DNA of 54,509 nt from contig NZ_JAANAS010000038.1 of NCBI RefSeq assembly GCF_011089875.1, positions 1 through 54,509 of the forward strand. The letters run 5' to 3'. The notes below the pieces were generated by a model. It was not told the DNA's origin. It made no database searches and worked only from the letters and a program-made list of their open reading frames with translations. The translations under genes were made by a program, and so were the position numbers. Source of the DNA: Psychroflexus maritimus (lineage in GTDB: Bacteria > Bacteroidota > Bacteroidia > Flavobacteriales > Flavobacteriaceae). Positions 1 to 54,509 of this stretch are shown piece after piece. Each line of letters begins with the position of its first letter. Positions within the stretch are counted from its first letter, which is position 1.

Positions 1-401
1 TCACGATAGCTAAGGCTATCCTTCAAAAAATTGCCTTGTAACTGAATATCCTTATTGATTTTGACTTTGTGATTATGATCGAACTCAGGTTATTAAATGT
101 CGTTAAGAGAGCGAAATTGCTTTTTTCATATATAACGCTGTGAGTAATTTGCATCCCGTACGTACGGGATGGAAATTGTGAACAAGGAAATATATGTAAA
201 AATGAATAAGCTAAATAGCGTCATTTGATCGTTAAATTGGTATTATAGCCTATGAATGTTGAATGAAAGCAAAAAACATACAATGTACACTGAAGTCATA
301 TATTGGAATTAATTCGATTTTTCTATAACTAGTTGAATCCTTACGGAGCTAAAACATCATGCCAAAATAATTGTATATTTGTAGTAATAAATTCATTACC
401 C
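1..401. other. Gene-free left edge with a perfect palindrome
   Basis: No convincing reading frame was found before the Uma2 gene. The only structured element is a 20-bp perfect palindrome at 152-171 (CATCCCGTACGTACGGGATG). The rest is AT-rich sequence without an evident RNA gene. A gene cut by the left window edge cannot be excluded. Confidence 0.5.
374..381 (+). promoter_or_regulatory. -7 promoter box of the first Uma2 gene
   Basis: TATATTTG matches the Bacteroidota consensus TAnnTTTG exactly. It lies 21 nt before the ATG at 402. It falls inside the longer open frame that starts at 333, so transcription would begin downstream of 333. This decides the start in favour of 402. Confidence 0.7.
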
Positions 402-1007
402 ATGAAACCCAAATACATCTTAAACATCAACGAATTGGATTTGAAGAAACAATATACCTATTCAGATTATCTTACTTGGCGATTCAACGAGCGGGTAGAA
501 TTGATTAAAGGATGGATTTATAAGATGAGTCCAGCAACTAAACGATTTCATCAAGAAATTGAAGGCGTATTACACGCTAAAATTTGGAATTTTTTTGAAA
601 ATAAACCTTGTAAAGTTTATCAATCTCCTTTTGATGTTCGACTAAAAAGAAGTAGGGGAAAAGATGATGAAATTGACACGGTTGTTCAGCCGGATATTTG
701 TTTAGTTTGCGATTTAGAAAAATTAGATGAGGCAGGTTGTTTGGGTGCACCCGATTTAATTGTTGAAATTCTATCAGCTTCAACAGCAAAAAAAGATTAT
801 AATGAAAAATTTAATCTTTACGAAGAAAACGGTGTTAAAGAATATTGGATTGCTGATCCAGCTAATAAAAGCATTGAAATTTTTAGTCTTATGAACGAAA
901 AATACGAGTCTTTAGGCTTGTATATTGAAAACGAAGGAATTACTGAAGTAGAAGGCAACCTCTTCCCTGATTTAAGAATACCTTTAAAATCTATTTTTGG
1001 GAAATAA
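402..1007 (+). CDS. Uma2 family (DUF820) endonuclease-like protein
   Basis: A 201-residue protein of the Uma2 family, which has a PD-(D/E)xK restriction-endonuclease-like fold. Visible family signatures are RVELIKG near residue 31, PDI with Asp98, the beta-strand PDLIVEILS with Glu122, and the stretch KDYNEKFNLYEENGVKEYWIADP around 131-153. Uma2 proteins are often present in many copies per genome and their role is mostly unknown; nuclease activity is a family inference. The frame is open from 333, but the promoter box at 374-381 makes the ATG at 402 the better start, and that product aligns end to end with the paralogue at 36271-36870 on the other strand. No operon partner. Confidence 0.85.
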   Translation: MKPKYILNINELDLKKQYTYSDYLTWRFNERVELIKGWIYKMSPATKRFHQEIEGVLHAKIWNFFENKPCKVYQSPFDVRLKRSRGKDDEIDTVVQPDICLVCDLEKLDEAGCLGAPDLIVEILSASTAKKDYNEKFNLYEENGVKEYWIADPANKSIEIFSLMNEKYESLGLYIENEGITEVEGNLFPDLRIPLKSIFGK

Positions 1008-1168
1008 AATACATACGATTCTGCTTAGGTTGAAACCCTAATTCAATCGGTTTTTCTAAACGCCTATGCATCCTTCCAATTAAAAAAACAAAGAAAAATA
1101 CAAGCCTGTACAAAAGACCTGAGCAGGGTTAGCTCTTAATTCATATAAATTAGCTGAATTCAAAATTT

Positions 1169-1197
1169 AAAAAACCAGCTAATCTTAAACTAGCTGG
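1169..1197 (-). terminator. Terminator of the YtxH operon
   Basis: A 7-bp stem CCAGCTA/TAGCTGG (1175-1181 and 1191-1197) with a 9-nt loop. Read on the minus strand it is followed by a run of T, just after the stop of the DUF6327 gene. This is the expected form of an intrinsic terminator. Confidence 0.7.
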
Positions 1198-1220
1198 CTG
1201 TATTGAATTAAATTGAAATC

Positions 1221-1448
1221 TTAGTATTTTTTACCAAGTCCAAGACGCTCTAAAATTTTCAATCCTATGTTTTTATAAAGATACTTTTGAGTTAAAGTAG
1301 CGGTCAATTCAGCTAAAAGATTCTGAAGACTTAAGCTTTGTTGAACTTTTACAAAATTAATTTTAGCCTTTTGTTGATGAATATCTTTTTGCAGCTGAAG
1401 TAATTTCAGGTCTTTATCAATTTCTGAGAAAGATTTATATTTTTTCAT
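1221..1448 (-). CDS. DUF6327-like small protein
   Basis: A 75-residue protein beginning MKKYKSFSEIDKDLKLLQLQ, the N-terminal pattern I associate with the flavobacterial DUF6327 family. It is helical and charged, with a basic C-terminus. The start at 1448 is preferred over the longer frame from 1499, because that would overlap the upstream gene by 50 nt whereas 1448 leaves a 1-nt gap after its stop. Last gene of a three-gene leftward operon with the holin-like and YtxH proteins. Function unknown; operon context suggests an envelope or stress role (inference). Confidence 0.65.
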   Translation of the reverse strand: MKKYKSFSEIDKDLKLLQLQKDIHQQKAKINFVKVQQSLSLQNLLAELTATLTQKYLYKNIGLKILERLGLGKKY

Positions 1449-1449
1449 A

Positions 1450-1821
1450 TCAATTTTCGTTAGTATTTTCCTCTTCTGTAGAAGAAAAAATTTCACCAAA
1501 TACAGTCAATACAAATCGATCGATAAGTTTTCTGCCTTTTGTTGCAAAAAATAAAACAAGTAATAAGTTAAAAGCTGCAACAATAAAAAAACCTAGGTAT
1601 AACTGATTAAGTAAATCGCCCAGTAAGATAGCTACTCCTACTGACAAAAAACCGAAGAATAATAAGAAAACGCCGCTTACAACAATAAAACGGAGTAAAG
1701 CAGAACTAGCTTTAGCAGATTTTTTATAAGCATCTAATTTATAATATTCAACTAAGGCTTCTAAATAATTTTTAGAATCTTCAGTAAGATGTTCAACATG
1801 ATCTTGTAATTTAAAAGGCAT
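1450..1821 (-). CDS. Phage-holin-like membrane protein (holin superfamily, DUF1469 type)
   Basis: A 123-residue protein with two adjacent hydrophobic segments (about residues 43-65 and 72-93) forming a membrane hairpin, and a charged acidic tail (EEENTNEN). This matches the Phage_holin_3_6 / putative holin-X family, which is chromosomal and not a sign of a prophage here. It lies 3 nt downstream of the YtxH gene and 1 nt upstream of the DUF6327 gene, a common flavobacterial trio. Probable inner-membrane protein; molecular role not established. Confidence 0.7.
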   Translation of the reverse strand: MPFKLQDHVEHLTEDSKNYLEALVEYYKLDAYKKSAKASSALLRFIVVSGVFLLFFGFLSVGVAILLGDLLNQLYLGFFIVAAFNLLLVLFFATKGRKLIDRFVLTVFGEIFSSTEEENTNEN

Positions 1822-1824
1822 GTG

Positions 1825-2175
1825 TTATTTTTTAGCTGCTTTTAAATCTTTCATTAGTTCATCGTTTTTCTTTTTTAAAGCTGCTAATTCTTCTTCCATA
1901 GAAGCCAATAAGTTATTTGATTTACCTTGAGCTTGATGAATAGTTGAATCTAATTTTTCTTCAAATTTAGATTTAGCTTCTTCAGCAAATTCTGAAAGTT
2001 TATCTGAAGCTTCATCATACTTTTTTTCTAATGATTTTTTTGCATTCTTTGCTTCTTTCTTAATTTGCTTTCTTGTTTTATCTCCACTTTGAGGTGCATA
2101 TAAAATTCCTAATCCGGCTCCAACAACAGCACCTGTTAATAAAGCAATTAATGTATTTCCAGTATTATCTGACAT
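1825..2175 (-). CDS. YtxH domain-containing protein
   Basis: A 116-residue protein with an N-terminal membrane segment containing LLTGAVVGAGLGILYAPQSG (residues 12-31), the hallmark of YtxH/GvpP-like proteins, followed by a long Lys/Glu-rich coiled coil to the end. YtxH proteins are usually general-stress proteins. First gene of the leftward operon; the -7 box at 2204-2211 gives a leader of about 25 nt. The promoter lies at the edge of the candidate origin region. Confidence 0.85.
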   Translation of the reverse strand: MSDNTGNTLIALLTGAVVGAGLGILYAPQSGDKTRKQIKKEAKNAKKSLEKKYDEASDKLSEFAEEAKSKFEEKLDSTIHQAQGKSNNLLASMEEELAALKKKNDELMKDLKAAKK

Positions 2176-2203
2176 AATTATATAGTTTTAATAGTGATTT
2201 TCT

Positions 2204-2211
2204 CAAATATA
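2204..2211 (-). promoter_or_regulatory. -7 promoter box of the YtxH operon
   Basis: On the minus strand this reads TATATTTG, an exact TAnnTTTG match, 28 nt before the YtxH start codon. Confidence 0.7.
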
Positions 2212-2355
2212 GAAAATAACATAGCAATTTAGGTTAATTTGAAGTTAATGTACATCGATATACAAAGTATCTTATGCTAAAATGATTCTTATCATATTTC
2301 AACTGAATTAAAAAGGTGTTTACATAATAACTAATTGGTTTTATTGAATTTAGCT

Positions 2356-2823
2356 TTATCAACAGCTTCAATAATAAGATTTGATAAACTTTTCAAAACA
2401 AAGCAATTAGAAATCAACAGTAATGTGAATAAATTGAAGCTAAAAAACAAATAAAAAATTTGGTTGAACCAATAAAATTTCCTGATAAAAATTTGAATGA
2501 ATATTCGGTTTTAATAAGTGAAAAATTAAATAAAAGTTATCCCCTACTTTTTTAAGTTTATCAACAAGTTAAGTCAATGTAAATTTTAAGTAAATTGTAC
2601 TATTAACCGATTTTAAAAACTTGTTGATAAGTCTAAAATAAAATTCATTTACAATAACTTAACATTAAAAAGAAATGTGAATAACAAGTGGAAAAAAAAG
2701 AGATTCTAACAAAAAAAAGAGATTCTACAAAAAGTTTTCACGATATTCACAGTACATATATATAACAAAGTTTTATTTTAATTTTTAAAAAAAGAAATAT
2801 GTATTACTTATATATGTTGATAA
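2356..2823. other. oriC: Candidate chromosomal replication origin (DnaA-box cluster)
   Basis: The 730-bp gene-free, very AT-rich gap between the divergent YtxH and glyS genes holds a cluster of 9-mers close to the DnaA box TTATnCACA. Exact matches TTATTCACA occur on the minus strand at 2424-2432 and 2676-2684. TTATCAACA, one mismatch, occurs at 2356-2364 (+), 2558-2566 (+), 2622-2630 (-) and 2815-2823 (-). ATATTCACA lies at 2743-2751 (+). Two of the boxes extend to a 13-bp inverted pair TTATCAACAAGTT (2558-2570 and 2618-2630). A 17-bp direct repeat sits at 2692-2727. No gene, RNA or known repeat explains these. Bacteroidota origins need not lie beside dnaA. The alternative is a cluster of regulator sites in promoter DNA. 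Confidence 0.6.
2692..2727. repeat. 17-bp direct repeat inside the candidate origin
   Basis: AAAAAAAAGAGATTCTA occurs at 2692-2708 and again at 2711-2727, a 19-nt period, between DnaA-box-like sites. It could form part of an unwinding element, which is inference. Confidence 0.7.
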
Positions 2824-2900
2824 CTACTTTTAAAAAGTAAAACTAAAGTAAGCTAACTTTCAATTTGTCTTGATAAGATACACTAAGCCAAAATAATTTC

Positions 2901-2908
2901 TATTTTTG
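2901..2908 (+). promoter_or_regulatory. -7 promoter box of glyS, almost leaderless
   Basis: TATTTTTG lies only 6 nt before the ATG at 2915. With a start point 4-5 nt after the box the mRNA would have almost no 5' leader. It also rules out the upstream in-frame ATG at 2906, which overlaps the box. Confidence 0.75.
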
Positions 2909-2914
2909 CAAGCT

Positions 2915-4459
2915 ATGGCAAAACAAGAAGATAAATTTAAGCAAGTTATAGCCCATGCCAAAGAGTATGGCTATATATTTTCATCTAGTGAAATTTATGA
3001 TGGATTAAGTGCGGTATATGATTACGGTCAAAATGGTGCTGAACTTAAAAAGAATATTAAAGAATATTGGTGGCGCAGTATGGTGCAATTGCATGAAGAA
3101 ATTGTAGGCTTAGATGCTGCAATTTTAATGCATCCAAAAACTTGGACAGCTTCGGGCCACACTGAGGCATTTAATGATCCATTAATTGATAATAAAGATT
3201 CAAAAAAAAGATACCGGGCTGATGTTTTAATTGAAGACTATTGTGAAAAATTAGAGCAAAAAGCACAAAAGGAAATCAAAAAAGCAAAAAAACGTTTTGG
3301 AGATGATTTTGATGAAGCTCAGTTTGTAAGTACGCATCCAAGAGTTGTGAAATACAAACAACAACAAAAGGAAATTCTTCAACGTATGGCTAAATCATTA
3401 GATAATGGTAATTTATATGATGTAAAAGCCTTAATTGAAGAATTAGAAATTGCTTGTCCAGCTTCAGGTTCTAAAAATTGGACTGATGTTAAGCAATTTA
3501 ATTTGATGTTTGCTACCAAACTTGGGGCATCAGCAGAAACAGCCACCGATTTATACCTTCGTCCAGAAACGGCACAAGGTATTTTTGTCAACTTTGCTAA
3601 TGTGCAAAAAACCGGCAGAATGAAAATTCCGTTTGGTATTGCTCAAATTGGTAAAGCTTTTAGAAACGAAATTGTAGCCCGTCAGTTTATTTTCCGTCAG
3701 CGTGAATTTGAACAGATGGAAATGCAATATTTTGTTCGTCCAGGAGATGAATTAAAATGGTTTGAATACTGGAAAGATTTACGTGCAAAATGGCATCAAT
3801 CTTTAGGAATTAACCAGGAATTGTATCGTTTTCATGACCATGAAAAATTAGCACATTATGCCAATGCTGCTACCGATATTGAATTTGATTTTCCTTTTGG
3901 ATTTAAAGAATTAGAAGGAATTCACTCTAGAACCGATTTTGATTTAAGTGCTCATGAAAAACTATCAGGTAAAAAATTACAATTTTTTGATCCTGAATTA
4001 AACAAATCTTATGTGCCTTATGTAATTGAAACTTCAATTGGATTAGATAGAATGTTCTTAGCCGTTTTTTCAAGCGCTTTAAAAGACGAAACACTAGAAG
4101 ATGGAAGCAGACGTACTGTTTTGCAAATTCCTCCTGTTTTAGCTCCTGTAAAGGCAGCTGTGTTTCCACTCTTAAAAAAAGATGGACTCCCAGAAATAGC
4201 GCATGAAATTATAGATGAATTGAAATGGGATTTCAATGTAATTTATGATGAAAAAGATGCTGTTGGAAAGCGTTACCGAAGACAAGATGCTGCTGGAACT
4301 CCTTTTTGTATTACCGTAGATCACGATACTATTGAAGATCGAACTGTAACTATAAGACACCGCGACACGATGGAACAAAAACGTGTAAAAATTGAGGATT
4401 TACAAGGTATTTTAGACCAGGAAGTTAATATGAAATATTGGTTAAAGAAAATTAAGTAA
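2915..4459 (+). CDS. glyS: Glycine--tRNA ligase, single-chain (alpha2) type
   Basis: Charges tRNA-Gly with glycine using ATP. The 514-residue product is the eukaryote-like class II homodimeric GlyRS found in Bacteroidota, not the alpha2-beta2 bacterial form. Motif 2 is recognisable as KAFRNEIVARQFIFRQREFEQMEMQYF, and motif 3 as the GLDRMFLA stretch; the anticodon-binding domain starts around LAPVKAAVFPL. Length is normal for the family. The ATG at 2915 is chosen because the promoter box ends at 2908. Single gene, followed by a strong terminator at 4483-4518. Confidence 0.97.
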   Translation: MAKQEDKFKQVIAHAKEYGYIFSSSEIYDGLSAVYDYGQNGAELKKNIKEYWWRSMVQLHEEIVGLDAAILMHPKTWTASGHTEAFNDPLIDNKDSKKRYRADVLIEDYCEKLEQKAQKEIKKAKKRFGDDFDEAQFVSTHPRVVKYKQQQKEILQRMAKSLDNGNLYDVKALIEELEIACPASGSKNWTDVKQFNLMFATKLGASAETATDLYLRPETAQGIFVNFANVQKTGRMKIPFGIAQIGKAFRNEIVARQFIFRQREFEQMEMQYFVRPGDELKWFEYWKDLRAKWHQSLGINQELYRFHDHEKLAHYANAATDIEFDFPFGFKELEGIHSRTDFDLSAHEKLSGKKLQFFDPELNKSYVPYVIETSIGLDRMFLAVFSSALKDETLEDGSRRTVLQIPPVLAPVKAAVFPLLKKDGLPEIAHEIIDELKWDFNVIYDEKDAVGKRYRRQDAAGTPFCITVDHDTIEDRTVTIRHRDTMEQKRVKIEDLQGILDQEVNMKYWLKKIK

Positions 4460-4482
4460 ATCAAGCTCATAAAATTGAAAAC

Positions 4483-4518
4483 AAAAAACTGCGTTGTTTA
4501 TAAACAACGCAGTTTTTT
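4483..4518 (+). terminator. Terminator of glyS
   Basis: A perfect 36-bp palindrome with arms 4483-4500 and 4501-4518 (left arm AAAAAACTGCGTTGTTTA). The A-rich and T-rich ends make it bidirectional in form. It starts 23 nt after the glyS stop. Confidence 0.9.
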
Positions 4519-4762
4519 TATGGCTCAAATTTCATAGTTGTTTTTTAAAAAAACTAACTACGAATATAGTTTACTTAATGATTTGTTAGAGTTAGCAAAC
4601 ATTTCAAACTGAATGTTAAAGGAGAAATTTTTAAAAATGATGTATATGGGTATTATATATATTATTTATGTCAAATAACTTAAACTCTAAAATACTTAAG
4701 AAAATTGGCTATTGCCGTAAAAATGTCATATTTGTTTAAAGTAGATACAAGCTTTAATTTTT

Positions 4763-4770
4763 TACTTTTG
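4763..4770 (+). promoter_or_regulatory. -7 promoter box of the HTH regulator
   Basis: TACTTTTG, an exact TAnnTTTG match, 22 nt before the ATG at 4793. Confidence 0.7.
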
Positions 4771-4792
4771 AATAAAATTAATAAACTAAATT

Positions 4793-5362
4793 ATGAATTC
4801 AATTGCTAGTAAAATTAAAGAAATTAGGAAGTCAAAAGGTTTTAGTCAGGAAGAATTAGCAGAAAAAGCTAGTGTTAACTTAAGAACTATTCAACGCATA
4901 GAAAATGGAGAAAACCAGCCTAGAGGTACAACTTTACAATTAATTGCTTCTGTTTTAGGGTTAAGCGTTGAAGACTTAAACGCAGAAACAAAACCATCCG
5001 ATTGGCATTTCCTTATAAAACAAACTAATCAGTTTATCCTTTTGCTCTTTGTTAATTTTATTTTAATAGGGATATTAGGTTTTCTTACTTTAGATTCAAA
5101 CGCTAATGTTAATAGTTTAGTTGGGGCTGTTTTGCTTAGTACTTTAATACCTCTCTTTATTGTTTATTTAAGTCTTCAAATGTCAGATTTGGAACGCATG
5201 TTGAAATTTGGTTTTGGCTATATTTCATACATGATTATCCTCGTTTTCTTACATGGATTACCCATTGGATTTACTACAGGTTTAATTCCTTGTGCACTAA
5301 TTAGTTTGTTTTTCCTTTACTTTGGAAGTAAGCTGCTTAAAAACAAAAACAATGCGAAGTAA
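4793..5362 (+). CDS. XRE-type HTH regulator with C-terminal membrane segments
   Basis: A 189-residue protein. Residues about 5-60 form a Cro/CI-type helix-turn-helix (KIKEIRKSKGFSQEELAEKASVNLRTIQRIENGENQPRG...). The rest carries four hydrophobic segments (about 73-96, 103-125, 137-154 and 160-180), so the DNA-binding domain would be tethered to the inner membrane. Such fusions are common in Bacteroidota, and their ligands are unknown. The gene is isolated: glyS terminator upstream, a shared terminator with convergent rseP downstream. Could be autoregulated; no clear operator is visible. Confidence 0.85.
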   Translation: MNSIASKIKEIRKSKGFSQEELAEKASVNLRTIQRIENGENQPRGTTLQLIASVLGLSVEDLNAETKPSDWHFLIKQTNQFILLLFVNFILIGILGFLTLDSNANVNSLVGAVLLSTLIPLFIVYLSLQMSDLERMLKFGFGYISYMIILVFLHGLPIGFTTGLIPCALISLFFLYFGSKLLKNKNNAK

Positions 5363-5377
5363 AACTCCGCATTGTTT
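5347..5377. terminator. Bidirectional terminator between the HTH gene and rseP
   Basis: A 10-bp perfect stem AAACAATGCG/CGCATTGTTT (5347-5356 and 5368-5377). It overlaps the last codons of the HTH gene and lies between convergent genes; a T/A run at 5392-5400 follows. Confidence 0.75.
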
Positions 5378-5398
5378 ATATTGAAAACTAATTTTTTT

Positions 5399-6763
5399 TT
5401 ATTCAAACAACCACCTATACACATCGTTTCCATTAGCATAAAGCACTAGTGCAATAAGCAAAAAGAAACCAATCATTTGTGCGTATTCCAGTACTTTTTC
5501 ATTAGGTTTTCTTCCTGAAATCATTTCGTATAATAAAAACATTACATGACCACCATCTAAAGCTGGAATAGGAAGAATATTCATAAAAGCTAAAATAATT
5601 GAAATTAAAGCGGTAGTTAGCCAAAAGCCTTGCCAGTTCCAAGCATCAGGAAAAAGACCACCAATAGCTCCAAATCCACCTAACTGAGAGGCTCCAGCGG
5701 TAGTGAATACATATTTAAACTGAGCTACATAATCGTGTAAAGTCCAATATCCTAAATCAAATCCAGCAGGAATACTTTCTAAAAAACTATATTCTCTTTT
5801 GCTAACCTCAATATTTCTGAAATTAGTTACACCAATAAATCCATCTTCATTAGTAGTCAATTCTACCGTTTTTTCTTCGCCTTTGTAATTGTTAATAGAA
5901 AAATCTTTACTGCTTAACTGATTACTGTTTCCTTGAATGAAGCCAATTTCTAATGTTTGTTCTTTATTTTCAGCAATTTCACGAGAAAATTCGTGCCAGA
6001 AATTTACTTTTTTACCATTTACAGAAGTAATTAAATCGCCTTTTTGTAAACCAGCTTTTCCGGCTGGTTGTTCAGGAAGCACGCTATCCATAACTGGGTA
6101 AGAAATAGGTTGCAAAGCAATTTCTACTTCACCACCTTCAAACAGACGCATACCTAAATCTTCTGGTATATCAATTTCTTTTATTTTTCCATTTCTTTCA
6201 ACGCTAATTTGTTCTGGACTTCGTACTAATAAAATCTTCTGAATTTCTAAGACGTTATTTAGTTCTTTTCCATCAACAGATAAGATTTTATCTCCATCTT
6301 GAAAACCAACTTCTTGCATGATTGGTGAAGCAGAAAAACCATATTTTACACCGTCTTTATCTACATAGCCTTCACCCCAAACAAAGAGGACCATCATATA
6401 AATTAAAAATCCAAGTATAATATTTACAGTTACACCGCCTAACATAATGATTAAACGTTGCCATGCGGGTTTACTTCTAAATTCCCAAGGTTGTGGAGGT
6501 TGAGCCATTTGCTCTTTATCCATACTCTCGTCAATCATTCCGGCAATTTTGACATAGCCGCCCAAGGGTAACCAACCAATACCGTAAACGGTATCGCCTA
6601 TTTTTTTCTTGAACAGTGAAAATTTAACATCAAAAAACAGGTAAAACTTTTCAACGCGGGTACCAAATAACCGAGCGGGGATAAAGTGACCAAATTCGTG
6701 TAAAACAATTAAGATAGAAAGACTTAAAAATAATTGTATAGCTTTTATAAAAAACGGATCCAT
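5399..6763 (-). CDS. rseP: RIP metalloprotease RseP (site-2 protease)
   Basis: An inner-membrane zinc protease that cuts transmembrane substrates such as anti-sigma factors after a first periplasmic cut. The 454-residue protein shows the HExxH zinc motif as HEFGH at residues 22-26 in the first membrane helix, the third zinc-ligand motif NILPIPALDGGH with LDG near 402-404, and two central PDZ-like segments (near 120-190 and 220-290). Length is normal for the family. It has its own promoter box (6789-6796 on the minus strand) and is separated from the EnvC-like gene upstream by 132 nt, so it is likely transcribed alone. Confidence 0.96.
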   Translation of the reverse strand: MDPFFIKAIQLFLSLSILIVLHEFGHFIPARLFGTRVEKFYLFFDVKFSLFKKKIGDTVYGIGWLPLGGYVKIAGMIDESMDKEQMAQPPQPWEFRSKPAWQRLIIMLGGVTVNIILGFLIYMMVLFVWGEGYVDKDGVKYGFSASPIMQEVGFQDGDKILSVDGKELNNVLEIQKILLVRSPEQISVERNGKIKEIDIPEDLGMRLFEGGEVEIALQPISYPVMDSVLPEQPAGKAGLQKGDLITSVNGKKVNFWHEFSREIAENKEQTLEIGFIQGNSNQLSSKDFSINNYKGEEKTVELTTNEDGFIGVTNFRNIEVSKREYSFLESIPAGFDLGYWTLHDYVAQFKYVFTTAGASQLGGFGAIGGLFPDAWNWQGFWLTTALISIILAFMNILPIPALDGGHVMFLLYEMISGRKPNEKVLEYAQMIGFFLLIALVLYANGNDVYRWLFE

Positions 6764-6788
6764 GTAAAATTCTAATTTTAAAACTCGG

Positions 6789-6796
6789 CAAAAGTA
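6789..6796 (-). promoter_or_regulatory. -7 promoter box of rseP
   Basis: On the minus strand this reads TACTTTTG, 25 nt before the rseP start codon at 6763. Confidence 0.7.
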
Positions 6797-6895
6797 CGGT
6801 TTTTCAAGTTCTTAAAAAACATAATCTTTAGTGAAACAATTTCTATTTTATTTTCTTTTGAAGGCAGAAAAGCGAAATTAAAATGTATAGTTAGT

Positions 6896-8113
6896 TTAAT
6901 TCATCTGGTAAATCCACTTGGCTGGGTCTAACGCATCGGTATTTTTATGGATACTAAAGCTTAAAGTTGTTTTCCCTGTTTGCTTATCAGTAGCTACTTT
7001 TCCTAGACTTTGGCCACGTTTAATATCTTCTCCTTTATTGACATAAATTTCTGAAAGGTTATTGTAAGTAGTAATGTAATTTCCGTGTCTTACATGTACA
7101 TATTTGTTTCTTCCACGAACAACGCTTACTTGTAAAACAACACCATCAAATATACAAAGTGCTTCAGCGTTTTCTTCGGTGTCTATTCGTATGTTTTTCC
7201 GGTTTACTACAACCGATGGTACTAAATGATGCCTTCTTTTACCAAATTTAGTTGTTACTAAACCTGCTTTTAGCGGCCATGGTAGTCTTCCTTTGTTTTT
7301 AGCAAAATCGGCTGCAATTAATTTAGCTTCTGGGGTTAAATCAAATTTTGCTCTAGCCGATGAACCTCTTTTTTTATTTTCGGCGGCAATTGCTTCTCTA
7401 ATTAATCGGTCAATTTCTTTTTCTAGTCGATTGATTTCTTTTTCTTGAGCTTTTATTTCTGCAATGTATTTTTTCTCGTCTTTTTTAATTTCATTGAGTA
7501 GCTCTTGTTGTTCTTTTTGTTTTTCAACCAACTTAGATTTAGATTTTCTGTTGCTTTCTAAAACCGCTTCTTTTTCCTTTTTTTGCGTAAATAAAGTCTC
7601 ATTTAAACGCTGCAATTCTTTGGTTTGTTTTCCTATTTCAAGGCCTTGTTTTTTGCGGTAATTAGCATGTTGATTCATGTATTGAATTCGCTTGTAAGCT
7701 TGAAGAAAACTTTCAGAAGAAAACAAAAACATGATTCTATTTTGTTGCGAATTACTTTGGTATGATTTTTTAATCATCTTAGCATATTCGTTTTTTAAGG
7801 CTTGCAATTGTTTCTTAAGTTGCTCTATGTTTCTGGTGTTTTCATCTATTTGATTAGAGAGTAAATTAGCTTCTTGATTATTAACGCGAATAAGTTTTTC
7901 AGTGGTTTTTATTTGTTGATTAAGTTCATCTACTTTTTGAAGCGCTGATTTTTCACTTTTTTCTGTTTTGCCTAAAATTTTCTCTAAGCTAGCCATTTCC
8001 TTTTCTATTTCATCTCTTTGTTTTTCAAGTTGTTCTTTGGTTTGTGCATTTACCGAAGAGACTGACAACAGCAGAACAACAACTAAAAGTAAATAAGATT
8101 GGACTAACTTCAT
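6896..8113 (-). CDS. EnvC-like murein hydrolase activator (coiled coil + M23/LytM domain)
   Basis: A 405-residue exported protein: signal peptide (residues 1-23, cut after VNAQ or just before it), a long coiled coil from about 25 to 250, and a C-terminal LytM/M23 domain from about 275 to 405. The usual active-site HxH near the C-terminus is replaced (SFSIHK where a catalytic enzyme has HFE or HxH), and the first zinc-ligand block is also altered (RIDT). It is therefore probably an EnvC/NlpD-type activator of an amidase and not an active peptidase (inference). Its start codon touches the stop of the DUF4292 gene, so it is translationally coupled, third in the TPR-DUF4292-EnvC operon. Confidence 0.9.
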   Translation of the reverse strand: MKLVQSYLLLVVVLLLSVSSVNAQTKEQLEKQRDEIEKEMASLEKILGKTEKSEKSALQKVDELNQQIKTTEKLIRVNNQEANLLSNQIDENTRNIEQLKKQLQALKNEYAKMIKKSYQSNSQQNRIMFLFSSESFLQAYKRIQYMNQHANYRKKQGLEIGKQTKELQRLNETLFTQKKEKEAVLESNRKSKSKLVEKQKEQQELLNEIKKDEKKYIAEIKAQEKEINRLEKEIDRLIREAIAAENKKRGSSARAKFDLTPEAKLIAADFAKNKGRLPWPLKAGLVTTKFGKRRHHLVPSVVVNRKNIRIDTEENAEALCIFDGVVLQVSVVRGRNKYVHVRHGNYITTYNNLSEIYVNKGEDIKRGQSLGKVATDKQTGKTTLSFSIHKNTDALDPAKWIYQMN

Positions 8114-8895
8114 TATAATTTAATTTCTTTGTAATTACTTGGAATATCAAATGGAAATGACAACTCTTCACCCACATTTAGACTTTTAAATTCTAGCGAT
8201 AAATTTACTTCTTCTTCTTTATTTTTAGCTAAAATATTAATTTTTTTTGGATAAAAAGACTGCTTATTAGTTTGAAAACTAGGATAAGTAATAGTTAGAA
8301 ATTGATTTAATTCAGGATAAATTATCTCTTGTTTTTTAAGTCGAAAATGTTGAGCATCTACATCCATATTTACATTTATTCCCATTTTTGTAGAATGTTT
8401 AAAAGCATATTGATTTTCTTCAAAATTAGCAGAACTTTGTCGGTTATTTAATTGAATTAAACTTTGTGCTAATAGCAAGTTTTGTAATTGATTAAAGTTT
8501 AAATCAACTCCAAGTAAGTTACTTATTAATTCAAAATCTCCATCAAAGTATTCATTATTAATTTTTTCGTAAAACTGAACGCGCTTAGGAGTTATATATA
8601 TTTTAGCTACGGTTATTAATCCAAAAGCCTTGGCACTCATCCAAATTTTTTCATCTTTTTGGATTCGATAGGTAATATTTACCGTTTGACTCATGTTTTT
8701 GTCTCTGTAAGAAGCTTTCATTTTTCCACTTAAGCTTTCAAACCCTGGAAAGCTCTTTTCATGGCTTTTGATTACATTTTTAATAGCCCGTGGTTTTAAA
8801 TCTTCGCCAACCATAGGTTTTTTACTTTTACAAGCTCCTATACATAATATAGTTAAGCTTAGGAGAATAAATCTTACGGCATTATTTTTTAACAT
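8113..8895 (-). CDS. DUF4292 lipoprotein
   Basis: A 260-residue lipoprotein with signal peptide and lipobox IGAC (cysteine near residue 22). The body resembles the DUF4292 family of Bacteroidota, with a LolA/LolB-like pattern of beta-strands (FPGFESLSGKMKASYRDKNMSQTVNITYRIQKDEKIWMSA...). A role in lipoprotein or outer-membrane handling is inferred from that resemblance only. It overlaps the upstream TPR gene by 14 nt and the downstream EnvC-like gene by 1 nt, so the three are made together. Confidence 0.85.
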   Translation of the reverse strand: MLKNNAVRFILLSLTILCIGACKSKKPMVGEDLKPRAIKNVIKSHEKSFPGFESLSGKMKASYRDKNMSQTVNITYRIQKDEKIWMSAKAFGLITVAKIYITPKRVQFYEKINNEYFDGDFELISNLLGVDLNFNQLQNLLLAQSLIQLNNRQSSANFEENQYAFKHSTKMGINVNMDVDAQHFRLKKQEIIYPELNQFLTITYPSFQTNKQSFYPKKINILAKNKEEEVNLSLEFKSLNVGEELSFPFDIPSNYKEIKL

Positions 8896-10246
8896 CTAAA
8901 GCTTTATTTTTAAATTTTTCTGTTTCTTTTTCATTACCTAAAACGCTGTGTGCCTCACTTAATTGTTCAAAAAAAGCAACTTCTAATTCAGGTTGATCGA
9001 ATACATAGCTTAAACCTTCTTCAAGTATTTCAATTGCCTTTTCAGGCTGATCTAGATTGTTTTTTGCTATTCCGTTAAGTAAATATAAAACAGCTTGCGC
9101 AGGAAATTGGTCTAAGGCCTCTGTAGCGCTTTTTTCAGCGTCTTCAAACTTTAATAAATCAATTTCAAGGAGAATAATCTTCTTAAGTAATTGAAAGTTG
9201 TTGGGTTGATCTACCAGTGCTTTTTTATAACTAGCCAAGGCCTTTTCTGGTTGATTGTTTTTTAACTGAAAGTTCCCTAATTCCCTATTACTAGCAGAAC
9301 TTTTTCCTTCTTCTATAGCTTGATCTAATAAATTAATTAATTGCGATTTATAAGCGGGGTTATTTTCAGCTATTTCTTTAAAAGTACTGATTACTTGTAC
9401 TTTTTGCTCTTCTGGAATTTGGTTGTTATTAACCACCTTTTCTGCATAAGGAAAAGCTTTATTTACTTTTCCTTCACTTATATAGAAAAGACTTAATACA
9501 ACTTGTAAATCTTGATTATTTGGAGCAATTTTTTCTAATTGCAATGCAGTTTCTTCAATTTTTTTGGTCTTTCCCTGAAGTTTATAAAAACCGATTAAAC
9601 GAATATATAAATCTTGATTTTCAGGTGTTTGTTTAATTTGATTTTGATAAAACTTTATAGCCGATTTATAGTCTTCTGATTCTTTAAAAATAACATCTCG
9701 TAAATTGTACAATTGATTTGAATTTCCTCTAACTTCAACCAATTGATTAAGGCTTTTTTCGGCTTCTTTGTATTGATTAATGATGAGGTGTAAATTAACT
9801 TTCAACGCTAAATAATCAATATCATTTTTACTTAAACTTTCTAGTAATTTAATCCCTTTTTTGTAATTCTTTTGGGCCTTATATACTTTTAGCAAGTTTT
9901 CTTGAATGTGAAACTTTTGTTTATCATTAGCTAAATCAATTGCTTTTAAAAAATTTTCTTCGGCTTCTTTGTGATTTTTTAAATCCAAGTGGTTTTTCCC
10001 TAATTCTAGATAAATGACCATTTCTTCAAGGTCTAATTTCTTTATTTTTTCTAAGTTTTCAATAGCTTGTTCCTGATTTTCAATAGCTCGTTGAGCAATA
10101 GCTTTAAAGAAAAGTTCTTGAAATTGGTCTGAAACATTTCCTAAGTCGTCTTGATTTACAGCGCTAGCAAGGTCTTCTTGTGGTTGAGCCATTAGCACAA
10201 AGCCAAGTAAAAATAGCAAGTAAAATAATGGTTTATGTTTCATCAT
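8882..10246 (-). CDS. Tetratricopeptide repeat protein
   Basis: A 454-residue exported protein with an N-terminal signal peptide (MMKHKPLFYLLFLLGFVLMAQ) followed by about ten TPR-like helical hairpins, for example AIENLEKIKKLDLEEMVIYLELGKNHLDLKNHKEAEENFLKAIDLA and ASYKKALVDQPNNFQLLKKI. A protein-protein scaffold in the periplasm. First gene of the TPR-DUF4292-EnvC operon, which suggests a joint role in cell-wall or envelope assembly (inference). A weak -7 box (TAATATTG, 7 of 8, at 10260-10267 on the minus strand) lies just upstream. Confidence 0.9.
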   Translation of the reverse strand: MMKHKPLFYLLFLLGFVLMAQPQEDLASAVNQDDLGNVSDQFQELFFKAIAQRAIENQEQAIENLEKIKKLDLEEMVIYLELGKNHLDLKNHKEAEENFLKAIDLANDKQKFHIQENLLKVYKAQKNYKKGIKLLESLSKNDIDYLALKVNLHLIINQYKEAEKSLNQLVEVRGNSNQLYNLRDVIFKESEDYKSAIKFYQNQIKQTPENQDLYIRLIGFYKLQGKTKKIEETALQLEKIAPNNQDLQVVLSLFYISEGKVNKAFPYAEKVVNNNQIPEEQKVQVISTFKEIAENNPAYKSQLINLLDQAIEEGKSSASNRELGNFQLKNNQPEKALASYKKALVDQPNNFQLLKKIILLEIDLLKFEDAEKSATEALDQFPAQAVLYLLNGIAKNNLDQPEKAIEILEEGLSYVFDQPELEVAFFEQLSEAHSVLGNEKETEKFKNKALDVKK

Positions 10247-10301
10247 TAGTATAATTTTCCAATATTAAAACGTTTCTTGACTTTGCTTAATTGCAGATTT
10301 C

Positions 10302-10330
10302 AAGAACCGAACTTTCAATTTAGCACTAAT
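10302..10330 (-). repeat. Remnant of the ParDE-cassette trailer
   Basis: Read on the minus strand this holds GCTAAATTGAAAGTTCGGTT, which resembles the sequence downstream of the intact parE gene at 39067-39088 (GCTGAAATGAAAGGTTCGGT). A GGGTTTG precedes it in both places. This indicates that the dead and intact toxin genes once had the same downstream element. Confidence 0.5.
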
Positions 10331-10384
10331 CTTTAAATTATAAACAAACCCGCAATTATGCAAAACCACTATTTTAGCTAGTTT

Positions 10385-10690
10385 TTATTCACTAAGTCTG
10401 TTTTTCAAGTCCATTTGTTCGTGCAAAATTCACGTAAGTTCAATCGGCTGCTTCATTCGTTTGCGATAAAAAACAATATGCCGATTAGTTTTTAGTCCAA
10501 CTAATTTTTTGTTATCCCATCATAGTTTTTCTAATTCGAGCTTGTACGCAATGTCTTGAAAATTGTTGAATAGCAAGTTCTCCTATTTATCAACTTGTTG
10601 TTCAGACCACTTTTCAATCGTATTTTCCTAAATTCCCTTCACTTTTTCATCCGCTCAAATTGATTACAAATTGCTAATCAGCCTTTAAAT
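10385..10690 (-). pseudogene. Decayed RelE/ParE toxin gene
   Basis: The gap between the TPR gene and the nucleotidyltransferase is not empty. On the minus strand it translates, with several in-frame stops and at least one frameshift, to fragments that match the intact ParE at 38723-39013: KGI-stop-ENTIEKWSEQQVDK against NGIWEYTLENWSENQADR, then KKLVGLKTNRHIVFYRKRMKQPIELT against SDLFGLKANRHVIFYRKSELNPIEIT, then ILHEQMDLKN against ILHERMDLKK. Three former sense codons are now stops (W to stop, Y to stop, R to stop). No ParD remnant is visible upstream; it has been lost or has diverged. It is non-functional. Confidence 0.85.
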
Positions 10691-10741
10691 CACTTCAACA
10701 TCTTTCCCAGTTTGATCAAAATTATTTATCAAACCCAACTT

Positions 10742-11755
10742 CTACTCCAAAACCGAATAATCGCCAATGCTAATTTTGGTAAATTTTCCATCAAATTTAG
10801 CATGATTACCCATCATAGCTTCGTCTAAATTAGCATTTTTTATATGGCTATTTTCTTGGATTAGCGAATTTTTAATGCTTGAGTTTTCAACTATGGTGTT
10901 ATTTCCAAGGGAAACATTAGGACCAATAGTAGCATTTTTTAACACCACATTTTCGCCAATAAAACACGGAGGAATAATTTCTGAATTCTCTTTTTTATGT
11001 GAATTAGAAATTAGTATTTCTGCTTCGTCTTTATGAAGAAAACCTAACATTCTAGTATTGGTTTCTACGGTTACATTTTTGTTTCCGCAGTCCATCCATT
11101 CATCTACTTTTCCGGGTTTAAAGATAGCACCTTTTTGCTTCATTTTTTCAATACCATCATTAATTTGGTATTCTCCACCGCGAATAATATTTTCATCAAG
11201 TACCTTTTGTAATTCGCCCTTTAAAACCCCTACATCTTTAAAATAGTAAATTCCTATAACCGCTAAATCGCTAACAAATTCGCTAGGTTTTTCAACTAAA
11301 TCGGTAATATTTCCTGCTTCATTTAGTTTTATTACTCCATAAGCATTTGGATTTTCAACTTGTTTCACCCACATTACTGCGTCAGCCTCTTTATCTAAGT
11401 TGAAATCGGCTTTAAATAAAGTATCGGCATAAGCTACTACCGCAGGTCCTTCTAACGAATCTTTAGCACACATAATGGCGTGTCCTGTTCCTAAGGGCTG
11501 GTCTTGTACGTAAATACTAGCTTTTGCTCCAAGGTTTTCAGCTACTTTAGTTAATTGATTTTCAATTTCTTTTCCAAAATCTTTTCCAATAATAAAGGCT
11601 ATTTCATCAATAGGTTCGTTTAAAACTTGAGCTATATCCTCAACCAAGCGCTGCACTATTGGCTTCCCGGCAATAGGAATAAGCGGTTTAGGAACGGTTA
11701 GCGTATGTGGTCTTAATCGTGAGCCTCTTCCGGCCATGGGTACAATAATTTTCAT
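10742..11755 (-). CDS. Sugar-1-phosphate nucleotidyltransferase
   Basis: Forms NDP-sugars from NTP and sugar-1-phosphate for surface polysaccharides. The 337-residue protein begins with the nucleotide-binding signature MKIIVPMAGRGSRLRPHTLTVPKPLIPIAGKP, has a Rossmann-like catalytic part to about residue 235, and a C-terminal left-handed beta-helix of hexapeptide-like repeats (ENVVLKNATIGPNVSLGNNTIVENSSIKNSLI). It belongs to the GlmU/RmlA-like group; the exact sugar cannot be read from sequence. It lies 26 nt downstream of dut and follows a flippase, which fits polysaccharide assembly. Confidence 0.93.
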   Translation of the reverse strand: MKIIVPMAGRGSRLRPHTLTVPKPLIPIAGKPIVQRLVEDIAQVLNEPIDEIAFIIGKDFGKEIENQLTKVAENLGAKASIYVQDQPLGTGHAIMCAKDSLEGPAVVAYADTLFKADFNLDKEADAVMWVKQVENPNAYGVIKLNEAGNITDLVEKPSEFVSDLAVIGIYYFKDVGVLKGELQKVLDENIIRGGEYQINDGIEKMKQKGAIFKPGKVDEWMDCGNKNVTVETNTRMLGFLHKDEAEILISNSHKKENSEIIPPCFIGENVVLKNATIGPNVSLGNNTIVENSSIKNSLIQENSHIKNANLDEAMMGNHAKFDGKFTKISIGDYSVLE

Positions 11756-11781
11756 TTTCTTATTTTTTGTATTATAGTAGT

Positions 11782-12213
11782 TTATTTTCCAGTACTTCCA
11801 AAACCGCCCTCACCACGTTGGGTTTCAGAAAGTTGTTCTACTTCAATAAATTGAGCTTGTTGATAGCTAGCAAAAACAAGCTGTGCAATTCGGTCTCCTT
11901 GATTCACTTCAAAAGCTTCATTAGAGAGATTAATCAAAATTACGCCAATTTCGCCTCGGTAATCAGCATCAATTGTGCCTGGCGAATTAAGAACGCTAAT
12001 CCCTTTTTTAAGGGCTAATCCACTTCGGGGCCTTACTTGAGCTTCAGTACCTTTTGGTAACTCAATAAACAAGCCTGTTTTTATTAGTTTTCGCTCAAAT
12101 GGTTTTAAAGTTACGGGCGTTTCTACTTGAGCACGTAAATCTACTCCCGCCGAAAGCTCCGTTTCATAAGTGGGTAGCGCGTTTTCTGACCTATTAATAA
12201 GTTTTACTTTCAT
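11782..12213 (-). CDS. dut: dUTP diphosphatase
   Basis: Hydrolyses dUTP to dUMP and pyrophosphate, keeping uracil out of DNA and supplying dTMP synthesis. The 143-residue trimeric dUTPase shows the five family motifs: AGVDLRA (motif 1), RPRSGLA (motif 2), [11 protein letters not shown] (motif 3), GDRIAQLVF (motif 4) and the C-terminal GGFGSTGK (motif 5). Length is typical. Its own promoter box lies at 12242-12249 (minus strand) and it probably co-transcribes with the nucleotidyltransferase. Confidence 0.97.
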
Positions 12214-12241
12214 TTGTTTATTTCTATTATTTTCTAAACGT

Positions 12242-12249
12242 CAAATGTA
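12242..12249 (-). promoter_or_regulatory. -7 promoter box of dut
   Basis: On the minus strand this reads TACATTTG (TAnnTTTG), 28 nt before the dut start codon, inside the 72-nt gap after the flippase gene. Confidence 0.65.
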
Positions 12250-12285
12250 ACACGTATAATAATTCTTATGCTTGTACAAAAATTT

Positions 12286-13764
12286 TTAAGTGCGTGTTTC
12301 ATCTGAATTCTGATTGTTTGATGGCTTTAGTAACTGAATAAGTTCAGCTTTTTCGCCAAAATAAATAATTGTTGCAAATATTAAAATAAGTAGCGTACCT
12401 ACCGCATAATTTTCTCTAAATCCGTAAAATGCTAACGCCGAAAAACCAACAGCCACCAACAAATACAAGCTAATTTTTGAAGTTGAATAAGGGATTTTGT
12501 AGTATTTCTGACCGAAGAAATACGAAAGTATCATCATTAAGAAATAAGCCAAAAGTGTAGCTCCGGCTGAAGCGTAATAGCCATAAACAGGAATCAAAGT
12601 TAAATTAATAACAACAGTAACTATTGCACCTAAACTTGAAATATAAGCTCCAAATTTAGTGCGATCGGTGACTTTATACCAAACTGAAAGATTGTGATAT
12701 AAACCTAAAAACAAGTTGGCTAATAAAATAACCGGTACAATGTCCATGGCTTCATAGTAACTTTCGTCACGAATTAAAATTACTTTAAAAAGATCGACAA
12801 AAACCAAGACCACCAATAAAATAAATCCTCCTAAAATGGAATAATACTTAGTAATAATAGCATAAGCTTTGGTGGGGTTGGCCGATTTTGCATGACTAAA
12901 AAAGAAGGGTTCTACGCCTAAGCGAAAAGCCGTTCCAAAAAGCGTCATAAACATTCCTAATTTATAACAAGCTGAGTAAATACCCACTTGCTCTTTGGCA
13001 ATGTCCTGCGGAAGCAAACGCTCCAATAAAATTCGGTCCAACACTTCATTAATGCTATACGCCAACCCTGCCACTAAAACAGGTAAAGCGTAATTCATCA
13101 TACGCTTCCAAAGTTGTTTGTTGAATTGGAATTCCACTTGCTTAAAAAATTCAACCAAAAGCAGTAAAGTCAGCGCACTTGAAATGAATAGCGAAATAAA
13201 AATATAATTCACCTCGTAATCTTCTATATAGATAGACTCTAGCACCGAAAACTTTTTGCTCCAGTCTTTGAGGTAAAGTAAAAAGAAGATATTTAAACCT
13301 AAATTTAGACTTACATTTAGGGTTTTAATTACGGCATATTTAATGGGTTTTCCTTTGGCTCTGAGCCAAGCAAACGGAATGACTGCAAGCGCATCTAAAG
13401 CAAGAATGCCTATGACCAGTTTTAAAATGGGAGTTTCAATTCTTGTAAATTGATGAATAGGCTCTAAAAAAACGAAGCCCAACACCACAAATATTAATGT
13501 GCTAAGGCTAATGGACCAATGGGAAGTATGAATGACCTGCTCAGGATTTTCCTCTTTATTGTAAAACCGAAAAAATGCAGTTTCCATTCCGTAAGAAAGT
13601 ACCACATTAAAAATAACAAAGTAGGCAAAAATAAGCGAATAATCCCCAAAGTTACTGTTCTCTAAAATCCCTGTATAAAGTGGTAACAACAAGACCGAAA
13701 TTAATCTCGGCAACACGGTAGAAAGTCCGTAAATAAAAGTTTGTTGAAAAAGTTTTTTAAACAC
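12286..13764 (-). CDS. Polysaccharide flippase (MATE/MOP superfamily)
   Basis: A 492-residue inner-membrane protein with about 12-14 hydrophobic segments, starting FKKLFQQTFIYGLSTVLPRLISVLLLPLYTGIL, the usual N-terminus of Wzx-like oligosaccharide flippases. It would move lipid-linked sugar intermediates across the inner membrane. The start codon is GTG at 13764. A near-consensus -7 box (TATCTTTA) lies at 13794-13801 on the minus strand. The downstream dut and nucleotidyltransferase genes are on the same strand; the substrate is unknown. Confidence 0.9.
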   Translation of the reverse strand: MFKKLFQQTFIYGLSTVLPRLISVLLLPLYTGILENSNFGDYSLIFAYFVIFNVVLSYGMETAFFRFYNKEENPEQVIHTSHWSISLSTLIFVVLGFVFLEPIHQFTRIETPILKLVIGILALDALAVIPFAWLRAKGKPIKYAVIKTLNVSLNLGLNIFFLLYLKDWSKKFSVLESIYIEDYEVNYIFISLFISSALTLLLLVEFFKQVEFQFNKQLWKRMMNYALPVLVAGLAYSINEVLDRILLERLLPQDIAKEQVGIYSACYKLGMFMTLFGTAFRLGVEPFFFSHAKSANPTKAYAIITKYYSILGGFILLVVLVFVDLFKVILIRDESYYEAMDIVPVILLANLFLGLYHNLSVWYKVTDRTKFGAYISSLGAIVTVVINLTLIPVYGYYASAGATLLAYFLMMILSYFFGQKYYKIPYSTSKISLYLLVAVGFSALAFYGFRENYAVGTLLILIFATIIYFGEKAELIQLLKPSNNQNSDETRT

Positions 13765-13996
13765 GGTTTTAGTTTAAAGTTTAGGTTTTGGGGTAAAGAT
13801 ACAATTTTAAGGGAAGTTTGGAAGTTTGGGGAGTTTAGTAATTATAAATTTTAAATCGAACCTCTCTGTGTGCTTTGTGTATCTGTGGTGATTCAAGAGA
13901 TAGGAGATGAGATAAAAAAATGAAATTTTGTAATAAGTGATTTGGTAGTTGGGAGTAGGGAAGTTTGATTATAGAATGAACACAGCTTTGCGACTT

Positions 13997-14286
13997 TGCG
14001 TGAAATAAAGAAGAGAGCTTGGCAACTTTGCGCCTTTGCGAGGAAAAAAAGAATTAAGTAACACATACAAAGAATTAAGATTTCGTGAATTGTAAATTAA
14101 AAATGAATTTCTCTGTGTGCTTTGCGTTTTAAGCTCTATGTTCTCTGCGTGAAATAAAGAAGAGAGCTTGGCAACTTTACGTCTTAGCGCCTTTGCGAGG
14201 AAAAAAAGAATTAAGTAGCACATACAAAGAATTAAGGTTTCGTGAATTGTAAATTAAAAATGAATTTCTCTGTGTGTTTTGTGTTT
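13997..14286. repeat. Tandem pair of a 130-140-bp intergenic repeat
   Basis: Copy 1 runs about 13997-14127 and copy 2 about 14146-14286, offset 149-150 nt. They share GTGAAATAAAGAAGAGAGCT, then a CTTTGCG-rich segment, AAAGAATTAAG and CTCTGTGTG. Copy 2 has about 10 extra bases in the CTTTGCG segment. Short pieces with CTTTGCG and CTCTGTG are a widespread Bacteroidota intergenic family (from general knowledge, not a search). Confidence 0.8.
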
Positions 14287-14590
14287 CTGTGATGATTTAA
14301 ACGAAAAGTTTGGAAGGTTGGGGGTAAGATGTTGGATATGGTAAGTTAAATTTGAGAAAAAAGATACTTAAAACATGAATTTTATTTAAAAAAATTACCC
14401 CCTCCTTTATGCTGAGTCCAATCGAAATACTTGATGGGGCTGGAGGAGGCTTCTGTGTCTTTGTGGTAAAAGTTAAATACGAAGAAAATTTTTAACGACA
14501 CCAATTAAAAAAGAAGAACCAAAAATCGCAAATCGATTGACCTGGTGTTTCCATAAAAAACCAATAACCTCTTCTTTCTTATGGATGTAA

Positions 14591-14655
14591 TTTTTTTAGG
14601 GGTTTTTATGTAAAGATGTTAAATTTAAAAACTTTACCCCTAAAAAAAAGGGGGT
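14591..14655. promoter_or_regulatory. Competing inverted repeats upstream of glnN
   Basis: A 13-bp perfect inverted repeat pairs 14591-14603 with 14636-14648 (TTTTTTTAGGGGT/ACCCCTAAAAAAA). The segment ACCCC (14636-14640) can instead pair with GGGGT at 14651-14655. The element ends 16 nt before the -7 box, so it acts on DNA or on an upstream transcript, not in the glnN leader. Possible operator or end of a small RNA. Confidence 0.45.
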
Positions 14656-14671
14656 GTGTTTCTAAAATTTA

Positions 14672-14679
14672 TATTTTTG
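14672..14679 (+). promoter_or_regulatory. -7 promoter box of glnN
   Basis: TATTTTTG, an exact consensus match, 22 nt before the ATG at 14702. Confidence 0.75.
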
Positions 14680-14701
14680 CCTAGAAATATAAACAAAAAT
14701 C

Positions 14702-16885
14702 ATGGCAACACTTAGATTTAATGCAATCAAACAGACCTTAAAACGAAAACCAGTTAAGGTCTCTGAACCAGAAAGAAGATCAGAAGTTTTTGGTAAAAAC
14801 GTATTTGGAGAGCAGGCTATGCGTCAATACCTAACCAAAGATTCTTTTAATTCTGTGATGGAAGCAATTGATAAAGGCACCAAAATTGATCGTAATCTTG
14901 CCGATCATATTTCAACAGGAATGAAAGAATGGGCTATTAGTAAAGGAGCAACGCATTACACGCATTGGTTCCAGCCACTAACAGGATCAACCGCTGAAAA
15001 ACACGACGCGTTTTTTGAAACAGTAGGCGATGGTAGAGCTATTGAAAAATTTAATGGAGGACAATTAGTTCAACAAGAGCCAGATGCTTCTTCTTTACCA
15101 CATGGAGGAATCAGAAACACCTTCGAAGCTCGTGGTTATACTGCTTGGGATCCTACTTCTCCTGCATTTATCTGGGGTACTACACTTTGTATTCCAACGA
15201 TTTTTGTTTCCTATACAGGCGAAGCATTAGATTACAAAACTCCTCTTTTGCGTTCGTTAAGCGCTTTAGATAAAGCAGCTACAGATGTAGCTAAATACTT
15301 CGATAAAAAAGTTTCTAAAGTTACCGCCACTTTAGGCTGGGAACAAGAATATTTCCTCATTGACTCGGCTTTAGTTTCCTCAAGACCAGATTTATTGATG
15401 TCTGGAAGAACTTTATTAGGTCACTCGCCAGCTAAAGGTCAGCAATTAGATGATCATTATTTTGGATCAATTCCTACCCGCGTGTTAAATTATATGCGCG
15501 ATTTAGAAACGCAGTGTATGTACTTGGGTATTCCTGTAAAAACCAGGCATAATGAAGTGGCTCCCAACCAATTTGAGTTAGCTCCAATTTTTGAAGAAGC
15601 TAACTTAGCGGTAGATCATAATTCATTATTGATGGAAGTAATGCACAAAACTGCAGAACGTCATCACTTTGCGGTACTTTTTCATGAGAAACCTTTTGCC
15701 AACGTTAACGGAAGCGGTAAACACAACAATTGGTCTTTGGCAACAGATACAGGTTCAAACTTGTTGAGCCCGAGCAAAAAACCAATGAAAAACCTTCAGT
15801 TCTTAACCTTTTTTGTAAATACCATAAAAGCTTTTCACGATCACGAAGAATTAATGCGTGCTACTATTGCTTCGGCATCTAATGATCATCGTTTAGGTGC
15901 TAACGAAGCCCCACCAGCTATTATGTCGGTCTTCATAGGTTCTCAATTAACCAAGGTTTTAGATGAACTTGAAAAAGTAACAGATGGTAAACTTTCGCCA
16001 GAAGAAAAAACCGATTTAAAATTAAACGTAGTAGGTAAAATCCCTGAAATTTTATTAGATAATACCGATCGTAACCGTACTTCTCCATTTGCTTTTACAG
16101 GTAATAAATTTGAATTAAGAGCCGTAGGCTCAACCGCTAATTGTGCCGACCCAATGACGCTTTTAAATGCCATTGTTGCTAAGCAGTTGAAAGAATTTAA
16201 AGCTGAGGTAGATGCATTGATTGCTAAAAAAATGAAAAAAGATGATGCTATTTTTAATGTGTTAAGAGAGTACATTAAGGCGTCTAAGAAAATTAGATTT
16301 GAAGGCGATGGTTACGGAAAAGCTTGGGAAGAAGAAGCAGCTAAACGTGGGCTGAGTAATAATAAAACTACGCCAATTGCATTGCAACCAAAAATTTCTC
16401 ATCAAGCCAAAACACTTTACTCTGGTCTTCAAATTATGAATGAAAGAGAGGTTGTTGCTCGTTATGAAATTGAAATTGAAGATTATGCAAAAGAAATTCA
16501 GATTGAAGGTAGAGCTTTAGGAGATATTGCCCGAAATCATGTTATTCCAACGGCTATCAAATACCAAAATGTGCTTATTAAAAATGTACGCGGCCTAAAA
16601 GAACTTTATGGCGAATCTTTCATGAGCAAAGCACAGGAGCAAATGAATATTATTGATGCTATTTCAACTCATATTGAGCGCATCAACGCTAGCATTGAAG
16701 AGATGATTGAAGCTAGAAAAAAAGCAAATAACCTTGAAGATGCTACGCAAAAAGCTTTTGCTTATTGTGATGAAGTAAAACCCCACTTTGAAACCATACG
16801 CTACCATTGTGATAAACTAGAATTGTTAGTGGACGACGAATTATGGCCACTAACTAAATATAGAGAAATGTTGTTTACTAGATAA
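14702..16885 (+). CDS. glnN: Glutamine synthetase type III
   Basis: Makes glutamine from glutamate, ammonia and ATP. At 727 residues it is the large GSIII form typical of Bacteroidota, about 250 residues longer than GSI. Recognisable GSIII blocks are THYTHWFQPLTGSTAEKHDAFF near residue 83, GWEQEYFLID near 216, the substrate/metal block NEVAPNQFELAPIFEEAN, and NVNGSGKHNNWSL near 338. Single gene with its own promoter and terminator. The inverted repeats at 14591-14655 may contribute to nitrogen-responsive control (inference). Confidence 0.97.
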   Translation: MATLRFNAIKQTLKRKPVKVSEPERRSEVFGKNVFGEQAMRQYLTKDSFNSVMEAIDKGTKIDRNLADHISTGMKEWAISKGATHYTHWFQPLTGSTAEKHDAFFETVGDGRAIEKFNGGQLVQQEPDASSLPHGGIRNTFEARGYTAWDPTSPAFIWGTTLCIPTIFVSYTGEALDYKTPLLRSLSALDKAATDVAKYFDKKVSKVTATLGWEQEYFLIDSALVSSRPDLLMSGRTLLGHSPAKGQQLDDHYFGSIPTRVLNYMRDLETQCMYLGIPVKTRHNEVAPNQFELAPIFEEANLAVDHNSLLMEVMHKTAERHHFAVLFHEKPFANVNGSGKHNNWSLATDTGSNLLSPSKKPMKNLQFLTFFVNTIKAFHDHEELMRATIASASNDHRLGANEAPPAIMSVFIGSQLTKVLDELEKVTDGKLSPEEKTDLKLNVVGKIPEILLDNTDRNRTSPFAFTGNKFELRAVGSTANCADPMTLLNAIVAKQLKEFKAEVDALIAKKMKKDDAIFNVLREYIKASKKIRFEGDGYGKAWEEEAAKRGLSNNKTTPIALQPKISHQAKTLYSGLQIMNEREVVARYEIEIEDYAKEIQIEGRALGDIARNHVIPTAIKYQNVLIKNVRGLKELYGESFMSKAQEQMNIIDAISTHIERINASIEEMIEARKKANNLEDATQKAFAYCDEVKPHFETIRYHCDKLELLVDDELWPLTKYREMLFTR

Positions 16886-16904
16886 ATCTATTTTAAACTC
16901 AACT

Positions 16905-16940
16905 AAAAAAGGCTATTCAATTTATTGTATAGCCTTTTTT
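16905..16940 (+). terminator. Terminator of glnN
   Basis: A perfect 12-bp stem AAAAAAGGCTAT/ATAGCCTTTTTT (16905-16916 and 16929-16940) with a 12-nt loop, beginning 19 nt after the stop codon. Confidence 0.9.
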
Positions 16941-17022
16941 TTAGCTAATAATCCGTTTTTCTCCTAGTCGATTGAATGAAAATTTGATTTTTGTCATTTT
17001 TGTAAATAATAATTGACACATC

Positions 17023-17036
17023 GTAACATAAGTTAC
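17023..17036. promoter_or_regulatory. Short palindrome upstream of the efflux promoter
   Basis: GTAAC-ATAA-GTTAC, two 5-bp arms separated by 4 nt, 22 nt upstream of the -7 box at 17059. Position and form fit a regulator half-site pair; no cognate regulator gene is adjacent. Confidence 0.4.
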
Positions 17037-17050
17037 CAATAGAAATATTC

Positions 17051-17086
17051 TATCACACTAATTTTGCAATATAAATTAATGTGATA
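17051..17086. promoter_or_regulatory. Operator-like palindrome enclosing the efflux operon promoter
   Basis: Two arms, TATCACACTAATTT (17051-17064) and AAATTAATGTGATA (17073-17086), are inverted repeats with one mismatch in 14. The -7 box TAATTTTG (17059-17066) lies inside the left arm, and the right arm runs into the start codon at 17086. A dimeric repressor bound here would block the promoter. Confidence 0.65.
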
Positions 17087-18387
17087 TGAAAATCAAGCTA
17101 GTTATTCTTTTAATCTTCTTTACTAGCATTGGGTTTGCTCAAACAGCAACATCAATCAGTTTAGAAGAATTTAAAAACAAGATAGAACAAAACAACCGAA
17201 GCCTGCAAGCCAACGAACAGGAATACTTGCAGATGAGGGCAGAATACCACGAAACCAATGCGGCTTTTTTACCGCAATTGAGCGCTTCGCATACGGCCTA
17301 CCGTACCGATAATCCAGTTATGGCTTTTGGTACTTTGCTAAATCAAGGGGTTTTTGCCGAGAGCGATTTTGCCGTCAATAACCTCAACAATCCCGCTGCA
17401 GTAAGCAACTTTGTAACTACTTTTCAGGTGCAACAGCCTTTGCTAAATTTTGACAAATGGGTCATGCGTTCGGCTTTAAAAGACCGTGCAAATGCCCAAA
17501 TGCAACAAAACACTTTTAAAAAAGAGGCTTTATTGTTGCAAGCCGACCGCTTATACATGCAACTTCAATTAGCTTACAAAAGCCTTGAAGTTCTCGAAAA
17601 ATCAAAAGCTACAGCTAAAGCCAACTTGAAAAGCATTGAAGATTTTTATGAAGAAGGATTACTGGTGAAATCGGATGTATTAAGCGCAAAAGTCCGCTTA
17701 AATGAAGTCGAAAATGCGCTTACTAAAGCTGAAAACGAACTTGTATCTATTTCTGACTACATGTACTTTATGATGAATGAAGAAGGAAGCATGCTTACGC
17801 CAGAAAACAAATTAGAAATTCAACTTTCAGAAGAAAGCCAAGAAACAAGTTTAGCCAATCGAAGCGATGTGGTGGCCATGGATTTAAGTGTAGAAGCTTA
17901 CCAAAAGATGAAGAAATCTGCTGGCATGATGTATTTGCCTACCTTAAATGCCTTTGGAAATGTGCAGTACTTTGATCAAGATGTTTTTGGTACCGGCGCT
18001 CAAAACTTTTTTGTTGGAGCTACCTTAAATTGGAATTTATTTGAAGGCGGTAGCCGAATAGCAAAAAATCAACAGATGAAAGCCCAACTTCAACAAGCCA
18101 AATTGGAAGCTGAAGATTATAAAGCTAATGCTGAAGTTGAATTAGATAAAGCCAAGCGAAATCTAATTGAAGCTGAACAAAAAATGAACCGAAATACCCT
18201 TTCATTAGAGCAAGCACAAGAAGCTTTTGATATTCGAAAAAATCGTTTTGAAGAAGGTTTAGAAAGAACTACCGATTTACTCAACGCCGAGGTGCAATTA
18301 GCCAACCAAGAGTTGATGTACAATCAGTCGATTTTCGAATTTAACCTAGCCCAACTGCAAGTTCAATTTTTAGGAAATGTCAACTAA
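17086..18387 (+). CDS. TolC-family outer-membrane efflux protein
   Basis: A 433-residue outer-membrane channel subunit with a signal peptide (MKIKLVILLIFFTSIGFAQ) and the repeated long-helix architecture of TolC/OMF proteins (for example ALLLQADRLYMQLQLAYKSLEVLEKSKATAKANLKSIEDFYEEGLLVKSDVLSAK, and the matching second half near residues 340-420). It forms the exit duct of a tripartite pump with the HlyD-type adaptor and RND permease downstream. First gene of the set and under the operator-like palindrome at 17051-17086. Substrate unknown. Confidence 0.93.
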   Translation: MKIKLVILLIFFTSIGFAQTATSISLEEFKNKIEQNNRSLQANEQEYLQMRAEYHETNAAFLPQLSASHTAYRTDNPVMAFGTLLNQGVFAESDFAVNNLNNPAAVSNFVTTFQVQQPLLNFDKWVMRSALKDRANAQMQQNTFKKEALLLQADRLYMQLQLAYKSLEVLEKSKATAKANLKSIEDFYEEGLLVKSDVLSAKVRLNEVENALTKAENELVSISDYMYFMMNEEGSMLTPENKLEIQLSEESQETSLANRSDVVAMDLSVEAYQKMKKSAGMMYLPTLNAFGNVQYFDQDVFGTGAQNFFVGATLNWNLFEGGSRIAKNQQMKAQLQQAKLEAEDYKANAEVELDKAKRNLIEAEQKMNRNTLSLEQAQEAFDIRKNRFEEGLERTTDLLNAEVQLANQELMYNQSIFEFNLAQLQVQFLGNVN

Positions 18388-18501
18388 AATAGCCTGGGTG
18401 TCTCCGTGGTTTTATTTTTACAAAAAAGAAACTAAAAACACAATGCAATAAGGCTCAAAATAGAAGTAAAACAATTTACCCAATACTTAATATCATTTAA
18501 A

Positions 18502-19575
18502 ATGAATAAAATAACCTATACTTTTGGAATATTAGTTTTTGTTTCTAGCTTACTATTAAGCTGCGGAAAAAAGACTAAAGAAAAGGCTTCTGCTGAAGCG
18601 AGCATAGCGGTAGAAGTATCAAAACCAAGTACTGAACTAGCTAAAACCTTGAACTTTCAAGGAAAAATAAAATCGGCTAAATCAACAAGCATTCGTACAC
18701 GCGGATCGAGTTTTGTAGAGGAGGTATTTGTAAAAATTGGCGATGAAGTAAAGCAAGGACAATTGCTTATTCGTTTAAATAATGCCGATTTACAAGCCAA
18801 AAAAGCTCAAGTTGAAGCACAATTACAGCAAATAGATGCTCAATTATTGAATTCAGAACGCGATGTAGATCGCTACCGAAACCTCCGAGAAAAACAGAGT
18901 ATTTCTGAAAAGGAATTGGAAAATATAGAACTTCAATTGGCTTCTATACAAGCCCAAAAACAAACCGCTTTACAACAGTTGAACGAAGTAAGTTCAGAAT
19001 TAAAATACTTTGAAATTAAAGCTCCATTTGATGGAGTAATTACCGCTAAAAACGTAGAAAAAGGCGATTTAGCTAATCCGCAACAAGCCATGCTTCAGTT
19101 GGAGGGTAAAAGTAGTTTTGAACTTGAAGTTTCCGTTTCTGAACGTGATATTCAACACTTTCAGCAAAACGACTCAGCTGTTGTTCAATTCGCAAATTCG
19201 TCAGCCAAATTAAAGGCTATTGTTTCTGAAGTAAGCTCTTCGTCTTCTACAACCGGCGGACAATTCCGGGTGAAAGCAAGTATTATTTCAGCAGAAAATC
19301 AAGTCTTGTTTTCAGGAATGAATGCAAGTTTACAACTAACTACGGACCAAGCTTCAAAAGGAGTTTTTGTGCCTCAGTCGGCAATTATACCTCGAGGTGA
19401 ATTGAAGGGTTTGTACATTGTAAGTCAGCAACAAACAGCTTTATTACGTTGGGTAAGAGTAGGCGAAAGCACAGGAGAACAAGTTGAAGTTTTAAGCGGG
19501 TTAAATGATGAAGAAAAAATCATAACCTCCGCCACTTCAAAGTTGTATAACGGAATTAAGGTTTCTTTTAAGTGA
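18502..19575 (+). CDS. RND efflux periplasmic adaptor (HlyD/AcrA family)
   Basis: A 357-residue lipoprotein adaptor: lipobox LLLSC with cysteine near residue 21, a lipoyl-like half (SFVEEVFVKIGDEVKQGQLLIRLNNADLQ), an alpha-hairpin (residues about 95-155), the second lipoyl half (FEIKAPFDGVITAKNVEKGD), and beta-barrel and membrane-proximal domains. It links the inner-membrane pump to the TolC channel. It lies 114 nt after the TolC gene. The gap to the permease is unusually long (342 nt) and holds repeat debris, so the set may be split transcriptionally. Confidence 0.93.
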   Translation: MNKITYTFGILVFVSSLLLSCGKKTKEKASAEASIAVEVSKPSTELAKTLNFQGKIKSAKSTSIRTRGSSFVEEVFVKIGDEVKQGQLLIRLNNADLQAKKAQVEAQLQQIDAQLLNSERDVDRYRNLREKQSISEKELENIELQLASIQAQKQTALQQLNEVSSELKYFEIKAPFDGVITAKNVEKGDLANPQQAMLQLEGKSSFELEVSVSERDIQHFQQNDSAVVQFANSSAKLKAIVSEVSSSSSTTGGQFRVKASIISAENQVLFSGMNASLQLTTDQASKGVFVPQSAIIPRGELKGLYIVSQQQTALLRWVRVGESTGEQVEVLSGLNDEEKIITSATSKLYNGIKVSFK

Positions 19576-19917
19576 TGAATAATTCTGTCATTTTGAGAGC
19601 ACCCGAAAATTTGCAAAATTTTTTTAATAGGAAGTAACATATATTAAATTCGGATTTTAAAAACGGCCTAGAAAAGTCGAGAATTCTTAGGATGTTGGAA
19701 AAACTATTTTAAAAAACATATTCAAAACTCCAATGCAAAAGATTCCGCATCTCGCTATCGCTCGTGCGCAATGACAGGAAATAAGAATAAACGTCATGGG
19801 TAGTGGTTTCAACAAACGACAGTAGCGTTGAAAGTGAACTTCGACACCGCTCAGCAGAGCTATCGAGAAATAAAATTAATACTTTGTACCTAGTACTAAA
19901 TACTAAATAAAGAAAAA
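19576..19917. repeat. Repeat-derived spacer within the efflux locus
   Basis: No gene is present. The segment at 19741-19774 (ATTCCGCATCTCGCTATCGC and following) recurs at 52365-52398 with few changes. The segment about 19790-19880 resembles the TCACTGAGTGATTTCAAC family seen at 33131-33203 and 52487-52570. The spacer appears to have been inserted between the adaptor and permease genes. Confidence 0.6.
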
Positions 19918-22900
19918 ATGAAAAATGGTATAGCAGGAAAATTAGCCAATGCGTTTTTAACTTCAAAAATCACCCTCTTATTGATGGTGGTGTTTTTAGC
20001 AGTTGGAATATACGCATCCTTATTAATTCCAAGAGAAGAAGAGCCACAAATAGATGTGCCCATGGCCGATATTTTTGTAGGCTATCCAGGCGCAAGTCCT
20101 AAGGAAGTTGAAAATCGTGTGATGCTTCCCTTAGAACGTATCATCTCTAACATAGACGGTGTTGAATATGTATATTCTACTTCCATGAAAGAACAAGGGA
20201 TGTTAATTGTTCAATTTTATGTGGGGGAAGATATTGAACGTTCCTACGTGAAATTACACAACGAAATCATGCGCCACATGGATAAAATACCTCAAGGCGT
20301 AACACAACCTTTAATTAAAACACGTTCTATAGACGACGTACCTGTTTTAGGATTAAGTTTGTTTAGCGAAACTTATGACGATTACCAATTGCATCAAATA
20401 GCCAATGAGCTGATTGTTGAAATTGAAAAAGTAAAAAATGTTTCAACTACACAAACCATTGGCGGAAGAAGTAAGCAACTTCAAATTGAATTGAACCACC
20501 AAAAAATGGCTAATTATGGATTAGACATTTTGAAAGTCACCGAAATGATTCAGGCTAACCATAGTCAATCTTCCAGCGGAAATATTCAGAAAAATGATGA
20601 AGAAATTAGAATTTCAACAGGTAATTTTATTTCTACCCCTGAAGACTTAAAACAATTAATTGTAGGAACTTTTCAACAGCAACCCGTTTATTTACATCAA
20701 ATTTCCAACATTACCGAAGGTCCAGAAACGCCAAAAAACTACGTTACTTTTGGGTATGGAGCCGCTTCTGATCTACAAAGCGAAATGCTTTCTTCTTATC
20801 CTGCCGTGACTATTTCGGTAGCCAAAAGAAAAGGCGCCGATGCTATGCAAGTTGCGGAGGCTGTTGTTGCACAAAAAGAACGTTGGGAAAAATATATTAT
20901 TCCTGATGATGTGCAACTTGAAGTTACTAGAAATTACGGAGAAACCGCTTCCGATAAAGTGTCGGATTTACTCTTCAACTTGTTAAGCGCCATTATTGCA
21001 GTAACCTTGGTGGTCATGCTTTCTATGGGTTGGCGCGGTGGATTAGTTGTGTTTATTTCCGTGCCTATCACCTTCGCTTTAACCATGTTAAGCTATTATT
21101 TATTTGATTACACCTTAAATCGAATTACTCTTTTTGCTCTGATTTTTATTACAGGTATTGTGGTAGATGATTCTATTATTATTACTGAAAACATGCACAG
21201 GCATTTTAAAAAGAAAAAAATGAGTTTGCGTAAAGCAGCTATTTATGCCATTAATGAAGTGGGTAATCCTACTATTTTAGCGGCATTTATCGTCATTGCT
21301 TCCGTACTTCCTATGGCATTTGTGAGCGGATTAATGGGACCTTATATGAGTCCGATGCCTATTGGTGCTTCTATAACCATGATTTTGTCTTTGTTTATTG
21401 CGCTTACTATTGTTCCTTATTTAGCCTATTATTTCTTAAAAGCAGACGGAAAACAACCGGTTGAAGGCGAGGAAGAAAACGAAGTGAAGGAAACAGAAAG
21501 TACAAATTTTGGCGAGGAAGACAAAGATTTACAACAAACAAGAATCTACAAACTCTACAATAAAATTCAGCGTCCAATGCTAGAAAGCAGAAGAAAACGT
21601 TGGGGTTTTATTGGCGGAATTACCTTGCTTTTATTGGCTTCGGTATTCTTGTTTTTAAACCAGTCGGTGTTGGTAAAAATGCTTCCTTTTGACAATAAAA
21701 ACGAATTTCAAATTGTGATCGACTTACCTGAAGGAACCACGCTTGAACGAACCAATGCAGTAACTCAGGAAATTGCCGCTTACGTAAAAAACAGGCCAGA
21801 AGTAGTCAATTACCAAACCTATGTAGGCACCGCCTCTCCAATTACCTTCAACGGATTGGTAAGGCACTATGATTTGCGAAACCAAGTTACAATGGCAGAT
21901 ATTCAAGTGAATATTACCCACAAAGATTCCCGGAGTGAGCAAAGTCACGACATTGCCAAATCCTTTAGAGAAGAAGTCCAAAAAATTGGTGATGTATATG
22001 GTGCCAACATTAAAATTGTAGAAGTTCCACCAGGTCCTCCTGTACTTTCTACGATTGTAGCTGAAGTGTACGGCCCAGATTACAACGAACAAATCAATAT
22101 TGCTAGAAACATCAAAAAAATCCTTAGTGAAACTAATGATGTGGTGGATATTGATTGGCGCGTGGAAGCCGACCAAAAAGAATTGCATTTTGAAATTGAT
22201 CGTGAACGCGCCAGTTTAGAGGGTATTGCACCAGCACAACTAGTTAATGCTATGCAATTAAGCTTAGGCGAACACGCTATTGCTCAAGCTTATCGTGAAA
22301 ATTCTAACCAAAACGTTGGTATTGTCTTTACTACTAAAAATGAAGATAAAGCCGATTTAGACCAGCTGCTTCAATTAAAAGTAATAGCTCAACAAGGAAA
22401 TGCCGTAGAAATTGGCGACCTAGTAAAAGTAGTAGAACAGCCCATTGAAAAAAGCATTTTCAGAAAAAATAAACGCCGCGTAGTCTATGTTACCGCTGAA
22501 ATGGCAGGCGAGCTTGAGAGTCCGGTGTATGCTATTTTAGGCATGGAAAAATACCTGAAAGACATCTATCTACCTGAAGGGTATTCTATAGAAGAATTGT
22601 ACACAGAAATTCCTGTGGATACCGATGATTATTCAGTGAAATGGGATGGCGAATGGCAAATTACCTTAGAAGTGTTCCGTGATTTAGGAATAGCTTTTAT
22701 CGGAGTAATTTTCATTATTTACATGCTCATTGTGGGTTGGTTCCAAAGTTTCCGTTCACCTATCGTGATGATGATTGCTATTCCGCTTTCTTTAGTCGGA
22801 ATAATTCTAGCCCACTGGATATTTGGTGCATTTTTTACCGCTACCTCCTTCATTGGGATGATTGCTCTTGCAGGAATTATGGTTCGAAATTCGGTCTTGC

Positions 22901-23157
22901 TCATCGATTTTATCGAAATACGATTAAACGACGGCATCCCTTTCAAACAAGCCATCATTGAAGCTGGAGCCGTACGAACAACGCCTATTTTGTTGACTGC
23001 AGGAACTGTAGTTATTGGTGCGGTAGCGATTTTATTCGACCCGATTTTTCAGGGATTAGCACTATCGCTTATGGGTGGAACCATTGTTTCAACCTTTTTA
23101 ACATTATTGGTTGTTCCCTTGGTTTACTATGTAGTGATGAAAAAGAAATATGCATAA
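19918..23157 (+). CDS. Efflux RND transporter permease subunit
   Basis: A 1079-residue inner-membrane proton-driven pump of the AcrB/MexB superfamily. The N-terminal helix (KITLLLMVVFLAVGIYASLLIPREEEPQ), two large periplasmic loops and two groups of membrane helices are visible. The proton-relay pair is present as ITGIVVDDSIIITENMHRHF near residue 410. A charged cytoplasmic linker follows (EGEEENEVKETESTNFGEEDKD), then the second half from about 560. The divergent proton-relay region and broad homology give no substrate. Works with the TolC and HlyD partners upstream. Confidence 0.95.
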   Translation: MKNGIAGKLANAFLTSKITLLLMVVFLAVGIYASLLIPREEEPQIDVPMADIFVGYPGASPKEVENRVMLPLERIISNIDGVEYVYSTSMKEQGMLIVQFYVGEDIERSYVKLHNEIMRHMDKIPQGVTQPLIKTRSIDDVPVLGLSLFSETYDDYQLHQIANELIVEIEKVKNVSTTQTIGGRSKQLQIELNHQKMANYGLDILKVTEMIQANHSQSSSGNIQKNDEEIRISTGNFISTPEDLKQLIVGTFQQQPVYLHQISNITEGPETPKNYVTFGYGAASDLQSEMLSSYPAVTISVAKRKGADAMQVAEAVVAQKERWEKYIIPDDVQLEVTRNYGETASDKVSDLLFNLLSAIIAVTLVVMLSMGWRGGLVVFISVPITFALTMLSYYLFDYTLNRITLFALIFITGIVVDDSIIITENMHRHFKKKKMSLRKAAIYAINEVGNPTILAAFIVIASVLPMAFVSGLMGPYMSPMPIGASITMILSLFIALTIVPYLAYYFLKADGKQPVEGEEENEVKETESTNFGEEDKDLQQTRIYKLYNKIQRPMLESRRKRWGFIGGITLLLLASVFLFLNQSVLVKMLPFDNKNEFQIVIDLPEGTTLERTNAVTQEIAAYVKNRPEVVNYQTYVGTASPITFNGLVRHYDLRNQVTMADIQVNITHKDSRSEQSHDIAKSFREEVQKIGDVYGANIKIVEVPPGPPVLSTIVAEVYGPDYNEQINIARNIKKILSETNDVVDIDWRVEADQKELHFEIDRERASLEGIAPAQLVNAMQLSLGEHAIAQAYRENSNQNVGIVFTTKNEDKADLDQLLQLKVIAQQGNAVEIGDLVKVVEQPIEKSIFRKNKRRVVYVTAEMAGELESPVYAILGMEKYLKDIYLPEGYSIEELYTEIPVDTDDYSVKWDGEWQITLEVFRDLGIAFIGVIFIIYMLIVGWFQSFRSPIVMMIAIPLSLVGIILAHWIFGAFFTATSFIGMIALAGIMVRNSVLLIDFIEIRLNDGIPFKQAIIEAGAVRTTPILLTAGTVVIGAVAILFDPIFQGLALSLMGGTIVSTFLTLLVVPLVYYVVMKKKYA

Positions 23158-23190
23158 TTGAAAGTAAAGAATTTCCATCTTTTATCAATT

Positions 23191-23340
23191 CCCCCATCTT
23201 CAGATGGGGGAAAATAATTTGGAATTTTATATAGGCTTTAGCCCAATTCTTTTTGGTGCTAGTTGCCATAATTATTCATTAAAAAGTTCTGCTAAATCCT
23301 CTACATTTTCGATGTTTGAAAGGGATAAATTCCGTTCCTA
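23191..23340 (-). repeat. REP-like palindromic unit, copy A1
   Basis: Contains the palindrome CCCCCATCTTCAGATGGGGG (23191-23210), GGCTTTAGCC (23234-23243), a 92-bp conserved segment, and a degenerate form of the GGGATTTATCCC palindrome near 23322. The same components occur, in reverse orientation, in the clusters at 40785-41070 and 42723-43293. No transposase is encoded in this window. Confidence 0.8.
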
Positions 23341-23517
23341 TTGAAAAAATATGAATTTTAGAAAATTAAATATCCCCTAATAAAGATGGAAAACAAATTA
23401 ATCAATATGTCAAATAGATAAAATTAAAATGGGATATATTTAATTTAAGCAATGAAATCCAAAATATTTTCCTCAATTTAATAACTTTCATTATTAATTA
23501 ACACTATAAATCAATAG

Positions 23518-23667
23518 CCCCCATCTTCAGATGGGGGTATAAAAAGGCAAGCTGAGAAAGGGCTTTAGCCCAATTCTTTTTGGTGCTAGTTGCCATAATT
23601 ATTCATTAAAAAGCTCTGCTAAATCCTGTACATTTTCGATGTTTGAAAGGGATAAATTCCGTTCTTA
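23518..23667 (-). repeat. REP-like palindromic unit, copy A2
   Basis: Near-identical to copy A1, offset 327 nt: CCCCCATCTTCAGATGGGGG at 23518-23537, GGGCTTTAGCCC at 23560-23571, then the 92-bp segment (23572-23663) with only a few changes relative to 23245-23336. Confidence 0.8.
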
Positions 23668-23822
23668 CCTAATTTATATAAAAAGAGGCAAACAAAAATT
23701 CACTAGCTCCCATCTTCAGGAGGAAAATAAACAGAATTTATTTTTAGTTTGAAATTCAGGTGAAGCCTATTAAAATTTCTACGAAAATTCATAAACTAAG
23801 CGACTCATTTCAAATTTGCTTG

Positions 23823-23830
23823 TACTTTTG
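23823..23830 (+). promoter_or_regulatory. -7 promoter box of pdxJ
   Basis: TACTTTTG, exact consensus, 18 nt before the ATG at 23849. Confidence 0.7.
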
Positions 23831-23848
23831 TGTAAAATTTGAATAATT

Positions 23849-24565
23849 ATGACCCGATTAAGCGTAAATATAAACAAGATAGCAACTTTAAGAAATGCCC
23901 GCGGGGGCAATGTGCCTAATCCTATTGAAGCTGCTAAAAATATTGAATCGTTTGGAGCAGAAGGTATTACCGTGCATCCAAGGCCAGACGAAAGACATAT
24001 TAGGTACGCTGATGTTGACCAACTTTCTAAAGTGGTTAAAACTGAATTTAATATTGAAGGTAATCCTATGGATAATTTTAAGGATTTAGTTTTCAGAAAT
24101 CAACCCACGCAAGTCACTTTAGTTCCAGATTCTACAGAGGTATTAACTTCAAATGCAGGTTGGGATACGCTTAAACATCAGTCTTATTTAAAAGAGGTAA
24201 TAGCCGAATTTAAATCGAAAGGAATTAGAACTTCTATTTTTGTTGATCCAGATATACAAATGATTGAAGGTGCTAAAGCAACTGGCACCGATAGAATTGA
24301 ATTATATACTGAAGAATTTGCTGTGGGATATGCTAAAGGGAAACAACAACAAGCTATTAAACCTTATCAAGAATGTGCTAATTTAGCCCACGAACTAGGT
24401 TTAGGCATTAATGCAGGACACGATTTATCCTTAGATAATATTCGTTTTTTTAAGCAAAATATGCCTTATTTAGATGAGGTTTCTATTGGTCATGCACTTA
24501 TTTCTGAAGCCTTATACCAAGGCTTAGAAACAGTTGTAAAAAAGTATCTTGAATTGTTGAAATAA
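23849..24565 (+). CDS. pdxJ: Pyridoxine 5'-phosphate synthase
   Basis: Condenses 3-amino-1-hydroxyacetone 1-phosphate with 1-deoxyxylulose 5-phosphate in the last ring-closing step of de novo vitamin B6 synthesis. The 238-residue TIM barrel begins with the family signature [18 protein letters not shown], followed by [19 protein letters not shown] (residues about 35-54), QVTLVPDS, and the C-terminal [13 protein letters not shown] and [18 protein letters not shown]. Length is normal. Probably co-transcribed with the hydrolase 45 nt downstream. Confidence 0.97.
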
Positions 24566-24610
24566 GTTTTTTTCGCAACAAAAACACTGTCACAAAATTA
24601 AAAACATATT

Positions 24611-25381
24611 ATGAAATTATATTCTAAAATAATAGGCAAAGGTCAACCACTATTAATTTTACATGGTTTTTTGGGCATGGGAGATAATTGGAAGACCTTA
24701 GGAAAAGAGTTTGCAGAACTGGGTTTTGAAGTGCACTTAATCGACCAAAGAAACCATGGTAGAAGTCCGCACACAGATCAATTTAGTTATGACTTAATGG
24801 CGGAAGATATCAAAGATTACATGCAGCATACTCAACTTGAGAAAGCCACGTTAGTTGGTCATTCTATGGGCGGCAAAAATGTTATGCTTTTCGCCACTAA
24901 ATACCCTGATTTAGTAGATCAATTAGTTGTGGTAGATATTGCGCCAAAATACTACAAACCCCACCATCAAACAATTTTAGAAGGACTTACTATGCTTAGT
25001 GAAACTGAATTAGATTCGCGCGGAAAAGCAGATGAATTGCTTAAAGAATATATTTCTGAATGGGGGATAAGACAGTTTTTGCTGAAAAACTTATATTGGA
25101 AAGAAAAAAACAAACTAGGTTTCAGAATGAATTTAGAAGCCTTAAAAGCTAATATTCATCAAATTGGTGTAGCCCTCCCAGACCAAGCCAATTATAATCA
25201 ACCTGTACTTTTTATAGACGGTGAAAAATCAAACTACATTCAAAGCGATTCGGATAAAGACTTAATAAGAAAACATTTTCCTAAAGCTCAAATAATAACG
25301 ATAAAAGGAGCTGGACATTGGGTGCATGCAGAAAAAAAAGAAGAATTCTTTGAAACGGTCAAGCATTTTTTAACGACTTAA
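24611..25381 (+). CDS. Alpha/beta-fold hydrolase (YbfF-like esterase)
   Basis: A 256-residue serine hydrolase with the oxyanion block ILHGFLGMGDNW near residue 17, the nucleophile elbow VGHSMGG with Ser near residue 86, and the catalytic histidine in GAGHWVHAEK near 236. The pattern RNHGRSPH is typical of YbfF-type esterases. Cytoplasmic. The natural substrate cannot be inferred. It follows pdxJ by 45 nt, an arrangement seen in Bacteroidota; a link to B6 metabolism is not shown. Confidence 0.9.
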   Translation: MKLYSKIIGKGQPLLILHGFLGMGDNWKTLGKEFAELGFEVHLIDQRNHGRSPHTDQFSYDLMAEDIKDYMQHTQLEKATLVGHSMGGKNVMLFATKYPDLVDQLVVVDIAPKYYKPHHQTILEGLTMLSETELDSRGKADELLKEYISEWGIRQFLLKNLYWKEKNKLGFRMNLEALKANIHQIGVALPDQANYNQPVLFIDGEKSNYIQSDSDKDLIRKHFPKAQIITIKGAGHWVHAEKKEEFFETVKHFLTT

Positions 25382-25468
25382 ATTTTTTATTTTTAAGACT
25401 TTTTAAATACTTGTTTTAAAAATAAAAATACTATGTACGCATAATATTCTTGTTTTTTTGTTGTCTAA

Positions 25469-25500
25469 TTGTCAATTTATACTATTTTTGAGAATGAAAT
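25469..25500 (+). promoter_or_regulatory. Promoter of the FadL-GDSL operon
   Basis: A -33 TTG at 25469-25471 and -7 box TATTTTTG at 25493-25500, separated by 21 nt, which fits Bacteroidota spacing. The ATG at 25533 follows after 32 nt. Confidence 0.75.
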
Positions 25501-25532
25501 TAAGAAAACCTAAATTTTAAACAAATTTTTAT

Positions 25533-26789
25533 ATGAAAAAGTTATTACTCAGTTTAGGCTTGCTTTTGAGTTTTTATTCCGTGTATGCGGGAGGCTATCG
25601 CGTAGCCACTCAAGGTCAGCGAGCATTAGCAATGGGGCACTCTGGTGTGGCCGTAGTCAATAGCGCGGAAACCGCTTTCTTTAATCCTGCAGGATTAATT
25701 TTACTGGAAAATAAACTTAATGTTTCTGCTGGTGTTACAGGAGTTTTTAATAGTACTTCCTGGCAAAATTCTTCTACAGGGCAGTTTTCTTCAACAGAAA
25801 GAAATGTAAGCACCCCTTTTTATTTTTATGCTTCATACAAAGTCAATGAATGGCTGGCTGCTGGATTAAGCGTTTTTACTCCTTACGGAAGTAGAGTAGA
25901 GTGGGAGACAGATTGGCCAGGTTCTCACTTAGTTAATGAAATTGAATTAGCGGCTATTTTTGTACAGCCTTTAATTTCATTAAAAGTAAATGATTATTTA
26001 AGCGTGGGTGGTGGCCCAATTTTTGTTACGGGAAGTGTAGATTTCAACAGAAACCTTACACGAAGTTTAGTTGACGAACAGGGTAACCGAGCCAACGTAG
26101 GTATAAGTGATTCTGGAATTACCAATTGGGGTTGGGGAGCAAGTGTAATGTTTACACCAACCGAAGAACTTAAAGTAGGTTTTAATTACCGTTCAGAAAT
26201 TATGATGGATGCTGAAGGAGGTGAGGCTACTTTTTCTAATTTGCCCAATTCACCTCTTGTCCCTTCCGAAAACGGTGTTGTCCCTTTCAACGCTTCATTA
26301 CCTTTACCGGCAGAATGGTCCTTAGGAATTTCCTATGAGTTTTCAGAAAAATTTATGGCTACAGTTCAAGTAGATCGTACGTTGTGGGAGGTGTATGAAT
26401 CTTTAGATATTAGTTTCCCTGAAACTGGAATTCCAGATGCTATTAACCCTAGAAACTATCAAAATTCAACTGTTTATCGTGTAGGAGCACAGTATAAGGC
26501 ATCTGAACAATGGACCATAAGAGCAGGATATTATTTTGACGAATCACCTGTACAATCTGGTTTCTTTGCTCCAGAGACCCCAAGAAACGACGGTCAAGGA
26601 TTTACTGGAGGCTTTTCTTTTGAGGTTAATGATAATTTTGCTATTGATGCCTCCTTCTTGTATCTAAGATTCAGTGAGATAGATGAATCTTATGATTTTT
26701 ACACAGAAGATGGAGTACAAGTTCCTTTTGAAGGTACCTTTAAATCAAATGCTTTTTTACCAGGAATCGGAATTACTTACAAACTTTAA
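25533..26789 (+). CDS. OmpP1/FadL/TodX outer-membrane transporter
   Basis: A 418-residue beta-barrel for hydrophobic compounds such as long-chain fatty acids. A signal peptide (residues 1-19, ending YSVYAGG) is followed by the FadL N-terminal signature RVATQGQRALAMGHSGVAVVNSAETAFFNPAGL, with the conserved NPAGL, and by alternating amphipathic strands ending in an aromatic-rich C-terminus (LPGIGITYKL). Paired with the GDSL-like lipoprotein 12 nt downstream, which suggests lipid or ester uptake and hydrolysis as a joint function (inference). Confidence 0.93.
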   Translation: MKKLLLSLGLLLSFYSVYAGGYRVATQGQRALAMGHSGVAVVNSAETAFFNPAGLILLENKLNVSAGVTGVFNSTSWQNSSTGQFSSTERNVSTPFYFYASYKVNEWLAAGLSVFTPYGSRVEWETDWPGSHLVNEIELAAIFVQPLISLKVNDYLSVGGGPIFVTGSVDFNRNLTRSLVDEQGNRANVGISDSGITNWGWGASVMFTPTEELKVGFNYRSEIMMDAEGGEATFSNLPNSPLVPSENGVVPFNASLPLPAEWSLGISYEFSEKFMATVQVDRTLWEVYESLDISFPETGIPDAINPRNYQNSTVYRVGAQYKASEQWTIRAGYYFDESPVQSGFFAPETPRNDGQGFTGGFSFEVNDNFAIDASFLYLRFSEIDESYDFYTEDGVQVPFEGTFKSNAFLPGIGITYKL

Positions 26790-26801
26790 ATCTGAAATCA
26801 A

Positions 26802-28334
26802 ATGAAAAAATATTTTACATACTTAGCTATAACGGCTTTTGTTTTTACAAGCTGTGACCCAGAGTTTAACGATTCTGTTGAAGATGGCGATTTATACTCT
26901 ACAGGTGAAGCTGATTTCACTAATTTTGTTAGTGTAGGAAATTCACTTACTGCAGGTTTTGCAGATAATGCACTATATATTGAAGGACAAGAAAATTCAT
27001 TTCCAAATATTATGGCTAAGCAGTTTGAGTTGCTAGGCGGAGGTGACTTTGTGCAACCTTTAATGAATGATAATTTAGGAGGATTACTTTTAGGAGGGAA
27101 TCAAATTATGGACACACGTTTAGTTTTAGGAGTTGATGAAGAAGGTAACCCTGGGCCAAGAAATATTTCAGGAACGCCAACTACAGAGGTAACAAATTCT
27201 GTTTATGGTGGTCAAATGAATAATTTTGGTGTACCAGGTGCTAAGAGTTTTCACTTAGTAGCACCAGGGTATGGAAATGTGGCAGGTGTTCAAGCAGGAG
27301 CTGCTAACCCTTATTTCGTTCGCTTTGCTAGCTCTAATGAAACTACCGTTTTAGGTGATGCTATGGAACAAAACCCAAGCTTTTTCAGCCTTTGGATTGG
27401 TAACAATGATATTCTAGGCTACGCCACTGCCGGTGGAGCTGGAGTTAATCAACAAGGAAACTTAGACCCAACAACTTATGGAGGAAATGACATTACAGAC
27501 ATCAATGTTTTTGGTTCGGTGTATTCAGACTTAACCGAAACTTTAGCTTCTTCAACTTCAGGTGGTGTAGTTTTTAATATTCCAGATGTTACTACAATTC
27601 CATTTTTTACTACTGTTCCACATAATCCTGTTCCTTTAAGCGAGGACTTAGCTGTAATTTTAAATGCTAACTTTCAAGGGTATAATGAACAAATTTTACC
27701 TGGTTTAGTTCAACAAGGTGTAATTAGTGAAGAAGAAATGGCTTTAAGACAAATAAGTTTTAGCGCAGGACAAGGTAATGCGGTAACAATGATTGATGAA
27801 GATTTAACTGACTTAACTCAAATTCTTCAAGGGCCTCCTTTCAATTTAGATCCGCAAACAGCTGCCTTACTTGGTCAGTTAAGACAAGCCAATGAAACTG
27901 ATTTGGTGGTTTTACCAGCGGCTAGTTTTATTGGCTCTCCAGTACCTGGCGGTGGTTCTACTGCAGTTAACGGCGTGAGTGTTCCACTAGCAGATCAATG
28001 GGTGCTTACCGCTTCAGAACAAGCAGAGGTTGAACAGGCTAGAGTAGCTTACAACAGCATTATTCAGTCGTTAGCTAATGAATATGACCTAGCTTTTGTA
28101 GATGTAGCTATGTTATTGCAAGAAGTTGAGGAAGGCTTACCAACCGATTCAGGAGTTTTAACTTCAGAATTTGCAGCAGGGGGAGCGTTTTCTTTAGATG
28201 GAGTACATTTAACTCCTAGAGGCTATGCCGTAGTCGCCAACAGAGCTATTGATGCTATTAACGAAAAATACAATTCTAGTGTGCCAAGAGTAAATCCTGG
28301 TGATTTTAGAACTATACAGCCAAGTAACAACTAA
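26802..28334 (+). CDS. SGNH/GDSL-like hydrolase lipoprotein
   Basis: A 510-residue lipoprotein with signal peptide and lipobox FTSC (cysteine at 18). The nucleophile block reads FVSVGNSLTAGFADN (a GNSL variant of GDSL, serine near residue 48); the oxyanion Asn block is LWIGNNDILGYA near 200; the catalytic Asp/His pair is FSLDGVHLTPRGYAVVANR near 467. All catalytic blocks are present, so it is probably an active esterase or lipase. Cotranscribed with the FadL transporter. The next gene is separated by a terminator that contains its promoter. Confidence 0.92.
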   Translation: MKKYFTYLAITAFVFTSCDPEFNDSVEDGDLYSTGEADFTNFVSVGNSLTAGFADNALYIEGQENSFPNIMAKQFELLGGGDFVQPLMNDNLGGLLLGGNQIMDTRLVLGVDEEGNPGPRNISGTPTTEVTNSVYGGQMNNFGVPGAKSFHLVAPGYGNVAGVQAGAANPYFVRFASSNETTVLGDAMEQNPSFFSLWIGNNDILGYATAGGAGVNQQGNLDPTTYGGNDITDINVFGSVYSDLTETLASSTSGGVVFNIPDVTTIPFFTTVPHNPVPLSEDLAVILNANFQGYNEQILPGLVQQGVISEEEMALRQISFSAGQGNAVTMIDEDLTDLTQILQGPPFNLDPQTAALLGQLRQANETDLVVLPAASFIGSPVPGGGSTAVNGVSVPLADQWVLTASEQAEVEQARVAYNSIIQSLANEYDLAFVDVAMLLQEVEEGLPTDSGVLTSEFAAGGAFSLDGVHLTPRGYAVVANRAIDAINEKYNSSVPRVNPGDFRTIQPSNN

Positions 28335-28367
28335 TGGTGTAATTATTTATTAGTTGAATAAGCTTAT

Positions 28368-28422
28368 AAAATCGTCTTTTCAATTTGCATTTCCTATTTT
28401 TGCAATCTGAAAAGACGATTTT
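28368..28422 (+). terminator. Terminator hairpin with the next promoter in its loop
   Basis: A perfect 15-bp stem AAAATCGTCTTTTCA/TGAAAAGACGATTTT (28368-28382 and 28408-28422) followed by TTTT ends the FadL-GDSL operon. The 25-nt loop contains TATTTTTG (28395-28402), an exact -7 box for the holin-like gene starting at 28441. Transcription from that box would start near the right arm. Confidence 0.85.
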
Positions 28423-28440
28423 TTTTAAATTCAAACACTT

Positions 28441-28800
28441 ATGAAAGTATTAATTCAACTTGTAGTCACGGCCATCTTTGTCATTACTCTAGCTACTGTG
28501 TTACCCGGTGTAAACGTAGATGGATTTATGACTTCATTAGTTGTTGCGGCTCTTTTAGCCTTATTAAATATATTTGTCAAACCAATTTTAGTGGTATTTA
28601 CTCTTCCTGTTACGGTAGTTACCTTTGGTTTATTTCTTTTGGTAATAAATGCAGCTATAATCTTAATGTGCGATGCCTTAGTTGATGGTTTTAGCGTGAA
28701 TGGTTTTTGGTGGGCTTTATTATTTAGTGTTTTGCTTTCATTTATTCAATCAGTGGTTAGGTCTGGAGCTAATAGAATGGATCATCCCTCAAAACACTAA
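28441..28800 (+). CDS. Phage-holin-family four-helix membrane protein
   Basis: A 119-residue protein with four hydrophobic segments, matching the PF04020 'mycobacterial 4 TMS phage holin' family: the conserved FVKPILVVFTLPVTVVTFGLFLLVINAAIILMCDALVDGF block is central. The family is chromosomal and widespread, with no proven lysis role. Transcribed from the box at 28395-28402. Downstream is aspS with its own promoter. Confidence 0.85.
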   Translation: MKVLIQLVVTAIFVITLATVLPGVNVDGFMTSLVVAALLALLNIFVKPILVVFTLPVTVVTFGLFLLVINAAIILMCDALVDGFSVNGFWWALLFSVLLSFIQSVVRSGANRMDHPSKH

Positions 28801-28878
28801 ACATTATTTTTTAAGCTAAAATTAAATATTTCGACTAAATGAATTCCTTTTTTGTTATTCTTAAAACTAATATCTTAC

Positions 28879-28886
28879 TATTTTTG
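28879..28886 (+). promoter_or_regulatory. -7 promoter box of aspS
   Basis: TATTTTTG, exact consensus, 20 nt before the ATG at 28907. TTTG at 28851-28854 is a possible -33 element (24-nt spacing). Confidence 0.7.
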
Positions 28887-28906
28887 CGCATTCAAAATAA
28901 GTTTTC

Positions 28907-30661
28907 ATGTTTAGAAGTCATACCAACGGAGCGCTAAATGCTCAACATATCAATCAAGAGGTAATTTTGTCTGGATGGGTCCAAAAGTCAAGAGACAAAG
29001 GATTTATAATTTGGGTAGATTTAAGAGATCGCTACGGAATTACTCAGTTAGTTTTTGATACGGAACGCACCGCTGATGAAATCATGGAAAAAGCTAGAAA
29101 ACTTCACCGGGAGTTTGTGATTCAGGTAAAGGGTAAAGTGATTGAACGTGAATCCAAAAACACCTCAATTCCAACGGGTGAAATTGAAGTTTTAGTAGAA
29201 GATTTGGTGATTTTAAACGAAGCCAAAAACCCGCCTTTTACCATTGAAGATAAAACTGATGGAGGAGAGGATTTGAGAATGAAATATAGGTATTTAGACA
29301 TTCGAAGAAACCCGGTAAAAAACAAGCTTATCTTTAGAAGTAAAGTAGCTTCCGAAATACGCAATTACCTTACACATCAAGAATTTATAGAGGTAGAAAC
29401 ACCTTATCTTATCAAATCAACTCCTGAAGGAGCAAGAGATTTTGTGGTTCCTAGCAGAATGAATGAAGGGCAGTTTTATGCCTTACCTCAATCGCCACAA
29501 ACCTTTAAACAGCTTCTAATGGTAGGGGGAATGGATAAGTATTTTCAACTTGTAAAATGCTTTAGAGATGAGGATTTACGCGCCGATAGACAACCCGAGT
29601 TTACGCAGATTGATTGCGAAATGGCTTTTGTTGAACAAGAAGACATTTTAACTACCTTTGAAGGTTTAACTAAGCACTTGCTTAAACAATTGAATAATGT
29701 AGAGGTAGCTGAATTTCCTAGAATGACTTATGAGGAGGCAATGAAAACCTACGGAAATGATAAACCTGATATTAGGTTTGGAATGAAGTTTGGCGAATTG
29801 AATGAAGTAAGTCAACACAAAGATTTTAAAGTTTTTAATGAAGCAGAATTGGTAGTAGGTATTGCCGTTCCTGGTGGTGCTTCTAAAAGCAGAAAAGAGA
29901 TTGACCAACTTATTAAGTGGGTGCAGCGTCCGCAAGTTGGAGCCAAAGGGATGGTTTATGTAAAATGCAATGAAGACGGAAGCTTTAAATCTTCTGTAGA
30001 TAAATTTTATACCCACGAAGATTTACAAGCTTGGGCAGAAAAAACACAAGCAAAGGCAGGCGATTTAATTTGTGTGCTTTCTGGTGAAGCAAATAAGACA
30101 AGAGCTCAGCTTTCTGCTTTACGAATGGAACTAGCTGAACAATTAGGTTTAAGAAAATCTGATGAATTTGCTCCGTTATGGGTGGTTGATTTTCCACTAC
30201 TAGAGTGGGATGAAGAAACTGAACGATTTCACGCTATGCATCACCCGTTTACTTCGCCTAAAAAAGAAGACATTGCATTGTTGGCCACAGCTCCAGGAAA
30301 AGTAAGAGCCAATGCTTATGACCTGGTATTGAATGGTAATGAAATTGGCGGCGGATCTATCAGAATACACGACCAGAAAACCCAGGCCATGATGTTTGAT
30401 TACCTTGGGTTTACACCAGAAGAAGCTCAGGCTCAATTTGGCTTCCTGATGGATGCCTTTCAATATGGAGCACCTCCACATGGTGGAATTGCCTTTGGAT
30501 TTGATCGTTTAGTAGCTATTTTAGGCGGTCAAGAAAGTATTCGCGATTACATAGCTTTCCCTAAAAATAACTCAGGAAGAGATGTGATGATTGATGCTCC
30601 GGCAAAACTTGACCAAGCTCAATTGAAAGAATTACACCTAAAGCTAAATCTGAAATCTTAA
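28907..30661 (+). CDS. aspS: Aspartate--tRNA ligase
   Basis: Class II synthetase charging tRNA-Asp. The 584-residue bacterial-type AspRS has an N-terminal OB-fold anticodon domain (residues about 1-105), motif 2 in [22 protein letters not shown] near 218, a bacterial GAD insertion (about 290-400), and motif 3 in [15 protein letters not shown] near 530. Length is normal. Whether it also acts on tRNA-Asn cannot be decided here. Single gene convergent with rnr. Confidence 0.98.
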
Positions 30662-30776
30662 GTTAGATTACAGAACTTAGTGAGTTTACTGCTAATTATA
30701 CTTTCAAGTAGATTGCATACCGTTCAATTGAAAAATCTGAAGAGGTCATTTAGTTAGGTGATTATGAGTTAGTTAA

Positions 30777-33005
30777 CTAAACTACTTCGCCTTTTTCTAG
30801 AAACTTGTTTTCTTTGCTTCCAACCAATTCAAAATCAATGTTACGCTTAACTAAATCGGCTTTTTTTACTTTCACAAAAACCTCATCACCTAGTTGAAAA
30901 GTCATTTTTTTTCGCTTGCCAACAATGGCATAATTCTCTTTATCAAAGTAATAATGATCTCCTTCAATATCTCTTAAACGCACCATACCTTCGCATCGGT
31001 TTTCTATGATTTCAACAAACATTCCAAAGTCGGTTACACCAGAAATGACTCCAGTAAATTCTTGGTCTTCATACTGCTGCATGAATTTTACTTGCATGTA
31101 CTTAATTGAATCGCGTTCAGCATTAGTGGCCAAACCTTCCATTTGAGAAGAATGCTTACACTTTTCTTCGTATTCTTCTTGTTTTACGCTGTCTTTTTCA
31201 TCTAAGTAACGCTGTAACAAGCGATGGACCATAACATCAGGATACCTTCTAATAGGTGAAGTAAAATGCGAGTAAAAATCGAATGCCAATCCATAATGAC
31301 CAATATTCTGAGTGGAATAATAAGCTTTAGACATAGAACGTATAGCTAAGGTATCAATTAAATTTTGTTCGCCTTTGCCTTGCACATCTTCCAAGAGTTG
31401 ATTTAACGAACTAATGGTTGATTTTCTGCTTTTTAGGTTCAGTTGGTATCCAAATTTGTTAACTACGGTATTTAAAGCAGTTAGTTTTTCTGGGTCTGGT
31501 TCGTCATGACAACGATAAACAAAGGTCTTTTTAGGCTTTTGCTTACCAATAAATTCAGAAACTTTTTTATTGGCCAATAACATAAATTCTTCAATTAACT
31601 TATTGGCATCTTTAGAAGTTTTGAAAAAGACTCCCTCCGGATTATTTTCCTCGTTTAAATCAAATTTCACTTCAATTTTATCAAACGAAATAGAGCCATT
31701 TTTCATTCGCTTTAGGCGCATCATTTTGGCCAACTTATCCAATTTTAAAACAGCATCACTTATGCGCTTATCAACTTGGTAAGTTTTTCCGCTAAGCGAA
31801 ACACTAGCATCAATTTCATTACTTTCTGTATCAATAATAAACTGAGCTTCTTCGTAGGCAAAACGCGCATCTGAATAAGTAACTGTTCTTCCAAACCATT
31901 CGTTGACCACTTTTGCCTGAGGAGTAACTTCAAAGACGGATGAAAAAGTGTATTTCTCTTCATTTGGTCTTAAAGAACAAGCCTTATTAGAAAGCACTTC
32001 AGGAAGCATAGGGACAACGCGATCTACTAAGTAAATAGAAGTAGCCCTTTGGTAAGCTTCATCATCTAAAACGCTTCCGGGTTGTACGTAAAAGGAAACA
32101 TCGGCAATATGAATACCAATTTCATAATTTCCGTTATCAAGCATCTTAAAACTCAAAGCATCGTCAAAATCTTTTGCATCGGCGGGGTCTATGGTAAAGG
32201 TGAGTACATCCCGCATATCTCTTCGCTTAGCAATTTCTGAAGCTTGAATAGAAGTATCTAATTGGTTAGCGAAATCTTCTACTTCTTTAGGGAATTTTTC
32301 TGGCAAGCCATATTGTGCTAAAATAGCATGCATTTCGGTTTGATGTTCCCCCGGGATTCCTAAAACTTCTATGATTTTCCCTCGGGGAGAATCGTCATTT
32401 TTGCCCCAAGAAGTCATTTCCACCAAGACCATTTCACCATTTTTAGCAGCATTCATGTTTTCTGGAGCAACAAAAATATCGGTGTACATTTTGGGATTTT
32501 GCATGACCACAAAGCCAAAGTTTTTTTGCTGATCTAAAACACCAACAAAACGCGTGGTATGACGTTCAAGCACCTCAACAACTTCGCCTTCAGCGCTTGA
32601 TCGTTGCCTGTTTTTGAACACATAAACCTGAACTTTATCTCTATTTAAAGCACTGTTAAGGTTAGCATTAGCAATGTGAATATCGTTTTCTAGTCCTTCA
32701 ACAATAACATAAGCATCACCTTTGGAAGTCATATCAATACTTCCTTCATAAAAATCTGAACTTCCATTAAATTGAAACTTACCTCTGGAAGTTTCTTTGA
32801 GCTTACCCTTAGCGGTTTGTTGAGCTAAGGTTCGAATAATTCGATTTCTACTTTTAGCATCATCTACATTTAGGCGAGAAGCAATTTCTTTATAATTGAA
32901 GGATTCGTTTTCGTTAGATTTAAATATTCTTAGGATTTTATGCGTAAAGTTTGCGCTTGAAGTTCCGTTATTTCTTTTTCTATTGTTATTTCTTTTTTTA
33001 CTCAT
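30777..33005 (-). CDS. rnr: Ribonuclease R
   Basis: A 742-residue 3'-to-5' exoribonuclease of the RNase II/R family that degrades structured RNA. Domains in order: N-terminal helix-turn-helix-like domain (about 20-75), cold-shock domains (about 75-230), RNB catalytic domain with TIDPADAKDFDDALSF near 262 carrying the metal-binding aspartates, and C-terminal S1 domain from about 645 (FTGVISGVTDFGMFVEI). The Lys/Arg/Asn-rich first 15 residues are family-typical. Own promoter box at 33023-33030 (minus strand). Confidence 0.97.
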   Translation of the reverse strand: MSKKRNNNRKRNNGTSSANFTHKILRIFKSNENESFNYKEIASRLNVDDAKSRNRIIRTLAQQTAKGKLKETSRGKFQFNGSSDFYEGSIDMTSKGDAYVIVEGLENDIHIANANLNSALNRDKVQVYVFKNRQRSSAEGEVVEVLERHTTRFVGVLDQQKNFGFVVMQNPKMYTDIFVAPENMNAAKNGEMVLVEMTSWGKNDDSPRGKIIEVLGIPGEHQTEMHAILAQYGLPEKFPKEVEDFANQLDTSIQASEIAKRRDMRDVLTFTIDPADAKDFDDALSFKMLDNGNYEIGIHIADVSFYVQPGSVLDDEAYQRATSIYLVDRVVPMLPEVLSNKACSLRPNEEKYTFSSVFEVTPQAKVVNEWFGRTVTYSDARFAYEEAQFIIDTESNEIDASVSLSGKTYQVDKRISDAVLKLDKLAKMMRLKRMKNGSISFDKIEVKFDLNEENNPEGVFFKTSKDANKLIEEFMLLANKKVSEFIGKQKPKKTFVYRCHDEPDPEKLTALNTVVNKFGYQLNLKSRKSTISSLNQLLEDVQGKGEQNLIDTLAIRSMSKAYYSTQNIGHYGLAFDFYSHFTSPIRRYPDVMVHRLLQRYLDEKDSVKQEEYEEKCKHSSQMEGLATNAERDSIKYMQVKFMQQYEDQEFTGVISGVTDFGMFVEIIENRCEGMVRLRDIEGDHYYFDKENYAIVGKRKKMTFQLGDEVFVKVKKADLVKRNIDFELVGSKENKFLEKGEVV

Positions 33006-33433
33006 ATATTTTTTAAACTCTTCAAATGTAAGTATTTTTATTGGAGCTACACAGGCTTTTAAGACAAGTAAGTATTATTGAATGGTTAATACTAATTTAA
33101 GCTGATTGAATTTAATTTTCCAATTATGTTCGAAACCACTCAGTGACCTCACTTCGATACAATTTCAACTGCACTCTCGTTCGTTGAAATCACTCAGTGA
33201 CCACACACAATTTACAACATTCAATAATTCTTAAAAAAACACTTAATTTGGAAACAATACCACTAAATTCTTAGTTTGTGCTTTAAAAAATGATGAATTT
33301 GTAATTAATGTCTTTAATCAATATAAAATCAGCTATTTAATCAAGTATTACCTGAGTGTTAAATCTTAAAAAATTAACTTTTTTGGCTTTCAGTTTGTTA
33401 ATAATTTTATAATTTTGTTTTAAATTTAAAAGC
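33006..33433. other. Intergenic: rnr promoter and a dispersed repeat
   Basis: Contains the rnr -7 box (minus strand CAAATGTA at 33023-33030, read as TACATTTG) and the repeat at 33131-33203, whose reverse complement carries GGTCACTGAGTGATTTCAAC and matches 52487-52570. A second exact -7 box, TAATTTTG at 33410-33417 on the plus strand, precedes the small ORF at 33434. No other gene seen. Confidence 0.65.
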
Positions 33434-33556
33434 GTGTTTAAGCCAAAAACCATATTTATTTTCTTTTTAAGCATCCTAGCTATTGGGGTGTTATTGATTT
33501 ACCTTTATCTTACTAGTTTTTTAAATCATAAATTGAATTTCGACTTTTCCTTTTAA
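33434..33556 (+). CDS. Possible 40-residue single-pass membrane peptide
   Basis: A GTG-initiated frame of 40 codons, MFKPKTIFIFFLSILAIGVL followed by a hydrophobic and then polar tail ending NFDFSF. One membrane segment (about 6-30) with a positively charged N-terminus. An exact -7 box TAATTTTG (33410-33417) lies 16 nt upstream and has no other gene to serve. The pattern is that of a small membrane protein. The short length, GTG start and lack of a family make it uncertain. It could also be a leader region for the DUF2007 gene. Confidence 0.35.
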   Translation: MFKPKTIFIFFLSILAIGVLLIYLYLTSFLNHKLNFDFSF

Positions 33557-33637
33557 CTTATAAAAGCACTTCTGTTTAAGACTAGCCTAGGTTTAATTTT
33601 TTACCAAAAATTTAAATAATTCATACGAAAACAAGTT

Positions 33638-33645
33638 TATTTTTG
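33638..33645 (+). promoter_or_regulatory. -7 promoter box of the DUF2007 gene
   Basis: TATTTTTG, exact consensus, 15 nt before the ATG at 33661. Confidence 0.7.
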
Positions 33646-33660
33646 AACTAAAATAAAAGC

Positions 33661-33903
33661 ATGACCGATTTTATTAAAATAGCTATTTTTACTTATCCGC
33701 ATGAATATACGGTGCTAAAGCTAGTTTTAGAAAAAAACAACATCCGATTTTTCTTCCAAAATGAAACCGTTATTGGTATGATTCCTTTTTATTCAAACGC
33801 TTTAGGCGGGATTTTTCTGAAAGTTCACCCCAACGACCTTGAGCAAGCGAAAGCTATTTTAAGAGATTTTAGTACAGAAGATGAATATCTTAAAATTGTT
33901 TAA
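33661..33903 (+). CDS. DUF2007 domain protein
   Basis: An 80-residue protein matching the DUF2007 ('putative signal transducing protein') family: IKIAIFTYPHEYTVLKLVLEKNNIRFFFQNE, then a variable loop, then GGIFLKVHPNDLEQAKAIL. The fold is a small ferredoxin-like domain; related domains resemble PII-like proteins. Function unknown. Single gene under its own promoter, convergent with the S41 protease. Confidence 0.85.
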   Translation: MTDFIKIAIFTYPHEYTVLKLVLEKNNIRFFFQNETVIGMIPFYSNALGGIFLKVHPNDLEQAKAILRDFSTEDEYLKIV

Positions 33904-33970
33904 GCTGTAATATCAATTTTACCATCAAATGGTGCTCTATTTACTATTTTTAATATTCAATTAGGTATAA

Positions 33971-35590
33971 TTAGGCCTTTAAAATCTCTTTGTATCGTTT
34001 TTTGTTATTTAGTATTTCTTGCGCTTCTTTTACTTCTTCAGCATTTTTAGTGTCGAATTCAAAAACTCCTTCGTCATAAAAATAGCGTCTAATCACTTCT
34101 TCTTCAAGCAAACGCTCAATCGCCTTTTTTCGTTGGTTAAATGATTCTTCTTTGTAAGCGTCTATTGACTTTTCTATAGTTAGTACATCTTTTTTAAATA
34201 GCTGGTTTAGTTTTTCATTTTCAGCTACTTCTTTTAATGTTTGAAGTTGTTTTTCTGTAGCTGTTTCATAACTAAAATTAGACTGTTCAACAAATTTGAT
34301 AAAGGCCTTGTAGTCTTGATTAGTTAAATTAAAATCACTTAAGTTCTCAAACGAATGAGTGTAGTAAAATTGAGTTGCAAACTCAAAAATCATATTTTTT
34401 TCTAATAAGGCCTTTGTTAAACCTTCAGTTTGTGCACTTTCTACTTCAATATCAGGTCTAATTCCACCGCCATCAAAAACACTTCTACCGTTTCTTGTTT
34501 TAAATTCTTGGTATTGTTCTTTATTTTTTCTTATGGCTTTTCCTTCTTGGTAATCTAAAGCTTGAATACACCTTCCACTAGGAGTGTAATACCTTGAAAT
34601 AGTAATTTTAGCTGAAGTTCCATAATTCAAATTCTTAGGTCGTTGCACCAAACCTTTTCCAAAACTTCGCGCGCCAATTACTATACCACGGTCTAAATCT
34701 TGAATGCTTCCAGAAACAATTTCACTTGCCGAAGCACTACGTTCATTAATCAAAACCGCCATAGGTAGTTGGTCATCAATGGGTCGATTTTGGGTGACGT
34801 AAGTTTGGTTGTACTTTTCTATTGCCGATTTGGTAAAAGTGATTAAAACATCTTTAGGAACAAACAAGTTAGTTACATTCACCGCCTCGCCAAGCAATCC
34901 GCCAGGGTTACCTCTAAGGTCTAAAATAACTTGTTCAGCTCCTTGTTCTTTCAATTTTTTCAAGGCTTCTCCAACTTCTTTAGAGGCCGTTTTAGTAAAT
35001 TTGGCTAAAGCAATGTAAGCGGTTTTGTCTTCTAAAAGGGAGTAAAAAGGAACGGCTTTTTGTTCTTCTGAAGCGCGTTCTACTTCCAATTCTTTTTCTT
35101 TTCCTTGACGAATAAACTGAAGTTCAACTTTTGTTCCCGCTCCACCTTTTAGCAACTCTGAAGCATCTTGCTGAAAATTAGCTAGTTCTATTCCGTCTAT
35201 ATGGGTAATTACATCACCAATTTTTAAGCCTGCTTTATCGGCTGGCCCATTTTGATTCACTTTTGCAATAACCACCTGTTCATTAATTAATTTAAAATTA
35301 GCCCCTACGCTAGAAACTGAACCTGATTGCTGAATACGTGCACGTTGTACATCTTGCTCAGAATAAAATTGTGTGTATGGGTCTAAATCTTTCAACATAG
35401 CAACAATAGCCGTGTTCATTAATTCTGCCGAATTAATTTCATCTACATAATTCATATTAACCTCTTTGTAGAGGTTGGTAAAAATTTCTATTTGTTTGGC
35501 AATTTCAAAGAAGTCTGAACGGTAATTAAAGCCTAAACTGCCTAATGCAATTACTCCTCCAAGTACTAGTGCTAAAAGTTTCTTTTTCAT
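33971..35590 (-). CDS. S41 family C-terminal processing peptidase
   Basis: A 539-residue exported serine protease of the CtpA/Prc family. N-terminal signal or anchor segment (KKLLALVLGGVIALGSLGFNY), PDZ domain at about 80-165 (GLKIGDVITHIDGIEL), catalytic core with the conserved ILDLRGNPGG near 215, the nucleophile block INERSASASEIVSG near 280, and the general-base lysine in ARSFGKGLVQRP near 305. A charged C-terminal helical extension from about 400. Acts in the periplasm on protein C-termini. A -7 box (TACTTTTG at 35781-35788, minus strand) lies about 190 nt upstream of this start, so the leader is long or encodes something. Confidence 0.93.
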   Translation of the reverse strand: MKKKLLALVLGGVIALGSLGFNYRSDFFEIAKQIEIFTNLYKEVNMNYVDEINSAELMNTAIVAMLKDLDPYTQFYSEQDVQRARIQQSGSVSSVGANFKLINEQVVIAKVNQNGPADKAGLKIGDVITHIDGIELANFQQDASELLKGGAGTKVELQFIRQGKEKELEVERASEEQKAVPFYSLLEDKTAYIALAKFTKTASKEVGEALKKLKEQGAEQVILDLRGNPGGLLGEAVNVTNLFVPKDVLITFTKSAIEKYNQTYVTQNRPIDDQLPMAVLINERSASASEIVSGSIQDLDRGIVIGARSFGKGLVQRPKNLNYGTSAKITISRYYTPSGRCIQALDYQEGKAIRKNKEQYQEFKTRNGRSVFDGGGIRPDIEVESAQTEGLTKALLEKNMIFEFATQFYYTHSFENLSDFNLTNQDYKAFIKFVEQSNFSYETATEKQLQTLKEVAENEKLNQLFKKDVLTIEKSIDAYKEESFNQRKKAIERLLEEEVIRRYFYDEGVFEFDTKNAEEVKEAQEILNNKKRYKEILKA

Positions 35591-36038
35591 TTGTGTTTTT
35601 TTTACGCTCCAACAATTCCAATTTAAAACTCATAGGTGAGTATAGATCTAATTCAATTTTTTTGTTTTCTTTGTTCGTTATTTTCCAAGCATAGCTAGGG
35701 AAAATATGCACAATTTCCTACATTAAAATAAGCAATTAAGCTGTTTTAAACAACATGTAATAATCAAACAAGTTCTTCAACAAAAGTATTGAAAATAAAT
35801 GAAGAATTGGTTTTTATCTAAAATTACGAGGCTAATTCATTTCGAGACCACGGAAGTTTAGTGTTTCAATAAGTGGAAAATTACTCTATTTTACAAGGAG
35901 TTCAAAATGGACTACAAAAATTTATCGTTAAATTTGAAGTGAGAGAGCCGTTAAATTTTATGCTGTCTGAGTAAACGAATTTTCATACTTTAAACTTAAT
36001 AATATAGCGAGTTCATAAAATTTAGGCATCGAACAAAA
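35591..36038. other. Intergenic region upstream of the S41 protease
   Basis: Holds an exact minus-strand -7 box (35781-35788, read as TACTTTTG) about 190 nt before the protease start. A 61-codon open frame on the minus strand (35526-35711) begins about 70 nt after this box and overlaps the protease start; I could not recognise it (see rejected items). The rest is AT-rich without clear structure. Confidence 0.5.
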
Positions 36039-36075
36039 AAAACCCAACTACTTAAAAATAAAGCACTTGGGTTTT
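36039..36075 (-). terminator. Terminator of tRNA-Cys
   Basis: On the minus strand AAAACCCAA...TTGGGTTTT (9-bp stem, 36039-36047 and 36067-36075), followed by a run of eight T, just downstream of the tRNA. Confidence 0.8.
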
Positions 36076-36081
36076 ATTTTG

Positions 36082-36152
36082 AGGTCTCGAGCGGATTCGA
36101 ACCGCTGTACATGGTTTTGCAGACCACTGCCTAGCCACTCGGCCACGAGACC
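36082..36152 (-). tRNA. tRNA-Cys (anticodon GCA)
   Basis: On the minus strand the cloverleaf folds fully: acceptor stem GGTCTCG/CGAGACC, D arm GCC-GAGTGGCTA-GGC, anticodon stem GTGGT/ACCAT around the loop CTGCAAA (anticodon GCA), and T arm AGCGG-TTCGAAT-CCGCT. Length 71 nt, usual for a Bacteroidota tRNA-Cys. The CCA end is not encoded. A terminator follows. Confidence 0.97.
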
Positions 36153-36270
36153 ATTTCTTAGGAAGCGCAAAGTTAAAAATAAAATCAGAATTCCAAGGGC
36201 ATTTGTCAAATTAGTTTTCCCAACACCTTTCTTTATCCCAAGTTATTCATTAAAACATTTGCTCATCTCC

Positions 36271-36870
36271 TTACTCTGTAAAAATGGAAGTTAAAGGGAT
36301 TTTTAACTCAGGAAAAAGACTACCTACTACTTCCTGTTTTCCTTCTATTTCATTAAACAAACCTAAGGATTCATATTTACTGTTAATCAGGCTAAAAATC
36401 TCAATGCTTTTGTTGGCAGGATCAGCTATCCAGTATTCTTTTACGCTATTTTCTTCGTAAAGATTAAATTTTTCATTATAGTCCTTTTTAGCGGTTGAAA
36501 CTGAAAGTACCTCAACAATTAAAACTGGAGCACCTAAGCAGCCAGCATCATCTAATTTTTCTAAATCGCAAATAATGCAAATATCGGGTTGCACTACGGT
36601 GTCTATTTCATCGTTTTTTTCTATATTTTTTTTAAGGCGAACATCAAAAGGTGATTGATAAACTTCGCATGAGTTTAATTTCAAAAAATTAAAGAATTCA
36701 TAGAATAATATACCCTCTATTTTTTGATGATAACGCCTTGGTGCTGGACTCATTTTATACAACCAGCCCTTGATTAATTCTACACGCTCATTAAACCGCC
36801 ACGTTAGGTAATCGGCATAAGTATATTGTTTTTTGAAATCCAACTCGTTGATGTCGGTTACAGGTTTCAT
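36271..36870 (-). CDS. Uma2 family (DUF820) endonuclease-like protein, second copy
   Basis: A 199-residue paralogue of the protein at 402-1007. The two share long identical stretches (INELD, KKQYTY, DYLTWRFNERVELIKGW, TVVQPDIC, DLEKLD, KKDYNEKFNLYEEN, VKEYWIADPANKSIEIFSL), while the segment around residues 45-85 differs more. The catalytic-type residues are kept: PDI, VLIVEVLS and KDYNEKFNLYEEN. A likely PD-(D/E)xK fold of unknown role. A -7 box at 37007-37014 (minus strand, TATTTTTG) could drive it with a leader of about 135 nt. Confidence 0.85.
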   Translation of the reverse strand: MKPVTDINELDFKKQYTYADYLTWRFNERVELIKGWLYKMSPAPRRYHQKIEGILFYEFFNFLKLNSCEVYQSPFDVRLKKNIEKNDEIDTVVQPDICIICDLEKLDDAGCLGAPVLIVEVLSVSTAKKDYNEKFNLYEENSVKEYWIADPANKSIEIFSLINSKYESLGLFNEIEGKQEVVGSLFPELKIPLTSIFTE

Positions 36871-37006
36871 GTGTTTATATGATTTGTTTTTTAGCTTTCA
36901 GACACACCTGATCAACTCATCTCGGGCAGGTATAACACGTGTACTCATTTTCCCTGTGTTTAGAATTTTTATACATGCGTATTTAATCTGTTGCTGTGTG
37001 TTTTTA

Positions 37007-37014
37007 CAAAAATA
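37007..37014 (-). promoter_or_regulatory. -7 promoter box of the second Uma2 gene
   Basis: On the minus strand TATTTTTG, an exact match. The distance to the start codon (about 136 nt) is long, so the assignment to this gene is tentative. Confidence 0.45.
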
Positions 37015-37106
37015 CTATTTTCAATTGATAAATGGTATAACCCAACCAAATACAAATAGTTCCGCTCATTCTTTACGGACTACTGCATAAGTCTAGATTT
37101 AATTTC

Positions 37107-37466
37107 CTATTTATAATCACGTTCCATGATAATCTTTACCGAAGCCACATCTCCACCAATTGGAGGATTAATTTTTGCTACGCTTACTTTGGCATTTTCT
37201 ACTTGAGGTAATTCATTTGCAATGCGATTCAAAATACGGTTAGCCACTTGCTCCAATAGTTTTGAGCGTATGGACATCTCTTCTTTAACGATGGTGTTGA
37301 GGTGAACATAATCTACCGTATCTTTTAAATCGTCTGTTGCTGCCGACTTGCTTAAATCGGCTTTTATTTTTAAATCGACACGGTATTCACTACCAATTTT
37401 TTTCTCCTCTTCCAAACATCCATGATTGGTAAAGCAACGAATATTTTCTAATTCTATGTGGTGCAT
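37107..37466 (-). CDS. folB: Dihydroneopterin aldolase
   Basis: Converts 7,8-dihydroneopterin to 6-hydroxymethyl-dihydropterin and glycolaldehyde in folate synthesis. The 119-residue protein shows the FolB pattern: IELENIRCFTNHGCLEEEKKIGSEYRVDLKI (conserved gh/E block), DTVDYVHLNTIVKEEM and the KLLEQVANRIL helix, ending with the KINPPIGGDVASVKIIMER strand, where the second catalytic site residue lies. Length is typical. -7 box TAAATTTG at 37486-37493 on the minus strand. Confidence 0.92.
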   Translation of the reverse strand: MHHIELENIRCFTNHGCLEEEKKIGSEYRVDLKIKADLSKSAATDDLKDTVDYVHLNTIVKEEMSIRSKLLEQVANRILNRIANELPQVENAKVSVAKINPPIGGDVASVKIIMERDYK

Positions 37467-37485
37467 TTCGCTTTTTTTTGAAATA

Positions 37486-37493
37486 CAAATTTA
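37486..37493 (-). promoter_or_regulatory. -7 promoter box of folB
   Basis: On the minus strand TAAATTTG, exact consensus, 19 nt before the folB start codon. Confidence 0.65.
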
Positions 37494-37517
37494 GCAAAAG
37501 AAAGGAGTTTTGTGGAA

Positions 37518-37835
37518 TTAAAGCATGTTTAAATAGTCATCTGCCACAACTTTACTCATAAATAAGGTTTTATAAATATCTCCCAATACATTGGCATTGA
37601 TGTAAGTAGAGTCAGTGATTCTTCCATTGTAAGCAGCAACATCTGTAAACGTGCATTCCTCTCCCTATTGGTCGTCGGATGCAGGGGCATAATCTAACAA
37701 CATACCCGATTCAATACGTTGTTTTTCTAGGTTATCACATATTGGGTTGATTTGTGCTGCCCATCCCATATCCAGATTGATTTGAGAGAACATAAAGCTT
37801 GGGGCTACTAATAGCAAGTAAATTAGTTTTTTCAT
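37518..37835 (-). pseudogene. Truncated secreted-protein gene
   Basis: On the minus strand an ATG at 37835 opens MKKLIYLLLVAPSFMFSQ, a clean signal peptide, then INLDMGWAAQINPICDNLEKQRIESGMLLDYAPASDDQ, an in-frame TAG (37665-37667), then in the same frame EECTFTDVAAYNGRITDSTYINANVLGDIYKTLFMSKVVADDYLNM before a final TAA. The pattern NPICDNLEKQRIESGMLLDYAP...YNGRITDSTYIN resembles the N-terminus of a large flavobacterial secreted family of unknown function. The rest of the gene is missing, so it is a 5' fragment with a nonsense mutation. Confidence 0.7.
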
Positions 37836-37859
37836 AATTGTAATTTATTGGGTTAAAAG

Positions 37860-38393
37860 TTATTGATTAAATTGAGCGTCGAATCGACCATTTTTTATTG
37901 AATAGATTTCACTTGTTAGTGTATCTTGAATATTAAATTCAAAATATCCAGAGACAATGTTATCGGAAAAATCCAAATTTGTTATGGTTATGCTACCATT
38001 GAAATTTTGATTGGTTGTGTTTGTATTATTCGAATTTCCAGTAGTATAAAAAATAACTGCTGCATGAGCCTGTCCCTCTTCATTATTTACTAATTGATAA
38101 GTTTCTCCATTGGCTAATTCAAGGGATGTTGTGCTTAGTCTAATACCTCGTGGTATAAATCCTTCTTTTCTACCACTAATTGAAAAATAATATTCCCCAT
38201 CCACCAGTTGGTAAAAGCAATTAAAATCACCAGAGTTATCAACAAAAGGTTCTCCATTAACAAGGCAACCAAAGGTGCCTGCTCCGGTTTGAGTGGCTTC
38301 GGGTAGGCAATCTATACCAACGCAGCTATCGTCGTCACTACTACATCCTAAAATAAGGAATAAAAGGATGAATATATAAAGTTTATTTTTCAT
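37860..38393 (-). CDS. Flavobacterial lipoprotein, DUF6252-like
   Basis: A 177-residue lipoprotein with lipobox LILGC (cysteine near residue 17) followed by the SSDDDS acidic linker that favours surface or outer-membrane sorting in Bacteroidota. The body begins with GAGTFGCLVNGEPFVDNSG, the signature I associate with DUF6252-type proteins, and forms a small beta-sandwich-like domain ending YSIKNGRFDAQFN. Function unknown. It lies just upstream of, and divergent from, the ParDE module. Confidence 0.75.
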   Translation of the reverse strand: MKNKLYIFILLFLILGCSSDDDSCVGIDCLPEATQTGAGTFGCLVNGEPFVDNSGDFNCFYQLVDGEYYFSISGRKEGFIPRGIRLSTTSLELANGETYQLVNNEEGQAHAAVIFYTTGNSNNTNTTNQNFNGSITITNLDFSDNIVSGYFEFNIQDTLTSEIYSIKNGRFDAQFNQ

Positions 38394-38401
38394 AATATAA
38401 A

Positions 38402-38411
38402 GTTGGGTGTA
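38402..38411. repeat. Left boundary repeat of the ParDE cassette
   Basis: GTTGGGTGTA, the exact inverted complement of TACACCCAAC at 39029-39038 on the far side of the toxin gene. Contains GTTGGGT, which fits the integron core-site consensus GTTRRRY. Confidence 0.65.
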
Positions 38412-38443
38412 ATTTGAGCGAAAATCTGCAAATTTGACTATTT

Positions 38444-38464
38444 TACCAAAATTTGGTATATTTG
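38444..38464 (+). promoter_or_regulatory. ParDE promoter with overlapping operator
   Basis: A perfect 15-nt palindrome TACCAAAATTTGGTA (38444-38458) overlaps by 2 nt the exact -7 box TATATTTG (38457-38464). The ATG of parD follows at 38482. This is the arrangement expected for autorepression by the antitoxin. Confidence 0.75.
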
Positions 38465-38481
38465 AATAAATTTAAAACGAA

Positions 38482-38730
38482 ATGAAAAATACATCAATAT
38501 CACTCGGAAATTATTTTGACCAGTTTGTACAAACTCAGGTTTCTGCTGGACGTTACAAAAACGTAAGCGAAGTTATCAGAGCTGGACTTCGACTATTGGA
38601 AAATGAAGAAAGTAAAGTTATTGCGTTAAGGAATGCTATTCAAGAAGGAATTGATAGCGGAATTGCTCACGATTTCGACCCTAAAAAAAATCTTGAGGAA
38701 CTAAAAGCGAAACGCAGAAAGAATGGCTAA
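38482..38730 (+). CDS. parD: Type II antitoxin, ParD family
   Basis: An 82-residue antitoxin. The N-terminal ribbon-helix-helix (ISLGNYFDQFVQTQVSAGRYKNVSEVIRAGLRLLENEE, residues about 5-44) binds the operator, and the acidic-to-basic C-terminal tail (AHDFDPKKNLEELKAKRRKNG) is the part that covers the toxin. Overlaps the toxin gene by 8 nt, so the pair is translationally coupled. The palindrome at 38444-38458 is its likely binding site. Confidence 0.93.
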   Translation: MKNTSISLGNYFDQFVQTQVSAGRYKNVSEVIRAGLRLLENEESKVIALRNAIQEGIDSGIAHDFDPKKNLEELKAKRRKNG

Positions 38731-39013
38731 ATACGAATTGACCAATAAGGCTGTAGCTGACTTAAACGGAATTTGGGAGTATACACTCGAAAATTGGTCT
38801 GAAAACCAAGCTGACAGATATTACGATATGCTCTTGGATATTTGCCAAGATATTGCCGACAATCCTGAACTTGGAAAAAATTATGATGGAATTAAATCTG
38901 ACCTTTTCGGACTGAAAGCAAATCGACACGTAATATTTTATCGAAAATCAGAATTAAATCCAATCGAAATAACGAGAATTTTACACGAGCGAATGGATTT
39001 GAAAAAAGAATAA
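38723..39013 (+). CDS. parE: Type II toxin, RelE/ParE family
   Basis: A 96-residue toxin of the RelE/ParE fold. Family features: LTNKAVADLNGIWEYTLENWSENQADRYYDMLLDI at the N-terminus and FGLKANRHVIFYRKSE...ITRILHERMDL at the C-terminus. The WEYT..WS..QA..YY pattern is that of ParE, whose known members inhibit DNA gyrase; whether this one does is inference. Neutralised by the ParD protein encoded just upstream. A close but dead relative lies at 10385-10690. Confidence 0.93.
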   Translation: MAKYELTNKAVADLNGIWEYTLENWSENQADRYYDMLLDICQDIADNPELGKNYDGIKSDLFGLKANRHVIFYRKSELNPIEITRILHERMDLKKE

Positions 39014-39094
39014 CCGAATAATAAAAACTACACCCAACAATAGCTATACACAATGGCTTGGGTTTGGGCTGAAATGAAAGGTTCGGTTTTTTTT
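39012..39094 (+). repeat. Hairpin trailer of the ParDE cassette (attC-like?)
   Basis: Starts at the toxin stop codon. Outer arms AACCGAA (39012-39018) and TTCGGTT (39082-39088), followed by TTTTTT; inner arms ACCCAA (39032-39037) and TTGGGT (39058-39063). ACCCAAC fits the core-site consensus RYYYAAC, but no perfect GTTRRRY closes the element. It may be an attC-like recombination site, a terminator, or both. A decayed version follows the dead toxin gene. Confidence 0.5.
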
Positions 39095-39257
39095 ACTAAT
39101 TTTACGATTGAACAATAACGAAAGTGCTTATTTGCACGCCACTGTTCATAGCCAAACCGTTTTCATAAAACGAATATAAGACTTTAAATTGTATTTCATT
39201 GGTTCACAGATAGAATATAGTTATGCTCTCGCTGCGGCAAGAAGGTTAGAGGAACCT

Positions 39258-40031
39258 CTACAACCTAATTTTAAAATCTTGTTTAGCTTGTTCTTTTCTA
39301 AAAAAAATCATTCCCCAGAAAAATGTGTCGATGCTAACAGTGACCTCTGGATGTTGTATAATTTTCTTCCAAGCTTGATGCATGTCTTTGCTCCAATAAA
39401 TATCATCAATAATAAAAACACTTTCGTTATGTTGATGTTTCAATAGCTGAAGGAAGTAATTATAAGTGGCTTCTCCGTCGTGGTGGCCATCAATAAAGAC
39501 TAAGTCGAATTTAGTGTCTTGGTTTAAATTCTTCAGAAAAGCATTAAATGTGTCGATTTTTGAATTGATGTTGCTAAGCTTAAGTTGCTTAAAATTAGTT
39601 TGAGCTACTTTAGCAGTTGCTGGACAGGCTTCAATGGTAGTTAGTTGTATTTGTTTGTTTAAGCCCATAGCTACACTTTCTAAACCTAAGGAAGTTCCCA
39701 ATTCTAAAGCGTTTTCAATTTTTAAATAATAGGTTAAACGATGTAAAAATTTAGCTCGTTTATAAGTGGTTCCTGCATTTTTAGCAACGGAAGAAATTTT
39801 TCGCTCTGCGGAAGAAAAAACTCGCGAACCCGCACCTAAATCTTTTACCTGAATAACTCCATGCGATTTAAAAAGTTGCTTTTGAAGATTTTTCCAAACG
39901 GAATATGCTTCTCGATGCGAAGTATCATAAAAACATTCGGTCACTAATTTATACACAAAAGGCGAATGCAAACCATGCTGATTTTGAGAATTCAGCAAAT
40001 ACGGCAAATAGGATTTTATGGGGTACCACAT
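39258..40031 (-). CDS. Class I SAM-dependent (O-)methyltransferase
   Basis: A 257-residue methyltransferase with the SAM-binding motif I ENALELGTSLGLESVAMG near residue 112, motif II-like LTTIEACPATAKVAQTNF near 135, and FDLVFIDGHHDGEATYNYFLQLL near 180, matching O-methyltransferase-like families. The N-terminus has the GLHSPFVYKLVTECFY segment frequent in flavobacterial homologues. Cytoplasmic; substrate unknown. Promoter weak (TATTTTCG, minus strand 40048-40055). No operon partner. Confidence 0.85.
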   Translation of the reverse strand: MWYPIKSYLPYLLNSQNQHGLHSPFVYKLVTECFYDTSHREAYSVWKNLQKQLFKSHGVIQVKDLGAGSRVFSSAERKISSVAKNAGTTYKRAKFLHRLTYYLKIENALELGTSLGLESVAMGLNKQIQLTTIEACPATAKVAQTNFKQLKLSNINSKIDTFNAFLKNLNQDTKFDLVFIDGHHDGEATYNYFLQLLKHQHNESVFIIDDIYWSKDMHQAWKKIIQHPEVTVSIDTFFWGMIFFRKEQAKQDFKIRL

Positions 40032-40370
40032 CAGTTATAAATGAAAGCGAAAATAAGGAAAATCGATTGAATTTTTATTTTAATAAATCGATTTGTTCAT
40101 TTTCACGCAGAGTTAGCAAAGTTGCTTACCCAGAGTACCTAGAGATGTGTTTTAGGTTAAGAATCGTGATTTTGGTTTAGTATTTTTAATGCAAATCCAG
40201 AATTAATTCGACCCCGCTTGGGGCATAGGTTTTTAGCTAATCCCGACCGAACAAATTACGATTCCAAAGGAAAGGAATATTCAATATCACATCAAAACTC
40301 TAAGCCTAATTTGCATTGCATAGCTTTCATAGCTTTGAAAAATCCACTAACTTTAGCCAAAATTAAAAAT
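40032..40370. other. Intergenic, no recognised element
   Basis: Between the divergent methyltransferase and HIT genes. I see only the weak methyltransferase promoter and a near-consensus -7 box (TAACTTTA near 40348-40355) serving the HIT gene. The open frame that extends the HIT protein upstream to 40218 has no homology-like content. Confidence 0.5.
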
Positions 40371-40769
40371 ATGCCTACACTTTTTACAAAAATTATAAAC
40401 GGAGAAATTCCTGCGCATAAGATAGCAGAAAATGATGATTTTTTAGCTTTTTTGGATATTAATCCTAATGCCAAAGGACATACCTTGTGTATTCCAAAAA
40501 AGGAAGTAAATAAAATTTTCGATTTAGACGAAAAAACCTATTTAGCCTTGATGAAATTTTCGAAGCAAGTAGCTCACGCTCTTGAAAAAACCATTGCTTG
40601 CAAACGTGTTGGGATGGCGGTGGTAGGGTTAGAAGTCCCTCATGTGCACGTGCATTTAATTCCTTTAAACGATATGAAGGAAATGACCTTTCAGCACAAG
40701 GTTGAAATGAATCAAGAGGAACTTGGTGATTTAGCTCAGGAAATAGCTTCAAATGTAGAATTAAGCTGA
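40371..40769 (+). CDS. HIT family nucleotide-binding hydrolase
   Basis: A 132-residue histidine-triad protein that hydrolyses AMP-linked substrates. The histidine triad is HVHVHLIPL near residue 95, preceded by the family N-terminus TLFTKIINGEIPAHKIAENDDFLAFLDINPNAKGHTLCIPKK. The start at 40371 is chosen because it gives the usual HIT length and N-terminus; the frame continues upstream to 40218 with unrelated sequence. It has a near-consensus -7 box 15 nt upstream. Confidence 0.92.
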   Translation: MPTLFTKIINGEIPAHKIAENDDFLAFLDINPNAKGHTLCIPKKEVNKIFDLDEKTYLALMKFSKQVAHALEKTIACKRVGMAVVGLEVPHVHVHLIPLNDMKEMTFQHKVEMNQEELGDLAQEIASNVELS

Positions 40770-40784
40770 AACCAGTATTGCAAA

Positions 40785-41070
40785 GAATTTGGCTAAAGCC
40801 CATGCGGAATTCCGAATTATTTTTCCCCCATCTGAAGATGGGGGCTATTAATTTTTTATGAAAACACCTTGACCATCGATTTTTAATTTTTCATAATTCA
40901 ATAGAAACGGAATTTATTCTGTTTATGGTTTTAAATTTTAATTGATCCAACCGAATTTAGAATTTAATTTTTTTGATTCAATAGGAACGGGATTTATCCC
41001 GTTCATAGCTCTAAAGCCCATGCGGAATTCCGAATTATTTTTCCCCATCTGAAGACGGGGGCTAAAATAT
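40785..41070 (+). repeat. REP-like palindrome cluster B, left of the ATPase gene
   Basis: In order: GGCTAAAGCC (40791-40800), CGGAATTCCG (40805-40814), CCCCCATCTGAAGATGGGGG (40825-40844), then AACGGGATTTATCCCGTT (40986-41003), then a second, degenerate CCCCATCTGAAGACGGGG (41043-41060). About 210 bp of it is nearly identical to 42883-43092 on the other side of the ATPase gene, in the same orientation. Confidence 0.85.
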
Positions 41071-41194
41071 TTCGATTTAAAATTAAATGAGATACAAATA
41101 TAGAACAGAAGAGTTTTTTTTAAAAAAATATTTTTGATTTTTCTAAGTATTTGAGGTGATCCAAGGGTTTTTCAGTATGTTCAAAACAAAAACT

Positions 41195-41283
41195 ACCCTG
41201 ACTTTGTTACAAAATTTGAGTAAAATTACCCTGACTTTATTACAAAATTTAAACAAAATAACCCTGACTTTGTTGCAAAATAG
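41195..41283 (+). repeat. 33-bp tandem repeat upstream of the ATPase gene
   Basis: Three head-to-tail units start at 41195, 41228 and 41261, exactly 33 nt apart, each opening ACCCTGACTTTGTTACAAAA or a close variant (two changes in unit 2, one in unit 3). The third unit is cut after about 22 nt. The array ends about 55 nt before the start codon of the ATPase. Confidence 0.85.
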
Positions 41284-41337
41284 TTTATATTAGCATCATT
41301 TATAAGAAGTTACGCATTAAATGATAAAGTTGAGGTT

Positions 41338-42699
41338 ATGCAGTTAACAAAAAGAGATAGATATGCTGATTTATTGGTTTGGAAAAATCAAGAAAATAAG
41401 AAGCCATTAATTATAAGAGGAGCAAGACAAGTTGGTAAAACCACGCTTATTAAGCAGTTTTCAAAAGAGTATGATTATTTTATTCATTTAAATTTAGAGA
41501 AAAGTAAAGACGCCTCTCTTTTTAAGCAGAATCTTGAAGCCAGCGAGTTAATTGATATTCTTTTTTTGAGAAACAATATTAATAGTAAGAATATAGATAA
41601 TACGCTACTCTTTATTGATGAAATCCAAGAAGAGCCAAGGGCAATTGCTCAACTCCGGTATTTTTATGAAGACCATCCTGGATTAAGCATAATTGGTGCG
41701 GGGTCGCTCTTAGAACATAAAATGAAGGATATTTCTAATTTTCCTGTTGGGAGGGTAGAGTTTTTATATTTATTTCCATTTAATTTTCGTGAGTTTCTTA
41801 TAGCGAATAATAAAAAAATCTTGGCTAGTGCTATCTTAGACAAGGACTGGAAAGTAAGCTTACATGAATTAGCCTTAGAATGGTTTAACCGTTATGCCAT
41901 AATTGGTGGTATGCCGGAAGTAGTAACTAATTACGCTGTAACAAATCAACTTTCAAGTTTACCAAGGATTTATGAAAGTATATGGACTACCTACAAAGAA
42001 GACATTTTGAAATATGCAAAAAATACGAGTCAAAATAGAATAATTCAATTTTTAGTGGATACTGCTCCATTGTATGCAGACCAGCGAATAAAGTTTCAAA
42101 ATTTTGGAAATTCTAATTATAAATCAAGAGAAGTCTCTGAAGCCTTTAAACAGCTAAATGATGCTAAAATTATTCAATTAATTTATCCATGTACAAAAGT
42201 TGACTTTCCAATTATACCATCATTGAGAAAGTCACCAAGACTTCAGTTTTTAGATACCGGAATTTTAAATTTTTGTCTATCAATTCAAGATCAATTAATT
42301 CAACTAAACGATTTAAGTGATGCTTACAGAGGAGCAATAATTCCGCATCTAATCACACAGGAGCTAATTTCTAAAAATACAAATGCATATCAATTGCCCT
42401 ATTTCTGGGTAAGAGACAAAAAGCAATCATCAGCTGAAGTTGACTTGCTTATACGTATTAATGAACTACTTATACCTATAGAAATAAAATCAGGAAAAAA
42501 GGGCACACTTAAATCCTTGCATGAGTTTATTGATTTATCTGAACATCCTTATGCGGTTAGACTATACGCTGGAAAATATTCGGTTGAAGAAGGCAAAACA
42601 AAACGAGGAAAAACATACAAACTACTCAATTTACCTTACTATTTAGGACTAAAACTTGAAGAAGAAATCACAAACTTCATCAAGAACAACCCATTTTAA
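41338..42699 (+). CDS. AAA+ ATPase with DUF4143 (Archaeal-ATPase-like)
   Basis: A 453-residue protein: N-terminal P-loop domain with Walker A GARQVGKTT (residues 28-36) and Walker B LLFIDEIQEEP near 96-106, an arginine-rich sensor region, and a C-terminal DUF4143 domain from about 205, containing the PD-(D/E)xK-like core VDLLIRINELLIPIEIKSGKKGT near 380-402. Proteins of this type are common, often mobile, and of unproven function; nuclease-like residues are present here (VD, EIK). It is not in an operon. A 33-bp tandem repeat array lies upstream, and near-identical palindrome clusters lie on both sides. Confidence 0.85.
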   Translation: MQLTKRDRYADLLVWKNQENKKPLIIRGARQVGKTTLIKQFSKEYDYFIHLNLEKSKDASLFKQNLEASELIDILFLRNNINSKNIDNTLLFIDEIQEEPRAIAQLRYFYEDHPGLSIIGAGSLLEHKMKDISNFPVGRVEFLYLFPFNFREFLIANNKKILASAILDKDWKVSLHELALEWFNRYAIIGGMPEVVTNYAVTNQLSSLPRIYESIWTTYKEDILKYAKNTSQNRIIQFLVDTAPLYADQRIKFQNFGNSNYKSREVSEAFKQLNDAKIIQLIYPCTKVDFPIIPSLRKSPRLQFLDTGILNFCLSIQDQLIQLNDLSDAYRGAIIPHLITQELISKNTNAYQLPYFWVRDKKQSSAEVDLLIRINELLIPIEIKSGKKGTLKSLHEFIDLSEHPYAVRLYAGKYSVEEGKTKRGKTYKLLNLPYYLGLKLEEEITNFIKNNPF

Positions 42700-42722
42700 A
42701 TAATTGAATTTGCACTATTGAA

Positions 42723-43293
42723 GGTTCTAAATTTTAATTAATACCATCGAATTTAGAATTTAATTTTTGTAATTCAATAGGAACGAGATTTATACCGTTC
42801 ATAGCTTGAAAGCGTAAAAAGGCTTTAGCCGAATTTTTTAATGAATAATTTTGGAAACCATCGTAGCAAAGAATTGGGCTAAAGCCCATGCGGAATTCCG
42901 AATCATTCCCCCATCTGAAGATGGGGGCTATTAATTTTTTATGAAAACACCTTGACCATCGATTTTTGATTTTTTTCATAATTCAATAGGAATGGAATTT
43001 ATTCTGTTTATGGTTTTGAATTTTAATTGATTCAACCGAATTTAGGATTTAATTTTCGTAATTCAATAGGAACGGGATTTATCCCGTTCATAGCTCGAAA
43101 GCGCAAATAGGCTTTAGCCGAATTTTTTTTAATGAATAATTTTGGAAATCATCATAGCAAAGAATTGGGCTAAAGCCCATGCGGAATTCCGAATTATTTT
43201 TCCCCCATCTGAAGATGGGGCTATTGATTTTTTTATGAAAACATTTGACTATTAATTTCCGAATTATTTTCCCCCTGAAGATGGTGGCTATTG
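42723..43293 (+). repeat. REP-like palindrome cluster C, right of the ATPase gene
   Basis: Two tandem units. Each holds an AACGGGATTTATCCCGTT-type palindrome (degenerate near 42782; exact at 43071-43088), then GGCTTTAGCC, a 45-nt loop and GGGCTAAAGCCC (42876-42887 in the first unit), then CGGAATTCCG, then CCCCCATCTGAAGATGGGGG (42908-42927; 43202-43220 is one G short). The GGCTTTAGCC/GGCTAAAGCC pair forms a long inverted arm. A last partial copy ends at 43293. Confidence 0.85.
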
Positions 43294-43335
43294 ATTTATT
43301 AACGACATTTAAAAAATCAAATCGGTATTATTGCT

Positions 43336-43343
43336 TAATTTTG
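43336..43343 (+). promoter_or_regulatory. -7 promoter box of dinB
   Basis: TAATTTTG, exact match, inside the frame open from 43331 and 17 nt before the ATG at 43361. It decides the start as 43361. Confidence 0.7.
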
Positions 43344-43360
43344 AAGTAGGAATTACAAAA

Positions 43361-44467
43361 ATGCAACCGGTAACAGATTTTAAAGAACACATCAGAAAAA
43401 TCATTCATGTAGATATGGATGCATTTTATGCCTCGGTAGAGCAATTGGATTTTCCAGAATTGCAAGGAAAACCAATTGCCGTTGGCGGGAGCTCTGATCG
43501 TGGAGTAGTAGCTGCCGCTAGTTATGAAGCTCGAAAATTCGGAGTGAAAAGTGCTATGAGCGGAAGACAAGCCAAACGTCTTTGTCCCGATTTAATTTTT
43601 GTGAAAACTAGGTTTGATCGCTATAAAGAAATTTCACAACGCATTAGAAGTATTTTTTTTGAATACACGCCTTTAGTTGAACCACTTTCTTTAGATGAAG
43701 CTTATTTAGACGTAACGCAGAACACTAAAAATCATCCTAGCGCAACTTTGCTGGCTACCGAAATCAGGCAGCGAATAAAAGAAAAAACAGGTTTAAATGC
43801 TTCAGCAGGGATTTCCATTAACAAGTTTGTGGCTAAAATTGCTAGTGATATCAATAAACCAAACGGACAAAAAACTATTCCGCCGGATGAGGTAATTTCA
43901 TTTTTAGAAAATTTAGATGTTCGAAAATTTTATGGCGTTGGTAAGAAAACCCAAGAAAAAATGTATGCCATGGCCATTTTCACGGGAGCCGATTTAAAAA
44001 AAATGAGCCTTGATGAATTGGAAAAAAACTTTGGTAAAAGCGGTTTACATTATTACCAAATTGTACGCGGTATTCATTTAAGCGATGTCAAACCCAACAG
44101 AACTCGAAAATCGCTTGGTGCAGAACGTACCTTCTCTCAAAATTTTAGTTCAGAAGTTTTTATGGAAGAAAAGTTACTTCAAATTGCTGAAGAGGTGGAA
44201 AAGCGACTCAAAAAATCGAAAGTTGCAGGAAAAACCATTACCTTAAAAATTAAGTATTCCGATTTCAATACACAAACTCGAAGTAAGACACTTTCCTTTT
44301 TCATTGCTAGTAAATCCCTTATTTTTGAGGAGGCGAAATTACTATTGTACCAAGAGAAACTGAAAGACTCAGTGCGTTTGTTAGGCATTAGTTTATCTAA
44401 TTTAAATAATGAAACACCCAAAAAAATAGATTACCTCAAAGAACAACAATTAAAGTTGCCTTTTTGA
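43361..44467 (+). CDS. dinB: DNA polymerase IV (Y family)
   Basis: Error-prone translesion polymerase. The 368-residue protein has the two metal-binding blocks IIHVDMDAFYASVEQ near residue 14 and PLSLDEAYLDVT near 109, the GISINKFVAKIASD helix-hairpin segment, and the C-terminal little-finger domain from about 240. Length is normal. The ATG at 43361 is used because the promoter box lies after the longer start at 43331. No LexA-type operator is evident. Adjacent tadA has its own promoter. Confidence 0.95.
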   Translation: MQPVTDFKEHIRKIIHVDMDAFYASVEQLDFPELQGKPIAVGGSSDRGVVAAASYEARKFGVKSAMSGRQAKRLCPDLIFVKTRFDRYKEISQRIRSIFFEYTPLVEPLSLDEAYLDVTQNTKNHPSATLLATEIRQRIKEKTGLNASAGISINKFVAKIASDINKPNGQKTIPPDEVISFLENLDVRKFYGVGKKTQEKMYAMAIFTGADLKKMSLDELEKNFGKSGLHYYQIVRGIHLSDVKPNRTRKSLGAERTFSQNFSSEVFMEEKLLQIAEEVEKRLKKSKVAGKTITLKIKYSDFNTQTRSKTLSFFIASKSLIFEEAKLLLYQEKLKDSVRLLGISLSNLNNETPKKIDYLKEQQLKLPF

Positions 44468-44514
44468 TGCTCAAAACTTTTTTGAAAACACCTAACAGCA
44501 TAGAAGTTTATTAA

Positions 44515-44522
44515 TATTTTTG
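44515..44522 (+). promoter_or_regulatory. -7 promoter box of tadA, leaderless
   Basis: TATTTTTG ends 4 nt before the ATG at 44527, so transcription should start on or next to the start codon. The second ATG at 44530 is equally plausible as the true start. Confidence 0.75.
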
Positions 44523-44526
44523 TAAA

Positions 44527-44970
44527 ATGATGCAAGTTTTTGATGATGTTTATTTTATGAGGAAAGCCCTTGAAGAGGCTCAGCTAGCTTTTGAAAAAGG
44601 CGAAGTTCCTGTGGGTGCAGTGGTGGTGAGTAATCAGCAAATTATTGCTCGAGCCCATAATTCTACCGAGCAATTAAATGATGTTACCGCCCATGCCGAA
44701 ATGTTGGCTATTACTTCAGCAGCCAATTACCTTGGCGGAAAGTACCTGAAAAAATGTAAGTTATATGTAAGTTTAGAACCTTGCCAAATGTGTGCAGGCG
44801 CCTTGTATTGGTCGCAAATTGATGAAGTAATTTATGGCGCTTCAGACCCCAAAAGAGGCTTTCGGAAAATGGGCACACAAATGCATCCAAAAATAAAAAT
44901 CAAATACGGAATTATGGCTAAAGAAGCGCAGGATTTATTACAAGCATTTTTCAATAATAAAAGAAAATAG
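44527..44970 (+). CDS. tadA: tRNA-specific adenosine deaminase
   Basis: Deaminates A34 to inosine in tRNA-Arg(ACG). The 147-residue zinc deaminase has the catalytic block AHAEMLAI (His and Glu) near residue 57 and the zinc ligands in SLEPCQMCAGAL near 84. The C-terminus FRKMGTQMHPKIKIKYGI is usual for TadA. Probably leaderless (box at 44515-44522). Followed after 9 nt by the lipoprotein gene, so the two are likely co-transcribed. A general nucleoside deaminase is the alternative. Confidence 0.88.
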   Translation: MMQVFDDVYFMRKALEEAQLAFEKGEVPVGAVVVSNQQIIARAHNSTEQLNDVTAHAEMLAITSAANYLGGKYLKKCKLYVSLEPCQMCAGALYWSQIDEVIYGASDPKRGFRKMGTQMHPKIKIKYGIMAKEAQDLLQAFFNNKRK

Positions 44971-44979
44971 AGAAATTTC

Positions 44980-46374
44980 ATGAAACAGCAGTGGATTAAA
45001 AAATATTTGAAATCGTTAAAATTAATAGGCTTTTGGGGTTGTTGTTTCATCCTCTTTCAATCTTGTAATGAGGATAAGAAAACAATAAATCAACCTGAAA
45101 AAACGGTTGAAGTAAATTCATTAAGCCTAGACTTACAAAGTAACCTGGGCTACGGAAGCTTTTTGCCTAATAGAGAGATTTTGTTTCCCTTAAATAGGAC
45201 TATTGCTTATCAAGGAGTGCCAGCTAATTTAGAAAATTATGTCGTTCGGTCTTTTGTGCTTCAAAAGCATCAGCATTACTACAATCAGTTTAAAAAAGGC
45301 GAAATTTCAGAAGAGCGTTTTCAGCAGATTAAAACAATTTTTAATATTGATGTAGAAACTTTAAGCGAGGAAAATCCTAAAACCGACCTTTTGTTTTTAT
45401 TGGGAACAGACCAAAGCGGAGAACGAATAATCATTCCAGACAGCAATCAAAACTTTGATTTTTCTGATGATGAACCGCTTCAATTTGAATTTCCACTTGA
45501 ATTTATTGATGAAGATGACGAAGAGTTTTTTGAAGAAAATCAAGAACAATTTTTACCCAAAACCAACTTCAAAATAGATTATGTAAATAAAAAACAAGTT
45601 GAAGAGCGCGAAATAGTTGTGGTTGTAAACCCTTATCAAATGGAAACCGAGGTGAGTTTTTATGCAGACAACCCCGCCGAAGAAGATTATTTTATAGCCG
45701 TGAGTTTCCCCAAAGTGATGAAAACTAATTTTGAAGTTGCCAATCAATCTTATCAGGTAGAAGTCGCCAATCAGTTTTTGCAAGCATTTTACACAATGCA
45801 AGACACTAAATTCAATTTTTTTAAGCTTGCTGAAGAAGAAAAAACACCTTTAAACAAGCGCCCTTATTCCATTGGAGACACCATAAATTTAAACAACTAC
45901 GATTTTAAGATTAAATGGCTTGCTGAAGACGGAAAAGAATTACGTATGGATTATTTAGGTAAAAACGAAAATCCCATAGGCAGCAGAATGGGGAATTATT
46001 TTCCACTGAATGAAGTGGCTAATTTTCAAGGCGAAAAAACCACTTTCCCTTCCACTGAAAAAGAATTTCAATTACTTTATTTTTGGTCTTTAGAAGAAAA
46101 GCGAAGCTTAAAAGAAGTTCCGGATTTAAAAGAAATAGACACTTCTAAGGTAGCCATTTTAGGTTTTTCTGTAGATGAAAATGCGGGTGCTGCCCACAGA
46201 ATGCAAGTAAGAAGGAAAATGGAATGGACTAACTTTCACTTGCACCCCACCCAAGACCAAAAACAAATCAAACAACTTCAATTAGAAGCTTTTCCAACTT
46301 ATTTTTTGCTTAATCAAGAAGGAAAAATTGTGTTGCGGAGTTTACACTTAAGTGAGGTAAAAAGAAATTTTTAA
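44980..46374 (+). CDS. Lipoprotein with degenerate thioredoxin-like domain
   Basis: A 464-residue lipoprotein: long charged N-terminus, then lipobox LFQSC (cysteine near residue 29). The first 150 residues after it are unrecognised; the middle is very acidic (DEDDEEFFEENQEQF). The C-terminal segment from about 360 (FQLLYFWSLEEKRSLKEVPDLKEIDTSKVAILGFSVDENAGAAHRMQ...FPTYFLLNQEGKIVLRS) looks like the TlpA/AhpC thioredoxin fold, including the cis-proline-like AFPTYFLL. The CxxC is absent (SLEEKRS in its place), so it is not a redox enzyme by sequence. Downstream of tadA, function unknown. Confidence 0.75.
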   Translation: MKQQWIKKYLKSLKLIGFWGCCFILFQSCNEDKKTINQPEKTVEVNSLSLDLQSNLGYGSFLPNREILFPLNRTIAYQGVPANLENYVVRSFVLQKHQHYYNQFKKGEISEERFQQIKTIFNIDVETLSEENPKTDLLFLLGTDQSGERIIIPDSNQNFDFSDDEPLQFEFPLEFIDEDDEEFFEENQEQFLPKTNFKIDYVNKKQVEEREIVVVVNPYQMETEVSFYADNPAEEDYFIAVSFPKVMKTNFEVANQSYQVEVANQFLQAFYTMQDTKFNFFKLAEEEKTPLNKRPYSIGDTINLNNYDFKIKWLAEDGKELRMDYLGKNENPIGSRMGNYFPLNEVANFQGEKTTFPSTEKEFQLLYFWSLEEKRSLKEVPDLKEIDTSKVAILGFSVDENAGAAHRMQVRRKMEWTNFHLHPTQDQKQIKQLQLEAFPTYFLLNQEGKIVLRSLHLSEVKRNF

Positions 46375-46406
46375 TAACCTTCAGGTTAATAACAGCATTA
46401 ATTTTC

Positions 46407-47552
46407 TCATAAACTCACAATTACACTACAAGCGTTTCCTCCAAAACCAACGGCATTTACCATAATGTTTTTAATTTCTTTTGGAGATTTTTGATTTTTG
46501 TAAAACGGATTTTCAATGAGTTGTTGGTGTTGTAACATGAAAATGGCCATCTCTAGACTCATGCCTCCAGAGGCGCCAAAGCTATGACCTATCATAAATT
46601 TGTTAGTGGTTAAAAAAGGCCGTTGATCAAAGCTTTTTTCAATGGCTTTTAGTTCTGCTAAATCGCCTTTTACTGTTCCAGGCGCATGCATTACAATAGC
46701 ATCTACCTGTTTTAAGTTGGCTTCATTTAAAGCCATTTTCATGGATTTTTGAAAACATTTAGCTTCTTTAGAAATCGCAATATTATGTTGAATTTTTTCA
46801 GTAGCAAAACCAACACCAGCAATTTTGGCAAGTGCATTTTCAGGCTTTGTGTCAACAACAAAAAGACTTGCCGCTTGCCCAAGCACTAAGGAATTTGATT
46901 TTTTATCCATAGCCAAACTTTCACAAGCCCACTTACTTGTTGATTTACTGTATAATTTTAAAGCCTTCATTTGCGCAATAGTGTAGGGCGTTAACGGAGC
47001 CTCTGTGCCGCCAAACACAAAACTTTCTGCCATGCCAGAATGCAACCAAGCTTTGGCATTGAGTAAGGCGTGTAAAGCCGTAGAGCACGTAATGGAATGA
47101 GAAATGCAAGGACCTTCAGTATTTAATTCCTGAGCTATCCAAGAAGAAATATTGCCTAAAGTAGTAATTGGAGAGGTTAAACTCGGTACTTTACCGGTGG
47201 TTATAAAATCATGGTGGCTGGCTTCAAAAGTAGTGGTTGCTCCTCGTGAAGAACCTATATTTACACCAGTATTAGTCCAATTAATCTTGGTATTTTGATG
47301 TAATTTTTTAGCCAAGTACAAACTTTGTAAAACTGAGGGGTCTAACAGCCTATATCTTTTATCTGATTGCTGAAGTTCTCGTAAACTTTCTTCTTGGACT
47401 AAAGTTAACGAACTCACCCAATAGTTTTCATTATTTATTTTTTTTTCAGCAAATAAGGGTTGCGCCTGGCTATAATTTTCCCAAATCGCTGCAGCCGAAT
47501 TTCCCAAAGCGGAAATGCTTTCAAAAGCTTTAATATATAAGTTGTTAGGCAC
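46407..47552 (-). CDS. Beta-ketoacyl synthase-like protein (stand-alone)
   Basis: A 381-residue thiolase-fold condensing enzyme. The active-site cysteine sits in SITCSTALHALL (Cys156). The histidine blocks are VMHAPGTVKGDLAE (replacing HGTGT, only partly conserved) and FMIGHSFGASGGMSLEMAI. In Bacteroidota, such diverged KAS proteins occur in flexirubin/aryl-polyene clusters, but no other gene of such a cluster is present here. Its carrier protein and substrate are unknown. -7 box TATATTTG at 47566-47573 on the minus strand, 13 nt before the start codon. Confidence 0.85.
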   Translation of the reverse strand: MPNNLYIKAFESISALGNSAAAIWENYSQAQPLFAEKKINNENYWVSSLTLVQEESLRELQQSDKRYRLLDPSVLQSLYLAKKLHQNTKINWTNTGVNIGSSRGATTTFEASHHDFITTGKVPSLTSPITTLGNISSWIAQELNTEGPCISHSITCSTALHALLNAKAWLHSGMAESFVFGGTEAPLTPYTIAQMKALKLYSKSTSKWACESLAMDKKSNSLVLGQAASLFVVDTKPENALAKIAGVGFATEKIQHNIAISKEAKCFQKSMKMALNEANLKQVDAIVMHAPGTVKGDLAELKAIEKSFDQRPFLTTNKFMIGHSFGASGGMSLEMAIFMLQHQQLIENPFYKNQKSPKEIKNIMVNAVGFGGNACSVIVSL

Positions 47553-47565
47553 TAGCTTTTTTATG

Positions 47566-47573
47566 CAAATATA
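47566..47573 (-). promoter_or_regulatory. -7 promoter box of the ketoacyl synthase gene
   Basis: On the minus strand TATATTTG, exact consensus, 13 nt before the start codon. Confidence 0.7.
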
Positions 47574-47768
47574 AACAAGTAGAAAGCCCTGCCAGTGCTT
47601 AATAAGCTAAATTTATACATTGTATGCAAACAAGAATAAGAGTCAAAGCTGTTCTAGAAGCTCATAGAAACACACTTGCCATAGCAACTATTTAGCGCTC
47701 AAACACAAAGCGCAGAAAAATTAATTTTAAATTCATTAAAAATAAGTTGTAAATTTCGGCAAAAAACA

Positions 47769-47776
47769 TACTTTTG
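47769..47776 (+). promoter_or_regulatory. -7 promoter box of the DUF2795 gene
   Basis: TACTTTTG, exact consensus, 23 nt before the ATG at 47800. Confidence 0.7.
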
Positions 47777-47799
47777 CAAAAATTGTAATACGAATATAT

Positions 47800-48021
47800 A
47801 TGTATTGGACGTTAGAATTAGCCTCTTATTTGAGCGATGCACCTTGGCCTGCAACAAAGGATGAATTAATTGATTATGCCATTAGAACAGGTGCGCCTTT
47901 AGAAGTTGTAGAGAATCTTCAATCTATTGAAGACGAAGGAGATACGTATGATTCTATTGAAGAAATTTGGCCGGATTATCCAACCGATGAGGATTATTTA
48001 TGGAATGAAGATGAATATTAA
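47800..48021 (+). CDS. DUF2795 domain protein
   Basis: A 73-residue acidic protein: YWTLELASYLSDAPWPATKDELIDYAIRTGAPLEVVENLQSIEDEGDTYDSIEEIWPDYP, the conserved DUF2795 pattern (APWPATKDELIDYAIRTGAP). Very acidic C-terminus. In other organisms it is an unknown small helical domain. Separate transcript with its own promoter and a strong terminator at 48046-48074; secA follows with its own promoter. Confidence 0.85.
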   Translation: MYWTLELASYLSDAPWPATKDELIDYAIRTGAPLEVVENLQSIEDEGDTYDSIEEIWPDYPTDEDYLWNEDEY

Positions 48022-48045
48022 CATCTTCCACTTATAAAAGCTTTT

Positions 48046-48074
48046 AAAAGTCTCGGTTAGAGACTTTTTTTTTT
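48046..48074 (+). terminator. Terminator of the DUF2795 gene
   Basis: A 9-bp stem AAAAGTCTC/GAGACTTTT (48046-48054 and 48060-48068), 5-nt loop, followed by T6. The secA -7 box TACCTTTG starts only 4 nt later. Confidence 0.9.
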
Positions 48075-48077
48075 CCT

Positions 48078-48085
48078 TACCTTTG
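48078..48085 (+). promoter_or_regulatory. -7 promoter box of secA
   Basis: TACCTTTG, exact consensus, directly after the terminator of the DUF2795 gene and 70 nt before the secA ATG. Confidence 0.65.
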
Positions 48086-48155
48086 GACTTGAAAAACAAT
48101 AAAAAAACAAATTTAACGCTAAGTAATTAGCCATTTAAATAATAAAGTATCCATT

Positions 48156-51100
48156 ATGGGATTATTAGATTCAGTACTAAAAGCATTTGTTGGCGATAAA
48201 GCCAAAAAAGATATTAAATTAATTACCCCTATAGTTAATAAAATCAAGTCGTTTGAAAATGAATTTGAAGCCTTAACTATAGATGAATTACGTGAAAAAA
48301 CGAATTCGTTTAAAGTAAATATTTTTGAAGCAACCAAAGCTTTTGAAGAGGAAAAAGAAAGTTTAAACCAGAAAGCCGAACAAGAAGAAGATATTAACCT
48401 AAAGGAAGACATTTACGCAGAAATGGACGCTTTAGAAGATAAAATTTATGAAGCTTCTGAAGCGGTTTTAAACACTATTTTACCTGAAGCTTTTGCCGTT
48501 GTAAAAGAAACTGCCAAACGCTTTTTTCATAATAGCGAAATGAAGGTGAAAGCTACTGAATTTGACCGAACACTTTCAGCTCAAAAAGATTACGTTAGCC
48601 TAGATGGTGATTTTGCCCTTTGGAAAAATTCTTGGGATGCCGCTGGTAAAGAAGTAACTTGGGATATGATTCATTATGATGTTCAGCTGATTGGCGGGGT
48701 GGCCATGCACCAAGGAAAAATTGCTGAAATGCAAACGGGGGAAGGTAAAACTTTGGTAGCTACCTTACCGGTTTACTTAAACGCACTTACCGGAAAAGGA
48801 GTGCATTTAGTAACCGTAAATGATTATTTGGCTAAACGTGATAGCCTTTGGATGGCTCCCATCTTTGAATTTCACGGACTTCGTGTAGATTGTGTAGATT
48901 ATTATAAACCGAATTCGCCTGAACGTAGAAACGCTTACAATGCCGATATTACTTACGGAACTAACAATGAATTTGGTTTTGATTACTTGCGTGATAACAT
49001 GAGTCACGCGCCTGATGATTTAGTGCAAAGAAAACCTAATTACGCCATTGTTGATGAGGTAGATTCCGTGTTAATTGATGATGCTCGTACTCCTTTAATT
49101 ATCTCTGGTCCTGTGCCAAAAGGTGATGTACACGAATTTGATCAGCTTAAACCTCAAGTAGCTCAAATTGTGGAAGCACAGCGTAAATATTTAACAGGCG
49201 TGCTAGCTGAAGCAAAAAAATTAATTAAAGAAGGAGATACTAAAGAAGGTGGATTTCAACTCTTAAGAGTCTATAGAGGGCTTCCTAAAAATAAAGCTTT
49301 AATTAAGTTTTTATCGGAAGATGGAGTAAAACAAATTCTTCAAAAAACAGAAAACTTTTACATGCAAGATAATAATCGGGAAATGCCTAAGGTAGATGCC
49401 GACTTGTTCTTTGTAATTGAAGAAAAATCGAATCAAATTGATTTAACCGATAAAGGAGTAGAATTTTTATCTGGAGAGAAAGACCCAGATTTCTTTGTGA
49501 TGCCTGAAATTGGAATGGAAATCGCAAAAATTGAAAAGCAAAAACTTCCCAAAGAAGATGAAGTAGCAAAAAAAGAAGAATTGTACCGAGATTTCAGCGT
49601 GAAAAGTGAACGAATTCACACCTTACGCCAGCTTTTAAAGGCTTATACTTTATTTGAAAAAGATACGGAATACGTAGTGATGGACAACAAGGTAAAAATT
49701 GTTGACGAACAAACTGGACGTATCATGGACGGACGTAGATATAGTGATGGTCTTCACCAAGCTATTGAAGCCAAAGAAAGTGTAAAGATAGAAGATGCTA
49801 CCCAAACATTTGCTACGGTTACTTTACAGAATTACTTTAGAATGTACCGCAAGCTTTCAGGAATGACGGGTACAGCCGTAACAGAAGCAGGCGAATTTTG
49901 GGAAATCTATCAATTGGATGTGGTTGAAATCCCTACCAACCGCCCAATAGCTAGAGACGATCGCCAAGATATGGTGTATAAAACCAAACGCGAAAAATAC
50001 AATGCCATCATTGATGAGGTAGTGCAACTTTCTGAAGCAGGAAGACCTGTTTTAATTGGTACCACATCCGTAGATATTTCTGAACTTTTAAGCAGAATGT
50101 TAAAAATAAAGAACATCAAGCACAATGTCTTGAATGCTAAATTGCATAAAAAAGAAGCTGATGTTGTAGCCGAAGCAGGAAACGCAGGAATTGTTACCAT
50201 TGCTACCAATATGGCGGGACGTGGAACGGATATTAAACTTTCTAAACAAGTAAAAGAAGCTGGCGGTTTAGCCATTATTGGCACAGAAAGACACGATTCA
50301 AGAAGGGTAGATAGACAGTTAAGAGGTCGTGCCGGACGTCAAGGAGATCCAGGAAGTTCTCAGTTTTATGTTTCTTTAGAAGATAATTTAATGCGTTTAT
50401 TTGGCTCTGAACGAATTGCCAAATTAATGGACAGAATGGGACTTGAAGAAGGCGAAGTAATCCAGCATTCCATGATTTCAAAATCCATTGAACGCGCACA
50501 GAAAAAAGTGGAAGAAAATAACTTTGGGGTAAGAAAACGTCTCTTAGAATATGATGATGTAATGAACGCCCAGCGTGAGGTGATTTACAAACGTAGATAC
50601 AATGCACTTTTTGGTGAACGATTAAGAATTGATATTGCTAATATGATTTACGATATTTCTGAATCAATTACTGCTAACAATAAATTAACCAACGATTTTG
50701 ACAACTTTGAGTTTGAATGCATTCGCTTTTTCTCTGTAGAACCTCCTGTTAATGATGCAGAATTCAAGAAGATGAATGAGCAACAAATTGTTGGAAAACT
50801 ATATCAATTGGCTTACCAAAGCTACGAAGATAAAATGAGCAGAAATGCAGAAGTTGCTCTTCCTGTAATTCAGCAAGTTTACGAACAACACGGAGAACGT
50901 TTTGAGCGTATTGCTGTTCCTTTTACCGATGGAACAAAAACCCTACAAGTAGCTACTAATTTAAAATCGGCTTACGAATCTCAAGGAAAACAATTAGTAA
51001 CCGATTTTGAAAAGAATATTACCTTAGCCATTATTGACGAAGCTTGGAAAAACCACCTTAGAAAAATGGATGAGTTGAAGCAAAGTGTTCAGTTGGCGGT

Positions 51101-51521
51101 ACACGAGCAGAAAGATCCTTTGTTGATTTATAAGTTTGAGGCTTTAGAGCTATTTAAAGTGATGTTAGATGAGGTGAATAGAGATGTGATTTCTTTCTTG
51201 TTTAAAGGTGAAATTCCTCAACGCGATACCTCAAGTATTAAAGAAGCTTCCCAAACAAGGCCAAAAGAACGTGTACAAACCAAAAAAGAAGAGGTGAGAA
51301 ACCTTGACGAGCAAGCAGCACAAAATAGAGCCGCTGGTCAACAAGCAGGAAGACAACAACCTCAAGTAACTGAAACCATTGTTAGGGAGCAACCAAAAAT
51401 TGGCAGAAATGACAAGGTGGTTGTTAAAAATGTAACTAATGGTGAAGAAAAAACCTTAAAGTTCAAGCAAGCTCAACCCTTAATTGAAAAAGGCGAGTGG
51501 GTTTTAGCAAAAAAAGCATAA
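48156..51521 (+). CDS. secA: Protein translocase subunit SecA
   Basis: The ATPase that drives unfolded preproteins through SecYEG. The 1121-residue product has Walker A MQTGEGKT near residues 192-199, the DEAD-box equivalent VDEVDSVLIDDARTPL near 298, the preprotein-crosslinking domain, and the second helicase domain with RQLRGRAGRQGDPGSSQF near 725. It is about 200 residues longer than E. coli SecA, with insertions typical of Bacteroidota. The C-terminal zinc motif is absent; the tail ends with a basic TLKFKQAQPLIEKGEWVLAKKA segment seen in flavobacterial SecA. Followed by DUF4199 after 7 nt. Confidence 0.98.
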   Translation: MGLLDSVLKAFVGDKAKKDIKLITPIVNKIKSFENEFEALTIDELREKTNSFKVNIFEATKAFEEEKESLNQKAEQEEDINLKEDIYAEMDALEDKIYEASEAVLNTILPEAFAVVKETAKRFFHNSEMKVKATEFDRTLSAQKDYVSLDGDFALWKNSWDAAGKEVTWDMIHYDVQLIGGVAMHQGKIAEMQTGEGKTLVATLPVYLNALTGKGVHLVTVNDYLAKRDSLWMAPIFEFHGLRVDCVDYYKPNSPERRNAYNADITYGTNNEFGFDYLRDNMSHAPDDLVQRKPNYAIVDEVDSVLIDDARTPLIISGPVPKGDVHEFDQLKPQVAQIVEAQRKYLTGVLAEAKKLIKEGDTKEGGFQLLRVYRGLPKNKALIKFLSEDGVKQILQKTENFYMQDNNREMPKVDADLFFVIEEKSNQIDLTDKGVEFLSGEKDPDFFVMPEIGMEIAKIEKQKLPKEDEVAKKEELYRDFSVKSERIHTLRQLLKAYTLFEKDTEYVVMDNKVKIVDEQTGRIMDGRRYSDGLHQAIEAKESVKIEDATQTFATVTLQNYFRMYRKLSGMTGTAVTEAGEFWEIYQLDVVEIPTNRPIARDDRQDMVYKTKREKYNAIIDEVVQLSEAGRPVLIGTTSVDISELLSRMLKIKNIKHNVLNAKLHKKEADVVAEAGNAGIVTIATNMAGRGTDIKLSKQVKEAGGLAIIGTERHDSRRVDRQLRGRAGRQGDPGSSQFYVSLEDNLMRLFGSERIAKLMDRMGLEEGEVIQHSMISKSIERAQKKVEENNFGVRKRLLEYDDVMNAQREVIYKRRYNALFGERLRIDIANMIYDISESITANNKLTNDFDNFEFECIRFFSVEPPVNDAEFKKMNEQQIVGKLYQLAYQSYEDKMSRNAEVALPVIQQVYEQHGERFERIAVPFTDGTKTLQVATNLKSAYESQGKQLVTDFEKNITLAIIDEAWKNHLRKMDELKQSVQLAVHEQKDPLLIYKFEALELFKVMLDEVNRDVISFLFKGEIPQRDTSSIKEASQTRPKERVQTKKEEVRNLDEQAAQNRAAGQQAGRQQPQVTETIVREQPKIGRNDKVVVKNVTNGEEKTLKFKQAQPLIEKGEWVLAKKA

Positions 51522-51528
51522 TACACTT

Positions 51529-52011
51529 ATGAGTAAGTTTGAAATTGAGTTTAAGTGGGCACTGTATTTTACAGCATTCAATGCCCTTTGGCTTTCTTTA
51601 GAGAAAGTTTTGGGTTGGCATGATGAGCTTATTCAACAACATGCTTTTTATTCCTTGCTCATCATAATTCCGCAGGTAGTGTTTTTTTATTTATGCATCA
51701 AAGCAAAACGTGATGACTATTTTAAAGGCGAAGCCAACTGGCAACAACTTTTTGTTTCTGGTGGAGTTTTAGCTTTGTTAATCGCAGCTCTTTCACCAGC
51801 AGTGGTGTATTACATGAACCGATTTTTATCACCAGATTTTATTGATTTAGCCATAGATCGCTACCTTATGAGCGGAGGTAAAGAAGCCGAAGCCAAAAAC
51901 TTTCACAGCTTAGAAGCCTATATTAAAAACGGTATTTTATTCAATGTTTCTATGGGAATTGTCATTGCTGGTCCCGTGGCTTATTTTTTGAAGAAAAAAA
52001 AGCCCCTCTAA
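51529..52011 (+). CDS. DUF4199 membrane protein
   Basis: A 160-residue protein with four hydrophobic segments (about residues 8-26, 38-58, 72-93 and 130-152). The pattern EFKWALYFTAFNALWLSLEKVLGWHDELIQQHAFYSLLIIIPQVVFFYLCIKAKRDDYFKGEANWQQLFVSG matches DUF4199. Function unknown. It lies 7 nt after secA, so it is in the same operon; whether it helps secretion is not known. Confidence 0.85.
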   Translation: MSKFEIEFKWALYFTAFNALWLSLEKVLGWHDELIQQHAFYSLLIIIPQVVFFYLCIKAKRDDYFKGEANWQQLFVSGGVLALLIAALSPAVVYYMNRFLSPDFIDLAIDRYLMSGGKEAEAKNFHSLEAYIKNGILFNVSMGIVIAGPVAYFLKKKKPL

Positions 52012-52138
52012 ATCTCCCCGATACTTCGACTTGGCTCACTTCGATTATACTCAGTGCAAGCAGCACAAGTGGGAAGGGAGCTTAAAAACAGGACGTGATT
52101 AGCTGGATGGGGACACCTCGTCCCTCGGTGTGACAAAA

Positions 52139-52284
52139 CCCTCATTAACTTGTCATTCCGGAAAATTCCCCAACACCCTCATTAACCTGTCATACCGCAA
52201 AAAATTTTCCAATACCCTCATCGACCTGTCATTCTGGAAAATCCCCCATGCTCATTGAACTATCATTCCGGAAAATTTCCTAAG
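52139..52284. repeat. Imperfect 36-39-bp tandem repeat
   Basis: Four units beginning at 52139, 52176, 52215 and 52251, each containing CTCAT, TGTCATNCCG-like and GGAAAATT-like segments. Similar to the intergenic 'TGTCATTCCGG' family of this phylum. Confidence 0.75.
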
Positions 52285-52486
52285 AAATTTATCCGGAATC
52301 TTACCGTTATGAAAACACAAACAAACTACCTAACCAAAGACATGATCAGAATTCCAAATCATAAGATTCCGCGTCTCGTTATCGCTCGTGCGGAATGTCA
52401 AAAGGAAGGGGAAGTGCGGAATCTCCCCGTAATGAAAACCTATGTCAGTTCGAGTTTTTTTCTTGAGCAATAAGGGAAAAGAAAAT

Positions 52487-52570
52487 GTATCGAAGCGGGG
52501 TCACTGAGTGATTTCAACGATCGAGAGTGGAGTTGAAATTGTATCGATAAAGTGTGGTCACTGAGTGATT
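52487..52570. repeat. TCACTGAGTGA repeat
   Basis: GGTCACTGAGTGATTTCAAC and its second half GGTCACTGAGTGATT; the whole stretch matches the reverse complement of 33131-33203. Confidence 0.75.
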
Positions 52571-52829
52571 GAATGTTTCATTAAAAAACATTCAATTGTA
52601 TCGAAGTGAGCTCTTGTGCGGAAAGACAAAAGGAAGTAGAAAGTTCGGAAAACCATAAAGAAAGAATTAAAAAAATCATCAATACCTTAAGCTATAAAAG
52701 TTAAAACCTAAATTTCTTCTTAAAACACATCAAACAACTGTTTACAAATTTAAAACATTGATTATCAGTTTTTTTGTTTAATGAATATATTTTTAACAAT
52801 TGTTTATTTAACTCAAAATTAATTACTTT

Positions 52830-52837
52830 TAAATTTG
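52830..52837 (+). promoter_or_regulatory. -7 promoter box of the surface-protein gene, leaderless
   Basis: TAAATTTG, exact consensus, 5 nt before the ATG at 52843; again close to leaderless. Confidence 0.65.
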
Positions 52838-52842
52838 ATATT

Positions 52843-54509
52843 ATGAAAACTAATTTCAATTTTTTAAGCATATTGTTTTTGATTATTATAATGTCAAATA
52901 TAACATTTGCTCAACCAACCACAATTCCCTTTGAACTGTCTGCTCAATATAATGGTCAGTATGATTATAAGATTCTTGGTAACACACATAATGAATTTGA
53001 CAATAATTCTAATCCACCTCCACCTTGTGAGATGCTGACTCAATCATCTGCAGTACTAGAGTTAGAAAATAATCAAAATATTGTTTTAGCTTATTTATAC
53101 TGGTCGGGTGTAGGAAATGGTTTATTTGATCCTGAAATACAACTTAATGGAGAGACCATCTTTGCAGATATAATTAACGTTGTAGATCCGCAACAATTTG
53201 GCTCCTTTTTTTATTATGGATCATTTAAAGACATAACTCAACTTGTTCAGGAAGATGGAAGTGGTACATATATTTTTTCAGGTTTAGATTTAAACCCTAT
53301 TATAGGAGCTGATTGTTCTGGTGGCACACAATTTAGTGGTTGGTCAATTTTTGTTATATATGAAGACAATACATTACCAATACAGCAGGTAAACGTTTAT
53401 AATGGATTTGCATCTGTTTATGGTTTTGGTTTAAATTCCTCAGCCACAATTGAAGTAGGTAGCTTAAACGTGGTCGATACACAAGATGCTCGAATGGGCT
53501 TTTTAGCTTGGAATGGAAGCCCTAATTTATTCTTTAATGAAAGTATTTCATTTAATGGAAATTTATTGAGCAATCCACCATTAAATCCAGTTGATAATCC
53601 ATTTAACGGTACCAACTCTTACACAGGAGCTACCGATTTATGGAATATGGATTTAGATTTTTTTGATATTTCTAACTATATTGAAGAAGGAGATACGAGT
53701 GCTAACATTACTTTTACCTCTGGTTTCAATCGATATATCCAAAACGTAGTCACCGTCATCCGCTCTGAGTTACCAGATGCTACCGTAGAGCTTATCAATT
53801 TTTCAGGAATAGCCGATTGTGATGAACGGGATTTTACTATTGAAACCCAGGTTGGGAATTTTAATGCAAGTGATATCTTGCCTGCCAACACGCCCATTTC
53901 CTTTTTTGTTTTAGACGAAAATGATGAAGAAGTCTTTTTAGAAACTTTTTTTACCCAAGCTGAAATTGCCATCGATGAATCAGAAACCCAATTTTTCACC
54001 ATTAGCATCCCTGATGAAATTCCTGAAAACACCACACTAATCGCCAAAGTCAACACCCTTGCCGATGGCTCAAACCCCATCAACGAAAGTAATATCCTCA
54101 ACAACGATTTTGAGCAGGAACTTTTCCTGCCTATTTCTCCCGAACCTCTCACCACCCAAAACCTCACCCAATGCGCCAACTTATCTGAATCTTTTTTCAA
54201 CTTAGAAGAAGCTCTGGAAAATGCTGAAGACACCGAAGACGAAATAAGTTTCCACCTAAGCCAAGAAGATGCAGAGGAAGGTGAAAACCCCATTGAAAAC
54301 CCAGCAGATTACAACCCCACCGAACTCATAGAAAGCCTCTTTGTAAGAAGATTTGACGACAATTGTTTTGCGGTAAGTGAGTTTGAAATTGAAAGCCTAA
54401 TCCCCCCACAAATTAACGAGCCTGAACTTTTTTCTGAATGTGATTTCTCTGAAGAACAACTCGGATTTACCGAATTTGATTTAACCTCCAAAATCGATGA
54501 AATTACCGG
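52843..54509 (+). CDS. Large modular secreted protein, 5' part (T9SS-type)
   Basis: An uninterrupted frame from the ATG at 52843 to the right edge (555 codons present, no stop). A signal peptide (MKTNFNFLSILFLIIIMSNITFAQ) is followed by a domain (residues about 30-300) of a flavobacterial extracellular beta-sandwich type (LAYLYWSGVG..., SYFKDITQLVQ-like, GWSIFVIYEDNTLP), a CARDB-like segment near 305-430, and from about 445 the modules with CANLSESFFNLEEA..., ...NPADYNPTEL.., VRRFDDNCFAVSEFEIES, then CDFSEEQLGFTEFDLTSKIDEI, which recur in T9SS gliding/adhesion proteins. The secretion signal is expected at the missing C-terminus. Confidence 0.85.
   Translation, partial: MKTNFNFLSILFLIIIMSNITFAQPTTIPFELSAQYNGQYDYKILGNTHNEFDNNSNPPPPCEMLTQSSAVLELENNQNIVLAYLYWSGVGNGLFDPEIQLNGETIFADIINVVDPQQFGSFFYYGSFKDITQLVQEDGSGTYIFSGLDLNPIIGADCSGGTQFSGWSIFVIYEDNTLPIQQVNVYNGFASVYGFGLNSSATIEVGSLNVVDTQDARMGFLAWNGSPNLFFNESISFNGNLLSNPPLNPVDNPFNGTNSYTGATDLWNMDLDFFDISNYIEEGDTSANITFTSGFNRYIQNVVTVIRSELPDATVELINFSGIADCDERDFTIETQVGNFNASDILPANTPISFFVLDENDEEVFLETFFTQAEIAIDESETQFFTISIPDEIPENTTLIAKVNTLADGSNPINESNILNNDFEQELFLPISPEPLTTQNLTQCANLSESFFNLEEALENAEDTEDEISFHLSQEDAEEGENPIENPADYNPTELIESLFVRRFDDNCFAVSEFEIESLIPPQINEPELFSECDFSEEQLGFTEFDLTSKIDEIT

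Follow-up and report, generated by a model that had tools for sequence, protein, structure and literature searches.

Where does replication begin on the chromosome of this Psychroflexus-group flavobacterium? Origins in Bacteroidota are difficult to locate, as dnaA does not point to them and sequence records often open at dnaA. An earlier note, made from the letters of one contig, had proposed that a group of DnaA boxes at positions 2356 to 2823, between a YtxH-family gene and glyS, is the chromosomal oriC. That contig, analysed here over its whole length of 54.5 kb, is referred to as the window. The assembly comprises 126 contigs, of which the window is one (C37), and the case for an origin is therefore comparative, drawing on other genomes of the genus and family (given as G numbers, with G000 for the window's own genome).

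DnaA boxes of the window and the genus

All seven DnaA boxes that the earlier note had claimed are present: four copies of TTATCAACA, two of TTATTCACA and one of ATATTCACA, distributed over both strands. These boxes and the other features considered below are as follows, with 'aligned' referring to a set of five genomes and 'frame' to a pattern of box spacing and strand common to 17 genomes, both described later in this section.

1825..2175, minus strand: YtxH-family gene, left neighbour (Pfam PF12732); adjoins the boxes in five genomes of the genus
2176..2911, no strand: gene-free interval with the proposed oriC; holds the lowest-GC 650 bp and six strict boxes
2356..2364, plus strand: DnaA box TTATCAACA, private to this genome; the four aligned relatives differ by 1-4 mismatches
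2424..2432, minus strand: core DnaA box TTATTCACA; frame position about +195, filled in 13/17; identical in 5/5 aligned genomes
2478..2487, plus strand: conserved motif TTTCCTGATA, not a DnaA box; identical in 5/5 aligned genomes
2558..2566, plus strand: core DnaA box TTATCAACA, forming the central inverted pair with 2622; frame position about +62, filled in 16/17; at most one mismatch in 5/5 aligned genomes
2622..2630, minus strand: core DnaA box TTATCAACA, partner of 2558 in the central inverted pair; frame position 0, filled in 17/17; TTATCAACA, TTATCCACA or TTATTCACA in 5/5 aligned genomes
2676..2684, minus strand: DnaA box TTATTCACA; frame position -54, by position in 7/17; in the alignment only in the window and G020
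2743..2751, plus strand: weak core DnaA box ATATTCACA; frame position -121; one mismatch to the consensus in 4/5 aligned genomes and two in 1/5
2756..2815, no strand: candidate DNA unwinding element; lowest stability of any 60 bp in the window by nearest-neighbour energy
2815..2823, minus strand: core DnaA box TTATCAACA, edge of the candidate unwinding element; frame position -193, filled in 14/17; TTATCAACA, TTATTCACA or TTATCCACA in 5/5 aligned genomes
2906..4459, plus strand: glyS, glycyl-tRNA synthetase, right neighbour (Pfam PF00587, PF03129); in this place only in G000, G014 and G020
30777..33005, minus strand: rnr, RNase R (Pfam PF00773); matches the gene on the origin side in G025; among the origin's neighbours in most relatives, here about 28 kb away
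33661..33900, plus strand: DUF2007-like gene, 72.5% identical to the G025 gene; direct origin neighbour in most relatives, here about 31 kb away

The interval had been described as the most AT-rich of its part of the contig, and this holds for the window as a whole: its lowest-GC 650 bp begins at 2174, with 20.5% GC against a window mean of 34.2%. We counted strict boxes, defined as TTATNCACA or TTATCAACA, and found six in 2176-2911, where 20,000 dinucleotide shuffles gave a mean of 0.085 and a maximum of three, reached once. For TTATCAACA alone, four copies were observed against a shuffle mean of 0.026 and a maximum of two – the earlier estimate of about 0.02 expected copies was therefore fair. 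Over the whole genome both words are in mild excess, with 89 copies of TTATCAACA against 57 of the same word read backwards and 130 of TTATNCACA against 106. Among the contigs for which both words were listed, which hold 100 of the 130 TTATNCACA places, no stretch of 600 bp elsewhere contains more than two strict boxes, compared to six here. On the remaining contigs, for which TTATCAACA alone was listed, that word forms no triple within 1 kb. What is unusual is thus the clustering of the boxes, not the frequency of the words in the genome.

The right part of the cluster coincides with unstable DNA. Among 60-bp stretches of the 54.5-kb window, 2756-2815 has a nearest-neighbour energy of -57.4, ahead of -59.2 for the runner-up, and this candidate unwinding element is flanked by two conserved boxes, at 2743 and 2815. 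We also looked for a basal unwinding system (BUS), made up of a DnaA box, a spacer and DnaA-trios; the criterion, taken from an excerpt of PMC8287927, was three or more NAN trios no further than 16 bp from a box. Box 2815 has four trios beside it, a number that 47% of shuffled flanks attain, and trios there are not above chance; G012 has two at its equivalent of this box.

To ask which boxes are conserved, we aligned five genomes that all carry a YtxH-holin block beside the box cluster (G000, G010, G012, G014 and G020). The five core boxes (2424, 2558, 2622, 2743 and 2815) are present in all five, with TTATCAACA, TTATCCACA and TTATTCACA exchanged for one another in a given position. The core boxes match the window at an identity of 0.95 and the remaining sequence at 0.59, though the core boxes were picked for conservation from the same data. 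The fairer figure is therefore the comparison with slid frames, none of which (0/120) matched the identity of the boxes, the best reaching 0.91. Box 2356 is private to the window's genome and box 2676 is common to the window and G020 only. The 13-bp inverted pair described in the earlier note (2558-2570 and 2618-2630) is exact, and its extension outside the 9-bp boxes is not preserved in the relatives.

The central inverted pair also served as a pattern for searching the genus. It matches in 19 of 27 genomes, with 26 forward-strand matches versus nine for a reversed control; within the window's own genome it does no better than the control (two versus four). In 17 of the 27 genomes, the window's included, 86 of 99 boxes can be placed on a single frame that fixes spacing and strand, with positions at about -193, -121, -66 or -54, 0, +62, +195 and +249. 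This frame was derived from the same 17 genomes in which it was scored; random placement of the same numbers of boxes, again with the best frame taken, gave a fit of 30.8 (sd 2.3). No such cluster was established in the other ten genomes, namely eight without a pattern match and two dropped before the frame count – G023, with two boxes in a 169-bp gap, and G024, with three boxes over 637 bp and an open reading frame across them. The motif TTTCCTGATA was considered as a genus-wide element and rejected, with no copy at up to one mismatch in 10 of the 12 other genus clusters.

Strand bias and rRNA orientation in relatives

The earlier note had named the switch in GC skew as a check on its proposal. 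Bulk skew along the drafts G010 and G012 is dominated by gene direction, with no clear switch around the cluster. Hence skew was fitted on fourfold sites alone, allowing for gene strand as a covariate, in 20-kb stretches sampled from three single-contig congeners (G025, G018 and G019). The expected coincidence was found in one of them, loosely in a second and not in the third. In G025 (4.32 Mb) the cluster lies at 2.013 Mb and the skew optimum 0.04 Mb away at 1.97 Mb, with F 24.1 (22.0 at 2.00 Mb and 21.3 at 2.03 Mb). Coarse sampling alone had placed this optimum at 2.30-2.45 Mb, with F 19.2 versus 18.2 at the cluster; bootstraps fell within 10% of the genome in 32/60 cases with coarse and 59/60 with fine sampling. 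In G018 (2.56 Mb) the cluster is at 1.133 Mb and the optimum at 1.21 Mb (F 10.4), on a broad and poorly resolved plateau. G019 (3.06 Mb) is a clear miss – the cluster is at 2.394 Mb and the optimum 0.33 Mb away at 2.72 Mb, with F 35.2 versus 4.3 at 2.41 Mb. The G019 cluster is on frame, mnmG is 8 kb from it and both 16S genes agree with it, so the offset possibly reflects a recent inversion or an assembly fault.

We then turned to the orientation of rRNA genes across the family. In 11 of the 17 framed genomes rpiB is adjacent or next but one to the boxes, and we used rpiB as a stand-in for the cluster. The sample comprised the three congeners and all 22 single-contig Flavobacteriaceae with rpiB that a draw of 149 family genomes contained. 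Two genomes gave no 16S match (G097 and G144), leaving 23 to be counted, with the centre placed at rpiB in 20 and at the box cluster in three. Nine small fragments adjoining a counted row were dropped, reducing 64 16S rows to 55, eight of them partial copies. All 55 genes, in 23/23 genomes, point away from the rpiB/cluster centre, a count made with 20 genome lengths rounded and at most 10 candidates scored per genome, in genomes that share ancestry. Random centres agree with 27.5 of 55 genes on average (sd 5.3; maximum 48 in 20,000 draws), and dnaA as the centre agrees with only six. Shifting the centre by +5%, -5%, +10% and -10% of the chromosome leaves 54, 55, 53 and 51 genes in agreement, a 15% shift 47 or 45, and a 50% shift none; the rRNA test thus locates an area of about 10% of the chromosome, not a gap.

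Two further genes were placed relative to this centre. mnmG lies within 60 kb of it in 21 of the 22 genomes with a match, the exception being G049 (323 kb). In 22 of the 23 single-contig genomes dnaA and the inferred origin are separated by 0.20-0.48 of the chromosome, and in G019 by 0.08. In the window's genome dnaA is on a different contig from the cluster (C49:82375), and an origin of the dnaA-dnaN type, with dnaA beside the cluster, was not found. Several records open at dnaA despite its distance from the inferred origin (e.g., G018, G040, G094 and G169).

In the related genomes, then, rRNA orientation diverges from the area of the rpiB/cluster centre, and strand bias does so from the cluster in G025 and, loosely, in G018. 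This bears on whether the boxes might instead form a datA- or DARS-like site that titrates or reactivates DnaA. Such sites are also intergenic clusters of DnaA boxes, and the G019 cluster lies off the skew switch as a site of this kind might. However, in G025 the same box frame coincides with the switch and in G018 it is close by, and the rpiB/cluster centre fits 55/55 16S genes, a place where a titration site need not sit. Nor would such a site require the least stable DNA of the window. We consider a titration or reactivation site in place of an origin very improbable.

Turnover of the flanking genes

The placement of the cluster between YtxH and glyS, as put forward in the earlier note, is true of the window, where the two genes are divergent, but these are not the usual neighbours; rpiB is the commonest in the genus. 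In seven of the 11 genomes with rpiB beside the boxes (G002, G005, G007, G008, G009, G013 and G025), the opposite side is occupied by RNase R and DUF2007-like genes. G012 and G010 retain DUF2007-like and rnr, with YtxH replacing rpiB, and in G012 rpiB is 98 kb from the cluster and turned round. YtxH and glyS flank the boxes in the window and in two relatives, G014 and G020; the boxes are present in both, as the earlier note had expected of relatives that keep this gene pair. The G016 cluster is on a contig of 4 kb that ends there.

Neither flanking gene of the window serves as an origin marker. The closest relatives of its glyS are Psychroflexus genes (84-87% identity), and glyS was rejected as a conserved neighbour: among 80 glyS loci from other species, the upstream 1 kb never contains more than two strict boxes (a few loci have less than 1 kb upstream). 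The YtxH block was likewise rejected as a guide to the origin, with the cluster at 5/26 YtxH-block loci and at most one box at each of the 21 others. The block lies 19-35 kb from the cluster in eight other genomes, and 590 kb and 913 kb away in G006 and G019.

The usual neighbours on the rnr side are still on the window, at 30.8-33.9 kb, with the rnr and DUF2007-like pair reversed relative to G010. (The window copy of the DUF2007-like gene scores 22.2 bits to Pfam PF09413, under the cut-off of 25.7.) In the window, rnr, the DUF2007-like gene and an S41 peptidase gene (33971-35590) stand side by side within 30777-35590. Most relatives have the box cluster, rpiB, a cation-efflux gene and an acetyltransferase between the DUF2007-like gene and the S41 peptidase. 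The adjacency of the three genes in the window is a rearrangement scar. A gene for a putative endonuclease of the Uma2 family (Pfam PF05685) is found at 333-1007, near the contig end.

As the neighbours differ around the same cluster, it is the boxes that are constant and the genes that are variable. Judged by its box geometry and the stepwise change of neighbours, the cluster is orthologous to the one carried by most genomes of the genus. The change is most plainly explained by rearrangements that end next to the cluster. Inversions with one end at the cluster explain both G012 (YtxH beside the boxes, rpiB reversed 98 kb off) and the reversed rnr and DUF2007-like pair of the window. As a single simple history, such inversions do not by themselves account for the S41 peptidase directly beside the DUF2007-like gene.

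A genome so rearranged could in principle carry its boxes as a relic, with the active origin of the clade elsewhere – for example beside rpiB, which is here on another contig (C36:37629-38051), while rnr and the DUF2007-like gene are shifted by 28-31 kb. For comparison, we examined the gap before rpiB at 30 loci in the family, one of which belongs to the window's own genome (L277) and three to the rRNA set. The gap measures 446-1109 bp at 26 of the 29 other loci and 118 bp at one; two run into a contig end. The window's own genome has a gap of 214 bp before rpiB, and a single box-like word occurs there in 1.2 kb. Furthermore, the clade with changed neighbours retains the five core boxes with exchanges from box to box, whereas a relic would lose them. 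A displaced relic is accordingly highly unlikely. Still less likely is a DnaA-regulated or other multi-site control region of the two genes that diverge from the gap, YtxH and glyS, as the boxes persist where both neighbours differ (on the rnr side and the rpiB side) and no comparable cluster accompanies glyS or the YtxH block at their other loci.

The family rpiB loci also bear on the form of the box. At least three boxes of the counted words occur at only four of the 30 loci, yet TTATTAACA (24 vs 2.2) and TTATCAACA (16 vs 0.63) are enriched in the 29 gaps that remain when the window's own genome is excluded, so the DnaA box of the family may be looser than the words counted. Three more words are enriched in the same gaps: GTTAACAAC (18 vs 0.25), AACAACTGT (14 vs 0.42) and CGATCACGC (8 vs 0.03).

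The proposed origin and its known counterparts

The excess of boxes, the genus-wide frame, the constancy of the cluster amid changing neighbours and the orientation of 55/55 16S genes in relatives support the reading of the earlier note. On these comparative and sequence grounds, 2356-2823, within the gap 2176-2911, is very probably the chromosomal oriC of this Psychroflexus-group flavobacterium.

By extension from bacterial origins generally, the observed sequence features would be used as follows. DnaA-ATP would bind the central inverted pair (2558/2622) and the outer boxes (2424, 2743 and 2815). The bound DnaA would assemble into an oligomer and melt the AT-rich stretch 2756-2815 between boxes 2743 and 2815. 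The replicative helicase would then be loaded at the opened 2756-2815, and two forks would leave in opposite directions.

We tentatively suggest, at somewhat less than even confidence, that in this genus oriC may behave as a rigid ruler. Boxes would be held at fixed distances and strands while their words drift between TTATCCACA and TTATCAACA and rearrangements ending beside the origin exchange both neighbours. In the family, dnaA would be kept far off, its dosage falling as origins multiply. Orisome geometry rather than gene context would then be the object of selection, with the origin as a fixed pivot. A dnaA that is copied late would pose the question of how initiation is controlled. A box-resolved origin with variants across the genus is in any case a testable object, with respect to which boxes are needed, where the DNA opens and whether spacing plays a role. 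A family-wide centre beside rpiB, with dnaA distant, would help to place origins in draft genomes and to use coverage ratios as growth measures.

Escherichia coli and Bacillus subtilis provide examples of DnaA-dependent oriC. The cluster resembles bacterial origins of this type in that a gene-free interval combines several 9-bp boxes, present on both strands, with an adjoining AT-rich stretch of low stability, and in that its counterpart lies at the centre of strand asymmetry in G025 and loosely so in G018. It differs from them in lying away from dnaA, in using mainly TTATCAACA and TTATTCACA rather than TTATCCACA, and in having trios that are not above chance. The box and unwinding elements of bacterial oriC are set out in an excerpt of PMC8287927.

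As an oriC, then, the locus is of a known kind, and a flavobacterial origin near mnmG is already predicted in print. In the open literature searched, DoriC apart, this particular gap, the ruler of boxes and the neighbour rearrangements appear undescribed. Ori-Finder predictions place flavobacterial origins near mnmG in Mariniflexile litorale (PMC11278836) and Algorimicrobium (PMC12843772). Our centre falls in the same chromosomal area, and dnaA is again no origin marker; as far as the excerpts of these two papers extend, they name mnmG only, without the rnr-rpiB gap or the box map given here. The text excerpt of PMC11278836 equates mnmG with oriC and leuB with ter and its figure legend reverses both; the mnmG positions in our family genomes agree with the text, not the legend. 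An excerpt of PMC4759079 reports the use of Ori-Finder and does not give the place of the origin, and one of PMC5219744 contains nothing that bears on the locus. Blattabacterium, according to an excerpt of PMC2768785, has neither boxes nor dnaA, and its origin was placed by skew. In Elizabethkingia meningoseptica, which belongs to another family, the excerpted account (PMC8994065) describes a predicted oriC far from dnaA, a 649-bp region with three copies of TTATCCACA at up to one mismatch – like the locus described here, a box cluster distant from dnaA.
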